From NCBI GenBank assembly GCA_019058425.1, contig JAHPYZ010000009.1:27387-88599 (forward strand): a stretch of DNA of 61,213 bases. The letters run 5' to 3'. Shown here one piece after another: positions 1-61,213 of this stretch (position 1 is its first letter; the number at the start of each line of letters is the position of its first letter). A model generated the notes under the pieces. That model made no database searches and was not told where the DNA came from. It saw only the letters and a program-made list of their open reading frames with translations. Source of the stretch: Promethearchaeota archaeon. GTDB taxonomy: Archaea; Asgardarchaeota; Lokiarchaeia; Sigyniarchaeales; SOKP01. A program made the position numbers and the translations under genes.

Positions 1-555
1 GAATCATTATATAATCCTCATTTAGTTAACAATTATTACTCCTTTTTCATCGGTATTCTTATCTTCTCATACTCTTTTACGTTTTTTTGGATTTTTATTG
101 ATTTATGGAAATTTACTCGTTTTGAAATTGTAATTAGCGGATATGAGAGCCAATTAGATTCTCAAATTTCAAGTGATTCAAAAAATGTCATATCCTTTTT
201 AAAGTTAAATAGCTATAAGTTAATTTCTATTATCAGTTTTTTAGTTTTTATAATTTTCAATATTATTAATTTGCTTTTTATTTTTCTAATAAATATTAAT
301 CCCGTTTTAGGAATGGAACTTCCTCTTCCCGGTACTCAATCAATATCTTTCTCATATTTATTATATGCAATTCTTTTTATTTTGCCCATTTTAACAATTC
401 TAATTCATATTTTTAATTATAAAGCTATAAATGATTTTAGTAAAGAAAAGTTGGAAAAAATTATTGAACCATTACCAAGAAATATGCAAACTAAAATTAT
501 AGAGAATCTTAAATCCTTGAATAGTAAAATAAAAGAACAATTGAAAAGTGTATAA
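1..555 (+). CDS. Membrane protein, 5' end outside window
   Basis: The reading frame is open from base 1 and ends at a TAA at 553-555, so this is the C-terminal 184 residues of a longer protein. A TTG at 271 is unlikely to be the start because protein-like sequence continues upstream in the same frame. Three very hydrophobic stretches are visible (about residues 14-32, 77-98 and 112-134 of the visible part), with a charged loop between the first two and a Lys/Glu-rich C-terminal tail. I do not recognise the family. It lies 64 bases before the small GTPase on the same strand, but that gene has its own TATA-like sequence. Confidence 0.7.
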   Translation, partial: ESLYNPHLVNNYYSFFIGILIFSYSFTFFWIFIDLWKFTRFEIVISGYESQLDSQISSDSKNVISFLKLNSYKLISIISFLVFIIFNIINLLFIFLININPVLGMELPLPGTQSISFSYLLYAILFILPILTILIHIFNYKAINDFSKEKLEKIIEPLPRNMQTKIIENLKSLNSKIKEQLKSV

Positions 556-619
556 AAATTTATTAAACCATCATATATATTATTATTAATTACCTCTCAA
601 AAAATTTAGGTTCTGGATC

Positions 620-1153
620 ATGGCTCAGCGAAAAATGCTATTTAAAATCGTTGTTGTAGGAGATGGAGGGGTAGGTAAAAGTACTATGGTTCAGAGATTA
701 ACAACAGGGCAATTTATTCCACAAAAAATTACTATTGGAACAGATCTCGCTACTTATGATGTGCTTATCAATAGATCTTTCGATGTGAGACTCCAGATAT
801 GGGATTTTGCAGGAGAAAGACGCTTTAGACTTTTTTTACCGAATTACTCTAGGGGTGCTACTGGTTGTCTTCTATGTTATGATATTACTCGTAGAACTAG
901 TTTTGATTCTTTAGAAGAATGGTATGAAATTGTAAACAGCAATGCAGATAATCCTATTTTCATTTTAGTAGGGGAAAAACTTGATTTAGCAGATATCAGA
1001 AGAAGTGTTGAATATGAGAATGCTGAAGAACTTAAAAGAAAATATGATTTAGATTTTTTTTTTGAGACATCTTCGAAAAATGGAGAGAATAACAAAAAAA
1101 TATTTGAAACCCTGACTCGCTCAATTTTAAAGAAAAAGGATCTTATCACATAG
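620..1153 (+). CDS. Rab/Ras-like small GTPase with altered G3 and G4 motifs
   Basis: A 177-residue Ras-superfamily GTPase, the normal length for one domain. The P-loop GDGGVGKST is at residues 14-22, the switch I threonine is in IGTD (39-42), and the switch II region reads WDFAGE (61-66). The G5-like motif is ETSSK (149-153). Two positions depart from the family: the Gln that follows DxAG is Glu66, and the base-specificity motif NKxD reads EKLD (119-122), so the Asn is Glu. There is no C-terminal cysteine for prenylation, as is usual in Asgard GTPases. A TATA-like AT stretch lies at about 570-583. Nucleotide binding is likely from the P-loop; guanine specificity and hydrolysis rate are uncertain. 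Confidence 0.93.
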   Translation: MAQRKMLFKIVVVGDGGVGKSTMVQRLTTGQFIPQKITIGTDLATYDVLINRSFDVRLQIWDFAGERRFRLFLPNYSRGATGCLLCYDITRRTSFDSLEEWYEIVNSNADNPIFILVGEKLDLADIRRSVEYENAEELKRKYDLDFFFETSSKNGENNKKIFETLTRSILKKKDLIT

Positions 1154-1214
1154 TAAGATGCTTAAAATTAAAAAACAAAAAAAATAGATACAAAAAAGAT
1201 TATTAAAAATAGCT

Positions 1215-2168
1215 TTAATCTTCAAGAATATCTTTTAACTCATCCACGTTAAGATCTAAGTATTTAGCTGTTATTAAATCTTTACCTAGGAGATTCTTGA
1301 AATTCTTTTTGCGTTTCTTATTAAGAAACTTTTTCATTTCAGATAAATCTGGATTAGGATCAGTGATTTCAATTAATTTACTTTTTACTGCGGTATCAAC
1401 TAATTTTTGGCCTACATCTGTTCTAATTATTAGAAAAGCTTCTCCAGAACCTTTTGGTGCGCCCCAAGGGGAGTATGATATATCTGAAAATTCTCCAGAG
1501 AAATCTGTGCAGTATTTACATCCTGTCATGCCTCCAGACGAGCATGCATAGGCTATCCTCAAAGATGTACGTTCTGCTCCTGTGTTAAAGTCAGAAACAA
1601 GGATTTTAGCAAGCCCCTGGAGATGGCAAGGATTCCCAAGGATTCCAATATCACGTTTATAGTCTTTATAAGCTTGTCCAATACCTGTAATCAATGGTCC
1701 AGCATTCTCTAATGTAGCTTTAGGGATATATTGCTTAGCATCCTTTTTGTTATCTACAACAACGGGTAATGCTACAGGAGGTTTTTTGCTTTTAACTTCA
1801 CTTAAAACCATATGTTTTACAATCCCTGCTTCGAAGGCAGCAACTACTAGATTATATAAAATATCATCTTTATTTTTTGATTTAACTTGAATTATATCAT
1901 TATAAACTCCTACTGCTAAATCAACACGGATTTTTCCAAAGAGTTTTTGTTCTATTTCTGACACAGGGAGGAAACTTCTCGGACAAGAGTTGTAGCAGAG
2001 CCCTACAGTTTCAGCACATTCATCCACAACATAGGCTTCACCAGTTTCATGGTCAAAATCCATATGTGGGCAAAAAGCATTGCAACTTCCACAGTGGATG
2101 CATAAACCAGCGTATATTACTTCATTTTCGAGATCTTGACTCGATTTTTCCACTTTCATGTAATTCAC
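1215..2168 (-). CDS. FrhB/FdhB-family iron-sulfur flavoprotein (F420 hydrogenase/dehydrogenase beta subunit family)
   Basis: A 317-residue member of the coenzyme F420 hydrogenase/dehydrogenase beta subunit family, which passes electrons between F420 (or another carrier) and partner enzymes through FAD and Fe-S clusters. A cluster motif CIHCGSCNAFC gives Cys23, 26, 29 and 33; further cysteines are at 51, 58 and 62. Downstream are the family signatures GNPCHLQGL and a Cys-rich loop CSSGGMTGCKYC. No partner hydrogenase or dehydrogenase gene is adjacent, so the electron partner is unknown. Met4 is an alternative start. It converges on the small GTPase and is preceded by a palindromic operator candidate. 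Confidence 0.85.
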   Translation of the reverse strand: MNYMKVEKSSQDLENEVIYAGLCIHCGSCNAFCPHMDFDHETGEAYVVDECAETVGLCYNSCPRSFLPVSEIEQKLFGKIRVDLAVGVYNDIIQVKSKNKDDILYNLVVAAFEAGIVKHMVLSEVKSKKPPVALPVVVDNKKDAKQYIPKATLENAGPLITGIGQAYKDYKRDIGILGNPCHLQGLAKILVSDFNTGAERTSLRIAYACSSGGMTGCKYCTDFSGEFSDISYSPWGAPKGSGEAFLIIRTDVGQKLVDTAVKSKLIEITDPNPDLSEMKKFLNKKRKKNFKNLLGKDLITAKYLDLNVDELKDILED

Positions 2169-2181
2169 TATTTGGTTTGTG

Positions 2182-2235
2182 TGTGTGAAATTTCACACAA
2201 AATTCATACTAAATGAAATCTCACACATATAAAAA
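2182..2235 (-). promoter_or_regulatory. Palindromic operator, second half-site and TATA box for the FrhB-like gene
   Basis: A perfect 18-bp palindrome, TGTGTGAAATTTCACACA, lies at 2182-2199. A second copy of its right arm, TGAAATCTCACACA (one mismatch), is at 2214-2227, 28 bases away. On the minus strand a TATA-like TTTTTATATG occupies 2235-2226, which places the transcription start near 2205. The palindrome would sit just downstream of the start and the second site would touch the TATA box, the usual geometry for an archaeal repressor. The regulator is unknown. Confidence 0.6.
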
Positions 2236-2406
2236 GGTTTATTATGGGGATAAAAATTCAATTTAACATTCTGGTAGCAATTCAAATGAGAATTAGTGGT
2301 ATTTAAATAAAAAATTCGATATTTAATTATAATTACTGGTAAAGGCAAACTGTGTTGTTCAATTTGGCAATAACTATAGCCTAGAATCTAAAAAACATTA
2401 ATAATT

Positions 2407-2464
2407 GTGGTACTTATACCATAGGGAGGAGGGTGACAAAAATTATCTGAAGTATAGGTACCAC
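2407..2464 (+). repeat. 13-bp inverted repeat, candidate RNA hairpin
   Basis: GTGGTACTTATAC at 2407-2419 is complementary to GTATAGGTACCAC at 2452-2464, with a single G-U pair in RNA. The 32-base loop is purine-rich, and GAGGG at 2429-2433 in it could pair with CCCTC at 2467-2471 just after the stem, making a possible pseudoknot. A T-run follows at 2472-2476. It lies 71 bases before a 76-residue ORF, so it could be a leader element, a small RNA or a terminator-like structure. The pairing is visible; the function is not known. Confidence 0.45.
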
Positions 2465-2535
2465 ATCCCTCTTTTTAAATTTGACTTTTTTCTTTAAATA
2501 AAGCAGTTTAAATTAATATTTATCAATAAATTGGT

Positions 2536-2766
2536 ATGGAGTCTAATTTACCAATACTTTCAGCTTTTCAAATTTATAGCACAGGAATAAGTGATAAAAT
2601 TAACATTATGGTAGATCGCTTATGGATAAAGGATAATCGAGTATTTTTTAGATTTGTGGAAGGATTACCTCCAAACAAAAAATATTTTAGAAAAGAACGA
2701 GGAACTAATGTTTTTTCAATTATAAGAGAAGATCTTCTGAGTATTCGCTGTAGATTATATTTCTAA
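2536..2766 (+). CDS. Small hypothetical protein (76 residues)
   Basis: A 76-residue ORF starting with ATG after an AT-rich TATA-like stretch at about 2512-2522, which would give a leaderless or nearly leaderless transcript. The sequence mixes hydrophobic and basic residues, with no cysteine pairs or clear membrane segment. I do not recognise the family. A second short frame follows 48 bases downstream. Coding is plausible but rests only on an open frame and a reasonable promoter. Confidence 0.4.
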   Translation: MESNLPILSAFQIYSTGISDKINIMVDRLWIKDNRVFFRFVEGLPPNKKYFRKERGTNVFSIIREDLLSIRCRLYF

Positions 2767-2814
2767 TAAACCTCCTACCAATGATAACAAAAGAATAATT
2801 AGAAGTAAGGTATA

Positions 2815-2979
2815 ATGGACAATAAAGAAAAAATAGGAAATCTTGATTTTGTATTTGAATGTGAACGATGTACAGAATCTTAGTCAGAAAATTTATTGGA
2901 TTTAATAGATAGATGTGGTATTGAAGAGTTACAAAGTTTACATAGGTATATTCAAAGAAAAATTAAAAAAAAGAAATAG
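2815..2979 (+). pseudogene. Short ORF interrupted by an in-frame TAG
   Basis: From ATG at 2815 the frame reads 22 codons (including a CERC motif) to TAG at 2881-2883, then continues open for another 31 codons to TAG at 2977-2979. The second half has protein-like composition (LLDLIDRCGIEELQSLHRY). It may be a recently broken small gene, an assembly error, or chance. Readthrough of TAG is less likely, because ordinary genes in the window (the Rab-like GTPase and the DHH nuclease) end with TAG. Confidence 0.35.
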
Positions 2980-2981
2980 AT

Positions 2982-4958
2982 TTACTCATTCTGAGTTAAA
3001 TCGAATTTTTTTATGAGTATTATTAATCCTAATATACCTAAGGTAAGAAGGATAATCGAAATATTATATCCAGAGATTTTTGGTTTAGGCATATTAATTA
3101 AAGTTATCTCTGTTGTCTCTATATAATCTAAACCATAATCAGCAAACTGCACAAGAACAAAATCGGAATAGTCTAATAAGACACGTTGTGGAGTGGTTTC
3201 AAGTTGTATCGTTAAAGTAGTGGTACTATTAATCCATTCTATATCAGAGAATAATAAGCTTGAACCAGTACTGTATATTTCAATAGGAACTTGTTGTGAG
3301 TATGGATATGGATTTACAATTTCATTGATATCTGTAATTGTAATATTAATTATTTTGCTTGTACCATCATAAATAGCATTAGTTATGTCATATTTCGGAA
3401 GGTAAGGATTATCAAACCATGGAAAAAAGAACCAATCAAGAGAATATCCTACAACAGTTTCGAATGCAATTTGCAAATCTGTTATATCTGCAATTTCAAA
3501 GTAATAATCCTGAAAAAAATATGAAAGTCCTTCTATAAAGTCCTCGTGACCTATTGTAGTCCTTAATTTTTCGAGAATAGTATTTGCTTTAGTATACCCC
3601 AAGTAATAATAATCAGTCCCACTTATAGCGCAATCAGGGACAGATTGATTAATTTTATTAGGTAAACCAGAGACCAATGAGTAATGTCTAAGACGGTCTA
3701 ACCCCCAATATGGTTCAAATATGTACCAATCTGGATGAAAAACATCTTTATACCAATCTGTTACCCAACATACAATTCCTTCATCTAGAAAACCCCAATC
3801 AACTTCATCAACTCCTAGAAGATTATAAAACCATTGATGAGCTGTTTCATGGGCGATTATTGTTTCAAGATACCAATAAGGTCCATAAGAACCAGTATAA
3901 CTATCTGCTGATTCAGTGGCATACACTTGCAATGGATATTCCATACCTCCATGCTGAGTATATTCCTGAACAACATTAAAAGTTGAATAACAATAATTCC
4001 CGAAAGTTATATAGTATAAACTAGCAGAATCTACTGTAACATTTAAAGCAAAGTCATGCCATAGCCAAGAGGATTTATTTAGAAAATAAGTTGAAACTTT
4101 AATATTAAGATCAGGAATAGTATAGGTTTCCACAATAAAGTAACGTGAAGCTGAAAAGGTTACCTCCCGCACTGGTAGATGCGGATTGTAATGATGAATT
4201 GTTCTTCCTCCGATGGTCACACTATCTAGCAATTCTCCAGTAGCTGCAACAGTCATGTTTTCAGGTACATTGATGATTAAATCGTAATAAACCATATCAA
4301 AATAGAAAGGATCACCAGTCAAGATATAGGGATCAATGTTCCATCCATCAAATTCGTCATATACGCAAGGTTGAGGGTAACAATTTGCGAATTTAAAAAT
4401 ACGTGCTGAATTCGAATCCAATCCATGTTCATTTGCTCGGTCAATTCCTCCATCGGGAAGAGTTGTATTAAATGATATCATAAAGGAAGTACGATTCCCT
4501 GGTTCTAGAATCTCTGTTAAGTTAACCCACATTAATTGGATGTTAGAAAAGAAATCATAATCCAACTCTTCTCTAGGATCTTCGAGTGTAGTTACATTCA
4601 AGATCTCAATATATCCTGGTCTTTGGTCATATTCCATTCCAGAAACATAAATATGAAAAGGTATCTGAGTAAAGTTTATTGGATCATCATTGTAGTAATC
4701 TACGGTTAAGTTTCCTGCCACTGTAGAAGTGTCTTCATCAAGATAAACCGATAAGTTATATTTTGAGAATTCATAACCAGTGAAATTTCCTTCCGAGAAT
4801 TGGCTGTAATCGGATAAGATTGGTAGATCTATGGAGTCATTTCTGTCCTTAAGTGTAGTAGTTTGAATATTATTAGAGGAAAGAAAGATATCTAGTGAAA
4901 TTATAGCGCTTAATGTAATAATAATTAATCCAGCTAATTTTTTTTGCATGAATTTCAT
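2982..4958 (-). CDS. Membrane-anchored M1-family zinc metallopeptidase
   Basis: A 658-residue protein of the gluzincin M1 (aminopeptidase N) family. The zinc site is HETAH at residues 370-374, with the third ligand Glu393 in FLDEG, matching the HExxH-x18-E spacing. The exopeptidase substrate motif GxMEN appears as GGMEY at 337-341, where the last residue is Tyr rather than Asn. A hydrophobic N-terminal segment (about 8-27) acts as signal or anchor, and a C-terminal segment (about 630-650) precedes a short charged tail, so the catalytic domain is probably outside the cell. Many N-x-S/T sequons support surface exposure. The likely role is peptide degradation at the cell surface. Confidence 0.9.
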   Translation of the reverse strand: MKFMQKKLAGLIIITLSAIISLDIFLSSNNIQTTTLKDRNDSIDLPILSDYSQFSEGNFTGYEFSKYNLSVYLDEDTSTVAGNLTVDYYNDDPINFTQIPFHIYVSGMEYDQRPGYIEILNVTTLEDPREELDYDFFSNIQLMWVNLTEILEPGNRTSFMISFNTTLPDGGIDRANEHGLDSNSARIFKFANCYPQPCVYDEFDGWNIDPYILTGDPFYFDMVYYDLIINVPENMTVAATGELLDSVTIGGRTIHHYNPHLPVREVTFSASRYFIVETYTIPDLNIKVSTYFLNKSSWLWHDFALNVTVDSASLYYITFGNYCYSTFNVVQEYTQHGGMEYPLQVYATESADSYTGSYGPYWYLETIIAHETAHQWFYNLLGVDEVDWGFLDEGIVCWVTDWYKDVFHPDWYIFEPYWGLDRLRHYSLVSGLPNKINQSVPDCAISGTDYYYLGYTKANTILEKLRTTIGHEDFIEGLSYFFQDYYFEIADITDLQIAFETVVGYSLDWFFFPWFDNPYLPKYDITNAIYDGTSKIINITITDINEIVNPYPYSQQVPIEIYSTGSSLLFSDIEWINSTTTLTIQLETTPQRVLLDYSDFVLVQFADYGLDYIETTEITLINMPKPKISGYNISIILLTLGILGLIILIKKFDLTQNE

Positions 4959-5089
4959 AATATTATCAATTCAATTTTAGTTTATAATTTTTACTTAGAA
5001 TTTAGCTATACATGGTATATTAAAAACTTCAATTCAATTATCAGTGCTATCATATAATTTAAAAATCTACTGATTTTTAATTTAGTATC

Positions 5090-6052
5090 TTGAATATAAA
5101 AGAATATGAAAAGGGAATCCTCTATGGATTAGGTGCTCTTATTCTAATTGGCTTTCAACCCATTATAGCAAATTCAAGACCATCTGAAATCGATGCATAT
5201 CTATTTGCTATGATGACAGTTATATATCAAGCTTTAATATTTTTTCCTCTATTCCTATTAGAAAGGAGAAGCTCAAAGAATGTGCATAAAAAATCCAAGG
5301 ATTATGTGCGCTATAACTTCTTATATGGTTTGAGAAAAAATAGTAAGCTAATTATATACTTGGGTATTAATTTTGCAGTTGCCCAAATTCTTTTTTATGT
5401 TGCATTTCAATTTGCAGGAGCCATCAACGCTTCTTTAGCTCAGAAAACGACAGTAATATTTGGATTATTGTTTGGATTCTTAATAAACCATGAAAAGATA
5501 TCTATAACGCAAATTATTTTTTCAATTTTATTATTATTTGGAGTTACTTTAGCTGTTACTAATGGATCATTTAATTTACTCGAATTTAATGTAGGAGTTA
5601 TTGTGATGATCCTCACAACATCATTATGGATGATTGCTCATGCCTTAACAAAACCAGTTTTAGAAAAAAAAGAAATTTCATCAATTCAACTCGTTTTTAT
5701 AAGAAATCTATTAAATGGAATTATACTGACCTCAACATATTTCTTGTTCTTCCCTTTAGAGAATATAAATCTGATTTTAAGTCCTTACAACCATATATTT
5801 TATATACTTATGGGTTTTGCATATGGTATTGATTTATTCTTTTGGTATCATAGTCTAAAATATATTGATGTCTCTACTGCTTCTATCATTATTGCCCCTT
5901 CCCCAATATTAACATCTATAATTGCCACAATTTTTTTGGGTGAAATCTTTACAATCTTTCATTTACTTGGTACTATAATCATAATATTTTCAATCATAAT
6001 TATTGTAAAAGAAAAACATCAAGATGGAATGGATAATGTAAAAGGAAGTTAA
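5090..6052 (+). CDS. DMT/EamA-family transporter
   Basis: A 320-residue hydrophobic protein with about ten membrane segments in two halves, the usual layout of EamA-type drug/metabolite transporters. The second half shows the family-like pattern around YHSLKYIDVSTASIIIAPSP, followed by LGEIF and a final hydrophobic helix with a basic tail. The frame begins at TTG (5090); a stop at 5078-5080 rules out an earlier start, and the next ATG would cut into the first membrane helix. Substrate is unknown. It is transcribed divergently from the M1 peptidase. Confidence 0.85.
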   Translation: MNIKEYEKGILYGLGALILIGFQPIIANSRPSEIDAYLFAMMTVIYQALIFFPLFLLERRSSKNVHKKSKDYVRYNFLYGLRKNSKLIIYLGINFAVAQILFYVAFQFAGAINASLAQKTTVIFGLLFGFLINHEKISITQIIFSILLLFGVTLAVTNGSFNLLEFNVGVIVMILTTSLWMIAHALTKPVLEKKEISSIQLVFIRNLLNGIILTSTYFLFFPLENINLILSPYNHIFYILMGFAYGIDLFFWYHSLKYIDVSTASIIIAPSPILTSIIATIFLGEIFTIFHLLGTIIIIFSIIIIVKEKHQDGMDNVKGS

Positions 6053-6395
6053 GGCTAAATACTTCAAAATTACTATTGAAGACTAATAAAGGCTTCTTAC
6101 TTTGAGATTCTTTAGCTTTTCATTATAATTTGAACAATTTTTACATTCTGGGATCCTACATAAAAATTGGATCCTAGGAAGATTACAAAGATGATCAAAA
6201 GGACAAATTAGAAGTTTTAATTCAGAAAGAAAGTTTACTTTTTTTATCATTGTATTCATATAACTTTAACGTATTTAAATAAAAAACTCGAGTTTTTCCT
6301 TTTAAAATATTGGAGATAGAAAATTTTATAAATCAAATATTTTTACAAAATTCTTTGGCTAAATTTAATGAAATAGAATGAATCTAATATTCCTG
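6053..6395. other. 343-base gap containing one small minus-strand ORF
   Basis: The gap between the transporter and the winged-helix gene is AT-rich. The only gene-like content is a 58-residue Cys-rich frame on the minus strand (6083-6259), with a TATA-like ATTTAAATA at about 6272-6281 on that strand. I see no RNA gene. Confidence 0.5.
6083..6259 (-). CDS. Small Cys-rich putative metal-binding protein
   Basis: A 58-residue frame starting at ATG 6259 with a second Met at residue 4. It has five cysteines in a compact block: C19-PFDHL-C25, then C34-RIPE-C39-KN-C42, with His23 nearby, a spacing compatible with one zinc site. A TATA-like element centred near 6276 would start transcription close to Met4, giving a leaderless message. 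I do not recognise the family. The cysteine pattern argues for a real gene despite the short length, but there is no other support. Confidence 0.4.
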   Translation of the reverse strand: MNTMIKKVNFLSELKLLICPFDHLCNLPRIQFLCRIPECKNCSNYNEKLKNLKVRSLY

Positions 6396-6674
6396 TTATG
6401 ACTCATCTAATAACCGAGAACACGTATCATCAAGTTTTTTTATTAGATGATTTCTATCTTTCCATATAATCCATGTATTTCCAGATTTTTCAAAATGGAA
6501 TCCATCATATTGCTCCTTTATTTTTGCTAAAGTTTTTTTAATAAAACTCCATGAAAATCCAGTTTCTTCAACGATTTTTGCAATAGCAACAGGATGGTTT
6601 ATCTCAAGGTTTTCATTAAAGTAATCAATTATTTTTTCGAAACCTGTTTTAGGAGAATTCTCATTCTGTGTCAT
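6396..6674 (-). CDS. Small winged-helix DNA-binding protein
   Basis: A 92-residue protein with a helix-turn-helix-like core: a helix around FEKIIDYFNEN, then AIAKIVEETGFSWSFIKKTL (a typical HTH with a Gly-containing turn), and a beta-hairpin wing around FHFEKSGNTWIIW. A C-terminal helix may mediate dimerisation. The likely role is transcriptional regulation; targets are unknown. It lies 150 bases downstream of the 3-hydroxyacyl-CoA dehydrogenase start on the same strand. Confidence 0.65.
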   Translation of the reverse strand: MTQNENSPKTGFEKIIDYFNENLEINHPVAIAKIVEETGFSWSFIKKTLAKIKEQYDGFHFEKSGNTWIIWKDRNHLIKKLDDTCSRLLDES

Positions 6675-6823
6675 TATTATGTTTTTTGATTTATTTTTTA
6701 AACTGTATGATTAAAACGTCAAAATTTTATAATTTTGTTTTATTGATTAATTTTTGCATAGTAAATTTAGCATTATAATTTCAATTTAAATTAAATTTTA
6801 AAATCCAGAGGATTGTAATCAAA

Positions 6824-8026
6824 TTACTTTCGCATATTCGTGAATTTACCAGATCTCATTAATTCACAGGGTCTTAAATAACTAAGATTTGATTTATCTA
6901 CAAATTCTTCTAACAATCTAGTCCATTTCTTATAATTTCTTTTTCCTGCCCCAAATGGTCCTGGTGTATCCATTCCTGCAATCATTGTATCATCAATCAT
7001 TTTGTATCCTGAGACAATCCCTTCTTCTAAAAGTTTACATCCTTCATTCAATTGAATAGCCATAAAAAGGTCAAGATTAAAAAGTCCAGCACTAACATCT
7101 TTATTTAGAAGCGGACGTCCTTCCTTCCATTCAAAAAGACCTTTTCCAGTTTTTCTTCCTAATTGTTTTTCATTTACCAGTTTGGTTAAGGTTTTTCCCG
7201 GTGCAAATTGAGAGGATAAACCCTCTTCAAAATATCTCATGACATTATAAATAACATCAAGACCTAAATAGTCCCATCTTGCAAAAGGTCCAATTTCCAT
7301 TAATTCCTTAGTGTCCGCATCTATTTGTTCTAATGGAACACCATTTTCCATTGCATAATCAAGTAACCAATTTATATAAGCACTAGCTCCTATTGTTAGA
7401 CGATTAACAATAAAACCTGGACTTTCTTTTTCAAGAATGGGCAAATATCTCTTTCCTTTAAGAGCTGGAAATTGTTGACAGATATTTTTAGTAGTTTCAA
7501 CCGTTTCATTCGATGTTTTTTTTCCTTTAATAATTTCAATTAATCTGAGTACTACAATAGGAGTAAAAAAATGACATCCTATTACTTTATCTGACCGTCC
7601 AGATTTAGAGCCAATTTCTGTAATGCTCATTGTTGATGTATTAGTAGCAAAAATAGTATGCTCAGGCGATAATTTTCCCACATTTTCGAATAGGTCTTGT
7701 TTTGGTTTCATAATCTCTGGAATTGCTTCAAATACAAAATCAGTTTGGGAAACAGAACTTTTTAAATCCTTTTCTAAGATTAAATTTTCTATAAGAGCCG
7801 ATGAAGTTTGTCCCTCTTTTAACCTACCTTTTGCTTCTAATCTCTCTAATCCATTTTTTATTTTGTTTTTTGCTTTTGTGAGAATATCTTTATTCAGATC
7901 ATTTAATACTACAGATTGAAAACCACCCATTAAAGCAACCTGGGCTATTTCATGACCCATAGTTCCAGCACCAATAACAGTAATCATTTTAATGTTGTTT
8001 ATATCCACCATATTTTTGATCCTCAT
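6824..8026 (-). CDS. 3-hydroxyacyl-CoA dehydrogenase
   Basis: A 400-residue NAD-dependent 3-hydroxyacyl-CoA dehydrogenase. The Rossmann motif GAGTMG is near residue 19, the NTST segment follows, and the catalytic His lies in GCHFFTP. The C-terminal helical domain carries ESPGFIVNRL and GRKTGKG, both typical of the family. It oxidises 3-hydroxyacyl-CoA to 3-oxoacyl-CoA in beta-oxidation, or the reverse. Met6 is an alternative start. It sits 35 kb away from the acyl-CoA gene group at the right of the window but would supply the step missing there. Confidence 0.92.
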   Translation of the reverse strand: MRIKNMVDINNIKMITVIGAGTMGHEIAQVALMGGFQSVVLNDLNKDILTKAKNKIKNGLERLEAKGRLKEGQTSSALIENLILEKDLKSSVSQTDFVFEAIPEIMKPKQDLFENVGKLSPEHTIFATNTSTMSITEIGSKSGRSDKVIGCHFFTPIVVLRLIEIIKGKKTSNETVETTKNICQQFPALKGKRYLPILEKESPGFIVNRLTIGASAYINWLLDYAMENGVPLEQIDADTKELMEIGPFARWDYLGLDVIYNVMRYFEEGLSSQFAPGKTLTKLVNEKQLGRKTGKGLFEWKEGRPLLNKDVSAGLFNLDLFMAIQLNEGCKLLEEGIVSGYKMIDDTMIAGMDTPGPFGAGKRNYKKWTRLLEEFVDKSNLSYLRPCELMRSGKFTNMRK

Positions 8027-8090
8027 TTCTGTTATTAATACCTTAAATAAGACATAGAATTAAATTTTATTCCTCAAAGAGTTTTTTCAA

Positions 8091-9074
8091 CTAAATAATA
8101 AATGTTGAGATTAAATACCATGAGAGCAACATTGTTCCTATTCCTAAAAAAATTGAAATAGGAAGACCCGGTAATAGTTTATTTCGTTTTAATCCTGAAA
8201 TTGTAATACCTGTGCCTATAATTATTGCTAAAGAGGTTAAAATCATTACAAATAAATTATTAGATTGAACAAGGGCGCTAGAAGTAAGCATACTATAAAA
8301 AGCTAAATCACCAATTCCAATCTCTAATTTTGAAGTATCATACTCATATTCCCCTGATTCTATTTTTGATTCTACTTCTCGTTCTGATAAAACATCTCCT
8401 TCCGCAGGATTTGATGCGATATCAATCATTTGCTTGATTGGCCCATGTTTATAAAACACAGCGAAAATATCCCAACATGATATTCCAATAAGGATAGCTA
8501 AAGTAGTCCAAAGAGGCATTAAAACACCCATCGACGCTCCAATTAGAAGACCTATATAAAGAACAATAAAATTTTTGAATTTTATTGATCTTGATGTGAA
8601 ATACAAATAGAGCATGAGTATTGTAAATACTGCTGCTAGAAAGATCAATTCAATGTGGAATAAATAGAATAATAGAGGTGATCTATAAAATAACAAAAAA
8701 ATTATTATATATCCAAAAAAATAAGTTTGAAAAAATCCGATTAATCCAAAGCTAAACCCAAAGATGTACATTAATACACCTATACCTTTTTTTTTAATTA
8801 TAAAGATAATTATAAATGCTGTAACCACAGCTAATCCTGTATAAATTAAACCATTTAATACTCCTCCTAAAGCGCCCATCTCGCTTTCTGAAAAGTAACC
8901 CCCATCAATCTGGACTCCAGCTTCTATATAAGCTAAATAGGCTAAAATCCCTGCTACTACAACTACGAGTATAATAGGTATGGGATATAATCTCCTTTTC
9001 ACTCTATATGTCGGAAAAAAATGAGGGATAAAATCTTTACTTATTATATCTTTTTCCTTACGTACTTCTTCCAT
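8091..9074 (-). CDS. Presenilin/signal-peptide-peptidase-like GxGD intramembrane aspartyl protease
   Basis: A 327-residue protein with about nine membrane helices. The three signatures of family A22 are present in order: WD at 201-202 (equivalent to YD), GIGD at 253-256, and LPGLP at 301-305 (the PAL motif with Gly in place of Ala). Asp202 and Asp256 would be the catalytic pair. Between them is the expected hydrophilic loop (about 209-250), rich in acidic residues. The family cleaves substrates within the membrane; archaeal substrates are mostly unknown. It lies 64 bases upstream of the 3-hydroxyacyl-CoA dehydrogenase on the same strand, with no obvious functional link. Confidence 0.85.
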   Translation of the reverse strand: MEEVRKEKDIISKDFIPHFFPTYRVKRRLYPIPIILVVVVAGILAYLAYIEAGVQIDGGYFSESEMGALGGVLNGLIYTGLAVVTAFIIIFIIKKKGIGVLMYIFGFSFGLIGFFQTYFFGYIIIFLLFYRSPLLFYLFHIELIFLAAVFTILMLYLYFTSRSIKFKNFIVLYIGLLIGASMGVLMPLWTTLAILIGISCWDIFAVFYKHGPIKQMIDIASNPAEGDVLSEREVESKIESGEYEYDTSKLEIGIGDLAFYSMLTSSALVQSNNLFVMILTSLAIIIGTGITISGLKRNKLLPGLPISIFLGIGTMLLSWYLISTFII

Positions 9075-9190
9075 AATCTCGAATAATTATTTAAGTAAAA
9101 TATAGTTTTTCAAAATATAAGAAAAGGAAGTAGTTTTTGAATTAATATAAAATACTTTATTGAAATAAACATCTTTTATAACTTAAGAAT

Positions 9191-10441
9191 TTAAAATGAA
9201 ACAATAGGTAATTTGTGAATAAATTCTTTAACCAATTCTACTCTTTCTTTTCTCTCTTGTTTATAATATCTGAGAGGATAGAGTTCATTAATTACAAATT
9301 TATAAATTTTTATCCAAGTTTTAGCTACTTTACTAATTCGATAATTTCTCGCTACCAATTTTGAATTTAATCCCATTTCTGTTCGTAAATCATTGTTTTT
9401 TAATAATTCTACTGTTCTTTCTTTGAATATATCAAGATTATTAGCGAGATATCCAGTCTTACCATGGCGGATTACATTTGAGATTCCTGTTGCGTTTGCT
9501 CCTATACAAGGAGTACCTTGCGCCATTGCTTCAATTAAGACTAATCCTTCTGCTTCAATCCAAGACCAGAGACAAGCTAAATCAGCAGTATTATATAATT
9601 TTAATAAATCACTAAAAGGTACACGCCCCAAATAAGAAACGTTATCTCTATAATTTTTCTTCTGGATCATTTTCTTCACATGTGAACTAGATGGTCCATC
9701 ACTTCCAACAAGAACTAAATGTGAATCTGGTACCTCTCTGTGGATTTTTTTAAATGTTTTGATAATGCTCAATTGGTGTTTTTCTGGAGATAACCTTGAT
9801 GCGTATAGAAGAATCTTTTTATTATCCAAATTATATTTATCTCTGATTCCATTTTCTTTTACGTCTGTAAAATATAAATCTGAGATCCCATTAGTTAAAC
9901 AAACAATTGGTTCTTTAAATCTTTGCTCTCTAAGTAAATCTTTTTTCGATTGTGTAGGAACTGAGACAAGGTCATATTTATCTAAGATATGTCTTTCATA
10001 TCGCCAAACCCAATCCATTCTTGATAAAAGTTTTCCAAGAACTGGTATATACTGTGCAGTGTAAAAAGATAGTGGAGAATTATGAGTTCCAGTCATTGGA
10101 ATACCTAAATATTTTGCCCAATTAATCGCCATTGAACCAAATGAGGCATGTGTATGAATATGTGCGATGTCAAGATAATCATGAGTGCAGAAAAAGTATC
10201 TGTGGATAGGGAAACTGAGTACAAAGCCAGTTTTGGGAGATATTTTTGCCCCATAGAAATTATGGAGATGGAGATTTTTAGGTTTGGTCTTAGGTTTCTC
10301 AATTCCCGGTGCGAAAACATGAACATTGTGTCCAGTGTATTTTGCTATGGCTTCAGCGAGATTTCTGCAAGCAATTGCAGTTCCATTGACCTGTGAATAC
10401 ATAGAAGTGAAAAATCCGATATCAAGTTTTTGCTTAGCCAA
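9191..10441 (-). CDS. GT4-family glycosyltransferase
   Basis: A 416-residue GT-B fold glycosyltransferase. The N-terminal domain has the glycine-containing acceptor loop near residues 14-22 and HIHTHASFGSMA. The C-terminal donor domain has LLYASRLSPEKHQ, and the retaining-GT4 motif appears around EAEGLVLIEAMAQGTP. Related archaeal enzymes transfer hexoses to lipids or glycans. Substrate and acceptor cannot be read from the sequence. No membrane helix is visible, so it is probably cytoplasmic or peripherally bound. Confidence 0.9.
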   Translation of the reverse strand: MAKQKLDIGFFTSMYSQVNGTAIACRNLAEAIAKYTGHNVHVFAPGIEKPKTKPKNLHLHNFYGAKISPKTGFVLSFPIHRYFFCTHDYLDIAHIHTHASFGSMAINWAKYLGIPMTGTHNSPLSFYTAQYIPVLGKLLSRMDWVWRYERHILDKYDLVSVPTQSKKDLLREQRFKEPIVCLTNGISDLYFTDVKENGIRDKYNLDNKKILLYASRLSPEKHQLSIIKTFKKIHREVPDSHLVLVGSDGPSSSHVKKMIQKKNYRDNVSYLGRVPFSDLLKLYNTADLACLWSWIEAEGLVLIEAMAQGTPCIGANATGISNVIRHGKTGYLANNLDIFKERTVELLKNNDLRTEMGLNSKLVARNYRISKVAKTWIKIYKFVINELYPLRYYKQERKERVELVKEFIHKLPIVSF

Positions 10442-10880
10442 GAAAAACCCTTAAAGAAAAAATTATATTGCTTAATTTAATTAAACACTTGTCTATATAA
10501 AAATATGTATTATTTAATAAAAAAAATTCGAATTTTTAATAAGATAAAAAAGCCCAAAATTATAGATGTTCAATGTAATCTATAAACTCGATAATTTCTG
10601 AGCAGATTTTAAAAAATTCTATAAATAATTTAATGAAAAAAGTTTTATCTTCAATGAATTTTGTTTTAAGACAATTAGGTGTCTTATAGACTTTTTTCTT
10701 ATTAAACTACCAAAATATTTACCAATTTGTTAAAATCTTTAATAAAATCTCTCTTTTCAGTGATTTAGATATAATTTATTAAAAGATTTATTGAATAATC
10801 TTTTAATTATTTGAATCCAAAATATATATCTATTAACAAAAACAATAAATCTTTTTTGTTAAGCATAATAATTCAAACTC
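10442..10880. other. 439-base AT-rich gap, no gene seen except promoter elements at right end
   Basis: This stretch between the divergent glycosyltransferase and a 59-residue ORF is almost all A and T. I find no ORF with protein-like sequence and no tRNA-like GC-rich patch. The right end holds a TATA-like AATATATAT (10821-10829) and an inverted repeat. Confidence 0.55.
10821..10862 (+). promoter_or_regulatory. TATA-like element with inverted repeat over the predicted start site
   Basis: AATATATAT at 10821-10829 is followed by TTAACAAAAA (10833-10842) and its reverse complement TTTTTGTTAA (10853-10862), ten bases apart. A start site about 26 bases after the TATA centre falls at about 10851, inside the repeat, and the ATG of the 59-residue ORF is at 10881. 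The geometry suggests an operator, though A/T-only repeats are common by chance in this DNA. Confidence 0.35.
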
Positions 10881-11060
10881 ATGGACTCAAATGAAGAAAA
10901 AAAGATAATTAACGAAATTTTGAATCAGAGAAGGTTGTCATATTCAATAGAAGTATTAGATGTCCAAGGGGATAAGTACACGATTCGAAATAATTTCGGT
11001 TCCACTATTACTTATGTGAAAAAAGGAGATAATTATATTTTAGAAACAGAAAATGAATAA
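10881..11060 (+). CDS. Small hypothetical protein (59 residues)
   Basis: A 59-residue acidic protein starting with ATG. It has an N-terminal charged helix-like segment (EEKKIINEILNQ) and then alternating hydrophobic and polar residues ending in VKKGDNYILETENE, which suggests a small beta-sheet domain. There is no metal motif or membrane segment. A TATA-like element and inverted repeat lie just upstream. I do not recognise it; composition and promoter make it a reasonable gene. Confidence 0.5.
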   Translation: MDSNEEKKIINEILNQRRLSYSIEVLDVQGDKYTIRNNFGSTITYVKKGDNYILETENE

Positions 11061-11219
11061 AAATCAAAAAATCACTTACTTCTGTGAGACTCCTATTTTT
11101 TAATTAATATAAAAATAAGTTATATTAAATTTTAGATAAGAATTTAAGATAAAAATTTTATAAATAAATTAATATATTTTAGAAAATATCATAGACAATT
11201 ATATTAAAAAATATGTTGA
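11061..11219. other. AT-rich intergenic sequence
   Basis: No gene seen. The next protein-like frame opens at 11220, directly after an in-frame TGA at 11217-11219. Confidence 0.5.
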
Positions 11220-12359
11220 TATACTATTCGTCGAAGAAGAATTGGGTCAGATAGTACAGAGAGTAAATATATTGAAAAATTCCGTGCGGTCCTTGATGAT
11301 AATACATCAATATCACTTTTTAATAAAAAAAAAAGGTCATTTTGCATAATTCGAAAAGATTTGACAAAATCATATGAGATTGAAGTAGACGCGTCAGAAG
11401 CTCCTGTTTTAAATAAAATGTTAAATGATCCAGAACCTTATGAAAGTTCGATGGCTGATTTGAAAATATTGGAGGATGAAATATTTCCAATAAATGAAGC
11501 TTTTCAGAAAGTATTCGGAATAGACAAAGAACTTAAGCTAAATTCTATCAAATTAGCTATCGGAAGTAATTATCATGATTATGTGACAATTGAAGAGAAT
11601 GATTTAATAAAATACGAAGTTAAACCGACTCTTAGTGGACTATTGCGATTTATTAAAGAAAATAAAGAAAGTATTCTAGGCTTTTTAGATTGTGAATATA
11701 TTAGTGAAGAGGGAAATGTTATATATTTAAGTTGTGGGAAAAAGAATCTTTCTGATAATATTACTTCAATAAAGGTTATAATCCTTGCTTCTATGCAACA
11801 AAGAGGATTTTTCCTTCAACAAGAACACAAATATTATGGGCTTCAACTTTATGTAATTATAGAATCAAGAAAACCGAATGATGTTAAGTTGCTTGAGTTA
11901 TTAAGAGAATTAGAAATTGATTGGGAGTTAGTGTTTTTTAGGAGAAAACTTGCTATCCATGATTGGACAGAAATAGAATGTGAAAAAAATTCTGAAAATC
12001 TTAAAAGTTATCTGCGTGCTAAATTTGAAACATTAAACTATTTTGACGTAAATAATATAATCCGGTTAGTTGTTAAAAACCAATTGCCTTTTAAAGTAGC
12101 ACATAAAATGGCTTCCTTATTATATAAGTTGAAAATCGATCGAACAAATAGATTTCAAGATAGATCATTTCAAGGTACTCCATATCAAGAAGACCAAATT
12201 CAACAAGACGAGTATTCAATTACTCTTAAGAAAGCAGAAGTTGCTGCTGCTGCTAAACTAGCTTGCGCATATTTGGGAATTCAAAAAAAGATAAAATATG
12301 ATAGAGATATTTCTGATGATGAGATTATTAAATATCAAGAGGAATTAACAAATATGTAA
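11220..12359 (+). CDS. Uncharacterised protein with unresolved N-terminus
   Basis: The first usable start is TTG at 11361, giving 332 residues. The same frame is open and protein-like from 11220 (for example STESKYIEKFRAVLDD) with no ATG, GTG or TTG before 11361. A short ATG frame at 11213-11254 runs in another phase across the same bases, so a one-base indel or an unusual ATT start is possible. The protein is soluble, acidic and probably alpha/beta, with a C-terminal Ala-rich helix (KKAEVAAAAKLACAYLG). I recognise no family or motif. The coordinates cover the whole open frame. Confidence 0.6.
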   Translation, partial: YTIRRRRIGSDSTESKYIEKFRAVLDDNTSISLFNKKKRSFCIIRKDLTKSYEIEVDASEAPVLNKMLNDPEPYESSMADLKILEDEIFPINEAFQKVFGIDKELKLNSIKLAIGSNYHDYVTIEENDLIKYEVKPTLSGLLRFIKENKESILGFLDCEYISEEGNVIYLSCGKKNLSDNITSIKVIILASMQQRGFFLQQEHKYYGLQLYVIIESRKPNDVKLLELLRELEIDWELVFFRRKLAIHDWTEIECEKNSENLKSYLRAKFETLNYFDVNNIIRLVVKNQLPFKVAHKMASLLYKLKIDRTNRFQDRSFQGTPYQEDQIQQDEYSITLKKAEVAAAAKLACAYLGIQKKIKYDRDISDDEIIKYQEELTNM

Positions 12360-12425
12360 TTTTGCTTCATTTTTGAAATTATAAAAAAAATATGAAATTT
12401 ATAAAAGGATTCCATCGACCATTCC

Positions 12426-13424
12426 TCACATTAACAATCCATATGACTGTTTTAATAATTCATGATTTACTTTTCCAACTGTTATAGTTTTTCCTGTTTC
12501 GATATTAGTTAATGTATAAATAGCAGGTGCAAATAATCCTGGATCTATATCATAAAAATTATAATTTGCTAATTTAAATGTTTCTATAAAGGGTTTTCCA
12601 TAACTAGAAGAAGTATTCGCGGGGGCTTTTTTAAGAGTTTCAAATAATTCTTCTTCCTTATCTTTTGTAACCTTAATAGTATAATATGTTTTACCAGAAG
12701 CAATGAGGGAATCATTTGTACGTCCCATTGCTCCAAGATCATCTTTCGCAACAGGTGCAATAGTTGTAGTACCAAAACCATTACTTATTATTTCAATTGG
12801 GAACTTTATTTCATGTAATTTATGAATTCCGGTTTCTACTATTCTAGCAGCTACTTGAATGGAACCTGTCAAGCATGCTGTTGGAGCGAATATTGCATAA
12901 GTATTATTTGGACTAACACCACATTTATTTGCTACAATATCCATGACTTCTTCATTTGGCAATTTAGGAGTTTCAAAAACAATGACCGCACAATTTGAAT
13001 CGTCAGTATAATCTAACTCCTCAAATAATTTTTCAATTTTACTTTTAGCCCGAGCTGGTCCCGATCCTAAGGATTGAAAAATTACTTTTTTTTTAAATTC
13101 TCCATCCTTTTCTACTTCTTTTTTCAATTTAATATTCCAACCTGCTAACTGAGATGCCATACAGGAGATTAATGGATCTGAAGTATAAACATTGACACTC
13201 GGAAGATAATGTCCATCAAGATTATATGAAGAAAATTCAACTGTTCCTAAGCCACCCATACAAATTTCGCTTACAAGTTTTCCTCCTTCCCAAGATGCCT
13301 CACTCATATCAAGAACAGTGGCTCCAGTTTCCAATTTATGTATTTTTGCTTTATAGTATTCTTTATTCTGAATTATTTTATTGATGATATTCTTAGCCAG
13401 TTCATTTATTTTTACGTGATGCAC
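12426..13424 (-). CDS. mch: Methenyl-tetrahydromethanopterin cyclohydrolase
   Basis: A 332-residue Mch, close to the usual length of about 320. It interconverts N5-formyl- and N5,N10-methenyl-tetrahydromethanopterin in the archaeal C1 branch of the Wood-Ljungdahl pathway. Family signatures seen include GSGPARA, APTACLTGSIQ, NGFGTTTIAPVAKDD and MGRTNDS. The start is GTG at 13424, preceded by AAGGTGA, a plausible ribosome-binding site. Two other steps of the same pathway, mtd and ftr, lie 7-9 kb away in this window, but no fwd, mtr or mer genes are seen. Confidence 0.95.
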   Translation of the reverse strand: MHHVKINELAKNIINKIIQNKEYYKAKIHKLETGATVLDMSEASWEGGKLVSEICMGGLGTVEFSSYNLDGHYLPSVNVYTSDPLISCMASQLAGWNIKLKKEVEKDGEFKKKVIFQSLGSGPARAKSKIEKLFEELDYTDDSNCAVIVFETPKLPNEEVMDIVANKCGVSPNNTYAIFAPTACLTGSIQVAARIVETGIHKLHEIKFPIEIISNGFGTTTIAPVAKDDLGAMGRTNDSLIASGKTYYTIKVTKDKEEELFETLKKAPANTSSSYGKPFIETFKLANYNFYDIDPGLFAPAIYTLTNIETGKTITVGKVNHELLKQSYGLLM

Positions 13425-13538
13425 TTATTTTCACCTTATTAAATTTACTTTTTTTTGCTTGAGTATTTATTATTAATTTGATAATTTAATTTAATATAAT
13501 ATTAATTTTGCATTTATGGTTATCTACTTCTTTAAATA

Positions 13539-15059
13539 ATGAAAAATTCTAAACAAAAAATTGACCAGTTTATCAAAGCGGTAAAGATTGTTAAAAATAA
13601 CTTTCTTGAAAAAGTTGGAGAACATAAAGCAATCATCCATATATATACACATTTAGACGCAGATGGGTTAAGTTCAGGTGCAATCTTGGGTAAAGCTTTG
13701 TTTAGAGAAAATCTACCCTTTCAAATTACAGTTTTACGTCAATTAGAAAAGGAAGAAATTGAGAAAATCTCAAATAATATCAGAGAAATCAAGCAATTTT
13801 TGATTTTTACCGATTTTGGAAGTGGTCAATATTTAGAACTTCAAAAACAATTGATAATAAAGGATAATTTTAGTTCATATATAATATTAGATCATCATCT
13901 TCCTCAGAATATATCATCAGAGGAAGATATTGACTTAATAAGGGAAATCTACGAAAATTCATATCAATGGCACATAAATCCTTATTTTTTTGGTTTTAAT
14001 GGAAGTATAGAGATATCTGGAGCTGGTTTAAGCTATTTTTTTGCAAAGTGTTTAAATGAAAAAAATATTGATTTATCATCAATTGCACTCATAGGAGCTA
14101 TTGGAGATATTCAAAATAAAGGTCCTAATAAATCCTTTCTTGGTTTAAATTCATTAATATTAGAAGATGCTAAAAACAGTGGACTTGTTGATATTAAAAA
14201 TGATTTAAATTTTTCCTCAATAAAACCATTAAATGAAGCAATTGCTTATTCAAAAGAAATAAATCTCCCAGGATTAACAGGTGATATCAATAAAACTCTA
14301 ATATTTCTACAAACGTTAGGGATATTAATGGAAAACTCAAAAGGTGAAATACGAACTCTAAATGATCTCAATAATGATGAAAAACAGAAGATTTCTTCAG
14401 GGATTATTGAATATGCTTCAGTAAAACTTGATATTGAACCAAGTAAAATTGTAGAAAAGTTGATTATAAATAGATACTTACTAAAAAATGAAGTAATTGG
14501 CTCAGAATTGTATGATGCTTCAGAATTTTCAAATCTTTTAAATGCGTGTGGACGTACAAACAGTGCTTCATTAGGTATTGCTATAGCCATGGGAGATAGA
14601 AAGAGAGCATATCAGAAATCTCAAGAAATACTGTTAAATTATAAGAGATCGTTGGTGAAGAGCCTTAGATGGTTAAAAGATAAGCAAAAAATTCAACAAA
14701 AAGAATACATTCAGTATTTTTTTGGAGAGGATACAATTCCAGATAAAATAATAGGAACAATTGCCTCAATGCTCGTTTTTGGAAATGGTGAAGGATTTGA
14801 TAAATCGAAACCGATATTCGGGTTAGCTATTAGAGAAGATGAGAATGTATATAAAGTTTCTGGCAGAGCCCATGAATATATTGTGAATAAAGGTGTTAAT
14901 CTTTCACAATTAATTAGAGACGTATGTAAACAATTAAATTTAGATGTATTAGGTGGTGGACATCCTCCCGCAGCGGGAACTAAAATACCTATTGATAAAG
15001 CAGAAGCATTCCTTGAAAGTTGTAATATTGAAGTTCGAAACCAATTAAAAAACCAATAG
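13539..15059 (+). CDS. DHH-family RecJ-like phosphoesterase/nuclease
   Basis: A 506-residue DHH/DHHA1 protein. Motif I is HLDADG with His38, Asp40 and Asp42; motif III is DHH at 118-120; GAIGDIQNKG follows. The C-terminal DHHA1 motif GGGHPPAAG is at 472-480. Archaeal relatives include RecJ-like 5'-3' exonucleases, some of which bind GINS and the Cdc45-like replication machinery. The nuclease fold is clear; whether this one works in replication, repair or RNA turnover cannot be read here. It converges on the beta-CASP nuclease. Confidence 0.88.
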   Translation: MKNSKQKIDQFIKAVKIVKNNFLEKVGEHKAIIHIYTHLDADGLSSGAILGKALFRENLPFQITVLRQLEKEEIEKISNNIREIKQFLIFTDFGSGQYLELQKQLIIKDNFSSYIILDHHLPQNISSEEDIDLIREIYENSYQWHINPYFFGFNGSIEISGAGLSYFFAKCLNEKNIDLSSIALIGAIGDIQNKGPNKSFLGLNSLILEDAKNSGLVDIKNDLNFSSIKPLNEAIAYSKEINLPGLTGDINKTLIFLQTLGILMENSKGEIRTLNDLNNDEKQKISSGIIEYASVKLDIEPSKIVEKLIINRYLLKNEVIGSELYDASEFSNLLNACGRTNSASLGIAIAMGDRKRAYQKSQEILLNYKRSLVKSLRWLKDKQKIQQKEYIQYFFGEDTIPDKIIGTIASMLVFGNGEGFDKSKPIFGLAIREDENVYKVSGRAHEYIVNKGVNLSQLIRDVCKQLNLDVLGGGHPPAAGTKIPIDKAEAFLESCNIEVRNQLKNQ

Positions 15060-15083
15060 TATGGTTTTATTGAAAAAGTGAAA

Positions 15084-16391
15084 TTAGATTTGATAGATCT
15101 CTCCTGTTTCAGGAGCTACTGAATTGTAATCATTTTTAACTAATTCACTTGCTAAGCTAGTTGTGGATTTATTGTCTCCATGAATACAGAAAACATCCTT
15201 ATTTGAATTTCTTTGGAAATTCAAACTCTCAATATAATTATGAAGATGTATTTTATCTGAATGACTCGAAAAATCAAAATAATCATATGTACATTTAGCA
15301 TTAACTCTTAAATCTAGAGAATAGTTTTTATTTCTTCTTGAATCTTTAAATTCAAAAATTCCCTCATCTAACAAGGTTCTACCGGGAGTTCCTTCAACTT
15401 GATATCCAACTAAATAAACTGCTGACAATGGATCTGGCAATATTGATTGAATATAATCAATTGCAGGTCCTCCTTTGAGCATTCCAGATGGTGAAATTAT
15501 AACTCCATTAGAGTTCTTAATTTTTGACCTCGTTTTTGGTTTTGATACAAACTGTGTTTTTTTTAATGCTTTTCTAAAAGCTTTTATATTTTTTATAGAA
15601 TCTGGATAAGATAAATATAGTTTCGCGATTTTTCTTGCTAAACCGTCCATAAAGACTTTTCCATTGTAATTATATTTCTCTAAGATCAATAAAGCTTCTT
15701 GAGATCGTGCTACTCCAAAAGCGGGTATTAAGACACTTCCTCCATTATCAGTAATATCAATGATTTTTTCTACAAATTTTTTCTCAAGCTGGTCTCGGGG
15801 TGGATGTTCTTTAAGAGAATATGTGGACTCAATGATTAAAGCATCAATCTCAGGGATATTAGCTGTATTTGCAGGAAATATCAAATTAGTAATTTGTGTA
15901 TTAATATCACCAGAATATAGAATTTTTTTATGATCTACTTCAAGTAAAATTGATACACTTCCAGGAATGTGCCCTGCATCTAGAAAAGTTATATAAAAAT
16001 TATCACTTATCTTTTGACGAGTTTTATTTAAGAGAAAATATGAATTTTCTTTTAAATATTCTAATTCTCTATATCCAAAATTGAAGGGATAATTTGATAT
16101 CTTTATCATATCTCTAATCAAGATTTCTGCTGTCATGAGAGAAATAGAATTTGTAAAGAATGGGACTTTTCTATTTTTATATAATATAGGTAGAGCTCCA
16201 GAATGATCAATATGGGAATGTGATAGGGCGATTGCTTTCAAGTTTTCTAAATTTGTATTAGTAGGAAATCTTTCTTCTCCTCGGAATCGAATCCCATAAT
16301 CCAACATGCATTTAATACCATTTTTAGACTCAACTAGTACAGCACTTCGTCCAACCTCTCTACACCCGCCAAGAAAAGATATCGTAACCAT
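15084..16391 (-). CDS. Beta-CASP metallo-beta-lactamase nuclease (aCPSF2/RNase J-like)
   Basis: A 435-residue MBL-fold protein with beta-CASP insertion. Metal motif HSHIDH is at 58-63, with DAGHIPGS, YSGDIN and the late FSSHSD histidine motif all present. The short length and lack of N-terminal KH domains resemble archaeal aCPSF2 or RNase J-type enzymes rather than aCPSF1. Such proteins act as RNA exo- or endonucleases. It lies tail to tail with the DHH nuclease, 24 bases apart. Confidence 0.88.
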   Translation of the reverse strand: MVTISFLGGCREVGRSAVLVESKNGIKCMLDYGIRFRGEERFPTNTNLENLKAIALSHSHIDHSGALPILYKNRKVPFFTNSISLMTAEILIRDMIKISNYPFNFGYRELEYLKENSYFLLNKTRQKISDNFYITFLDAGHIPGSVSILLEVDHKKILYSGDINTQITNLIFPANTANIPEIDALIIESTYSLKEHPPRDQLEKKFVEKIIDITDNGGSVLIPAFGVARSQEALLILEKYNYNGKVFMDGLARKIAKLYLSYPDSIKNIKAFRKALKKTQFVSKPKTRSKIKNSNGVIISPSGMLKGGPAIDYIQSILPDPLSAVYLVGYQVEGTPGRTLLDEGIFEFKDSRRNKNYSLDLRVNAKCTYDYFDFSSHSDKIHLHNYIESLNFQRNSNKDVFCIHGDNKSTTSLASELVKNDYNSVAPETGEIYQI

Positions 16392-16582
16392 TTTTAAAAT
16401 TCTCTAAGAATATAATATGCTATAAAACAATTATTATATAGGGTAAAAAATCAAAAAGATAATAATTTTATCAAAATTAATAGCAAAATGTTAAAAAAAA
16501 CCTAAGGTGCAGGGCATTTTCTTTAATGTTTTCAACAATTCTGTAAATTTAAAAAAAAAGGAACTATCAAGAAATAAAATTA

Positions 16583-17341
16583 TTAGTTTATTTTTTTTAT
16601 AGTATTTGTTAATAAAGCAATAACATTATTTACGTTTTTTCCAAATATATCTAAGATTTCTTCCCATGTAACAGGAGCTTCATCAGCTTTCCAGCAGTCA
16701 TAATCTGTAGACATCGCAACAGCAGCATAAGGGATACCAGCTTCATTTGCCAAAATTGTCTCAGAAGCAATACTCATATTAATCACATCTGCACCCCATA
16801 TCCTAAACATCTCTGATTCTGCTCTAGTTGAAAATCTTGGGCCCTCAATTGTTACTACCGTTCCTTTTTCATGACATCTAAGATTTAATTCTTGGGCTGT
16901 TTCAATAAGAATATTTCTTAACTCTTCGGAATAAGGATATGCCATAGGAGTGTGTTTCATATCTCCAGGAGCAAATTCTTCAAAAAAAGATACTTTTCTG
17001 AGCCTAGTGAAGTCGATAAATTGATCTAGAATAACAAAGTCACCTCTTCCAATTTGTTCTCTCAAACTTCCGCAAGCTGTTGTTGCTAATATATGAGTAC
17101 AGCCTTGATCTTTTAATGCTTGTATGTTAGCCCTATAATTTACTTGTGTTGGTGGAATAGTATGCTCTCTTCCATGTCTTGCTATAAGAACCACATCAAC
17201 ATCGCTAATTTTTCCCAATTTCAGTGATGATGTAGGTTTTCCATATAGTGTATCAACATTTAGTTCGCGAACATCCTTTAAAATATCTGGATTATCTAAT
17301 CCTGAACCCCCGATTATACCTATTTTTACCATTATATTCAC
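16583..17341 (-). CDS. mtnP: 5'-methylthioadenosine phosphorylase family
   Basis: A 252-residue member of the MTAP/purine nucleoside phosphorylase family, which splits methylthioadenosine with phosphate into adenine and methylthioribose-1-phosphate. The phosphate-binding GGSGL is near the N-terminus, followed by RHGREH, GPRFSTRAES and INMSIASE. The TDYD segment near the C-terminus favours 6-aminopurines. Met4 is an equally good start. Neighbouring PfkB kinase and adenine phosphoribosyltransferase genes make a purine salvage role likely. Confidence 0.9.
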   Translation of the reverse strand: MNIMVKIGIIGGSGLDNPDILKDVRELNVDTLYGKPTSSLKLGKISDVDVVLIARHGREHTIPPTQVNYRANIQALKDQGCTHILATTACGSLREQIGRGDFVILDQFIDFTRLRKVSFFEEFAPGDMKHTPMAYPYSEELRNILIETAQELNLRCHEKGTVVTIEGPRFSTRAESEMFRIWGADVINMSIASETILANEAGIPYAAVAMSTDYDCWKADEAPVTWEEILDIFGKNVNNVIALLTNTIKKIN

Positions 17342-17507
17342 AATTCAAAGTTTTTAAATTATAATATTTAAAATATTATAAATTATTTTTCTTAGAAAAA
17401 TGACTTTTAATCTAAGAGATTTGTATGTTTGAATAGTAAATTCTATAAATTCTGAAGATTTTATTGATCAGTATAAGATTTATTTGTAAATTATAATTAG
17501 ATTTCTC

Positions 17508-18506
17508 ATGGTAAAAACTAAAGTTCTAGTCCTAGGATCATTAGCATTTGATTATATAATGGGTTTTAAGGAAAATTTTATAAACGCAGTTTCTATTAAT
17601 CATGATAAAGAAGAATATCAAAGTACTGTAACAGCTGATAGTAGGCATCAATATTTCGGAGGAACGGCTGGAAATATAGCATATAACTTAGGATTATTAA
17701 ATATTGCTAAAGTTTCGCTATTTGGCTCGGTGGGGAAAGATTTTGAGAGATTGGGTTATAAAGATCATGTTAAACAATTTAATAATATAGATTTACTCGT
17801 TGATGTGCATGATGATTTATTCACAGCCGCTTGTTATATCGTTAATGACATAAAAGCTAATCAGATGATCATTTTTCATGGTGGGGCTCTAGATAAGTGT
17901 AAAGATATCAGTTTGAAGGAAAAAATCTCAAATCCACAGGATTTTCTTTATGCGATAAATTCAACACAAAGTGTAGAAGCGATGACGAATTTTGCTATTC
18001 AATTAAGTGAATTACAAATACCAATGATATTCGATCCTGGTCAAGTAACACCTCTATTCCAAAAGGAAACACTCATTAAGATTATTAAAAAATCAGAAAT
18101 TTTAATCGGCAATAACCATGAGATAAACAAAATTAAAGAAAAAGCTGAATTGACCGAAGAGACAATACTTAAATATGTTAAAGCGATCGTCAAAACAATG
18201 GGTTCTGATGGTTCTGAATTAATATATAGAGATGAAACTGAAAAGATTTTTAAGATAAATATCCCAATAGCAACCGTTGAAAAAATTATAGATACAACAG
18301 GGGCTGGCGATGGATATCGTGCTGGACTATTAACTGGATTAACATTAAATATGAATATTTTGGATTCATGTCGATTAGGTGCCATAATTGGATCATTTGT
18401 AGTTGAAACAAGGGGAGCCCAAACACAAAAATTTGATATTGAAAATGTAAGAAAAAGGTTTTTTAATACTTTCGACTATACTCCATCAGAATTGGAAGGA
18501 TTATAA
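17508..18506 (+). CDS. PfkB-family sugar/nucleoside kinase
   Basis: A 332-residue ribokinase-family kinase. The N-terminal substrate-binding pattern has GGTAGNIAYNL, and the C-terminal signature DTTGAGDGYRAG carries the catalytic Asp and anion hole. Overall layout resembles archaeal adenosine/nucleoside kinases of the family. It is divergent from MTA phosphorylase and converges on adenine phosphoribosyltransferase, so adenosine or another nucleoside is the favoured substrate; a sugar is possible. Confidence 0.87.
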   Translation: MVKTKVLVLGSLAFDYIMGFKENFINAVSINHDKEEYQSTVTADSRHQYFGGTAGNIAYNLGLLNIAKVSLFGSVGKDFERLGYKDHVKQFNNIDLLVDVHDDLFTAACYIVNDIKANQMIIFHGGALDKCKDISLKEKISNPQDFLYAINSTQSVEAMTNFAIQLSELQIPMIFDPGQVTPLFQKETLIKIIKKSEILIGNNHEINKIKEKAELTEETILKYVKAIVKTMGSDGSELIYRDETEKIFKINIPIATVEKIIDTTGAGDGYRAGLLTGLTLNMNILDSCRLGAIIGSFVVETRGAQTQKFDIENVRKRFFNTFDYTPSELEGL

Positions 18507-18558
18507 AAAAATTATATTTATTTATAAAAATTTCTTTTAAAATTATTTTGTGTATATT

Positions 18559-19092
18559 TTATTCTTCAACGGGAATTTCTATTAATGAAATTACATCATA
18601 ACCCTCTAATTTATCTCGACCGCGTAAACTTCCTGTTAATTCGATTACAAAAGCTATCCCGATAACTACACCACCAGCATTTTCTATTAAATTACACGCT
18701 GCTCTAGCAGTACCTCCAGTTGCCAATAAATCATCAAAAATTAAGACCTTATCTCCTTTTTCTATAGCATCTATATGCATCTCAATACTATCTGTTCCAT
18801 ATTCAAGCTCATACGTTTCGCTTAAGACTTTGTAAGGTAATTTACCTGGTTTTCTGATTAGGACAAATCCAGCACTTAATTGATACGCCAAAACTCCGCC
18901 CCATACATAACCACGCGCTTCAATAGCAGCTACTTTCGTGATTCCTTTATCTCTATAGTTATTAATAATTCTATCACAGGACTCTTTAAATGGAGTGTGA
19001 ACTTTGCATAAAGTTGTAATATCCTTAAATTGAATTCCAGGTTTAGGCCAATCTGGAACATTTCTTATATAATTTAATAATTTTTCTTCCAT
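18559..19092 (-). CDS. apt: Adenine phosphoribosyltransferase
   Basis: A 177-residue type I phosphoribosyltransferase, the usual size for Apt. It begins with the Apt-type WPKPGIQFKDIT and has ARGYVWG and the PRPP-binding motif VLIFDDLLATGGTA. It makes AMP from adenine and PRPP, directly using the adenine released by MTA phosphorylase two genes away. It is convergent with the PfkB kinase across a 52-base AT-rich gap with T-runs that could end both transcripts. Confidence 0.94.
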   Translation of the reverse strand: MEEKLLNYIRNVPDWPKPGIQFKDITTLCKVHTPFKESCDRIINNYRDKGITKVAAIEARGYVWGGVLAYQLSAGFVLIRKPGKLPYKVLSETYELEYGTDSIEMHIDAIEKGDKVLIFDDLLATGGTARAACNLIENAGGVVIGIAFVIELTGSLRGRDKLEGYDVISLIEIPVEE

Positions 19093-19298
19093 TTTTAATC
19101 CTTTAATTCTATTAATTTATTAAAATTGATTTTATTTTATTTATGGTAATTAAAAATGATATTTAATTGATTATCATTACATTGAATTCAAATAAACTAA
19201 TTTTCTTTAATTAATTAGAAAAAATTAAATAAAAATTAAAGTATAAAAAATATATTGAAGATATATAAAAAATAAATTCTAAATCTGGTTGCATTTAA

Positions 19299-20255
19299 AT
19301 GAAAATTTTATTATTCGGTCCAGCTGGAGCGGGCAAGACATCACTAATGCGTACGACTTGTTTGGGATATAATTTTATGAAAGTTTTAAACTTAAAACCA
19401 ACAAAAGGAGTTTCAAGAGAAAACTTTATCTTTCGTGGTATAATGGAACTCAATGTATGGGATTTAGGTGGACAGGAAAGGTATATGGAAAGATACTTCT
19501 CAGAATCACAACGAGAATTAATATTTTCAGAAGCAACCACTGCTGTTTTTATGGTTGATTCTGCTGCAATTGATCCTGAAGTCCGTGATATTTTTGATAA
19601 ATTTATGAAGTATATTTTAGAATTCTCTCCAAAAATCGATATGATATATGTTTTATTGAATAAAATTGATTTGCAAGAATCGAAGGAAGATGAATATTAT
19701 GATATTTTAACTAAAGAACTTAATGGAGGGCTGATAGAGAAGCTTTCATTTACGCCTGTTTCAGTAAAAGAGGGTAGTGCCCAACATAGATTAATTGAAA
19801 TACTTGATTATGAAATACAAAAGAACACTTTATCAATGCAGCGTTTAGGTAAAATCCGTCATTTATTGGATGAGTTAAAACTCAATACTTTATCAGAGTA
19901 TCTTCTATTCAATCAACCTGATGGATTATTAATTTCTTCTACTTTTGGTAAATTTGAAGCAAAACCATTACAATTTATGAAATTTGAAATAGGTACTTTG
20001 GATTCTAATATTTATAGTATTTATCAACAAATTATGGAACTTCAGAACATTTCAAATCTTTCTCCATTGTCCTTATCAACTATTGTTTACGAATCAGATA
20101 GTTGTTGGATTTTAGTAAAGGAAGTTAGCAATGGAGCCGTTCTGATGGCAATAACAAGGAATAAACAACAAGAAGTTTTTACAAGTGTAATGAATGCATT
20201 AACTGGAGACTCTTTCAAGAATTTAACATTATATCTAAAATCCTCTGAATATTAA
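19299..20255 (+). CDS. Rag/Gtr-like GTPase with C-terminal roadblock-like region
   Basis: A 318-residue GTPase resembling eukaryotic RagA/Gtr1. The P-loop GPAGAGKTS is at 7-15, switch I Thr35, WDLGGQ at 54-59 and NKID at 121-124, all intact. After the G domain, residues of about 190-318 form an alpha/beta region (containing PDGLLISSTFGKF) whose pattern fits a roadblock/LC7 fold, as in Rag GTPases. In eukaryotes Rag pairs report amino acid supply to TORC1; the Asgard role is unknown. No second Rag or separate roadblock gene is adjacent. Confidence 0.9.
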   Translation: MKILLFGPAGAGKTSLMRTTCLGYNFMKVLNLKPTKGVSRENFIFRGIMELNVWDLGGQERYMERYFSESQRELIFSEATTAVFMVDSAAIDPEVRDIFDKFMKYILEFSPKIDMIYVLLNKIDLQESKEDEYYDILTKELNGGLIEKLSFTPVSVKEGSAQHRLIEILDYEIQKNTLSMQRLGKIRHLLDELKLNTLSEYLLFNQPDGLLISSTFGKFEAKPLQFMKFEIGTLDSNIYSIYQQIMELQNISNLSPLSLSTIVYESDSCWILVKEVSNGAVLMAITRNKQQEVFTSVMNALTGDSFKNLTLYLKSSEY

Positions 20256-20316
20256 ATAGAATTTAAAAAATAGAAAATAAAAATTTTGATTTTTAGAAAG
20301 TTATTTTTTTACCTTC

Positions 20317-21159
20317 TTACTGTTCTTTATCATACAACTTAATTTTTGTCAAGAAATGTTGTTTTGCATGGTGGGGTCTTCTAATTACTGCATCATTAAA
20401 TTTCTCAATTTCCCTTGCTTCATCACACATTAAAGCAGCTTTTCTCATCATTTCATGAGCAGCGGCTAATAGTGGCATATAGTCATCTCTTTCTTTTAAT
20501 TGAAAACAAGCCTTCCCAGTAACCTTCGATACGGAAGCAGCTAATTCAAAAGCAGCGATTGCTTTCGCTCTAGCATAAGGATTCGAAAATTTTGCAGCTT
20601 CAGTCGCTATGTTCGCATCTATAATTATTTGCGGTAAAGTGGGTAATCTACCGTCAAGCATATCCATTATTACTTTATTTAATTCATCAGCAATTACTTG
20701 AAGTGCTCCAGTTATTGCTAAAACTTTCAGTAAATCAGAGTTGAATATACTCATTTCAATCGGATCAAGAAAAGGTCTACGTGCTCCGATCATACTATCA
20801 CAATTTACTAAAATATAACCCATACTCTTCTCTTTTATTTCATCTAATGCTTTTTTAGCGGGAGCATCAGATATCACTATAGTTGGAATCCCACCAGCCA
20901 TTTCTCGAGCAGCTTTTGGCCCTGGTAAAGCAGCATTTGGGCTAGACATAATTATTAATTCTGGTTCTAATTCAAGTAATTTTTTCATAGTATCTACACA
21001 ATGGTCTGCAGGATGCATTTTAGCTCCAGATGTTACTTCTCTTACATTAATTCTCGTAGCTTCTGCCCTCTCATCCATTAAAAAAGCTAACAACAATGAT
21101 GAACCTATAGTTCCATTTTTAAGAATACCTATCTTAAGTATTTTCTCTTCAGTGCTCAT
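20317..21159 (-). CDS. mtd: F420-dependent methylene-tetrahydromethanopterin dehydrogenase
   Basis: A 280-residue Mtd, matching the family's length. It interconverts methenyl- and methylene-tetrahydromethanopterin using F420. Recognisable segments include IGILKNGTIGSSLL, SGAKMHP, SSPNAALPGP, GARRPFLDP and the Ala-rich helix ARAKAIAAFELAA. It stands divergent from ftr, with a 145-base shared promoter region, so the two steps of the same pathway are probably controlled together. Confidence 0.96.
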   Translation of the reverse strand: MSTEEKILKIGILKNGTIGSSLLLAFLMDERAEATRINVREVTSGAKMHPADHCVDTMKKLLELEPELIIMSSPNAALPGPKAAREMAGGIPTIVISDAPAKKALDEIKEKSMGYILVNCDSMIGARRPFLDPIEMSIFNSDLLKVLAITGALQVIADELNKVIMDMLDGRLPTLPQIIIDANIATEAAKFSNPYARAKAIAAFELAASVSKVTGKACFQLKERDDYMPLLAAAHEMMRKAALMCDEAREIEKFNDAVIRRPHHAKQHFLTKIKLYDKEQ

Positions 21160-21190
21160 TTAAAACAACTTTTTTTATAGTTTCAAATTT

Positions 21191-21258
21191 TATATTTAAA
21201 ATATATAAGCTTACAATTTTTCAATGTTTTTATTTTTTTTTTAAAATTTTATATAAAA
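21191..21258. promoter_or_regulatory. Divergent mtd/ftr promoter region
   Basis: Two TATA-like elements face away from each other: TTTTATATAAAA at 21247-21258 for ftr, and an AT stretch with TATATTTTAAATATAAA on the minus strand around 21191-21207 for mtd. A TGGAG at 21291-21295 lies nine bases before the ftr ATG and is a plausible ribosome-binding site. No clear operator repeat is seen. Confidence 0.5.
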
Positions 21259-21304
21259 TCGAACGCTATTAGATAATACCAAAAAAAAATTGGAGTAAAA
21301 TAAG

Positions 21305-22219
21305 ATGGAGATAAATGGTGTAGAAATTGAAGAAGATGCCTTCTGTGAAGCATTTGGGGCGGTCTTCAGCAGAATTTTGGTAACTGCTAAAAATGAAAAA
21401 TGGGCCAAAATCGCTGCTCAAATTACAACAGGATATGGAACATCGACTATCCATTGTGATGCAGAAGCAGGAATAGATATTTATGTTTCAGCTGATAAAA
21501 CCCCAGATAACCGTCCGGGAGTAATTCTAATGTTCTTTAAAAATAAGAAAGAAGAGATGAGTAATGTAGTTATGAATCGTATAGGACAATGTGTATTTAC
21601 TTGTCCAACAACAGCTTGTTTTGATGCATTAGATAACTCTTTAGTTCCAGAGAAAATATTCGATATTAAATTAGGAGCTAATCTCAAATTTTTTGGTGAT
21701 GGATTTCAAGAAAAAATTGAAGGAAAATATCCTTTCGAAGCATGGTCAATTCCAGTAATGGAAGGAGAATTCATAGTTCAAAGTATTGCCAAAGTTGGAA
21801 AAGGTATTGCGGGGGGAAACTTTTTAATTATTGGGAAAGATCAGGATTCTGCGTTAGAAGCCGCCCAAAAAGCTATAGAAGCTGTTAAAGACATACCCAA
21901 TGTAATCACTCCATTTCCAGGGGGAATTGTACGTTCTGGTTCGAAAGTGGGCTCAAAATATAGTTTCCTTAATGCTTCTACCAATGAGCCCCTATGTCCT
22001 ACATTACGAGACAAAATAGACAATTCACAATTGAGAGAAGGAGATAACTGCGTTTATGAAATTATTTTTGATGGGGCTACTGAGGAAGCAATTAAAACAG
22101 CAATGAAATTGGGTATTGAAGCAGCAACTAAAGTTCCAGGGATAAATCGTATAACTGCAGGGAATTATGGTGGAAATCTAGGTAAATTTCAATATAAACT
22201 CAATGAGATTTTAAGTTAA
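21305..22219 (+). CDS. ftr: Formylmethanofuran--tetrahydromethanopterin formyltransferase
   Basis: A 304-residue Ftr (family about 297). It moves the formyl group between methanofuran and tetrahydromethanopterin. It begins MEINGVEIEEDAFCEAF, typical of the family, and has GQCVFTCPTTACFDA and ITAGNYGGNLGK. Formylmethanofuran dehydrogenase genes are not in the window. Together with mtd and mch this shows the archaeal C1 branch in an organism whose other genes look non-methanogenic. Confidence 0.96.
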   Translation: MEINGVEIEEDAFCEAFGAVFSRILVTAKNEKWAKIAAQITTGYGTSTIHCDAEAGIDIYVSADKTPDNRPGVILMFFKNKKEEMSNVVMNRIGQCVFTCPTTACFDALDNSLVPEKIFDIKLGANLKFFGDGFQEKIEGKYPFEAWSIPVMEGEFIVQSIAKVGKGIAGGNFLIIGKDQDSALEAAQKAIEAVKDIPNVITPFPGGIVRSGSKVGSKYSFLNASTNEPLCPTLRDKIDNSQLREGDNCVYEIIFDGATEEAIKTAMKLGIEAATKVPGINRITAGNYGGNLGKFQYKLNEILS

Positions 22220-22236
22220 AGGCAATTAATTACCTT
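22219..22236. terminator. Near-palindrome between convergent genes
   Basis: AAGGCAATTAATTACCTT is an 18-bp palindrome with one mismatched pair, directly after the ftr stop, with A-rich then T-rich sequence beyond. It lies between two convergent genes, so it may act as a two-way terminator; archaeal termination depends mainly on T-runs, so the hairpin may be incidental. Confidence 0.35.
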
Positions 22237-22260
22237 AAAAAAATAACTATACTTTTCTTT

Positions 22261-23958
22261 TTATAGTTGTCTTTTAATTTTTCGTTTAGGAACTCCCTCT
22301 TTTTCCTCTTCCTTCTCAGTTTTTAACTCTTCCTTTTCTTCTTTCTCAACTTTTCTCTCAATTGGTTTAGTTTTTACTTTTTTCTTAATTGACGATTTTT
22401 TAGTCGAGATTTCTTTTCGTTTGGGAGCTGTTCTTAGAGAGTCTGTAAATTTTTTCTTTAAATAACTGTATATGATAAGAATACCTAAAAGAGTTCCAAT
22501 ACCCATACCTGTAAAAAGCAAGATCCATGGTAAGTAATTACTTATAATATCTGGAATAATAGTAAATTCTTGAGGTGCCATATCATAATCATCAATAAGG
22601 CTAGTAATTGCACCATCAGAATCAATAACATAGACATAGACAAACCAACTCCCACTTATTAAATCTACTGATCTAACGGTAATTTCCGTATTTTCCCCGG
22701 TGTAGGCTTTTGTAACATTAAACCATTCACTATTTTCATCTAAAAGAGCAATTGTAACATATGATACTTCTTCTATATCAGATACATTAAATTTAAATAC
22801 TAAATTTCTACCATATGGCACAGAAATACTTTGATCCATAGATTTTTCATTAATAGTATAACTATGAATCTCAGGAGGATTATTTTTAACTTTTAATGAG
22901 GTTTCTTTTAAATAAGTTCCCCCATGTTCATCTGCTATCGCGATTTCAATTTTGTAGTTTCCAATTGGCTTATTTTCAGGAATAGAAAAAGTGTGTGAAA
23001 ATGAATTACCACTTTCAAAATCTATCGTACGCTGAAATAAAAAACTTCCTTGAGCATCATAAATATTCATAATAGGTTGTAGATTTTTAGATAAGGTTTC
23101 AACATCAGTGGCGTTAAATGAGATTGTACAATCCTCTGTTCTTAATACTTCATCAGAAGATAATTCGAGTGATGATGTAATTGTTGGATCATTATTTCTT
23201 ACTGAAAATGGAAAATAAGCAGTTCCTCTTTTACCGCTATTTTTATCAGTCATATTTAACTGAATAAAGTATAAATGATTTTTCTCTATGAAAGTCTCAT
23301 TATTTATCGGAAAGTTGAATTGAACAAGTTTTTTTTCTAGAGTTAGAATATTACTTTGAATTGCTTCCTCCAGATTATCAACAATAGTAATATTCCATGT
23401 AAAATCATAAGTAGAAAAATTACAAACTATTAATTCTGCATTTAATATATCTTCAATATAATATTCACACTGATCAAAATTCATCAAATAATTAGTTTTA
23501 ATTGTAAAGTTTGTGAAAGTGGATTGAGTATTTAATAGTGTATGAGTATTATTATAAATTGAAAAACTTACATTATGAAAACCTAGCGGGGCATCGTATC
23601 CTGGTTTATATTCATAGGAGAATAAACTATTTCCATCAAATTGCATATCAAATTCTCCAGTAGAATTATCGCTAAAAGATATATGCATTTTAGTGTAATT
23701 TGCATCAATAATAGTAGAAGTATCAATAGTAAAATTTATAGATTCAAATAAACGATAGATTGTTGAAGCATTTTGCTCTATTGCACCATAAGGTATCGCA
23801 TCAGAAATTTTTAGTGGATAAAATTCCTTTTTTTGATAAAAATTAGAATCTGAAGTTTGGGAATTTAATTTTAGTGGTGAAAAACTTGCTAGACTCAAAA
23901 AAGAACCGAAAGTAATGAATAGGAGTAGTGTTATAATCTTATATTGTTTGGTTGCCAA
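22261..23958 (-). CDS. Surface protein with Ig-like domains, one membrane anchor and charged cytoplasmic tail
   Basis: A 565-residue protein. An N-terminal hydrophobic segment (about 8-27) acts as signal. The long outer part is rich in N-x-S/T sequons and beta-strand patterns; the stretches around FNATDVETLSK and FNVSDIEEVSY look like repeated Ig/cadherin-type domains. A single membrane helix (about 475-500) is followed by a 65-residue tail made almost wholly of Lys and Glu. It is 7 bases downstream of a 919-residue surface protein, so the two are almost certainly co-transcribed. No enzyme motif is seen. Confidence 0.7.
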   Translation of the reverse strand: MATKQYKIITLLLFITFGSFLSLASFSPLKLNSQTSDSNFYQKKEFYPLKISDAIPYGAIEQNASTIYRLFESINFTIDTSTIIDANYTKMHISFSDNSTGEFDMQFDGNSLFSYEYKPGYDAPLGFHNVSFSIYNNTHTLLNTQSTFTNFTIKTNYLMNFDQCEYYIEDILNAELIVCNFSTYDFTWNITIVDNLEEAIQSNILTLEKKLVQFNFPINNETFIEKNHLYFIQLNMTDKNSGKRGTAYFPFSVRNNDPTITSSLELSSDEVLRTEDCTISFNATDVETLSKNLQPIMNIYDAQGSFLFQRTIDFESGNSFSHTFSIPENKPIGNYKIEIAIADEHGGTYLKETSLKVKNNPPEIHSYTINEKSMDQSISVPYGRNLVFKFNVSDIEEVSYVTIALLDENSEWFNVTKAYTGENTEITVRSVDLISGSWFVYVYVIDSDGAITSLIDDYDMAPQEFTIIPDIISNYLPWILLFTGMGIGTLLGILIIYSYLKKKFTDSLRTAPKRKEISTKKSSIKKKVKTKPIERKVEKEEKEELKTEKEEEKEGVPKRKIKRQL

Positions 23959-23965
23959 AATATCC

Positions 23966-26725
23966 TCATCTTCTTAATTTCTTATGTTTAATATCTTTAT
24001 TTTTGAAATACAAAATAATTCCAATTGGTACAAAAACAGGTAATAAATAGAAGAAAACTAGGTTTATAGTTGATAATTCAAGGGAAACTTCAAAATATAA
24101 TCGTGCAATTTCTTGATCCATGCTATCTGTTAATATTATTCTATATTTCTTTATGCCAAATTCATAAGGATTGATAGTTGGTACTAATTTTGCCACAATT
24201 AAATTTTCTCCGTTAATTAATTCGGCTATATTAGTCTCATGCTTTTTTCCATTAATATACAATGAGAAGCTCTCTGAATTTTCTTGATTATTTTGAATTT
24301 TAATGATTAAGTGAGCAGTATTACCTTGTGGTATACTTTCGGGAAATGTAGCACTTATAATTTCAAATTTTTGTATTATTCCAATAGTAAGAATTCTTGA
24401 ATAATATACTGTTGTATTGATCTTAATTTTCATCTCTACTGTAATTTCATCATCAATTATTGATTCTAAAGTTTTTAAATAGTATACTGTATTAACCAAT
24501 TCATTTTCACTTAATGTTTCTTCAGTTATACTATCTTCAATACTATTTTCAGTAATTCCTGTAAAGCTTACATTTAAAGATTGAGTTGCATTAGGAAGAT
24601 AATTCCTTAGATTCATAGATACAAATACATCATCTCCCTTCACTACACTATTTTCATAGAGTAGGTTAGTGTAATCAAATGAATATCCTATCTCTATCAC
24701 TTTCTTTATTTCTAAAAATAGAATAGAATCTTTTTTAATTCTGAAAAAGATTTCACTAGACCCTGGCTCTGCTCCAAATTTTGCTGTTAAGTTAAAGCTT
24801 ATTTGAGTTAATCCAAAGGCGGTAAAATTGATTTCTTTAGCAGGAAAATTAACAATATCTAATCCTTCTAAAGATGTTGTTAACGTTATATTTTCATTAC
24901 GGGTATAATTTATAAATAGAGTCACATTTACAAGAGGCCCTTGATATAATACTCCTGGTAATCCCTTAATCGTTTCATTAATTAATCCGGAAACAACATT
25001 AAATCGTTTTAAAGTGTCTGCTAATTTAAAATACGTTGTATTAGCCCATACATAAGTGTAATAACCGTCTCCTATTGGTAAAGTATCATCAATAGTGAAT
25101 TCAAGAGTATCAGAGGATGCTGGACTAACTATTTGCCTTTCTAATTGTTTGAAGAAAGTTGCATTAGGATACTTAAAAATATAATTAATACTTGCGTTGG
25201 TGATATCATACTGTATTGTAGTTTGTCCAAAAGACTTGTTATTCGGATAGTATAGTTGAATAATCTTCTTAAATGAATAAGTTGAAGTTAAATTCAATAC
25301 ATCTTGATTAAAAATGAAATCTGGTACTGCTTCAGACATGTTATAATTAGCATTTAAACTTGTACTATTATAAATCTCAAAAGCGTTAAAATATGCTTCA
25401 CTTAATTTGAGATTTGAATTAAATGATTTTGAACTATTGGTTAAAGAAAAATCATATGCATTGTTGATACCATCATATAGATTTGATTCAAAAGAATTGA
25501 AAATTTCCATAGCTCTCTTATAGTAAGAATAATTTCCTGAGACCTCAAATAATTTCAAACAAGCACTCATCATTAATGCATTACTTTCAAGATTTAGACT
25601 ACTATCAGTTATAAACCAAGTCTTTTGGGCAATATTCATATACAAATTGTTAGCAGAATCCCATAAATTGGTATCTAACCTTTTATAGAGTTGCACAGCT
25701 TTTTGTAGATAAGAGGAATTATGTTGCATACCTGATTCAACCCAAAATTCTAATAATGCAATTATCCCTAATGCATTTGTACTTAGGTGAAAATAGTCAT
25801 CTCCAGGAAGTGTAGTAGCCCAATTTTGATTACCTTGAAGATAAAAGGCTTCACCTGGTGAATCCCACATATAAGTATTGATATCGATCATAGTTAGATT
25901 CGCCAATTCATAAGCTCTATCTCGAATAGAATTATCTAAACCAGTGGCTCGGTGAATTAAGAGATTAGCTAGAACACTGTAAAAATTGCTTTCACTTCTT
26001 TTAGTATTAGATGAATTATAATGAAAAAAACCATTATAAGAGCCTACATCCCAAAATTCAGAAGAATTTATTAAATAGAACATTTCATTAATTGAATTTT
26101 CAATAGCCCCATCAATATTACCAATATTTTCAATTAGTAAGAAGATTGGTAATAAATTATCAATTAAATATCTATTATCATTCTCTATTTCTCCTGTGGT
26201 ATTATCGATTGCCTTAACAAAACCGTATTTAAACTCATTTACATTACCTTCATACCAAAGGGGAGTCTCTTTTAAATCTAAATAATGATCAAATACTTCA
26301 GCTTCGGTTAATTCCATTTTCATTAAAGAATTATAATAAAGTAAATTATCTTCTGAGAAAATTGTATCATATAAAATATTACCATTACTATCTCCGTATC
26401 TATAATAAGTGGCAATATCATAGTCTAAACTTGATTTATAATTTATTTCAAAGAAATTACGCATTGATTCAAAATTTTCCATAAATGGGTTTTGAAGCAT
26501 TGAACTTGCAGAAGAAGTTTGTATATTATTAGATATGCCTTCAAATTGATTATTATTTTTGGTAGAAAAATTTTCTTCAAAATAATTAGTTTTAAGATTG
26601 TTTTCATTAATGTAGAAATAATTAAGAAAAAAGAAAGAAACAAAGAATATGCAAAAAATAATTTTCAGACCTTGGTTTTTACATTTCCTTCTGTTACCAG
26701 TATTGAAAATTTTTAAAAATCTCAT
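23966..26725 (-). CDS. Large surface protein with alpha-helical repeat domain and Ig-like domains
   Basis: A 919-residue protein with an N-terminal membrane segment (about 20-40), a C-terminal one (about 885-907) and a short basic tail. The N-terminal half (about 80-460) is helical with aromatic-rich repeats such as NALMMSACLKLFEVSGNYSYYKRAMEIF, recalling alpha/alpha-barrel (six-hairpin) glycosidase-like or epimerase-like domains. The rest (about 500-880) is beta-rich with many sequons, like CARDB or Ig-type domains. It may bind or process glycans outside the cell, but I see no sure catalytic residues. It heads a two-gene operon. Confidence 0.65.
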   Translation of the reverse strand: MRFLKIFNTGNRRKCKNQGLKIIFCIFFVSFFFLNYFYINENNLKTNYFEENFSTKNNNQFEGISNNIQTSSASSMLQNPFMENFESMRNFFEINYKSSLDYDIATYYRYGDSNGNILYDTIFSEDNLLYYNSLMKMELTEAEVFDHYLDLKETPLWYEGNVNEFKYGFVKAIDNTTGEIENDNRYLIDNLLPIFLLIENIGNIDGAIENSINEMFYLINSSEFWDVGSYNGFFHYNSSNTKRSESNFYSVLANLLIHRATGLDNSIRDRAYELANLTMIDINTYMWDSPGEAFYLQGNQNWATTLPGDDYFHLSTNALGIIALLEFWVESGMQHNSSYLQKAVQLYKRLDTNLWDSANNLYMNIAQKTWFITDSSLNLESNALMMSACLKLFEVSGNYSYYKRAMEIFNSFESNLYDGINNAYDFSLTNSSKSFNSNLKLSEAYFNAFEIYNSTSLNANYNMSEAVPDFIFNQDVLNLTSTYSFKKIIQLYYPNNKSFGQTTIQYDITNASINYIFKYPNATFFKQLERQIVSPASSDTLEFTIDDTLPIGDGYYTYVWANTTYFKLADTLKRFNVVSGLINETIKGLPGVLYQGPLVNVTLFINYTRNENITLTTSLEGLDIVNFPAKEINFTAFGLTQISFNLTAKFGAEPGSSEIFFRIKKDSILFLEIKKVIEIGYSFDYTNLLYENSVVKGDDVFVSMNLRNYLPNATQSLNVSFTGITENSIEDSITEETLSENELVNTVYYLKTLESIIDDEITVEMKIKINTTVYYSRILTIGIIQKFEIISATFPESIPQGNTAHLIIKIQNNQENSESFSLYINGKKHETNIAELINGENLIVAKLVPTINPYEFGIKKYRIILTDSMDQEIARLYFEVSLELSTINLVFFYLLPVFVPIGIILYFKNKDIKHKKLRR

Positions 26726-26861
26726 TTTTACTGCAATAAAGCAACTAAATAAGTAGTTACCAAAGTTTACTTTTTAAATTATATTTGTAAAAAATCCTTC
26801 TCTTTAAAATTTTTTTGGAACATATCAAAAAGATCGCAATATTTAGCAAAAGTGTAAGAAT

Positions 26862-28355
26862 TTACTCTTCTTGCTTTTTTTTAATTACTTCAGTCAGAGC
26901 TGAGATATTTACTCTTATTTGATCCATTGAATCACGTTCTCTGATGGTTACTGTATTATCATCCAATGATTCATAATCTATTGTAACACACCATTTAGTA
27001 CCTAATTCATCTTGTCTTCTATATCTTTTTCCTATTGACCCCGCAGCATCATAAAATGATTTAATACGATTTTCTAATAAACCTCTATGTATTTTTATTG
27101 CTAAATTTCTAATTTTTTCTTTATTTTTAACAAGTGGAAACACTGCTACAGTATTAGGAGCCAGATACGGATTGATCTTTAAAATAATCCTTCCCTGATC
27201 AATAGTAAAGGTAGTTTCTAATAACGCATAGATTATTCTGTCAATTCCAAAAGCGATCTCTAGAACCTGTGGAACTTCTTTAATTTTTGGATCAGATCCC
27301 ATACTTACCTCGAAACTTTGTCTTGAGTATTCAGCATGCTTCCTTAAGTCATAATCCGTTCTATCATGAACACCACATATTTCAACCCATCCAAATTGCC
27401 TAGTTTTAATTTCTAAATCCCAAGCATCATCAGCATAGTGAGCTCGTTCATTAATAGAATGTTGTCTAAACCGAATTAATGGCTTAGGAATACCGAGTAT
27501 TTTTGTTAAGTGATAACCTATAAAAAGACAATATGCATAGGCAGGTTTTTTTAGAATTCCCTCTTTTATAGCATTAGCAAGTGTAATTAAACTAGCTTTG
27601 TTAATATTTTTTTCTTGCTGCTTCCAATCTAAGAGAGGTAATTTCTCGTTTTTTATCTCCTCAAAATCCTCAAATTCTATTTCCAATTCTTTACTTATAA
27701 ATACTTGGAGTTCAAATTGATCAAAAGCCCTCATTCTAAGTACTCCTTGCCTAGGTGAGATTTCATTACGGTACGCTTTACCAAATTGAAAAACTTTAAT
27801 TGGATATTGCCGTCGAGCATCTTGGTCTAGACGATTAAATAATAAATAAGTCGTAGTGGCAGTTTCAGGACGTAAATAAGCAACAGTGTTATTTCCTACA
27901 GAAGTTTTTAACATTAGGTTATATTCTTCTATTTTTCCAAAGGGTGTATCGCATTTTGGGCAAGCAAAATTAGATTTCTTAATTAAATTTTCCATTTCTT
28001 TAAAGGAGAGTCCATCAATTAATTGATCTGGTAAATTTTCCTGTAGAAATTTATCTGCTCTGTATAGCGTATTGCATTTATTACATCTTATTACGGGGTC
28101 GATAAATCTTTCTAAATGCCCTGAAGCTTCCCAAACGATACTAGGCATGATTGTTGGACACTCAACCTCTCCAAATCCAAAATAACGACATTCTCTTCTA
28201 AAAATATCTAAAATGTTATTTTTAAGAGCCATCCCTGCTGGACCATAAGAATAAAAACCAGCAAATCCTCCATAAATTTCTGGAGAAGGTCCCCATATAA
28301 AACCCCTTCTCTTCAGCAATGAATTAAATGTTTCTATGTTATCCTCGATTATCAT
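26862..28355 (-). CDS. glyS: Glycyl-tRNA synthetase (alpha2 type)
   Basis: A 497-residue class II synthetase of the archaeal/eukaryotic dimeric type. It shows the glycine-enzyme motif GGFAGFYSYGPAG, class II motif 2 around FQFGKAYRNEISPRQG, and motif 3 around FGIDRIIYALLE. Two Cys pairs (CNKC and CPKC) form a zinc-ribbon insertion in the N-terminal half. It attaches glycine to tRNA-Gly. It is divergent from the 7-TM protein gene. Confidence 0.95.
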   Translation of the reverse strand: MIIEDNIETFNSLLKRRGFIWGPSPEIYGGFAGFYSYGPAGMALKNNILDIFRRECRYFGFGEVECPTIMPSIVWEASGHLERFIDPVIRCNKCNTLYRADKFLQENLPDQLIDGLSFKEMENLIKKSNFACPKCDTPFGKIEEYNLMLKTSVGNNTVAYLRPETATTTYLLFNRLDQDARRQYPIKVFQFGKAYRNEISPRQGVLRMRAFDQFELQVFISKELEIEFEDFEEIKNEKLPLLDWKQQEKNINKASLITLANAIKEGILKKPAYAYCLFIGYHLTKILGIPKPLIRFRQHSINERAHYADDAWDLEIKTRQFGWVEICGVHDRTDYDLRKHAEYSRQSFEVSMGSDPKIKEVPQVLEIAFGIDRIIYALLETTFTIDQGRIILKINPYLAPNTVAVFPLVKNKEKIRNLAIKIHRGLLENRIKSFYDAAGSIGKRYRRQDELGTKWCVTIDYESLDDNTVTIRERDSMDQIRVNISALTEVIKKKQEE

Positions 28356-28485
28356 TACATGAAATAAAACGTATTATACTATTTGTATTTTAAGATATTA
28401 CATGTATTTAAAATAAATTTTTATAATAGGAATATAATAATATTATTATATTTTTTTTTAAAGTTAAAATTAAAATTGATCAATT

Positions 28486-29337
28486 ATGTTATTTCAAGAT
28501 TTCCAATATCTAGGTTTCTGGGAAGCAATAGAAATGGGGCTCTATTTCATAATAGTCGGGTATTTCTTCTTACTCTTTTTCTATTTCTTATTTATACGAT
28601 ATAGAACTTCAAGGAAGTTGTATTGGCTATTTTTTAGTTTATTTTTTCTATGTTTTGGTATTGCAAGAGTATTTTTCATAGTCTATTATTTCTTTGGTCC
28701 AGAACTATATACTGGAACTAATGATGTTGAAGTGGTTGCCTTTTTAATGATAAATTATCGCTTTGCTACATTTTTTACATGGATGGGCGTAGCCTGTGCT
28801 ACAGGAGTGTTAGGAATTCTCCTATTTCCACCTGAAACACGAGAGGAAAAAAAAGGAAAACAGACATTAGTTGAATGGTTCAAAAATAGAAAGAATCTAG
28901 AATTACTGATTCGTCTCGGATTATTTGTTCTCCCTATAATTATAGGAATTCTCGCTTTAGCATTATCAGACGGATTGTTTATGGATCCCGATTTCTTAAC
29001 TAATTATAGTATAAGTGTTGACTTAGTTACAATAAGATTTGGTACATGGGAATATCCTCTTGGAAGATTTCTGTTGAATTTTATTTTTATGCCATTGTTT
29101 CTCGTTTTGATTCCATTTATCTTCTTATATCTAGCATGGAAAACTTTCGGAGTGTTAAGAAGGTCTTATGCATTAAACGCAATAGGATTCATTCTTTATT
29201 TTGGTGGAGGGAGAATATTGCAAGGGGCACTGGATGTTGCCACCTTACCTCATTTAAGAGCCGTAATGCCCCCATTACTAATATTATTAGCACTTCTAAT
29301 ATTAGTAATAGCAAATAATTATGAACAATTAAAATAG
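28486..29337 (+). CDS. Seven-helix membrane protein, function unknown
   Basis: A 283-residue protein with about seven hydrophobic helices and short loops, one longer charged loop (PPETREEKKGKQ) after helix 4. The layout recalls 7-TM sensor modules but there is no attached kinase or cyclase domain, and no retinal-binding Lys context can be argued. I do not recognise a family. It is a separate transcript, with 190 bases to the next gene. Confidence 0.6.
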   Translation: MLFQDFQYLGFWEAIEMGLYFIIVGYFFLLFFYFLFIRYRTSRKLYWLFFSLFFLCFGIARVFFIVYYFFGPELYTGTNDVEVVAFLMINYRFATFFTWMGVACATGVLGILLFPPETREEKKGKQTLVEWFKNRKNLELLIRLGLFVLPIIIGILALALSDGLFMDPDFLTNYSISVDLVTIRFGTWEYPLGRFLLNFIFMPLFLVLIPFIFLYLAWKTFGVLRRSYALNAIGFILYFGGGRILQGALDVATLPHLRAVMPPLLILLALLILVIANNYEQLK

Positions 29338-29530
29338 TAGAGTTTCTTATTTAATTCTTACAATTATTTTAATTATTTTTTATTCAAAACCAATTACTTG
29401 GATGATTAAGAAAAATTAGAATAATAGTCTTAAATTGCCCATTAAAAAAAGAATAAAAATTTAAAACTGAATCTCTATAAATTTAATATATTAGATATAT
29501 AGTAATTAATAAAAATTCAAGATATTATTA

Positions 29531-31165
29531 ATGTCTGTCCACGGAAATCAATATTTATTACCTTTTTTTATAAGGAAGGATTCTCGTCCCCTTTCAATTC
29601 AAGGAAATGATGAATTAGCTCTAGGATTTTATCTATTATCAAAAGATTTAAGAATAGAAGAAAAAATTATTTCTTTTTCTAGGCTTCTTTGGCCAATTTT
29701 AAGCATTCAGGGAGTTATTAGCACTCATATAATGTTAGATGGATTGAATTTGTTTAATAAAAGTGATAAGTTTTCAAATCCCCCCCGTCAACCATTAATT
29801 GGACATATTCTAAGAAATATTGAAAATAGAACAAAAATTGATCAATTAAATGTATTAATAGATATTCTTTCATATAAAGATAAAGAAGCTGAAGAAATTG
29901 GAGAAGGTGAGGAATCAGAATTTCATACTCTTAAAATTGATGGATTAATTAATCCAGAATTCCTTCAATCACTAATTAAAATTATTCCATTAACTGATTA
30001 TAAACCAATTGCAGATTACACTGTATTAGATACCAGTATTTCGACTGAAAAAGCATTAGACATTTCAGAAGAATACCGGCAGATTATTAATACAATGAAA
30101 GGAAACGCATTAAGATGGAAAACTCAAATTGAATTAATTGAGAAAGAAGTCGGTAAATGGCTTGTAGATATAAATGTTCAATTAAAAGATATTGATTCAA
30201 GGTACTCTAGCCAAATCACTAAAACTTCTTCATCAATAGATACTTACCAAGTAGATGAGCAAATGAAACTAGAACAAGATAAAATTGATCAATGGAATGT
30301 TAATGAGAAGAAAAAAATAATTGAAGGCATGACTACTCTATTTAAAACGTCTGAAAGATATCTTGAAGAAATTATTAAGAAAAACAAATTCTTTACAAGT
30401 GGTGATTCTTTAAAAACAAGAGTTTTTGAAGATATTATACCTCATTTTGAGAATCATTTTTCATATTTAAAAGAAGAAGGTAAAAAGTTTTTAGAATCTC
30501 TTGATGAATTAATTCAAAAATACCAAGAGTTAAAGGAACGAGCCTCTCAGGTTGATAATGAAGCAAATCAAAAATTAACAGAGATTAAGGATTCATTAAC
30601 CATAAAACTAAAAGATAGAAACAAACTATTGTCAGAATTTGAAAGTGAAAAACAAGTAAAAATTTCTGAGTTAGAAAATTCAAAAACTCAAATAGAAGAT
30701 TATTTCTCTAAAATTAAGAATATTATACAATTAAAGCATAGTAATTGTTTACAAGAAGCTCAAGCTTTAACTGGATGGTCTCTTAATGATAATCAATCAG
30801 ATTTATTTTCAAGACCAATTCAATGGATCTATATGCCTATATATACGATGTTCATTGAAGATGAAGATAATATGGAGGAATACATGAATATTATCTTCCC
30901 AGGATATATTACAAATGATCCAAATGCTATTTATGAAGATATTTCAGATACCTTCGTTAGTTTAAAAAACATGATAAAAGAAAGAATTGAGAAAGATATG
31001 GCTTTCAGGTCAAATTTTGAATTTTCATCAGAACGTAAGAATTTGATGAAAGATCAGAATCTTAAGAAGAAATTACAGTTAGGTATGTCAAAATTAAGAG
31101 AAAAAATGCTTCTAAATGAAACAATGGAGAGAGTAATTAGAGAAAAATCTAGTATTGTTGACTAA
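29531..31165 (+). CDS. Coiled-coil protein, function unknown
   Basis: A 544-residue soluble protein. The first 170 residues look globular (LGFYLLSKDLRIEEKIISFS). A long heptad-rich coiled coil runs roughly from 180 to 420, and a second globular part follows with conserved-looking aromatic stretches (SRPIQWIYMPIYTMFIED). No nucleotide-binding motif or membrane helix is seen. It is followed 23 bases later by a GNAT gene on the same strand, so the two are probably one transcript. Confidence 0.6.
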   Translation: MSVHGNQYLLPFFIRKDSRPLSIQGNDELALGFYLLSKDLRIEEKIISFSRLLWPILSIQGVISTHIMLDGLNLFNKSDKFSNPPRQPLIGHILRNIENRTKIDQLNVLIDILSYKDKEAEEIGEGEESEFHTLKIDGLINPEFLQSLIKIIPLTDYKPIADYTVLDTSISTEKALDISEEYRQIINTMKGNALRWKTQIELIEKEVGKWLVDINVQLKDIDSRYSSQITKTSSSIDTYQVDEQMKLEQDKIDQWNVNEKKKIIEGMTTLFKTSERYLEEIIKKNKFFTSGDSLKTRVFEDIIPHFENHFSYLKEEGKKFLESLDELIQKYQELKERASQVDNEANQKLTEIKDSLTIKLKDRNKLLSEFESEKQVKISELENSKTQIEDYFSKIKNIIQLKHSNCLQEAQALTGWSLNDNQSDLFSRPIQWIYMPIYTMFIEDEDNMEEYMNIIFPGYITNDPNAIYEDISDTFVSLKNMIKERIEKDMAFRSNFEFSSERKNLMKDQNLKKKLQLGMSKLREKMLLNETMERVIREKSSIVD

Positions 31166-31188
31166 AATAATAACATTATCATTATATC

Positions 31189-31872
31189 ATGTCAAAAGCA
31201 CATTTAGGGCGTAAAAAAAAATTTGATCTTAAAAAGAGAAAAATAAGAGCTTTTTTTTTATCTATTGAAACAAAAAAGAAACAAAAGTTAGAAGTTGACA
31301 GTACTGCTGAAGAACTTTATCAAGATGGCATGGTTTATATCCAAATGAGACTGCCTGTACAAAAAATTACGGAGCAATTTGAGGGAAAATTAAAAGATAA
31401 AATAGAACATAACATTATTAAAGCTAAAATAAGAGAGGCAACAGAAAGCGATTTAGAAACATTAAAAAATATTTATAATCGCGCCTGGCTACTTTCTAAT
31501 ACTCCGTATAGACCAATTACTAAAACTGATTTAAAAAAAATTCTTGATTATCCCGATACAGTATTTCTTATTGCTAAAGTATATGGGATTGATGCCGCAT
31601 TTGCACTTTTGGATTTTGAAGGGGAGAATAATGAAATTGCTGTAATTGCGGCTTTAGCAGTTATCCCTCGTTTCCAAAGAAAAGGAGTAGGGACTATTAT
31701 AGGAATGTCGGCATGGAATTATTTAAAGCAGAATTATAGTAATGTTAAAGAAATTAGGGCAGAGGTATATAAAGACAACGTGATCTCATATGCTTTCATT
31801 AAAGGAATTGGTTTTGAAGAATTTGGCAAAAAAGTATATAAAAAGGAAGACTTTGAGATTACTCAAGATTAA
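31189..31872 (+). CDS. GNAT-family N-acetyltransferase
   Basis: A 227-residue protein. The first 80 residues are very basic (GRKKKFDLKKRKIR) with predicted helix. From about 84 the GNAT fold begins (IREATESDLETLKNIYNRAW); the acetyl-CoA loop is VIPRFQRKGVGTIIG, and a motif-B-like NVISYAFIKGIGFEEFG follows. The substrate is unknown; the basic extension may bind nucleic acid or the partner coiled-coil protein encoded just upstream. Confidence 0.8.
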   Translation: MSKAHLGRKKKFDLKKRKIRAFFLSIETKKKQKLEVDSTAEELYQDGMVYIQMRLPVQKITEQFEGKLKDKIEHNIIKAKIREATESDLETLKNIYNRAWLLSNTPYRPITKTDLKKILDYPDTVFLIAKVYGIDAAFALLDFEGENNEIAVIAALAVIPRFQRKGVGTIIGMSAWNYLKQNYSNVKEIRAEVYKDNVISYAFIKGIGFEEFGKKVYKKEDFEITQD

Positions 31873-31922
31873 AAATCTCATCCAAAAGTATAACTGTTTC
31901 CATTTTACATATAACTTAAGTT

Positions 31923-33344
31923 TTAAGATTTTAATGATTTTATTTTTTCAGTTAATAGATCCGCATTATAACCATCTTTGATGTCATTATAATATTTTCG
32001 TGCCTCATCGAAATGTGAAATAGCCATTTCAAGCCTTCCCCTATCGAGGTATATATCACCTAACTTGTGTAAAATTAAAGCACATTGTTTAGTATATCCC
32101 AATTCGTCATATATTTCTAGTGCTTCTTCAAAATAATTTATGGCTTTTAATGAATTTTCTTCAAACTCTAAATATATCCCACCAATTTTAATTTTGAATT
32201 CTGCATTCTTACTATTATCTCCAAATTTAACAAAAATTTCACACGCTAAATCATAATATTCAATTGCCTTTTGAACTTCCCCCTTAGATATATATAACTC
32301 AGCTAAGTTCTCTAAAATCTCACTTTCTTTAATGCTATCACTCATTTCAAAAATGCGAACAGCTTCTAGGCTTTGTACAAACAAATTCTCCGCTTTAGTA
32401 CTATTATCCCTTAGATGATATATTTTTCCAAGATATAGGTAACATTCCCATTCTAACTTTGCTTTAATATAGACTGAGATATTTTCTTCTATTCTATTAA
32501 TTAACTTTAAAGCTTCATTTAGGTGTTGATAAGATTCATCATAATCCTCACCTATCACATAATACAACTTTCCATACTTTATTTCTGTTTGAATGATACC
32601 ATAAATGTCCTCATCCTCTTTGAAGAATTCTAAATTTCTTGCTAGAATTTTTTTAATTCGCTCATAATCATTTAATAGATAGAGGACTTCCACTAAGTTA
32701 CTTGAAGATTTTATTTCATCAAATATTAGATCTTCTTTTTGAGAAATTTGAAATGCTTCTTGATAATAGTTATATGATTGCTCTAGATCTTTAATAGTGA
32801 AATATGCGTTTCCTAAATTGTTTAATACCTTTATCACTTTACTATTATCATTTAATTCTTTAAGAATTTCAAGAGCCCTATTAAAGTTATAAATAGCTTG
32901 ATCAAAAAATCCATTATCTTCTTGAATTATTCCCATTTCATTGTAACAAATTGCTATATTTAGCATATCGTTCTCTTCTTTAAAGTTTTTTAAGGCTAAT
33001 TCAAGATTCTTCAGTGCTTTAGGTAAATCTCTTTTTTTATAATATAAACTTGATTTTTCTAGTAACAGTGTTCCAGGTATAGGATCTCCTAGAACTTCTT
33101 TACTTTCTAGAACTTCATCAATACTTTTGATTTTTTGATCGATTTCATCGTCCTTAATAACAAAATCATCAATATTATCATTTTCTTCTTCAATTTCTAA
33201 ATGATAAATCTCTGGTTCATCATAAGGAAATTTTACACCTCCTTCTATAACGTCTTTTAGATCAGTTATTAAGGGTTTATTACAATTCCTACAATAGGCC
33301 CAATTTTCTTCAATTGGGAATTTACAATAAGGACAGGTTTTCAT
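31923..33344 (-). CDS. TPR-repeat protein with N-terminal zinc ribbon
   Basis: A 473-residue protein. A short zinc ribbon opens it (Cys4, Cys7, Cys18, Cys21), then an acidic linker, then about nine tetratricopeptide repeats, for example AICYNEMGIIQEDNGFFDQA and LNNLGNAYFTIKDLEQSYNY. Repeats are of the longer kinesin-light-chain/LGN type. Such proteins act as scaffolds; partners are unknown. A second TPR protein lies 1.3 kb away on the same strand with a HAD protein and a small zinc ribbon between. Confidence 0.85.
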   Translation of the reverse strand: MKTCPYCKFPIEENWAYCRNCNKPLITDLKDVIEGGVKFPYDEPEIYHLEIEEENDNIDDFVIKDDEIDQKIKSIDEVLESKEVLGDPIPGTLLLEKSSLYYKKRDLPKALKNLELALKNFKEENDMLNIAICYNEMGIIQEDNGFFDQAIYNFNRALEILKELNDNSKVIKVLNNLGNAYFTIKDLEQSYNYYQEAFQISQKEDLIFDEIKSSSNLVEVLYLLNDYERIKKILARNLEFFKEDEDIYGIIQTEIKYGKLYYVIGEDYDESYQHLNEALKLINRIEENISVYIKAKLEWECYLYLGKIYHLRDNSTKAENLFVQSLEAVRIFEMSDSIKESEILENLAELYISKGEVQKAIEYYDLACEIFVKFGDNSKNAEFKIKIGGIYLEFEENSLKAINYFEEALEIYDELGYTKQCALILHKLGDIYLDRGRLEMAISHFDEARKYYNDIKDGYNADLLTEKIKSLKS

Positions 33345-33460
33345 CGGTTAAAGAAATCAAAAAGTTTTAAAATTAAAAAGAAAATGACCTTATTTATAAT
33401 TATTTGATGATCATTAAGTGATTACTTGATATTTAAATCACTAAAACCTTATGAAATTTT

Positions 33461-34171
33461 TCAATTGATATTTCTAACAATTGGAATTACTTCAGAAAGT
33501 TCTTGGATTTCATAGTCTGGTTTAATTTGATGTGATTTCTGCGAAATTGAATCATTAAACCATATTGTATACATATTACAGTCTTTAGCACCTTTAATAT
33601 CTGTTTCCAAGAGATCTCCAATATGAATGGCTTTTACGGGATCACACTCGAGCTCTTTTAAAGCGGTATTAAATAGGATTGGATGTGGTTTACAATACCC
33701 AATTTCATCTGAAAAAATTCTTACTTGAAAATATTGGAGAATGTTATATTCTTGAAATACCTTACTTATAATCCTTCCTGGTGTTATTCCCGTATTGGAA
33801 ATGAGCCCAATCTTATAATTTGATGATAAATCTTCTAATGTTTGTATAGTGCCTTCTTTTAAAGAGGGAGGATCACTCATCATCACCTCTTCAAATTCTT
33901 TCTTTACAAAATCTTTCTCGTTATTAGAGAGGTCGATTTTTAGAATGTTTAACATCTTTGAGATCAGAACTTCTGTTTGAATATGTTTATACATTCTAAA
34001 TTTTCGTTTAGGTAAATGGAAACCTAATTTAAAAGCACTTTCAATATCCATTTTAGAAATTGAAAAATTTTTTTCATCCAAAAAGTGACTAAACCAATTT
34101 AATCGCATTTCTGTATAAAATCTATTGTTAAATATTGTATTCCACAAATCAAAAGTAATAGCTTCTATCAT
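33461..34171 (-). CDS. HAD-superfamily hydrolase lacking the usual second Asp
   Basis: A 236-residue HAD subfamily IA protein. Motif I is FDLWNT with nucleophile Asp8; the +2 residue is Trp10 where phosphatases have Asp. Motif II is GLISNTG, motif III is the Lys of YCKPHP, and motif IV is GDLLETD. Haloacid dehalogenases also lack the +2 Asp, and some HAD-IA proteins with DxW motifs are known, so catalysis of another kind, weak phosphatase activity or a non-catalytic role are all possible. Cap-domain helices lie between motifs I and II. Confidence 0.85.
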   Translation of the reverse strand: MIEAITFDLWNTIFNNRFYTEMRLNWFSHFLDEKNFSISKMDIESAFKLGFHLPKRKFRMYKHIQTEVLISKMLNILKIDLSNNEKDFVKKEFEEVMMSDPPSLKEGTIQTLEDLSSNYKIGLISNTGITPGRIISKVFQEYNILQYFQVRIFSDEIGYCKPHPILFNTALKELECDPVKAIHIGDLLETDIKGAKDCNMYTIWFNDSISQKSHQIKPDYEIQELSEVIPIVRNIN

Positions 34172-34472
34172 ATTTAACTTGTAAAATAATTTGTTTTATT
34201 TGATTTTTTTTAGATCAAAAAGGGCAATATTAATTTTATACCTATTTCAAAAAAAAACCTAAAGCGTGAAATTGATTAACTAAAAGATCTCTTTTTTTAC
34301 TTTCTTGGATTTTATGCTTAACTCAGAAAAAATCATTTTAAAATTAACACATGTGTCAATATCACCCATATATCAAGAAACCTTGACATTTATCAAGATA
34401 AAGGGATAATAATAAAAGGGATCTTTTTTTTCTTAATAATTAAATTTAGGAAATTATAAAAAGTGAACAATA
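34172..34472. other. 301-base gap with promoter-like sequence
   Basis: No gene seen. A 10-bp palindrome ACACATGTGT lies at 34347-34356, and short TATCAAG repeats with an inverted TTTATC/GATAAA pair lie nearby. A TATA-like TTAAATTTA just before 34450 would give a leaderless message for the small zinc-ribbon ORF at 34473. Confidence 0.4.
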
Positions 34473-34628
34473 GTGGACACAAAACTATTTAAAAGGACAT
34501 ACCCCTTTATTTGTGATAAGTGTGGTGCTTTTGATCATACAAATCATGAATTTTGTGGATCATGTGGAGAAAGCTCTTTAAGAAAAGCAAAAAAAGAAGA
34601 TTACAAAAACCATAAAAATTCAAAATAG
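34473..34628 (+). CDS. Small zinc-ribbon protein (51 residues)
   Basis: A 51-residue ORF starting at GTG. A four-Cys zinc ribbon is clear: Cys14 and Cys17 (CDKC), Cys28 and Cys31 (CGSC), with a Lys-rich C-terminal tail. A TATA-like element about 28 bases upstream points to a leaderless message. The opposite strand also has an open frame but its sequence is low-complexity and lacks motifs. The role could be nucleic-acid or protein binding; I do not recognise a named family. Confidence 0.6.
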   Translation: MDTKLFKRTYPFICDKCGAFDHTNHEFCGSCGESSLRKAKKEDYKNHKNSK

Positions 34629-34678
34629 AAATATAAGGGTTAAGTAAAAATAGCATTTTTTTTCTTCTTATTTTAAAT

Positions 34679-35596
34679 TCATTTTTGTTTTTCTTCATAC
34701 TCATTTAACTCTTCATTAATATTTTTTTCCTGTAAACCAAGTGATTTTAGAAGAACTTTGATTTGGGTAATTGCATTTTTAGCTCCAATTTTTTTAGCAA
34801 TGTGTAAAGCACGAAGAAATTGATTCTTGGCTTCCTTTATTCTTCCTATATAAAATAATACCTCGCCAACATACCCAAGACCTCTAATTATTGATTCCAC
34901 ATAATTTGCATTTATGGCTATATTAGTTCCTTTCTTGAAATGTAGTAGAGCATCTTCTAAATTATATTCTTTTTTTTGAAGGATTCCCAAATTGAAATAA
35001 GAAGTAATCATTCCTTTGTTATCATTAATCTCTTTAAAAGCTTTTAATGTTTTCTTATACAATTCAAAGACTACATCCCATTTTTCAATTTTTTCATGGA
35101 TGTATATTAAATTTCCTAAACAATCTAATAAATTATAAATATCATTATTATCTGAACATAGAGCGCTACAATCTAAAAAAGTATCACATGCTTCATCAAA
35201 TTGATTTAATTTTAAATAATTATTACCAATTCCCTTTAAGCAAGTAATTTGTTCTTGAATTTGTTTTAGTTCATTATAAATGTCATACGCTTTTTTATAA
35301 GATTTAATAGATCTATGATATTCGTTTTCTTTAAAATAAAGTGTACCTAATACTCCATGAACCGCCGCTTGACCTAATCTATCCTTTTGTTTTATAAAAT
35401 GATTTAAACATATTTTGTAATTTTTCTCAGAGTCCTTAAAATCTTCCAATTGTAATTGAATTAAAGCGATATCGCTTAATTCTTGAATATAATTTGAATC
35501 TTTACCATATTCTTCTAATTCTTTTAAATTCTCCAGTTTTTTATCTAATATTTGCTGTAATTCCTCTTTTTTAAACTCGGATCCATTCTCTGTCAT
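34679..35596 (-). CDS. TPR-repeat protein
   Basis: A 305-residue protein built of about six to seven tetratricopeptide repeats, for example AVHGVLGTLYFKENEYHRSI and AYFNLGILQKKEYNLEDALL style units, with a charged N-terminal helix. No enzyme domain, no signal peptide. It resembles the repeats of the zinc-ribbon TPR protein nearby and probably acts as a scaffold. It lies 28 bases downstream of the C_GCAxxG_C_C protein on the same strand. Confidence 0.82.
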   Translation of the reverse strand: MTENGSEFKKEELQQILDKKLENLKELEEYGKDSNYIQELSDIALIQLQLEDFKDSEKNYKICLNHFIKQKDRLGQAAVHGVLGTLYFKENEYHRSIKSYKKAYDIYNELKQIQEQITCLKGIGNNYLKLNQFDEACDTFLDCSALCSDNNDIYNLLDCLGNLIYIHEKIEKWDVVFELYKKTLKAFKEINDNKGMITSYFNLGILQKKEYNLEDALLHFKKGTNIAINANYVESIIRGLGYVGEVLFYIGRIKEAKNQFLRALHIAKKIGAKNAITQIKVLLKSLGLQEKNINEELNEYEEKQK

Positions 35597-35623
35597 AAAA
35601 ATGAGAAAAAAAAATGTTTGTAT

Positions 35624-36067
35624 TTAATCCTTATAAATCATATCTTCTAAAATCTTTGCTGAATCTTTTACATATTGAAGGCACTTCTTTTCGAAAAACT
35701 CATTCTGATCATAATACTCTCTTCCTTCAGCCGTAGTAATATCACAGCCAAGTAATTCTTTACAAATTATTGAGCCATGAATTTCTTGAAATCGTTTTGA
35801 AAACTCTCTTACAACTTCATATGTCTTGTCTCTAGCTTCTTTATCACCACTTTCATCCACACCATACTTTAGACTAATGACCATAAAAGCTCCAGATACT
35901 GCACCACATGTATTTTGCATGCGCCCCATTCCCCCTCCAAAACCTGTAGCTATTCTTAGTGCTTTTCCTTTATCAAGACCAAATTCTTCAGAATAAGAAC
36001 TGAATATCGATTGAGCACAATTAAAATCTCCTTCAAAAGCCGATATTACTTTTTCGATTCCAGACAT
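35624..36067 (-). CDS. C_GCAxxG_C_C-family putative redox protein
   Basis: A 147-residue member of the C_GCAxxG_C_C family. It shows FNCAQSIF (Cys17), GFGGGMGRMQNTCGAVSGA (Cys54), and later cysteines in SIICKELLGCD and KKCLQYV, the order that names the family. These proteins occur widely in anaerobes and are thought to have a redox role; the exact function is not established. It may be co-transcribed with the downstream TPR protein and is divergent from the radical SAM gene. Confidence 0.88.
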   Translation of the reverse strand: MSGIEKVISAFEGDFNCAQSIFSSYSEEFGLDKGKALRIATGFGGGMGRMQNTCGAVSGAFMVISLKYGVDESGDKEARDKTYEVVREFSKRFQEIHGSIICKELLGCDITTAEGREYYDQNEFFEKKCLQYVKDSAKILEDMIYKD

Positions 36068-36186
36068 TTCAATTAATCCTTTTATTGTGAATATTGCATT
36101 TTAAAGGTGCAAGAATTATAAAAATTCATGTTTATTATATATTTAATGATATAATATTCAAACAAATTTTGAATTATGTCGATATT

Positions 36187-37299
36187 ATGAAATTTAAAGC
36201 AAGATTGTTTGATAAACTAGATAATAAGAAAGTTAAATGTCATGTATGTGCCAATGAATGTACAATACTTCCAGACAAAGTAGGGATATGTAGAACAAGG
36301 AAGAATTTTGATGGAGAATTATTCACATTAATTTACGGTTCAATGATCTCGACTGGTAGTTTGGACCCTATTGAAAAGAAACCACTTTATAATTATTGGC
36401 CTGGGGCTACAGCATATTCAATTGCATCAATTGGATGTTCTTTTAAATGCCAGAATTGCCAAAATTGGTCTATTAGCCAAGCAAATCCAACAGATAATGG
36501 AAAAAATGGATTTTATGACCTTCAAGGTTATGAAGGTAGAGGAATGTCTTTAGTAGAAATGACACCTGAACAATTAGAAAAAAGAGTTGTTAAGAGTGGA
36601 GCAAAAACTCTTGCATATACATATAACGAACCATTAATATGGCATGAATGGATAATAGACACAGTTCCTCTTATGAAAAAACATGATATAAAAACAATTT
36701 TAGTAACAAATGGATATTCTACACCAGAAGCAACAAAAGAATTAATTGATATAGGAATTGATGCTGCAAACATAGATATTAAGGCTATGTCAGATGAATT
36801 CTATAAAAAAATATGTGGTGTTACGTCAGTTCAACCCGTTTTGGACACTGCTAAGCAATTTAAAAGCAATAGAGTTCATATAGAAATTACTAATTTAATT
36901 ATTCCTGATTTAAACGATAGCAAAGAGGATATTCAAAAATTGTGCGATTGGATAGTGGATAATTTAGGAAAAAATACGCCTGTTCACTTTTCTGCATATC
37001 ATCCAGATTTCAAAATGCCCTCAATGAAACGTACTCCTTATGAAACATTAAATATAGCTTATAATATTGCTAAAGAAGTAGGATTATATTTCCCATATGT
37101 CGGAAACATCTCTCATGAGAAGGGAAGCAATACATATTGTCCCAATTGTAATCATTTACTATTCGGAAGAAGAGGATATACTTTTAAAAAAATTGATGTT
37201 ACTGATGATAATAAATGTCCTAATTGCTCTTATGAATTAGATAATGATATTATTGGTGAAATTAATAAGTATCCTTCACACAAATTCAGTTTTTTTTAA
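36187..37299 (+). CDS. AmrS-like radical SAM protein (AmmeMemoRadiSam system type)
   Basis: From ATG 36187 the protein has 370 residues. The frame is open to a TTG at 36094, but a TATA-like TTATATATTTA at about 36131-36141 lies inside that extension, so the ATG is preferred. An N-terminal Cys motif (CHVCANEC) and KVGICRTR precede the radical SAM motif CSFKCQNC, then YNEPLIWHEW and NIDIKAMSDEFY typical of the family. The C-terminus adds a zinc ribbon with two CPNC pairs. The usual partners, Memo and AMMECR1, are not in the window. Substrate is unknown. Confidence 0.88.
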   Translation: MKFKARLFDKLDNKKVKCHVCANECTILPDKVGICRTRKNFDGELFTLIYGSMISTGSLDPIEKKPLYNYWPGATAYSIASIGCSFKCQNCQNWSISQANPTDNGKNGFYDLQGYEGRGMSLVEMTPEQLEKRVVKSGAKTLAYTYNEPLIWHEWIIDTVPLMKKHDIKTILVTNGYSTPEATKELIDIGIDAANIDIKAMSDEFYKKICGVTSVQPVLDTAKQFKSNRVHIEITNLIIPDLNDSKEDIQKLCDWIVDNLGKNTPVHFSAYHPDFKMPSMKRTPYETLNIAYNIAKEVGLYFPYVGNISHEKGSNTYCPNCNHLLFGRRGYTFKKIDVTDDNKCPNCSYELDNDIIGEINKYPSHKFSFF

Positions 37300-37307
37300 C
37301 GGGGGTT

Positions 37308-37787
37308 CTAAGTTTCATTGATTCGCTTCCCAAATTTAATGGCATTTTTTGTACCAATCCAAAATAATTTCCTGAATTTGGATTGATCGATTACTTGGGC
37401 ACCTGCTTCTTCAACTTTTTCTTTCATATATTGAAGTGCTTTCCCACCTGTGAAGCGAGCTGTATTAAATACTATTGTTTTTTTCCCTCCAAGATTTCTC
37501 ATTCTAGCTAAAATTTCATTAAAAGCTTTTGGTGGAAAATTTCCATATGTAGGCATACCAAAAATAATTAAATCATAAGGTGAAGCATCAAGATTATTTA
37601 ATTCAGTTTCAATTGTTGAAAAATCTTTATTTTCGAATTTATCTAGCATTTTTATCTTCTCGATAAATTTCCCCTTTAATTCTATTGGATAATAACCAAC
37701 TTCATAATTGTCAAGAGCACTTGCGATAGCCTCAGCTGTTTTTTTCGTTCTTCCTCCCATTGTGAAGTATGTAATTAGCGCTTTCAT
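37308..37787 (-). CDS. Flavodoxin-family protein
   Basis: A 159-residue flavodoxin-like protein. The FMN phosphate loop is YFTMGGRTKKTA near the N-terminus, and FGMPTYGNFPPKA is the second FMN-binding loop. The C-terminal basic stretch is longer than in short flavodoxins. It could carry electrons for anaerobic enzymes. It converges on the radical SAM gene, with only eight bases between stop codons. Confidence 0.85.
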   Translation of the reverse strand: MKALITYFTMGGRTKKTAEAIASALDNYEVGYYPIELKGKFIEKIKMLDKFENKDFSTIETELNNLDASPYDLIIFGMPTYGNFPPKAFNEILARMRNLGGKKTIVFNTARFTGGKALQYMKEKVEEAGAQVIDQSKFRKLFWIGTKNAIKFGKRINET

Positions 37788-37897
37788 AATTATAAAAGAA
37801 ATTATTTACCTATAAACTTTTATTCTGATTATCTCTACCAAAAATTTTATGGCATTTCCCTTAAATCTTAATAAAAGATAAAAAAAATTAATAAGAA

Positions 37898-38572
37898 TTA
37901 AAAATAGCCTGAAATGCTAACACCAACCACTAGTAATAAAAATCCTTGAACCAAACAGAAAGCAGCCACTATGAATGCTAATGGGGGCCAAGATAGTGCT
38001 TTTGAAATTGCCATTACTCCGGACATATAGAATTTTGCTGTAAGAGCGATAATCGCAAAGATAATTATAAAGATGATTACTAATAATATCTTCGGATCTA
38101 TAAATACTGCAATAACTTCTACTAGTTGGTGGGGGATTGCTAAAGCTATTATAGCCACTATTAAACTAGCAACCATTAGACCAATAACACTTGCGATTGG
38201 GAGATCGTTAATAGGCTTTAAAAAGGTAAATATGCCAAAGACGATTAGTATAATAGCAGTAAAAATACTTTTACCTGCTGTGGGATTTAACGCAGCATAA
38301 GCTGTACTTGGTGGTTCATTAAGAATCAGCTCTCCTGCTCCGCTTAATATGCTGAAAATTCCTACAATGAAACCAATATAGGTTAAACCCTTAAGAAACT
38401 TGGTAACATCAAAATCCCAGCTTTCTACTTTTCGTTTTTTGAAGGATCCTCTCCTTTTTGTCTCATATAAAGCGTATATTATCCAGATTATACCAAGAAG
38501 TAAAAGGAAAAATCCTCCCCATCGTGATAAAGGTCGTAATATATTTTCTGTAAAATCAAATTGAAAAATCAA
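37898..38572 (-). CDS. Polytopic membrane protein, function unknown
   Basis: A 224-residue hydrophobic protein with about six membrane helices. A charged loop (YETKRRGSFKKRKVESWDFD) follows the first helix. Later helices are rich in Ile, Ala and Gly. No transport or enzyme motif is recognised. It stands between flavodoxin and GlpD on the same strand, with 110-base gaps. Confidence 0.6.
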   Translation of the reverse strand: MIFQFDFTENILRPLSRWGGFFLLLLGIIWIIYALYETKRRGSFKKRKVESWDFDVTKFLKGLTYIGFIVGIFSILSGAGELILNEPPSTAYAALNPTAGKSIFTAIILIVFGIFTFLKPINDLPIASVIGLMVASLIVAIIALAIPHQLVEVIAVFIDPKILLVIIFIIIFAIIALTAKFYMSGVMAISKALSWPPLAFIVAAFCLVQGFLLLVVGVSISGYF

Positions 38573-38680
38573 TTATTTTCACTCTTAAATGTATATTTAG
38601 ATTTGTATTATATTGTATATATAAACTTAAAAATATATTTCAAAGGGAGTCCAATTATTCAAAATTTGAGTTTGGAAAAA

Positions 38681-40378
38681 TTACGTTATAAAAGATACAG
38701 TCTTTTTGATGTAATTCATATAAACCTCAATTTCTTGATTTTTTTTATTTTCATCCCAGGAATATTCTTTAGCCATTAGTTCAGCGACTTTACTAGCTGC
38801 TTCAAAAGCTTTTTTATGATGGATCCATAGAGACATTTCTGTTCTTCTACAAAAAACATCAATTACATGAGGTGTTAATTCATAACGTAGCGTATATACT
38901 ACTTCTGCTTTTATAAAATTGTTTTCTTCGATAATTTTATTAGCTAGTGAGGAGTCTTCTTTAATCAATTCCAAAATCTTTATAGCACCTTTTCCATATT
39001 GTTGATACAAATGATCTATAATATCAGATTCCAAATCTAACTTCATATTTTTAAAGATATTATCCCACTCTTTTTTATCAAGTCCAATAATGAAAGGTTG
39101 CTTACTAAAATGCTTTTCCTTTGCAGAACTCGGAAATAAATTTTTATTTATTATATGTTCAAATACATCTTCAGCCATTGCTCGCCATTCGGTCAATTTA
39201 CCACCAGTTATTGTAAGTAACCCATCATCAGAGAAGAATATAATATGTTTACGCGAGACTTCACTCTCTGTTTTCCCTTTTTGCATCACAAGTGGTCTAA
39301 TTCCCGCATACGTTGATAAGATATTTTCGTATCCTAACTGAGCATTAGGAAAGTAGAATCTAGTTGACTCGATCAAGTAATCGGCATCCTCTTTTTTACA
39401 ATAAGGATTAGCCAAGTCTTCTTTAAAGTCCGTATCTGTTGTACCAATAATAGTGAACTCTTTATTTCTTGGTAAAACAAAAAATGCTCTATCATCTTTT
39501 TTTGAAAAAACTATAGCAGCATTTTGATTTTTAATATTTTTCCTTCGATATTGAAGGTGAACCCCTTTTGTTGGTCGAATCAAGGGACTAGGTATTTCAT
39601 TAGGATATATATCTATTAATTGGTCAGTCCATACTCCTGTGGCATTTACAACTAGTCTAGTTTTGATTTCAAAATCAATGTTATTTTCTAAATCAGTACA
39701 TTTTACACCTAAGATTATTCCATTATCTTTTAAATAGCCATTTGCTTTACAGTAATTTACTGCAACTGCCCCTCGTACTACAGCTTCTTTAATTATTTCT
39801 AAAGTTAACCTTGCATCATCTAGATTTGTGTCATAATAAACCGCGCCTCCTAAATTCCCTTCTTTAATGTACTCAGGTTCTATTTCAAATATTTCTTCTG
39901 TAGAAAGCACCCTAGATTTTTTAAAATTTGTAAATTCTGAATCCTTGTCACTTAAAAAATCATAAACTTTAGTAGCACCTTTTATATCACGCCTTTTATA
40001 TTTCCCTCCTTCTAAATGAACAAATAAGAATGGAATTGGCCGTATAAGGTGAGGGATATGGGCTCTCATCCAATTCCGCTCTTGTAATGCTTCTTTCACT
40101 AGGTCTAAGTCTCCGTGAGCAATATATCTAATACCTCCATGTCCAAGTTTTGAACTTCTTGAGGAGGTCCCTGCTGCAAAGTCCTGCATATCAATACAAG
40201 CAACTTTTAATCCTCTCATAGCTGCTTCTCTAGCAACTCCCGCACCTGTAATTCCCGCTCCAATAATTAGAATATCAAAGCTAGTCTCTTGTAATTTTTT
40301 TATAATTTTGTCTCTGTTCTTGTAATTCCATGTTTGATCGAATATTTTCATCTCTAAATCTTTCATACTTATCAACAT
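38681..40378 (-). CDS. glpD: FAD-dependent glycerol-3-phosphate dehydrogenase
   Basis: A 565-residue GlpD/GlpA-type enzyme. The FAD motif IIGAGITGAGVAREAA is near residues 37-52, followed by GTSSRSSKLGHGGIRY, a strong family signature. Further segments include RPTKGVHLQY, FVLPRNKEFTIIGTTDTDF and ITGGKLTEWRAMAEDV. The C-terminal domain resembles the GlpD helical cap. It oxidises sn-glycerol-3-phosphate to dihydroxyacetone phosphate and passes electrons to a quinone-like or other acceptor. The stereochemistry matters in an archaeon, whose lipids are normally built on glycerol-1-phosphate. Confidence 0.93.
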   Translation of the reverse strand: MLISMKDLEMKIFDQTWNYKNRDKIIKKLQETSFDILIIGAGITGAGVAREAAMRGLKVACIDMQDFAAGTSSRSSKLGHGGIRYIAHGDLDLVKEALQERNWMRAHIPHLIRPIPFLFVHLEGGKYKRRDIKGATKVYDFLSDKDSEFTNFKKSRVLSTEEIFEIEPEYIKEGNLGGAVYYDTNLDDARLTLEIIKEAVVRGAVAVNYCKANGYLKDNGIILGVKCTDLENNIDFEIKTRLVVNATGVWTDQLIDIYPNEIPSPLIRPTKGVHLQYRRKNIKNQNAAIVFSKKDDRAFFVLPRNKEFTIIGTTDTDFKEDLANPYCKKEDADYLIESTRFYFPNAQLGYENILSTYAGIRPLVMQKGKTESEVSRKHIIFFSDDGLLTITGGKLTEWRAMAEDVFEHIINKNLFPSSAKEKHFSKQPFIIGLDKKEWDNIFKNMKLDLESDIIDHLYQQYGKGAIKILELIKEDSSLANKIIEENNFIKAEVVYTLRYELTPHVIDVFCRRTEMSLWIHHKKAFEAASKVAELMAKEYSWDENKKNQEIEVYMNYIKKTVSFIT

Positions 40379-40571
40379 AAAGAATTTTTATTACTAATTT
40401 AATCTTACTTGATAAATCAAAAATTCTCAATTATAATAAATTAACTTTATTTTCAAAAATCCTTTTTTCGTGTGGATATTACACATTTTTTCTAAATGTA
40501 AAACTTTATAATAAACAACCCTATTAATTAGCAGTACAGCTAATTTTTGATTCAAAGAAGGATATTATAAT

Positions 40572-40955
40572 ATGTCAAAGTCTCAAAACAAAAAAGGTAT
40601 TCTTGTGGTAGATGATGCCCAATTTATAAGAAATAGAATTAAGAAAGCAATTGAAAAAATGGAATATTGCGAAGTTATTGGTGAAGCTTCTAATGGAGTG
40701 GAAGCCATCTCCTTATATAAGAAATTAAAGCCAGATTTAGTTACCATGGATTTAGTGATGCCTGATATTGATGGTATTAAAGCAATTGAAGAAATTATGA
40801 AATATGATAAAAAAGCTAGAATTGTGGTAGTAAGCGCGATGGGCCAAGAGTTGTCTATCCTTGAAGCTACAGAAAAAGGGGCCAAAGATTATATTAAAAA
40901 ACCTTTCAAAGAAGAAGATATTTTCAGAACGATTGAAAAGTTTCTAAAAGTATAA
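40572..40955 (+). CDS. CheY-like response-regulator receiver
   Basis: A 127-residue single receiver domain. The acidic pair is in LVVDDAQF, the phosphoacceptor Asp is in VTMDLVMP, the Thr/Ser switch is in VVVSAMG, and the conserved Lys is in YIKKPFKE. No output domain, histidine kinase or chemotaxis gene is nearby, so its partner is unknown. It converges on the YprB-like exonuclease. Confidence 0.93.
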   Translation: MSKSQNKKGILVVDDAQFIRNRIKKAIEKMEYCEVIGEASNGVEAISLYKKLKPDLVTMDLVMPDIDGIKAIEEIMKYDKKARIVVVSAMGQELSILEATEKGAKDYIKKPFKEEDIFRTIEKFLKV

Positions 40956-40982
40956 TCTGGAATATATCATAATGATTTATTC

Positions 40983-41954
40983 TTAAAATTCTTCAAGAAT
41001 AGTTTTAAGAATTAAAGGCATAGAGTAAACATCATAATAGTTATGCTCAATAATCTCCTTTATTAATCCAATATATTTCTCAGAATTTTCTCGATATTTT
41101 CGATAACATAAACCTACTAATCTACTTGGTAATGAATTGTCTCTATTCCAACTCAATAACTTTTCTTCCATATTGGTTAATGTATATTCGTTATATTGTC
41201 CCTTATACAAACGACGACAATGGTGATACAAATCAATATGATGAAATTTTGAATTACTTTTCTCATATAGTGGTTCTTCCTCTGAAATCATTGGATTTTC
41301 ATCAAAAAAGTAAATAAATCGGTTTGCTAAATATGGTATATCAAAGGTCTTTCCATTATAGGTTATGAAGCATTTATAATGCGGAAGTACTTTTTTTTTT
41401 AGATATTCATAAATAGCTATTTCTTCTTCAAGTACTCTCGCAAAAAGAAGTTTTATTTTAAAGTTCCCATTTTTAAAAAAACCAATCCCGACTAGGATAA
41501 CGGGACTATCAATTATCCCTAACGTTTCAATATCTAAAAACAAGAAGTCTTCAATTTTAAAGCAAAAGCTTACATCTAAATCATTTATATACCTATTTTT
41601 CGTTAGAGTTTTGTAATCCTTGTTTTTAATCAAGTTTATAATCTGATTAGCTGGAGAACTAAAATGTAAATTATGTTTTAAATCTATAAGTGTTCTTATT
41701 CCTCTCTGATTTAATTTTTTTTCGATATATTCTCCAATATAACTTACTACTTTAAGATTGTATAATAATTTTTTCTGGGTTTTAAATAGATTAATATCGC
41801 TAGGTATTTCATTTTCCTCCCAAAAGAATTCAATGAATTCACCCATGTTGTTTTTAATAATCCGATGATTTTGATATACATCTTCTAGTCGTTTACCACG
41901 ATACTGTTCTACTAATGGAGTAATATCAAAGCTTTCGAATTTGTAGTAATCCAT
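40983..41954 (-). CDS. YprB-type RNase H-like 3'-5' exonuclease
   Basis: A 323-residue protein of the RNase H-like exonuclease fold (YprB type). Motif I is LDIETLG with Asp141 and Glu143; motif II is ITYNGKTFDIPYL; motif III is YYDVYSMPLIL near the C-terminus. The first 130 residues are helical, as in YprB relatives. It probably degrades single-stranded nucleic acid, but the substrate is not known. Confidence 0.82.
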   Translation of the reverse strand: MDYYKFESFDITPLVEQYRGKRLEDVYQNHRIIKNNMGEFIEFFWEENEIPSDINLFKTQKKLLYNLKVVSYIGEYIEKKLNQRGIRTLIDLKHNLHFSSPANQIINLIKNKDYKTLTKNRYINDLDVSFCFKIEDFLFLDIETLGIIDSPVILVGIGFFKNGNFKIKLLFARVLEEEIAIYEYLKKKVLPHYKCFITYNGKTFDIPYLANRFIYFFDENPMISEEEPLYEKSNSKFHHIDLYHHCRRLYKGQYNEYTLTNMEEKLLSWNRDNSLPSRLVGLCYRKYRENSEKYIGLIKEIIEHNYYDVYSMPLILKTILEEF

Positions 41955-42030
41955 TATCTATAATAAAGCAAGATATTTTATTTAATAAGGTATTCTCTTA
42001 AGATTTATAGTAAATTTAATGCATAGAATT

Positions 42031-42681
42031 TTATACTAATTTAAAAACATAAGTATTCATATTTTCTTTTCCCCAGGATTCAGAGGTAACAATTTCTACC
42101 TCAAACTTAAGGAGCTTCATTCCTAAAGGAATGAAAATATTAAGAATTTCTTGTCTAGAATATGGTCGTGAATACATTTTATTACCTTTAAAGTCAATAA
42201 TCACATCTTCATCTAAATCAATACCATCAACCCAAGGTCCATTTAAACAGAGATAGAAAATTCCTCCTTTTATTAGAGCTTGTACTATTTTTATTGCTGT
42301 TTCTTTGAATAAATGTGGATTTAGCTGTAGCATAGAATATGAAGAGAAAATTCCATCAAACTTTTTCTTATAATTAATATCTGTCATTGATATTTCTTTA
42401 AATCTCGCTTCAGGCACATTCTTTCTCGCTATATTTATCATTTCAGTCGAAATATCAATCCCTAAAACCTTAAAACCTTTTTCTATTAATAATTTTGCAT
42501 ATGGTAATCCTGTTCCTGTTCCCAAATCCAATATATATGCTCCTTTAGGTAATTGATCACAAAAATCATTAAAAAGGGAATAGATTTGTCCATGAAATTC
42601 TTTATCATATGTTTTGGCTGCATTGTCCCAAGCTTTCTTGTTTAGTTGAAGTATGTAAAAATCATCTTTCAATGTGATCAA
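42031..42681 (-). CDS. SAM-dependent methyltransferase
   Basis: A 216-residue class I methyltransferase. Motif I is LDLGTGTGLPYA, followed by VLGIDISTEMI (acidic residue binding the ribose) and a motif around FDGIFSSYSMLQL. The substrate cannot be told from the sequence. It is 76 bases downstream of the acyl-CoA dehydrogenase on the same strand and may share its transcript. Confidence 0.85.
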   Translation of the reverse strand: MITLKDDFYILQLNKKAWDNAAKTYDKEFHGQIYSLFNDFCDQLPKGAYILDLGTGTGLPYAKLLIEKGFKVLGIDISTEMINIARKNVPEARFKEISMTDINYKKKFDGIFSSYSMLQLNPHLFKETAIKIVQALIKGGIFYLCLNGPWVDGIDLDEDVIIDFKGNKMYSRPYSRQEILNIFIPLGMKLLKFEVEIVTSESWGKENMNTYVFKLV

Positions 42682-42757
42682 ATAGATATTAGAAAAAAAA
42701 GATAAGAATTTTTTATTGAATAAATTTATTTAAAAATTCTCTGAATTTTACTTTTTC

Positions 42758-44047
42758 TTATTTAGTTTTAAAAAATCTTCTAGATTCAGCATCACCAAGT
42801 ATATAATGGCTTCCACCACCGTGTACCATACAGTACGCATCAAGAAGTCCAAATTGATTGCAATATTGCTCTGTAAATGCTCTTCCACCCATGGTTCTAA
42901 ATAAATCTATGGAACTTTGAAATGCCAATTCACATGTTTGAATTTTTAACCCCATTACTTGATTGGCCATGATTTTAGAATCTGCGATTTCTGAACGATT
43001 ATCGATCTCGCGAGCATAATTCATTAAAGCTGAAAGGTATAAATTGATTCCTCGAATATTATTAGCAATTGGAAACCTAATAATTTGATATTGATATAAT
43101 TTGTGTTTAAACTGTTCGCGTTGAAGAGCAAAAGCATGAGAATAAAATAATTTTTTAATACTGTCCCCTATTGCTTCAGCACTTATAACCAAACGTTCTT
43201 CAGTTAATTGATGAAACATTATATCTAATCCATCACCATCGAGAAGATTATCTCTAGGAAGTTCGACATCATCAAAAACCAAACGACTAACAAATGCATC
43301 ATACATACCATAAGTTCTTACTCTAGAAGATTCAAAATTCTTCAATTGTTGATGTTCAGTATCTACGATTATTCCGCCTAGTCTTCCATTATTTAATCTT
43401 CCATAAAGAATAAGGTTCTCAGCTAACATACCATTGGTTATAAATAATTTTTTCCCATTCGCGATAACTTTATCTCCTTTCTCATCTAATTTTAACTCAA
43501 TTCTAACAATGTCGCTTCCTGCGTTAAACTCGGTCATGCCAGACGCTGCCATCAAACCATTTTTTATCACAGGAATGAGATACTTTTCCCGTTGATAATC
43601 ATTAGCTTTATAATTTACAGGATTACAATAAAGTGTACCCCCCGCTAAACGTCCCATTTCAATACTCCAATTTCCACTGACATATCTATCACTTTTAGGT
43701 GACCAAAAGCCACCACATAAGGATAAAGCTATAAGGGCATTTCTAGTAACATTTCCAACATCATGATCATCAAAATCAATAACCGTACTATAGTAACCCT
43801 TTTCAGCTAATTTTTTCATAAAATTAACGACGATTTCACTTTTTCTTTCTTGAATTGGTTCTTCTGCCTTATAGTTTAACTCTTCCAAGTTTTTTAATTC
43901 TTCCTCAAGATATTCTTCCATATATTCATAAAATTCAGCTAGGAAATTTTTTTCTTTTACATTAAATATTGGGTTATTCAATATATCCAATTCTGGAATG
44001 TATCTACTAATTTCTAGTTTCGGAAATTCTGGGAGTCTTGTATCCAT
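42758..44047 (-). CDS. Acyl-CoA dehydrogenase with IVD/LCAD-type catalytic glutamate
   Basis: A 429-residue acyl-CoA dehydrogenase. FAD/substrate-binding segments are MTEFNAGSD (171-179), REQFKHKL (310-317) and MGGRAF (386-391). The catalytic base of medium-chain enzymes (in YEGT near the C-terminus) is Gly here (HGGGS, 409-413). Instead Glu284 in TEERLVI stands where isovaleryl-CoA and long-chain dehydrogenases carry their base. This points to long or branched substrates. It desaturates acyl-CoA to 2-enoyl-CoA. It is divergent from the thiolase-fold gene. Confidence 0.9.
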   Translation of the reverse strand: MDTRLPEFPKLEISRYIPELDILNNPIFNVKEKNFLAEFYEYMEEYLEEELKNLEELNYKAEEPIQERKSEIVVNFMKKLAEKGYYSTVIDFDDHDVGNVTRNALIALSLCGGFWSPKSDRYVSGNWSIEMGRLAGGTLYCNPVNYKANDYQREKYLIPVIKNGLMAASGMTEFNAGSDIVRIELKLDEKGDKVIANGKKLFITNGMLAENLILYGRLNNGRLGGIIVDTEHQQLKNFESSRVRTYGMYDAFVSRLVFDDVELPRDNLLDGDGLDIMFHQLTEERLVISAEAIGDSIKKLFYSHAFALQREQFKHKLYQYQIIRFPIANNIRGINLYLSALMNYAREIDNRSEIADSKIMANQVMGLKIQTCELAFQSSIDLFRTMGGRAFTEQYCNQFGLLDAYCMVHGGGSHYILGDAESRRFFKTK

Positions 44048-44239
44048 AATAAATAAGTCAATTCTCTTATGATTTTAAATTTTCTTCTACTTACAGTTGG
44101 ATTTTTTTCCCATCTATATAAATAAGTCTAATTAGTAAGCTTTTAATCAAAATAAAACATAACAATAAAATATCAATTCAATTTGAAAACTAAATTGTAA
44201 AAAATAAATAGATGTGAATTACTAGAAAGTGAAGTTATT

Positions 44240-45661
44240 ATGATTAAATTTAGTGATAAACAATTAAAAATACCGAAACTAATGCGACCGGTCTATTTAG
44301 CCACAGTTGGAATGTCAAAATTTGACAGAGCCTTTCCAGAAACGCGAACTGAAGAATTATGCATAAATGCATTAACAGCAGCTGCGCATTTTGTAAATAT
44401 GACTCCTTCTGAACTCAAAAAATATATTCACACTTGCTATTATGGCCATTTTGCTGACCATTTTGGAGATCAATTACTTGGAGAAGCAGTTATTCATGAT
44501 AGACTTGGATTAGATCCATTAGGAAATATTGGTGTAAAAACTGGTGGTGCTACAGGTGGTTCTGCTATGTGGGAGGCTGTAAAGGCTGTAGCTTCAGGGT
44601 ATAGCGATTGTGCTCTAGCACTAGGATGGGAGAGAATGGATGAAGTCCCGACTGATGAAGGCAACCATCTTATTTCAGCCGCAGCAGATAAGGATTGGGA
44701 AACTCCCTTAGGACATATATACACAGGTTATTATGCTGTTATGGCTCAAAGATATTGGAAAATTTTTGGTAAGGAAGAAGATTCGTTTAGAAATACCATG
44801 GCAGAAGTAGCTGTTAAAAATCGAGGTTATGCGAGAATGAACCCTCATGCTCAAGGCCCAATGAAAATAACTGTTGAAGATGTAATTAAATCTCCTATTG
44901 TTGCGTATCCCCTCCGTGCTTTAGATTGTTGCTTAATGAGTGTTGGATCTGCATGTGGAATAGTCTGCGATGAAAAAACTGCCTATGAAATAACAGATAA
45001 ACCACTTAGGATTTATATTGCTGCTGGAAGTCATACGTTGCGGGTTGCTGATAGAAGAGATATGAAAATACCTCTCTTACCAAATGAAACATCCGGACAA
45101 TATGATGACTTAGGGAAAAAGTTTCCAGGTGGAGATCGTTATCCAGGCTTTACAAGCTTCTTAGCAGCTAGAATGTCAGCATATTATGCATACCATATGT
45201 CTGGAGTTGTAGATCCAACAGAAGATCTTGATGTAGTAGAACTTCATGATGCATTTACAATCAGTGATATTCAAACATATGAAGACATTGGTATTAGACC
45301 CTATGGAGAAGGAAGAGATTATATAGAAACTGGTGATGCTTACGTAATTAACCCTCAAACTAAAAAACCAGGGAATCTACCAAGTAATCCTAGTGGTGGT
45401 TTAATAGGATGTATGCATGCTGTAGGGGCAACAGGCCTAATGCAAATTGCTGAGATTGGATACCATATTTGGAATCGATGGAATGAAATTCATGAACCTG
45501 AGGAGAAGTGGAAAGCATTCGGAAGAGAAAAACCAAACGATTGGACAAGCCTACAAGTTAAAGGAGCAAAAAGAGGTTTAGCAATTTCTCATGCTGGAGT
45601 AGGTTCTCATGTAACATGTACTATTTTAATGGATCCAAATAATTTAATAAAGGAGGATTAA
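44240..45661 (+). CDS. Thiolase-superfamily protein lacking the catalytic cysteine (SCP-x/Ltp2-like)
   Basis: A 473-residue thiolase fold. The nucleophile loop, normally VEAACASGG, reads VKTGGATGG (99-107), so the active Cys is Gly103. The SCP-x-type ELHDAF is at 335-339 and the His of GHP survives as His393 in CMHAVGATG. The late Cys position reads SHAGVG. Normal thiolysis or Claisen chemistry through a Cys thioester is therefore unlikely. The closest known parallel is Ltp2, a thiolase-fold retro-aldolase that works bound to a DUF35 domain. A DUF35 gene follows four bases after the stop, supporting a similar complex. Confidence 0.88.
   Translation: MIKFSDKQLKIPKLMRPVYLATVGMSKFDRAFPETRTEELCINALTAAAHFVNMTPSELKKYIHTCYYGHFADHFGDQLLGEAVIHDRLGLDPLGNIGVKTGGATGGSAMWEAVKAVASGYSDCALALGWERMDEVPTDEGNHLISAAADKDWETPLGHIYTGYYAVMAQRYWKIFGKEEDSFRNTMAEVAVKNRGYARMNPHAQGPMKITVEDVIKSPIVAYPLRALDCCLMSVGSACGIVCDEKTAYEITDKPLRIYIAAGSHTLRVADRRDMKIPLLPNETSGQYDDLGKKFPGGDRYPGFTSFLAARMSAYYAYHMSGVVDPTEDLDVVELHDAFTISDIQTYEDIGIRPYGEGRDYIETGDAYVINPQTKKPGNLPSNPSGGLIGCMHAVGATGLMQIAEIGYHIWNRWNEIHEPEEKWKAFGREKPNDWTSLQVKGAKRGLAISHAGVGSHVTCTILMDPNNLIKED
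45650..45656 (+). promoter_or_regulatory. Strong ribosome-binding site for the DUF35 gene
   Basis: AAGGAGG ends nine bases before the ATG at 45666 and overlaps the last codons of the thiolase-fold gene. It fixes the start and implies translation coupling of the pair. Confidence 0.8.
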
Positions 45662-45665
45662 AAAG

Positions 45666-46268
45666 ATGCCAAAAACAGAAGAAGAAAAAGGTTTTGTAGA
45701 CATTATTAATGGAAGATATAAACCTAAAGGGGTTTTTCATATAATTGAAGCAAATCAACCTATTTATAATAAAGATACTGGCAAATTAGCAGGTGTTACA
45801 AATCCTAGAGATATGACATATATTCACTCATATGGAGGAGAAGGTATATTTTTCGAATCTTTAGGCAAGGGAAAACTAATGGCTTCAAGATGCGACAACG
45901 AAAAATGTGAAACAAAAGGTTCAATTTATGAACCATTTCGAATCTTTTGCCCAGATTGCCTAAGAAAGAACACAGTTGTAGATATTACTGAAAAAGCTCA
46001 GAAAACTGCTAAAATCCACTCATTTATTATTACTCATCGTTCCGGAGCTTTTAATATACTACCAAAACCTATTAAATTTATAAATGTTGAATTCGATGAA
46101 GAAGTCGTTACGATTCTTATGAGCGTTTTAGTTGTAGGAGAACCAGAAATTGGAAAGAAGGTTGTACCTATCTTTCGAACCAAGAATCCAACATATACAA
46201 TTATGGATTTAATGTTTGTAGTTGAAGGTACATCCGAATCAGAATTACCAGAAGGTTTTACATTCTAA
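45666..46268 (+). CDS. DUF35 OB-fold acyl-CoA-associated zinc protein
   Basis: A 200-residue DUF35 protein. The zinc ribbon has Cys76, Cys81, Cys95 and Cys98 and is followed by the OB-fold (TAKIHSFIITHRSGAFNILPKPIKF and GKKVVPIFR). The N-terminal 70 residues are longer than in minimal DUF35 proteins. DUF35 proteins bind thiolase-fold enzymes and shape the acyl-CoA channel, as in the archaeal thiolase/HMG-CoA synthase complex and the Ltp2-ChsH2 aldolase. The four-base spacing and strong ribosome-binding site show it is made with the thiolase-fold protein. Confidence 0.9.
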   Translation: MPKTEEEKGFVDIINGRYKPKGVFHIIEANQPIYNKDTGKLAGVTNPRDMTYIHSYGGEGIFFESLGKGKLMASRCDNEKCETKGSIYEPFRIFCPDCLRKNTVVDITEKAQKTAKIHSFIITHRSGAFNILPKPIKFINVEFDEEVVTILMSVLVVGEPEIGKKVVPIFRTKNPTYTIMDLMFVVEGTSESELPEGFTF

Positions 46269-46367
46269 ATCTTTATTTTTATTTTTCTATTCTTTAATAT
46301 TATATTTCTATTTAACTTTTTAATCTAAAATAAGTTAGAAAAAAATAAAAAAAATTAGTAAATCTAA

Positions 46368-47270
46368 TCATTGTTGATACAAATTAAAGATCTTTCTTGC
46401 CTCAGCGGGAGTAGCAAGTTCACGATTTACAATTCGAGCAACTTTTGCTGCCCAATCTACCTGTTCCCAACTACCTTTAGCTAATTCCCCATCAGGCATA
46501 CGAATATTATCTTCTAATCCAACCCTAATATGACCATCCATAGCTGCAGCACACATTGCTGCTTGAAATTGATTTTTTGCTACACCACAAACACTCCAAC
46601 TGGCATCTGGAGGTTTAAGGTTTATAAGATGAGCCAAATTTTCATAGGAAAATGGTATTCCTCCTAAAACCCCAAATACAAATTGAAAATGTAGTGGAGG
46701 ATCAAGAATTCTTTTAGGTTGCTGTTTAGCTAAGTGTAATATATTATACATTCCACCAATATCATAAACTTCGATTTCTGGCTTTGTTTCTGCTTTTTTC
46801 ATCTCTTTTGCAAATTTTTGAATGGTATCGAATGTATTTTCAAAAATATTTTTCGCTCCAAGCCCAACTTGTCCAGTTTTATGATCTCCTACTGCAAAAT
46901 TCATTGAATTAGTATTTAATGAAGCAATAGGAGGTTTAAACGTTTTAACAGGCGTAATCCTCTGTTTGGGTGTTACAATTGAACTAATTGCAGTACTGAG
47001 ATTAATCAAGATATCTGGAGCTTTTTCCTTAATGTTATCAATTATAGCACCGATAACTTCAAGTTCATGAGTTGGGTTACCTTTTTCTGGATCTCTCGCA
47101 TGTATATGAACAATTGCTGCACCAGCTTCATAACATTTCTTCGCTTCATCCCCAAATTCTTCTGCTGTAAATGGGACATTTGGATTCTGAGCCCTATTAG
47201 TTACTGCCCCCGTGAGAGCTGCACTTATAACTAATTTTTTTGATAAATCTTCTTCTGACATTTTTATCAC
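46368..47270 (-). CDS. BKACE-family beta-keto acid cleavage enzyme
   Basis: A 300-residue TIM-barrel protein of the BKACE (formerly DUF849) family. The metal-binding motif VHIHARD is at 54-60, with NLSTAISS and LNTNSMNF typical of the family. Members condense a beta-keto acid with acetyl-CoA and cleave it to acetoacetate and a CoA ester, as in lysine fermentation (3-keto-5-aminohexanoate cleavage). Substrate differs between members and cannot be fixed here. GTG 47270 or ATG 47261 could be the start. Divergent from an acyl-CoA synthetase. Confidence 0.9.
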   Translation of the reverse strand: MIKMSEEDLSKKLVISAALTGAVTNRAQNPNVPFTAEEFGDEAKKCYEAGAAIVHIHARDPEKGNPTHELEVIGAIIDNIKEKAPDILINLSTAISSIVTPKQRITPVKTFKPPIASLNTNSMNFAVGDHKTGQVGLGAKNIFENTFDTIQKFAKEMKKAETKPEIEVYDIGGMYNILHLAKQQPKRILDPPLHFQFVFGVLGGIPFSYENLAHLINLKPPDASWSVCGVAKNQFQAAMCAAAMDGHIRVGLEDNIRMPDGELAKGSWEQVDWAAKVARIVNRELATPAEARKIFNLYQQ

Positions 47271-47490
47271 TTTTTTATGGATTCTGTACTAGTTATAATC
47301 TTATTTTACTAGAAGAAATAGATTTTATTCATATTAATATATTTCAGATTCATATTAAATTTTTATTTAGAATGGTTAAACAGAAACTAAATGAAATTTT
47401 ATTATTGTTATAAAATTTAAATAGTAAAGAAAATATTGTTGCTTGTTTAAATTCTCAAGTGAATTTTTTAAAGAAATGAAGTTATAAATT

Positions 47491-49041
47491 ATGAATATTA
47501 GAGAACTAGTCGAAAGTCAAGCAAAAAAATATGGAGATAAAGTCTTCTTATATTGGAAAGATATTACTGTTTCTTATACTCAATTGAATGAGCTAACAAA
47601 TCGAGTAGCTAATTTTTTATATGATTTAGGTATTAGAAAAGGCGATAAAGTCAGTGTTTATTTACCAAATATGCCAGAGTACGTATACTTATATTTAGGG
47701 ATACCTAAAATTGGTGCAATAACAGGCCCAGTAAATGCTTTATTTAAACCTAGAGAAGTCAAATTTGTAGTTGGACATTCAGAAGCTAAAGTTATTGTAA
47801 CAATTCCACAGTTTATGGAAGTTATTAACCAAATTAAGGGGGAACTACCTGATCTACAACACATAATTATTATCGGAAAAAAAATTGAAGGTACATTAAG
47901 TTATGAAGAATTAATAGAAAAAGCGTCACCCGATGCACCTCCTGAGGTGGATATCGATGAAAAAGAAGACCCTGCTGCCATATTATATACATCAGGAACC
48001 ACTGGTTTTCCAAAAGGTGTTTTACAGACACATTTTAACATTAGAAGAAATGCTGAAATGATAAGAGATTTCACAGATGGCCAAGAATATTTTCGATATA
48101 TGTTAATTTTACCCTTATTTCATGTCAATGCTCAAATAGTTACTATTATGGCACCACTTGTTATAGGAGCGAGCTCGATTCTAACACCTGGATTTTCAGC
48201 TACTACACATTGGGAAACGGTGGCGAAATACAAGGCATCCACTTTTAGTTGTGTTCCAACAGTACTATCGGTCTTACTTAGAATGCCCCATGAAAATTTA
48301 GATCTTTCTTCATTAGAATATGTCGTCTGTGGAGCTGCTCCTTTACCAGTGGAAGTATTTAAGGAATTTGAAAAAACGTTTAATTGTAAAGTTGTAGAAG
48401 GATATGGCCTTACAGAAGGTACCTGTGCTTCTTCAGTTAATCCCTTGCCTACTGAAACTGAAGATAGACGAAAGGTGGGAAGTATCGGTATACCTCTACC
48501 TGGAAATGAGATGAAAATTGTTGATGAAAATGGTAAGGATCTAGCTCCCAATACAAAAGGAGAAATTGTTGTTAAAGGAGATAATATTATGAAAGAGTAT
48601 TACAAGAATCCAGAAGCTAACGCAGAAACTCTTAAGGATGGCTGGTTGTATACAGGAGATATTGGTTATATGGATGAGGATGGGTTTTTCTATATCACTG
48701 ATCGCAAAAAAGATATGATTATTCGTGGTGGAGAGAATATTTATCCACGTGAAATTGAGGAAGTTCTATATTCTCATCCAGCAGTTTCTTTAGGTACAGT
48801 TATAGGTGTACGAGATAAAATTTATGGGGAACTTCCCAAAGCATTTGTAGTTTTAAAGGAAGGAGAAACTCTTACCGAACAAGAACTTATTGATTATTGT
48901 AAACAATATCTAGCTGATTTTAAAGTCCCAAAATATGTGGAATTTAGAGAAGATCTACCTAAAACCCCTACTGGAAAAATAATGAAACAACCACTTCGTG
49001 AAGAGGAAGAAGCTAAAACGGGTAAAATCTTTAACTCTTAA
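47491..49041 (+). CDS. Acyl-CoA synthetase (AMP-forming)
   Basis: A 516-residue AMP-forming ligase of the long/medium-chain type. The ATP-binding motif YTSGTTGFPKG is at 166-176; YGLTEGT, YTGDIGYMD and the hinge DRKKDMIIRGGENIYP follow, and the catalytic Lys is in PTGKIMKQPLR. It converts a free fatty or other carboxylic acid, ATP and CoA to acyl-CoA. Next to FadH-like and crotonase-fold genes, fatty acid activation is likely. Confidence 0.93.
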   Translation: MNIRELVESQAKKYGDKVFLYWKDITVSYTQLNELTNRVANFLYDLGIRKGDKVSVYLPNMPEYVYLYLGIPKIGAITGPVNALFKPREVKFVVGHSEAKVIVTIPQFMEVINQIKGELPDLQHIIIIGKKIEGTLSYEELIEKASPDAPPEVDIDEKEDPAAILYTSGTTGFPKGVLQTHFNIRRNAEMIRDFTDGQEYFRYMLILPLFHVNAQIVTIMAPLVIGASSILTPGFSATTHWETVAKYKASTFSCVPTVLSVLLRMPHENLDLSSLEYVVCGAAPLPVEVFKEFEKTFNCKVVEGYGLTEGTCASSVNPLPTETEDRRKVGSIGIPLPGNEMKIVDENGKDLAPNTKGEIVVKGDNIMKEYYKNPEANAETLKDGWLYTGDIGYMDEDGFFYITDRKKDMIIRGGENIYPREIEEVLYSHPAVSLGTVIGVRDKIYGELPKAFVVLKEGETLTEQELIDYCKQYLADFKVPKYVEFREDLPKTPTGKIMKQPLREEEEAKTGKIFNS

Positions 49042-49072
49042 TACTAAAAAATTAAAAAATAGATTTTTTTTA

Positions 49073-51085
49073 TTATATATTATTTGCTAATTTATACGCT
49101 CTATGAATAGCTTCTAAGACAGTTTCTGGTTTTCTCGCATCTCCGATAGTCTCTACCTTAATATTTCCAAGTTGTTTTATTTCCCTGAATAGACTTTTAT
49201 TTGGTTCTACTCCTGTAGCATAATATACAACATCTACATCATTGATAATCTGTTCATTATCTTTTGTATCAATAAAACTTACAAAATTTTCTCCAATTTC
49301 TTTCACTCTAACTCCAGTATGAAATTTAACACCTAACTTATCACATTTATCAAGAAGTACCCATTTTGTGGTTTTTCCCAATGCAGAACCTAATTTTGGT
49401 AATTGTTCCAATACCATTACTTTATTTCGTCTCCCATGTAACATTTCTAAGGCGATTTCAGGTTCTAAAGCTTTGTAGTTTGTTAGAAAATCAAATGCTT
49501 CAAGGCTTAAAGATCCATATTTAGCTATATATAGTGCTAGTTCAATTCCAGTAGCTCCTCCCCCAATAATCACATTATTTTCACCAATTGGAGCATCTCC
49601 GCTAAATACATCATTAGCCCAATAAACATTGTCTCTCTCTATTCCTGAAATAGGTGGCTTTGTTGGTTTTGAACCCGTTGCTATAAAAATTGCATCTGGA
49701 TTAAATCCTTTAACTGTATCAAGGGTTACTTCTTCGTCAAGATGTAGTTGGATCCCATGTTTTTGAATCCAATACTGGTAATTATCAATCATTCTTTTGA
49801 ATTCATTTCTTCCAGGAGGGATATATATTAGATTTAATAATCCTCCTATTTTGTCATCTTTCTCAAAAATATGAACTTCATGTCCCCTCATTGCAGCAAC
49901 TCTTGCAGCTTCTAAACCTCCAGGACCAGCCCCAACAACCATTACTTTCTTTTTTTCTTTAAGTGGTTTTATTTCTGTTTTAGACTCATTTCCAGCTCTA
50001 GCATTTCTTAAGCATGATATAGGAACCATTTTAAAAATAGCATCAAAACAACCTTGATTACAACCAATACAATTCATTATGTCTCGCAAATCACCTTTTT
50101 TTGCCTTTAATGGTAAATAAGGATCTGCTACTAATGCTCTACCCATGCAGATGGCATCTGCTTTTCTAGACATTAATACTTGTTCGGCTAACTCAGGATT
50201 ATTAATTCTATTTGAAGCAAAAACCGGAATGGATACACGATTCCTAACATTTTCGGCTAGATAGGTGTAGCATCCTTCTGGAACATCCATAGTAGTTTGA
50301 GGAGTTTTTGTTTCATGCCAACCCCCGGTAACATTGATATAATCTAAGTGTTTACCTAGATATTCAGCTATTATAGCTTTTTCTTTATAAGTATTACTTT
50401 CTGGAACAAAGTCATCACCTGATATACGGTATCCTATGGGAAAATCACCTAACCTTGATCTCATCAATTCAAAAGTTTCAATAGCAAATCTTAAACGATT
50501 TTCTAGGCTCCCACCGTATTCATCAGTCCGTTTATTTGTTTTTGGAGATGAAAATTGACTAAACAAATAACCTGCGTTAGCACATAATTCTACCGCGTCA
50601 AATCCGGCTTTTTTTGCTCGGATGGCAGCGTCAGCAAAAGCTTTTTGTTCTGTTTCAATATCTTCAATAGTCATTTCTCTTGGGGTGGTTTTGCTGAAAT
50701 TACTATAAACAGCAGAAGGAGCGATGGGTGCTTTTCCAATTATTTGTGGGAATGTATAAGCTCCACTATGGTATAATTGACAAACTACTTTTACATCTTC
50801 TCTAGCTTTATGTATAGCTTCAGCAAACTCTGTTAATTTTGGGACATATTCATCATTTTCAATTGATATCATCATTGGAACCCCTTTTGCATAGAGATCT
50901 ATGTAACATCCGCCAACAATTAACATTCCAGCTCCACCTTTTGCTCTTTCAACATAAAAATCAGTTAGTCTTTGAGTGACAAAACCATTATTCGCAAGAT
51001 TAAGATTCAGAGCAGGCATGACGATTCGGTTTGAAACCGTCATATTCCTAATTTTAAAGGGTGTGAATAATTTAAAGAACTTCAA
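49073..51085 (-). CDS. fadH: 2,4-dienoyl-CoA reductase, FadH type
   Basis: A 670-residue protein, matching E. coli FadH (about 672). An N-terminal old-yellow-enzyme barrel with Tyr173 and His257 corresponds to FadH's catalytic Tyr166 and His252. The 4Fe-4S motif is Cys339, Cys342, Cys346, Cys358, same spacing as FadH. Then an FAD/NAD(P)H domain starts at VMVVGAGPGG. It reduces 2,4-dienoyl-CoA during unsaturated fatty acid oxidation. Other family members act on trimethylamine or bile acids, but residue agreement favours FadH. Divergent from a dienoyl-CoA-isomerase-like gene. Confidence 0.9.
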   Translation of the reverse strand: MKFFKLFTPFKIRNMTVSNRIVMPALNLNLANNGFVTQRLTDFYVERAKGGAGMLIVGGCYIDLYAKGVPMMISIENDEYVPKLTEFAEAIHKAREDVKVVCQLYHSGAYTFPQIIGKAPIAPSAVYSNFSKTTPREMTIEDIETEQKAFADAAIRAKKAGFDAVELCANAGYLFSQFSSPKTNKRTDEYGGSLENRLRFAIETFELMRSRLGDFPIGYRISGDDFVPESNTYKEKAIIAEYLGKHLDYINVTGGWHETKTPQTTMDVPEGCYTYLAENVRNRVSIPVFASNRINNPELAEQVLMSRKADAICMGRALVADPYLPLKAKKGDLRDIMNCIGCNQGCFDAIFKMVPISCLRNARAGNESKTEIKPLKEKKKVMVVGAGPGGLEAARVAAMRGHEVHIFEKDDKIGGLLNLIYIPPGRNEFKRMIDNYQYWIQKHGIQLHLDEEVTLDTVKGFNPDAIFIATGSKPTKPPISGIERDNVYWANDVFSGDAPIGENNVIIGGGATGIELALYIAKYGSLSLEAFDFLTNYKALEPEIALEMLHGRRNKVMVLEQLPKLGSALGKTTKWVLLDKCDKLGVKFHTGVRVKEIGENFVSFIDTKDNEQIINDVDVVYYATGVEPNKSLFREIKQLGNIKVETIGDARKPETVLEAIHRAYKLANNI

Positions 51086-51114
51086 TTTTAAACCTCAACA
51101 CAATTTAATTTTTA

Positions 51115-51157
51115 AATTAGAATAACGTGGTAATTTATTAAAACTTAATTAGAATAA
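51115..51157. promoter_or_regulatory. Direct repeat in the fadH/crotonase divergent promoter
   Basis: AATTAGAATAA occurs at 51115-51125 and again at 51147-51157, 32 bases apart, about three helical turns. It lies between divergent fadH-like and crotonase-fold genes, close to the fadH start, so it may bind a shared regulator. AT-only repeats of this length can arise by chance here. Confidence 0.25.
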
Positions 51158-51319
51158 TAAAAAGGGTGTTATTTATTATACGTTTTAGTAAAGTGGAAGC
51201 TCATCTTAAATTGTTGAGTATATAAAAATATAATTTTTCCCAATTAATTGGAAAGAAATAATTTTTTTATCAAAATAAAATTATACTATACAAAAATTAA
51301 ATTTAATAAGTGAATATAA

Positions 51320-52144
51320 ATGGATGAAAATGCCGTATTAATAGAGGAAAACGAGGATAAGACAATAACAACCATTAGAATGAATCGTATAGGTAAAAAA
51401 AACGCTATGAATTATGACTTAATGGTTGGGCTTCAAAACGCAATAGATAAAGTTGAAAGAACTAATGCTAGAGTAGTTATTATTACTGGAGGAGATGAAT
51501 TTTTCAGCTCAGGTATTGATTTAAACTTTTTAACTGGTCAAGAAAAAGATCCTGAAGGAGTTATTCCTGATTTACGAATTCCTAGAAATTTTAGATATTT
51601 TGCAAATACTTGGATTCATCCTATTTTTATAAAGATTGAAAAGATGGAAAAACCAGTCATAGCTGCTATAAATGGTTATTGTTATGGAATGGCATTCGAG
51701 TTAGCTTTAGCATGTGATTTTCGATTTTGTACAGAATCAGCTGAGTTTCATATGTTAGAATCAAAAATTGGTATGAACCCAGACGTGGGTGGTACTTGCC
51801 GTTTAACTCGTTTGGTTGGTATTCCAAATACCAAGGATATCGTTTTAACTGGACGTAAATTTGATGGAAATGAAGCTTATAGACTTGGAGTTGTAAATCG
51901 GGTTGTAAAAAATAAAGAAGAATTAAATTCGATTATTAAGATGTATACTGATGAACTTATGACCAGTGGTCCTTTAGCAGTAGGACTTGCCAAGAAGTTA
52001 ATAGATGATTGTTATGGCAAAGATACTGCTTTTGGTTTAGAGCTTGAAACATTAGTAAGCTCTCAATTACTACAAACTAAAGATGCTGTGAATGCTGCTT
52101 TAGCACGTTTAACAAAACAAAAGCCAAAATGGCGATGGAAATAA
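51320..52144 (+). CDS. Crotonase-fold enzyme, dienoyl-CoA isomerase-like
   Basis: A 274-residue crotonase-fold protein. The oxyanion loop SSGIDL and the NGYCYGMAFELA helix are present, with Glu127 at the first catalytic position. The second site has Glu147 and Asp155, eight residues apart (ESKIGMNPD). Plain enoyl-CoA hydratase has Gly at the second of these; the Glu/Asp pair at this spacing matches delta3,5-delta2,4-dienoyl-CoA isomerase, and Asp also appears in PaaG-like isomerases. Next to the FadH-like reductase this suggests work on polyunsaturated acyl-CoA. Hydratase activity is possible too. Confidence 0.88.
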   Translation: MDENAVLIEENEDKTITTIRMNRIGKKNAMNYDLMVGLQNAIDKVERTNARVVIITGGDEFFSSGIDLNFLTGQEKDPEGVIPDLRIPRNFRYFANTWIHPIFIKIEKMEKPVIAAINGYCYGMAFELALACDFRFCTESAEFHMLESKIGMNPDVGGTCRLTRLVGIPNTKDIVLTGRKFDGNEAYRLGVVNRVVKNKEELNSIIKMYTDELMTSGPLAVGLAKKLIDDCYGKDTAFGLELETLVSSQLLQTKDAVNAALARLTKQKPKWRWK

Positions 52145-52162
52145 TTATTAATTATTTATTTT

Positions 52163-54010
52163 TTATAGGTCTTTTAAACCCAACTTTTTTAATTTCTCTT
52201 GATTCAGTTTTCCAGTTTCAATATCCCAATCCCTATACTTATAATATTCAGTTTTTAATTGATAAAAGTTAGGGGATTTACCAGCACATTCTGTTCCATC
52301 CAATGGGTTAAGTAAAATTTTTGGCAATCGATCATCTTTTGGAGTAATCCCCATTTTTAAATTAAATAATCTTTTCATTACAGATATCCTTTCACCATAG
52401 ATTCTAAGCTTTTCAGTATCACAATCCAAACCTATAGCTGATTGTATTAATTCAGCAATTAACGAGGGTAAAGGATTTGCGAAAACACACATAATTAGTG
52501 AACTATAAAGTGCTCGATAATCTTGCGCTCTTGCACTCATTATTGCCATTTCTAAATCGTCTCTATATTTGTCTATAGTTTCTATTCCGAATTCCTCAAG
52601 AGGAGTTCCTAATAAAATAGTATTCATATCACATGTGTTATGACAAGGACCTCTAGGTGCCGCTATTGCATATGCTATTGCCATACCAAAATTAGCTCTT
52701 AGATCGTGATACGGAACCTCCATTCCATAAACTGTTGCTATCTCATCTTGATTAATATTGAATTTTTTCCCTATAGTATCAGATCCTTCTGCGAATAAAT
52801 CTCCAATCCCTTCCCTTAATGATATTTTTTCAATCATCTTTAAAGCAGGTTTGATATCTCCCCATTTAGGACTTATCCCATCAATATCTTCAGAGCTTAT
52901 TTTACCGTTGTCATATAAATAATATATAAAAGCAATAATACTACTACAACTGATTGTGTCAATTCCGTAATCATTACATAATAAGTTAGCTTTTACTATT
53001 GATTCAATATTATCATTTAAGATCATTGAACCAAAACCAGCGAGAGTTTCATATTCTGGAGCGGAAACTTCTCCATCGGTCTTATATTCTCCAACTTTAA
53101 CAATTGCTTTCTTTGCACACCCAATAGGGCATGAAAAGCATGGATACTTCCGCGTAACAGTTTTCTCTAGAGCCGTCATTCCAGAAATATTATAAGCACC
53201 TTCCCATTCCTCCCCTAAAGTCCAATATTTTTTAGGTATCTCTCCAGTTGAGTTCCATAAATCTATACCTGCAGATGTGCCAATATCACCGTACATTTTA
53301 GTAGTAAAAGCTTGATTTACATCCTCAAAAGCTTTTTGAACTGATTGCTTGAACTCATTTGGGTCTGCTGCTTCAAACATCCCTTTTTTACCTCGAACTG
53401 TTATAGCTTTTAATTTTTTCGATCCCATAACACCGCCCATTCCTGTTCTCCCAGCAGTCTTTTCTTCAGAAGCTATTATTGCATATTTAACTAAATTTTC
53501 ACCCGCTTGACCTATACAAGCTATCCTTGTTAAATTTGATCCTGATTGTTCTTTTAAAACTCTAGAAGTTTCTAATGTCCCTTTCCCCCATAAAAATGTA
53601 GCATCCTTAATTTTTGTATCATTTTCTGCAATTTCAAGATATACAGGACTCTCTGAAGCGCCTTTAATGATTATTCCATCATATCCGGCTTTTTTAAGCT
53701 CTGGACCAAAAAATCCTCCACAGTTCGATTCACCCCAGATTCCTGTGTAAGGGGATTTTGCACATACAACAAACCTACCACTAGTTGGAATAGTAGATCC
53801 ACAAAATGGCCCCGTCATAAACATTAAAATATTATCTGGAGATAACGGATCTGTATCCCTATCAATATAGTCATAAAGATACCTACAACAATATCCTGCG
53901 CCCCCTAGAAAGTTTCCTGCAAATTCCTTATTAAGAAATTCTTCAATAATTTCTTGGTTAGACAAATCAACAATTAATAATTTACCTACGAATCCCTTTA
54001 GTTCCCCCAT
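52163..54010 (-). CDS. Tungsten aldehyde:ferredoxin oxidoreductase family
   Basis: A 615-residue AOR-family enzyme (P. furiosus AOR about 605). Pterin-binding AGRTGMGGVMG is at 186-196; the 4Fe-4S ligands are Cys291, Cys294 and Cys298, with a distal Cys in IGLDCDTEKL. It oxidises aldehydes to acids with ferredoxin, or the reverse when electrons are plentiful. It lies 35 bases downstream of an iron alcohol dehydrogenase, giving an alcohol-aldehyde-acid pair. Substrate range is unknown. Confidence 0.93.
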   Translation of the reverse strand: MGELKGFVGKLLIVDLSNQEIIEEFLNKEFAGNFLGGAGYCCRYLYDYIDRDTDPLSPDNILMFMTGPFCGSTIPTSGRFVVCAKSPYTGIWGESNCGGFFGPELKKAGYDGIIIKGASESPVYLEIAENDTKIKDATFLWGKGTLETSRVLKEQSGSNLTRIACIGQAGENLVKYAIIASEEKTAGRTGMGGVMGSKKLKAITVRGKKGMFEAADPNEFKQSVQKAFEDVNQAFTTKMYGDIGTSAGIDLWNSTGEIPKKYWTLGEEWEGAYNISGMTALEKTVTRKYPCFSCPIGCAKKAIVKVGEYKTDGEVSAPEYETLAGFGSMILNDNIESIVKANLLCNDYGIDTISCSSIIAFIYYLYDNGKISSEDIDGISPKWGDIKPALKMIEKISLREGIGDLFAEGSDTIGKKFNINQDEIATVYGMEVPYHDLRANFGMAIAYAIAAPRGPCHNTCDMNTILLGTPLEEFGIETIDKYRDDLEMAIMSARAQDYRALYSSLIMCVFANPLPSLIAELIQSAIGLDCDTEKLRIYGERISVMKRLFNLKMGITPKDDRLPKILLNPLDGTECAGKSPNFYQLKTEYYKYRDWDIETGKLNQEKLKKLGLKDL

Positions 54011-54019
54011 AATATAAAA

Positions 54020-54025
54020 CTCCTT
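54020..54025 (-). promoter_or_regulatory. Ribosome-binding site of the AOR gene
   Basis: AAGGAG on the minus strand lies nine bases before the ATG at 54010, in the short gap after the alcohol dehydrogenase gene, and supports that start. Confidence 0.7.
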
Positions 54026-54045
54026 CTTAAGCTATTAAATAAGCC

Positions 54046-55245
54046 TTAAAAATCAATGTCTTTTCCTTCAAAAGCATAGTAATATATTTTTCTGTAATAT
54101 TCTTCTGTAATCGATCTAGGAGTCATCACACTTGTAGCATCTTGAAAGCAACACGCAATTAACATTTCTATATTGTGTTCAAGATCTGTTCTTGAAACTC
54201 CCAAATCTTGTAACTTAGTGGGAAAGTCAACTTCTTTTTGCAGTTCTTTGATTTTATCAACAGCTTTTAACGCAGCTGTTTTTTTATCATTATCCCACTT
54301 AGCCCAGCCCAATTGCTTGGCAATTTTTGCATATATTTCTGATGCGTCATCTTCTTTATCAGGATTGTTTAAACAAAATTGTGAGATATATGGTAGCAAC
54401 GTTCCAACTACTCTTCCATGGGGTGTATGGAAGATCGCCCCCCAACTATGCCCCATTCCATGGCCAATATGAACTTGAGAATTACTAAAAGCTAAACCTG
54501 CCATTGTTGCTGCTTGATGTAGATAATCCCTAGCTTCCATATCCTGTCCATTTTTATAGGCAATTGGTAAATATTTAAAGATAAGCTCTATAGCTTTTAA
54601 ACCCATGCCATTAGAGAATTCATTTTTCCAATTAGAAACCATACCTTCGAATGCATGTGATAACGCATCAAAGGCTGTATCAACTGTTAATTTTGGTGGC
54701 ATATCTTTTGGAAAAATAGGATCAACTATAGCATAAGTTGGAGTTATTCCCCTATGCGCATAAATAAATTTTTTCCATACATCATCTTCTAACTTAGAAA
54801 TTATAGTCCCATTTGATGCTTCTGAACCAGTTCCTGAAGTAGTTGGAATTGCAATAAATTTAGCTTTTTTTCCTGTTTCATACAAATCAGATCTGAATAG
54901 ATGAATATCACCGATATTCAGTTCTGGAAATTCATATAACACCCAGGCGGTTTTAGCAGTATCAATAACAGATCCTCCACCTAAAGCAATGATTAAATCG
55001 GGAGAATACTCTATACATTGTTCTCTTGCTTTTAAAACCCCTTCTTCTCTAGGATCTGGAATCACTTCATTAAAAACTCGAAATTTTTTACCAAATTTTT
55101 CTAATTTATCTGTTAAAATTTTGAGATAACCTAGCTCATCGAGATTTCTATCAGTAACAATATAACATTTGTTTCCCTGAATATTTTTGATAAAATCTAA
55201 GCTTTCTTCTCCATAAATTATGTTTGGACAATAGAAATACCACAT
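54046..55245 (-). CDS. Iron-containing alcohol dehydrogenase
   Basis: A 399-residue group III alcohol dehydrogenase. NAD-binding GGGSVIDTAK and TTSGTGSEAS are present; metal ligands lie in AFDALSHAFE and the HIGHGMGHSWGAIFHTPHG segment. Close relatives interconvert primary alcohols or diols and aldehydes. Pairing with AOR suggests alcohol oxidation to acid, or disposal of reductant by acid reduction to alcohol. It lies in a run of minus-strand genes extending from the SCP2 gene. Confidence 0.92.
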   Translation of the reverse strand: MWYFYCPNIIYGEESLDFIKNIQGNKCYIVTDRNLDELGYLKILTDKLEKFGKKFRVFNEVIPDPREEGVLKAREQCIEYSPDLIIALGGGSVIDTAKTAWVLYEFPELNIGDIHLFRSDLYETGKKAKFIAIPTTSGTGSEASNGTIISKLEDDVWKKFIYAHRGITPTYAIVDPIFPKDMPPKLTVDTAFDALSHAFEGMVSNWKNEFSNGMGLKAIELIFKYLPIAYKNGQDMEARDYLHQAATMAGLAFSNSQVHIGHGMGHSWGAIFHTPHGRVVGTLLPYISQFCLNNPDKEDDASEIYAKIAKQLGWAKWDNDKKTAALKAVDKIKELQKEVDFPTKLQDLGVSRTDLEHNIEMLIACCFQDATSVMTPRSITEEYYRKIYYYAFEGKDIDF

Positions 55246-55329
55246 TGTTTTTCCTCTAATAAAATGTTATGAATATGTTGAATTTCTTTTTTAAATAATC
55301 ATTTTAATAAAAAATAAAATTTGAAAATT

Positions 55330-55734
55330 TTATAAGTATTCAGTTTCGAACCTTCCAAGACTGTTTACAATTTCTAGCGCAGCTTTAGTATGCCGCATCA
55401 ATTTTGCCATATCTCCTTCAAGTCTTAATTTACCTGCCATTATTGCTCTTATTGGATCGATTTCTTTTTTCATAACGGATACAAAATTATCATATGGTCC
55501 AGCCATAACATATTCCGTCTGTATTTCTTCACCTTCTGGAACTAATCTAGTTCCAGTACATTCTCCATGATGTAATCCTACAAGTATTCTAACTTCATGA
55601 TCTAAATTACCACTAGGTTCAATAACAAGAAGCATATCTCCTTCCCAAGTTAGTGCAGATGGTTTATAGTCCGGATTTTCATTAATTGCACTACCAAATG
55701 CTTCTACCCATTCTTCTGTTAATATTTTTAACAT
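55330..55734 (-). CDS. SCP2-domain lipid carrier protein
   Basis: A 134-residue single SCP2-type domain. The pattern around NENPDYKPSALTWEGDMLLVIEP and IRAIMAGKLRLEGDMAKLMR (the family's conserved G-x-x-x-x-x-G-D region) supports it. SCP2 domains bind fatty acyl-CoA, sterols or other lipids in a hydrophobic tunnel. Here it is surrounded by genes for acyl-CoA and alcohol metabolism, so it probably presents a water-insoluble substrate to them. Confidence 0.85.
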   Translation of the reverse strand: MLKILTEEWVEAFGSAINENPDYKPSALTWEGDMLLVIEPSGNLDHEVRILVGLHHGECTGTRLVPEGEEIQTEYVMAGPYDNFVSVMKKEIDPIRAIMAGKLRLEGDMAKLMRHTKAALEIVNSLGRFETEYL

Positions 55735-55834
55735 TTTTTACACTTCAAATATCGTTTTAAATTTATTTTAAACATTTTATAATATTAAATATATAATTTG
55801 ATAAAAATGAATATAAGATTTCAAATTTTTTTGG

Positions 55835-57043
55835 TTAAGTCAGTGTTAAATCTAAATGAATATCTGTTAAGGGATAAGATACACAAGGATGAATAAAACC
55901 AAATTCTTGGTCAATTTCTCTCATTTTCACGTCCGGGAGCATGAAAACTTTTCCTGCTTTTAGTCTAGTTCTACATAAAGCACAGGCTCCTGAACGACAT
56001 CCATTATTTATAATTATTCCTAAGCTTTTTTGTCTTTCAAGGCTATTTAACAGTGGTTCAGTACATGAAACTTCTATGCTTTCATGAATTTTTTTCCCTT
56101 GTCGAATATAGTCAATCCTTACCTTAACTTTTGTTGAGAGGGTTATATCTTTTGGCCATCCAATTTCTTTAGTAACATCATCAGGCACTCCATATAGTTC
56201 AAATATAGTTCGGAATCGAGGTATATTTAACTCATTTAATTGTCCTTTTATGAAGGAATACATTGCTCTATTTCCAACGATATAAAAGAACTTATCTTTA
56301 ATGGTTTTTATTTCTTCTATGATTTTATCTTTTGTAATGAAACCGCCTACACCATTCCAATCTGCACTTGGTTCTGAAAGAATGTACTGAATTTTTATAT
56401 TAGAACGTCGTGATTGAATGTCATCTAATTCTTTTCTAAAAAGAATATCTTGCTCTGTCAAACATCCAAATAGTAACCATACATTCAATTTTATGTTTTG
56501 TTCCGTGATATTTCTCAACATTGAAATAAATGGAGTTATCCCTGAACCCCCTGCTATAAATACTAAATCTTTTCCATGAAATATTTGGTTGTAGTATAAT
56601 TCTCCCAATGGTTCTGTTGCTTCCAAAATATCCCCAACTTTTAACTTATCAAGAAGATAATTACTAACAAATCCGTTTTCTTTTCTTTTTACTCCTAATT
56701 CGTAATATGCATGTTGATTTGGAGAGGATGCTATAGAAAATGGCCGTGAGGTTCTAACCCCATCGATTTCAACTATAAGTCCGATATATTGTCCCGCTCG
56801 AAATGGTGCTAAAGGTTTGTTGGTTTTTGCGGAAATAAAACGAAATAGTTTTGTATCCTTAGATAATTCTTCTATATCTGTAACTTGAAGCAATTGGCTT
56901 TCAGGATGAATTCTATCACAAAGAGCTTCTAACCCATCATAATACCCAGGAATTGGTTGAATCTCATCCCGCATCTTTTTCAATTTCTCAAGCTTCTGAT
57001 ATTTTTTAACATCGTTCATTATCTCTTTTTCTATTTTTACCAC
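55835..57043 (-). CDS. FNR-type flavin reductase with C-terminal 2Fe-2S ferredoxin domain
   Basis: A 402-residue reductase. The FAD-binding RPFSIASSP motif and the NAD(P)-binding GGSGITPFISML are clear; the C-terminal plant-type ferredoxin has Cys349, 354, 357 and 387. The layout is that of PaaE/KshB reductases, here with a ~60-residue extra N-terminal helix. The start is GTG 57043, whose bases overlap the stop of the upstream CrtI-like gene by seven; ATG 57019 is an alternative. It most likely passes electrons to the CrtI-like protein or another partner; no oxygenase is nearby. Confidence 0.88.
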   Translation of the reverse strand: MVKIEKEIMNDVKKYQKLEKLKKMRDEIQPIPGYYDGLEALCDRIHPESQLLQVTDIEELSKDTKLFRFISAKTNKPLAPFRAGQYIGLIVEIDGVRTSRPFSIASSPNQHAYYELGVKRKENGFVSNYLLDKLKVGDILEATEPLGELYYNQIFHGKDLVFIAGGSGITPFISMLRNITEQNIKLNVWLLFGCLTEQDILFRKELDDIQSRRSNIKIQYILSEPSADWNGVGGFITKDKIIEEIKTIKDKFFYIVGNRAMYSFIKGQLNELNIPRFRTIFELYGVPDDVTKEIGWPKDITLSTKVKVRIDYIRQGKKIHESIEVSCTEPLLNSLERQKSLGIIINNGCRSGACALCRTRLKAGKVFMLPDVKMREIDQEFGFIHPCVSYPLTDIHLDLTLT

Positions 57044-58590
57044 CTCCCTTCCTTATTATCTTTTAAGAACATTCCTGCAGCAATTCTACCACTGAGTATA
57101 CTTCCTGAGAATCCACCACCGATATTAGTCCAAGCTCCACATTGATATAAACCTGGGATTGGGCCTCGGCTTTTTAATCTAAGATTTGGTCCATCTAATA
57201 AATCTTGTGTATATCCATATATTGCTCCATCCATATTTTTTGAGTACCGATAATATGTTAGAGGTGTTGCTGCTTCTGCAACTTCAATATAATCACGTAT
57301 ATTTGGACAAATTGTCTTTTCAATTAATTCCACCATTTTATCAGCAAGATAGTCTTTGACTTTATGGTATTGATCAGGAGGAACATTATGCCATAATTTG
57401 CCCATTTGTAATGTTGTAATACAGAGTTCTGCCGTTCCTGGTGGGGATATATCATTATAAACATGATTATAACACCCTGCTACTAGGTATTTTGGTGGAT
57501 CTATTTTTCCAAATGTTTCATAAGCTTTATCCATGTCATCTGATTCACTTATAGTCATCTCATGCGCATGAATTCCTAAATCTTTATATGAGGCATTTAG
57601 TCCTAAATAAACAGAAAATGCTGATGGTCCAACTTCAGGAGCGTAAATTTTTTTAATATAACTTTCTGGAACTACTTCTTTAGGAAGCATTTTCATAGTT
57701 GTGCATATCGGATTAACATTTGAAATAGCTGCTTGACATTTATATATATCTCCATTGAGAAGCTCCACTCCTTTTACTCTGCCATCTTCAACAATTATTC
57801 TATTTACTAAAGCATTAAATCTTATTTCACCACCCAATTCTTCGAAAGCCTTAACCATACTAGTGGTTAAAGCATGTGATCGTCCAACTGGATAAGCTGC
57901 TCCCCATTTTAAAAATGTGATTATCATAGCAACATAAGCATATGCATTTAATCTAGAGGGCGGTACTCCTAAATACCCCCATAAATGAGCGATTACCGAA
58001 ATCAGTCGCTTATTAGTAAAGAATTTTCTAAAGAGTTCCGATAATGTAATTCCAGAAACTCTTATAAGCCATGGATGTTCTTTAAGCATTTCTGCCGGTG
58101 AATATTGACCTCTCATTTTTATCATAAATTGTATTCCTTCTAACACTTTTTGACACATATCTAAAAAGTCTTCAATTCCTTTTTTCTCCGAAGGAAATAA
58201 TTCAATTAATTTCTCGGTATATTCTTCTAAACCAATGGGTATGGTGACATCATATCCATCCATAAATATACTTCGATAAAACTCCGGTATTTGTTTAAAC
58301 TGTATTTTTTCAGGAATTACACCTAGTCTTTCTAAAAATCGATATAGACTTCCTTTATTGTTTTCTGTCCCAATATCACTTAATTCATGTAAGGCACTAT
58401 CAAATTCAAATCTTCCTCTCACAAATGAAGAAGCAAAACCACCAGGAACATTATGCTTTTCCAATAATAATACTTTCTTTCCTACTGAAGCAAGTTGACA
58501 TGCAGCACCGAGTCCTCCAAGTCCCGCACCAATAACAATGATGGGATAAGAGTCTAAAACTCTACTCTCATCATAAATACTATTATTCAT
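57037..58590 (-). CDS. CrtI/RetSat-like FAD oxidoreductase
   Basis: A 517-residue flavoprotein of the phytoene desaturase/carotenoid isomerase/retinol saturase group. The dinucleotide motif GAGLGGLGAA is at 21-30, followed by LEKHNVPGGFASSF and FDSALHEL. The C-terminus has the second FAD signature YQCGAWTNIGGGFSGSILSGRIAA. Members desaturate, isomerise or saturate polyene or isoprenoid chains. The seven-base overlap with the reductase gene shows joint translation, suggesting a two-component enzyme acting on an unsaturated lipid. Confidence 0.85.
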   Translation of the reverse strand: MNNSIYDESRVLDSYPIIVIGAGLGGLGAACQLASVGKKVLLLEKHNVPGGFASSFVRGRFEFDSALHELSDIGTENNKGSLYRFLERLGVIPEKIQFKQIPEFYRSIFMDGYDVTIPIGLEEYTEKLIELFPSEKKGIEDFLDMCQKVLEGIQFMIKMRGQYSPAEMLKEHPWLIRVSGITLSELFRKFFTNKRLISVIAHLWGYLGVPPSRLNAYAYVAMIITFLKWGAAYPVGRSHALTTSMVKAFEELGGEIRFNALVNRIIVEDGRVKGVELLNGDIYKCQAAISNVNPICTTMKMLPKEVVPESYIKKIYAPEVGPSAFSVYLGLNASYKDLGIHAHEMTISESDDMDKAYETFGKIDPPKYLVAGCYNHVYNDISPPGTAELCITTLQMGKLWHNVPPDQYHKVKDYLADKMVELIEKTICPNIRDYIEVAEAATPLTYYRYSKNMDGAIYGYTQDLLDGPNLRLKSRGPIPGLYQCGAWTNIGGGFSGSILSGRIAAGMFLKDNKEGRW

Positions 58591-58710
58591 AAAAAATAAT
58601 TCTATTAGATTACATTTAAAACTATAGATTTTAACTTTTAAATTCCAATTTTATTAAATAAGAAAAAAAATAGATTCATACAAGAAGAGAGATTAGTTCA
58701 CTAGAGTTCA

Positions 58711-59526
58711 TTAACGTCCTATAAACACGGGATCTCTTTTTTCTTTAATAGCTTTCATGGATTCATTAAAATCTTTCGAAGTAAAAGTTTTTCTTAATCC
58801 TCTATTTTCTAGATCTAAGGTTCTCTCTAAAATATCTCTAAAATATGCATGCATTGTCTTTTTCATCAATTTTAATGATAAGCTAGGACCTTTCGGTGGT
58901 ATTAGTTTTAATGCTTGTTTTCTTGCATAAGGAATTAATTCTTTGGGGGGTAAGACTTTATTTATGAGACCAAGATCGAGAGCTTTCTGAGCAGTAATTT
59001 TTTCTCCAAAATAACATATTTCCTTTGCTTTTTGAAAACCAACTAGTAAAGGTAAAAGAAATGAACACCCAAATTCTGGAATAATGCCTCGTTTAGAGAA
59101 AAAAAATCCCAACCAAGCATCTTCTGCCATATAGATTAAATCTGCACCTGCTAAAGGCATCGTAATACCGCCTCCAATAGCCATTCCATTAATTGCAACG
59201 ATTACAGGTTTATTAAAATTCCAAAATTTCATACATACTTTTTTTTGAGCAATATCCATAAGATCAATTTCAGGATATTTCCTCATTTCCTCCATCATTT
59301 CTGGTTTAAAATATCCTCCAGATGTGAAAGCGTTTCCTCTGGGATCTCCTGTTAGGATAAGTACCCTAGCATTTTTATCATTTTCCATATCTTCTAAAAG
59401 ATAATACATTTCCAAGAAACTTATGTAAGTTACTGCATTTCTCGCTTCTGGTCTTGAAATTGTAGCTGTACATATCCCATTATCTTCCTTTTCATAAATA
59501 ATATCTTCAAAATCTTCTATTTGCAT
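58711..59526 (-). CDS. Crotonase-fold enzyme, delta3-delta2-enoyl-CoA isomerase-like
   Basis: A 271-residue crotonase-fold protein. The oxyanion loop AFTSGGYF and NGMAIGGG are kept. Both hydratase glutamates are absent: the first position is Thr122, the second Phe. Instead Glu151 stands in FSKRGIIPEFGCS, which matches the catalytic Glu position of enoyl-CoA isomerases (ECI2 FSxxGxxPEG). It is therefore more likely an isomerase moving a double bond than a hydratase. It is upstream of the CrtI-like gene by 120 bases on the same strand. Confidence 0.85.
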   Translation of the reverse strand: MQIEDFEDIIYEKEDNGICTATISRPEARNAVTYISFLEMYYLLEDMENDKNARVLILTGDPRGNAFTSGGYFKPEMMEEMRKYPEIDLMDIAQKKVCMKFWNFNKPVIVAINGMAIGGGITMPLAGADLIYMAEDAWLGFFFSKRGIIPEFGCSFLLPLLVGFQKAKEICYFGEKITAQKALDLGLINKVLPPKELIPYARKQALKLIPPKGPSLSLKLMKKTMHAYFRDILERTLDLENRGLRKTFTSKDFNESMKAIKEKRDPVFIGR

Positions 59527-59646
59527 AATAAGAGTTATTTTTTTATTTTTGTATTGTATAATTTTTGAATTTTGAAATATTTATACTTAAGTTTATAGCC
59601 AATTTAAAAAAAAGAAATAAAAAAAGTTTTTTTAATTATTAATTAA

Positions 59647-61213
59647 TTATTTTTCTTCTCTCAGTGCCTTCTTTAAAACCTTTCCAACCATGGTTAGTGG
59701 AAGTTCTTCTTTAAATTCCCAAATCTTAGGAACTTCATATTTTGAGAGATTTTCTTCAGCATATTTTTTGATACTCTCTTTAACAGTATCAGACTCCTCT
59801 ACGCCTTCTTTTAATTGAATCACAGCTTTAACAATCTCGGCACCAGGTCTATCTGGATTAGGAATTCCTATTATAGCGATAATTTGAACATCAGGATGCT
59901 TAGTCATCACTTCTTCAACATGAACACTATATACTTTAAACCCACTTACAATAAGCATATCCTTGGTTCGATCTACTATTTTAAGATAACCATCATCATC
60001 AAAAACACCAACATCACCAGTGTGAATATAGCCATCCTTATCGAAAGTCACAGCTGTAGCTTCAGGTTTATTATGATATTGCTTAGCTACTGTGGGACCT
60101 TTTATCAAGATTTCACCAGGTTGTCCAATCTCTTTTACTTCAGCACCAGTTTCTGTATCTATTAATTTAATATCTGTATCTGGCCATGGTATTCCGACTG
60201 TTCCAATTTTTTTCTTGCCATACATTGGATTTGCGGTTATTACAACAGCAGTTTCAGTCATTCCATAAACTTCGACAAATTTATTCTCTGAATGGAATTG
60301 TTTTTCAAATTCCCTAATTGCTTCTGGTGGAAAGGGTGCAGCACCACTAACATATAATGTAATATTATCTAATACTTCTGATGGGATTTTTTTAGACATC
60401 GGATTATTCTGAATCATTAAAAATAGAGTTGGCACATTTCCAAAACTGGAAGGTTTTTTATCAATAATTTCCTTTATTATATGGTCAGTATCTCTTGGAT
60501 TTGCTATTAAGATTTGTGCTCCTCCTAAATAATTCAAAAAGAGTCCAATAAGAAATCCTGCAACATGAAAGAAAGGAAAAGCTGAAAGAAGGATCTCTTT
60601 ACCTTTCTCTCTGTTGAGCCAAGTATCAAATTGATGAATATTTGCCATTAAATTGAAGTGAAGGATTTCTACACCTTTTGGAAGTCCTGTTGTTCCTCCA
60701 GTATATTGTATCAAGGCCAAGTCTTTTTTCGGATCAATATCGACTTTCTTCAAATCAATTTCAATATCTAATGCTTCTAGAAATGGAATTACAGTTTTTC
60801 CTGGCCAAGGGATAATCTTCCCTTTAGGGATCTTTTTTATTAATTTTCCCATAAACACTTTGAATCCCCCGAAACCCATAAATTCAGAAATATTTGTTGG
60901 TATTATTACTTTCAAATCATTTAAACGATCATAGATTTTTGAAAAGACCTTTTCATGAAGAATATCCATAGTAATTAAAAATTTTGCACCTGAATCTGTC
61001 ATCTGATAGACCATTTCTTCTGGGCTCAACAGTGGTGACAATCCTGTGACAACCCCACCTGCTATATATGTCGCATAAACAGAAAATAAGTATTGAGGAG
61101 AATTAGGGAGGCATATTGCGAGTACATCTCCTTTATTTAATCCATTTTTCTGTAAGCTTGTGGCTAATTTCTGAGAATACTCTAATATCTCTTTGAAAAG
61201 GAATGTGCTATCC
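59647..61213 (-). CDS. Acyl-CoA synthetase (AMP-forming), 5' end outside window
   Basis: The frame is open from the right edge, so about 522 C-terminal residues are visible; a TTG at 61041 is only an internal codon because family sequence (GDVLAICLPNSPQY) continues upstream. Motifs: YTGGTTGLPKG (ATP loop, with TGG instead of TSG), YGMTETA, HTGDVGVFDDDG, the hinge DRTKDMLIVSGFKVY and the catalytic Lys in MVGKVLKKALR. It activates a fatty or other acid to acyl-CoA. It is the second such gene of the region. Confidence 0.93.
   Translation of the reverse strand, partial: DSTFLFKEILEYSQKLATSLQKNGLNKGDVLAICLPNSPQYLFSVYATYIAGGVVTGLSPLLSPEEMVYQMTDSGAKFLITMDILHEKVFSKIYDRLNDLKVIIPTNISEFMGFGGFKVFMGKLIKKIPKGKIIPWPGKTVIPFLEALDIEIDLKKVDIDPKKDLALIQYTGGTTGLPKGVEILHFNLMANIHQFDTWLNREKGKEILLSAFPFFHVAGFLIGLFLNYLGGAQILIANPRDTDHIIKEIIDKKPSSFGNVPTLFLMIQNNPMSKKIPSEVLDNITLYVSGAAPFPPEAIREFEKQFHSENKFVEVYGMTETAVVITANPMYGKKKIGTVGIPWPDTDIKLIDTETGAEVKEIGQPGEILIKGPTVAKQYHNKPEATAVTFDKDGYIHTGDVGVFDDDGYLKIVDRTKDMLIVSGFKVYSVHVEEVMTKHPDVQIIAIIGIPNPDRPGAEIVKAVIQLKEGVEESDTVKESIKKYAEENLSKYEVPKIWEFKEELPLTMVGKVLKKALREEK

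Follow-up and report, generated by a model that had tools for sequence, protein, structure and literature searches.

Adjacent genes of a Promethearchaeota archaeon encode a thiolase-fold protein without the nucleophilic Cys and a DUF35 protein, which we propose, with a probability of about 0.55, to form an aldolase (3-hydroxyacyl-CoA lyase) complex. The thiolase-like protein is a member of subfamily A, and subfamilies A to D are a new, unusually conserved group among those members of the thiolase superfamily that lack the Cys and are associated with DUF35. Judged from their sequences, the absent Cys makes thiolase activity unlikely for these proteins, and the probable substrate that the enzyme splits is a hydroxyacyl-CoA, not a ketoacyl-CoA. 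The relevant features of the window, by which we mean the whole stretch of 61,213 nucleotides analyzed, are the following:

42758..44047, minus strand: divergently oriented acyl-CoA dehydrogenase (family match, residue comparison)
44240..45661, plus strand: Cys-less thiolase-fold protein, 473 aa, subfamily A (Pfam Thiolase_N and Thiolase_C_1; NF004982; predicted model)
44459..44461, plus strand: His74 codon, subfamily signature, in the loop preceding helix 80-88 (alignments)
44546..44548, plus strand: Gly103 codon, thiolase nucleophile (Cys) position (alignments)
44720..44722, plus strand: Tyr161 codon, column of Sal Gln161 (alignments)
45245..45256, plus strand: HDAF motif, His336-Phe339 (alignments)
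45416..45418, plus strand: His393 codon, thiolase GH motif (alignments)
45587..45592, plus strand: Ser450-His451 codons, late catalytic Cys position of CxG thiolases (alignments)
45650..45656, plus strand: AAGGAGG, likely ribosome-binding site of the DUF35 gene, inside the 3' end of the thiolase-like gene (sequence)
45666..46268, plus strand: DUF35 partner (zinc ribbon and OB fold), 200 aa, zinc Cys 76, 81, 95 and 98 (alignment, fold)
46368..47270, minus strand: beta-keto acid cleavage enzyme, BKACE (family match)
47491..49041, plus strand: AMP-forming acyl-CoA ligase (family match)
49073..51085, minus strand: FadH/old-yellow-enzyme-type flavoprotein (family match)
51320..52144, plus strand: enoyl-CoA hydratase family protein (family match)

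The sequence and the alignments confirm the preliminary description of a Cys-less thiolase, with Gly103 (in KTGGATGGS), HDAF at 336-339, His393 and SHAGVG at 450-455. The predicted model (pLDDT 85.7, pTM 0.90) displays the thiolase fold over residues 14-467 by structure comparison; its loops 73-79, 135-160 and 268-271 lie below pLDDT 50, so that His74 falls in a low-confidence stretch. The coupled downstream DUF35 gene of the preliminary description, with its AAGGAGG and 4-base gap between the two ORFs, was found as described, and the DUF35 assignment follows from the zinc Cys and from fold comparison (zf-ChsH2 plus OB_ChsH2_C type). At E 0.001 neither Pfam nor NCBIfam recognised the partner protein of the window, which has a weak sequence match to the DUF35 chain of 6esq (E 0.0002); an orthologue (L078) scored 20.0 bits against a Pfam gathering score of 27.1.

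To describe the family we took the best 80 of 322 relatives from a genome-contig scan and extracted the ORF from 78 of them (L080 and L116 were left out), giving 79 genes with the window's own, a few of them clipped by contig ends. Among these best relatives, those from Lokiarchaeia are 83-96% identical to the window protein and the others 76-81%. Going by record titles, a few of which name no phylum, the latter orthologues come from Thermoplasmatota, Fidelibacterota (Marinimicrobia), Myxococcota, Spirochaetota, Thermodesulfobacteriota, Planctomycetota, Krumholzibacteriota and Latescibacterota; the idea of a specifically archaeal enzyme is thus not borne out, with close orthologues in seven bacterial phyla. 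Occurrence is patchy: a match above 650 bits was present in 25 of the 58 genomes searched, that of the window counted, and genome G001 has a 509-bit gene piece at a contig end. The preliminary description held the route to be unexpected in an anaerobic archaeon; by this count the gene as such is frequent in that setting. The DUF35 partner is present at 67 of the 79 loci, immediately downstream in 66 of those, and all 67 partners carry the four zinc Cys.

Searches of two further phyla (292 and 247 genomes) yielded subfamilies B (∼55% identity), C (∼41%) and D (∼35%), the last also found among the 58 genomes first searched. The top NCBIfam model for the window protein, and its closest family match, is NF004982/PRK06365 ("thiolase domain-containing protein"), which names no reaction; the score of 676.8 bits is below the cut-off of 695. 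Four bacterial members of subfamily A reach 702-774 bits with this model, and the matches far above the cut-off belong to subfamily C, which we take to be the Thermoplasma type, the model itself presumably being derived from Thermoplasma proteins. The aligned members above the cut-off (subfamily C and bacterial A) bear the residue signature described below, L126 deviating from it. Relatives are commonly labelled acetyl-CoA acetyltransferase; we found no activity on record for any member of subfamilies A to E, and no paper on the family was found in the open PMC literature, outside which most subscription papers lie.

The active-site residues set this group apart. In thiolases a catalytic Cys acts as nucleophile and two His residues hold the enolate. 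Gly103 occupies the nucleophile column in the window protein, as Gly does in Ltp2, Sal and 4u4e, and it is present in all 79 orthologues, as are HDAF and His393 (window protein counted); a single odd gene or a sequencing error is ruled out by this agreement. The alignments show the second catalytic Cys (CxG or HDCF) to be likewise absent from the window protein, with Ser450/His451 and Ala338 in its place. Residue counts over subfamilies A to D cover 50 distinct genes (49 distinct sequences; truncated L144 left out), in which F71, H74, G102, G103, T105, G141, Y161, R268, R311, Q345, H393, S450 and H451 are invariant. Except for H393, none of these is shared by more than two of the ten reference proteins, a set in which eight carry the nucleophile Cys. 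His74 and Tyr161 occur in none of the ten; in the seven that have a residue in the Ser450 column it is Asn or Thr, with a hydrophobic residue next in sequence. His336 is present in 49 of the 50 genes, the exception being the subfamily C gene L126, which reads YDS at 336-338 (Tyr at 336) and departs from the signature at 336, 338 and 342. On these alignments, the A-D family appears to have lost the nucleophile as the aldolases did, retained both thiolase His and gained its own set, His74/Tyr161/His451.

It is instructive to compare these residues with those of two known aldolases, Ltp2 (Thermomonospora curvata Ltp2-ChsH2 DUF35, PDB 6ok1) and Sal (Comamonas testosteroni Sal-Shy DUF35, PDB 9myr; YDCY motif). 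PMC12329534 names as catalytic Tyr294 (the base, in a YDHF motif) and Tyr344 in Ltp2 and Tyr302 and Cys304 in Sal, and places Sal Gln161 in the oxyanion hole. In the alignment, His336 shares a column with Ltp2 Tyr294 and Sal Tyr302, Ala338 with Ltp2 His296 and Sal Cys304, His393 with Ltp2 Tyr344 and Sal Gln352, and Tyr161 with Sal Gln161. Both known aldolases have a catalytic Tyr that is missing here, and the mechanism must therefore differ. Ltp2 and the window protein are 24% identical over the fold alignment and lie on separate branches, and the DUF35 of Ltp2 is fused to a MaoC domain, whereas the window partner is free-standing. What the window pair has in common with Cys-less DUF35-associated aldolases in the wide sense, Ltp2 and Sal included, is the lack of a nucleophile Cys and the DUF35 partner. 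In contrast, the archaeal acetoacetyl-CoA thiolase of the HMG-CoA synthase complex (6esq), the P. furiosus thiolase (7yvy; Asn-x-Gly-Gly at the late position, where the window protein has Ser-His-Ala-Gly) and the benzoylsuccinyl-CoA thiolase subunit BbsB (PDB 7pxp) all retain the nucleophile Cys.

The phylogeny depends on rooting. In an unrooted tree (52 rows, no outgroup), subfamilies A to D form one clade (support 99/98) and Ltp2, Sal, 4u4e and a Mycolicibacterium relative another (100/100); AU tests on this set neither support nor reject a grouping of Ltp2/Sal with A-D (p 0.117) or with A-E (p 0.105), and by itself the unrooted tree says nothing on a single Cys loss. Rooting changed this reading: in a tree of 47 rows, with two classical thiolases on long branches as outgroup, Ltp2/Sal, the paired proteins and A-E fall in one Cys-less clade (99/95), which stays at 95/92 once columns 97-110, the nucleophile region, are removed. 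Because of the long branches, this is support, not proof, for one Cys loss before the aldolases and the A-E family parted, as read from sequence. Two further Cys-less rows (ala_loki_L005 and pl_L185) lie outside the clade, and Cys was therefore lost more than once in the superfamily. The Ltp2/Sal branch is again 100/100 in the rooted tree without nucleophile columns, with the window protein outside it. Of the suggested Ltp2-like aldolase, then, membership in a shared Cys-less clade stands when the tree is rooted, while the likeness in catalytic residues and a place within the Ltp2/Sal branch do not; an "archaeal Ltp2" is rejected on residues and tree.

We counted neighbours within 4 kb of the 79 genes by BLAST with chosen queries, many loci being clipped by contig ends. 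An acyl-CoA dehydrogenase is present at 39/39 loci of Lokiarchaeia and at 20/40 other loci; it was not found within 4 kb at the remaining 20, some of them cut by contig ends, and none was recognised by eye around the complete-chromosome carrier G384. A hydratase (crotonase or MaoC) lies within this distance at 11 of the 79 loci, a classical thiolase at two and a 3-hydroxyacyl-CoA dehydrogenase at one. BKACE, whose family releases acetoacetate, is found at 27/39 loci of Lokiarchaeia, and the acetoacetate-CoA ligase family at 8/40 other loci (L119 being a weak relative, and one of two matches at L083 an acetate-CoA ligase). Taking the Glu base positions of acyl-CoA dehydrogenases as we assume them to be, the window dehydrogenase has Glu at the isovaleryl-CoA-dehydrogenase-type position and none at the usual one. 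L095, L098 and L100 also have an isovaleryl-type dehydrogenase (PDB comparison for L095). Of seven neighbour dehydrogenases from bacteria that were compared, six belong to the ordinary and not to the isovaleryl type. One neighbour cluster, split by eye, held several dehydrogenase kinds, 34-46% identical between kinds; the link therefore probably arose more than once.

At L066, L076 and L077 the thiolase-like, DUF35, dehydrogenase and MaoC genes stand in a row. Besides its isovaleryl-type dehydrogenase, L098/L194 has a crotonase and four carboxyltransferase-family genes (one by profile scan, three by BLAST), and it is the one locus where the carboxyltransferases that HMG-CoA formation would require were seen near the gene. 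Among 20 wider stretches (L167, L171, L172, L177 and L178, where the ORF set yielded no match, were left out of the reading), subfamily B adjoins an acyl-CoA dehydrogenase in 3/3 (L168-L170), subfamily D in 1/2 and subfamily C in 0/4 (L173-L176). The subfamily D case is L180, as opposed to L179; an acyl-CoA ligase is also present there, as is ETF judged by eye. A small DUF35-like gene stands next to the subfamily C gene in L173-L175 (Pfam check for L174).

Genome content was compared between carriers and non-carriers. HMG-CoA lyase (NF004283) scored above cut-off in one of the 25 carriers outside Lokiarchaeia (G073; G384 has a match under cut-off), and within Lokiarchaeia its absence fails as a discriminator, with 0/17 carriers and 0/9 non-carriers. 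Acetoacetate-CoA ligase (TIGR01217) is present in 21/25 carriers outside Lokiarchaeia, 14/17 carriers within and 5/9 non-carriers within. In the phylum of genome G064 it occurs in 90 of 247 genomes (A carriers 4/4, B carriers 9/11, others 77/232; Fisher 5.6e-5, with A and B grouped after seeing the data), an association that may follow genome size, since carriers have large genomes. The ligase gene of G411 contains a stop. A close isovaleryl-CoA dehydrogenase was found in 4/51 genomes, and the three carriers outside Lokiarchaeia with an 81-83% isovaleryl-type enzyme (G060, G069 and G071) all lack the ligase, being three of the four such carriers without it. Isovaleryl-type and ligase-type carriers thus hardly overlap, so the hints do not fit one common pathway, and isovaleryl-CoA was dropped as a general substrate. 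The acetone carboxylase gamma subunit (PF08882) is present in 11/17 carriers of Lokiarchaeia and 2/25 other carriers; within the window's own family the count is 15/23 carriers vs 4/14 non-carriers (p 0.045, G001 and G026 scored on partial genes), too weak to lean on.

How might such a protein act, if not by cleavage? A forward aldol-type synthase, adding acetyl-CoA to a ketone, aldehyde or 2-oxoacid in a biosynthetic or ketone-assimilating role, seems improbable to us. In its favour, an aldol reaction can run either way, 6esq, the top-scoring sequence match that bears the Cys, acts in a synthetic complex with HMG-CoA synthase, an acetone-carboxylase-like operon is present in the own genome, and PMC8084838 places a DUF35 protein and acetyltransferases, possible relatives, in acetone-induced clusters of sulfate reducers; the neighbours (acyl-CoA dehydrogenase, acyl-CoA ligase, BKACE), however, look catabolic, and in passing we noticed no HMG-CoA-synthase-like gene among them. 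To a similar degree we doubt a decarboxylase or Claisen-type acyltransferase working without a covalent acyl-enzyme, in the manner of Cys-less ketosynthases or of the malonyl-CoA side activity of TbSLP. His336 and His393, to which we assign the enolate-holding roles of thiolases, are retained, yet the neighbour clusters frequent in subfamily A include no prominent malonyl- or methylmalonyl-CoA gene. According to PMC12329534, decarboxylation of malonyl-CoA by TbSLP is very slow, Sal lacks this activity, and TbSLP itself is proposed as an aldolase.

Quite improbable is a scaffold without catalytic activity, to which CoA esters would bind and by which the neighbouring dehydrogenase or hydratase would be held. 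It would account for the lost nucleophile, and DUF35 domains have a known part in keeping complexes assembled (PMC12329534 and PMC11321319); against it, the 76-81% identity to bacterial and Thermoplasmatota orthologues and the invariant His74, Tyr161, His393 and His451 point to chemistry, and the DUF35 partner is less conserved (59-67% where the thiolase-like protein has 76-81%). A true thiolase with another nucleophile, such as a different Cys, is the reading we find hardest to credit, and with Gly103, Ala338 and Ser450/His451 in place of catalytic Cys we reject it: Gly103 aligns at the nucleophile position with no substitute Cys there, and a 3-hydroxyacyl-CoA dehydrogenase is a rare neighbour. 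Cys231 is invariant in the 50 A-D genes, but its column holds Ser (four) or Cys (six) in the ten references; as eight of these have the usual nucleophile besides, Cys231 does not substitute for it.

We return to the aldolase complex. Cleavage of a 3-hydroxyacyl-CoA by the pair is proposed because of clade and gene neighbours. The acyl-CoA dehydrogenase and a hydratase would make the 3-hydroxyacyl-CoA; a base (His393 or Tyr161) would take the proton of the 3-hydroxyl, upon which the C2-C3 bond would break; the acetyl-CoA enolate would be held by His336 and His393, in the manner of thiolases, and protonated by a His; and a ketone or aldehyde and acetyl-CoA would leave with no covalent intermediate, while DUF35 would cap and steady the active-site loops. 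The choice of base and acid residues is one that we infer. Most likely as substrates are short 3-branched 3-hydroxyacyl-CoAs of isovaleryl/leucine-type catabolism, specifically HMG-CoA, which would give acetoacetate, or 3-hydroxyisovaleryl-CoA, which would give acetone; these products are suggested by the gene neighbours alone and may be wrong. Cleavage of a branched substrate, as put forward in the preliminary description, is likewise suggested by neighbouring genes only and is not supported. Neither the family searches nor the structure comparison matched the window protein to HMG-CoA lyase, and a shared reaction (HMG-CoA to acetoacetate and acetyl-CoA) is hypothetical.

A precedent for annotation of an aldolase as an acetyltransferase is Mycolicibacterium atf1, annotated acetyl-CoA acetyltransferase, whose operon also contains a free-standing DUF35 gene, chsH4, and which is reported to encode an aldolase (PMC10398937). 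A bolder reading, tentative and on balance rather unlikely, takes subfamily A for a C-C lyase with thiolase fold that acts on branched 3-hydroxyacyl-CoAs within primary metabolism, a new-fold HMG-CoA lyase or an acetone-forming 3-hydroxyisovaleryl-CoA lyase, spread over Asgard archaea and many bacteria mostly without classical HMG-CoA lyase, with the steroid aldolases as one offshoot of an old general class of Cys-less aldolases.

If the members of this family are aldolases, thiolase-fold aldolases would not be confined to steroids but would make up a large class, counting five or more subfamilies across archaea and bacteria, and pathway reconstructions that score these genes as thiolases would contain a wrong step. 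The module of dehydrogenase, hydratase, DUF35 and aldolase would then be a general means of cleaving those 3-hydroxyacyl-CoAs for which oxidation to the ketoacyl-CoA is not possible.

The best fold match of the window's thiolase-like protein is ST0096 of Sulfolobus (PDB 4yzo), likewise thiolase-like, which reads NTSGSGG in the nucleophile region and apparently has no Cys there. An additional Cys-less subfamily, E, reads GGATGG in that region; one member lies in the window's own genome, and two others are close to subfamily A, the window's protein and its orthologues (coordinates here and below are counted within each locus, L, unless the window or a contig is named directly before them):

L002, contig C125 of the window's genome, about 9203-10441: subfamily E gene
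L069, 1801-3033: subfamily E gene
L073, 1661-2890: subfamily E gene

Thiolase-like genes also occur in tandem with neither copy carrying the nucleophile Cys:

L042, 9442-12712: tandem pair, then two DUF35 genes
L183, 2817-5511: tandem pair, then one DUF35 gene of the OB-fold kind, on a Rhodococcus plasmid

In Lokiarchaeia, such a Cys-less gene pair often adjoins the gene for BKACE (beta-keto acid cleavage enzyme). The plasmid copies, far relatives of the lokiarchaeal paired genes, adjoin acyl-CoA dehydrogenase, hydratase and ligase genes.

In 14 bacterial loci, the subfamily A gene has an HTH-cupin regulator gene (cluster 8 of the neighbour-gene table) upstream of it, and by eye a similar one precedes a subfamily B gene in L170; in three lokiarchaeal loci, the subfamily A-DUF35 pair adjoins a glycyl-radical enzyme gene:

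L117, 109-651, and L095, 1649-2191, among others: HTH-cupin regulator
L069, 8259-10655; L071, 2748-5144; L073, 8362-10758: glycyl-radical enzyme (pyruvate formate-lyase-like)
L168, 11277-12950: methylmalonyl-CoA-mutase-type large subunit, close to a subfamily B gene

The window's own genome also holds an acetone-carboxylase-like run, in which gamma was assigned by PF08882 and both large subunits by eye; by PF08882, the gamma family is present in 10 of the 16 other lokiarchaeal genomes with a subfamily A gene in the set scanned:

L198, 6450-11345: acetone-carboxylase-like run of three genes, contig C118

A few kb downstream of the pair, at 52163-55734, the window encodes an aldehyde:ferredoxin oxidoreductase, an Fe-type alcohol dehydrogenase and a protein with an SCP-2 sterol-transfer domain.

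An aldolase that releases an aldehyde would suit these downstream neighbours.
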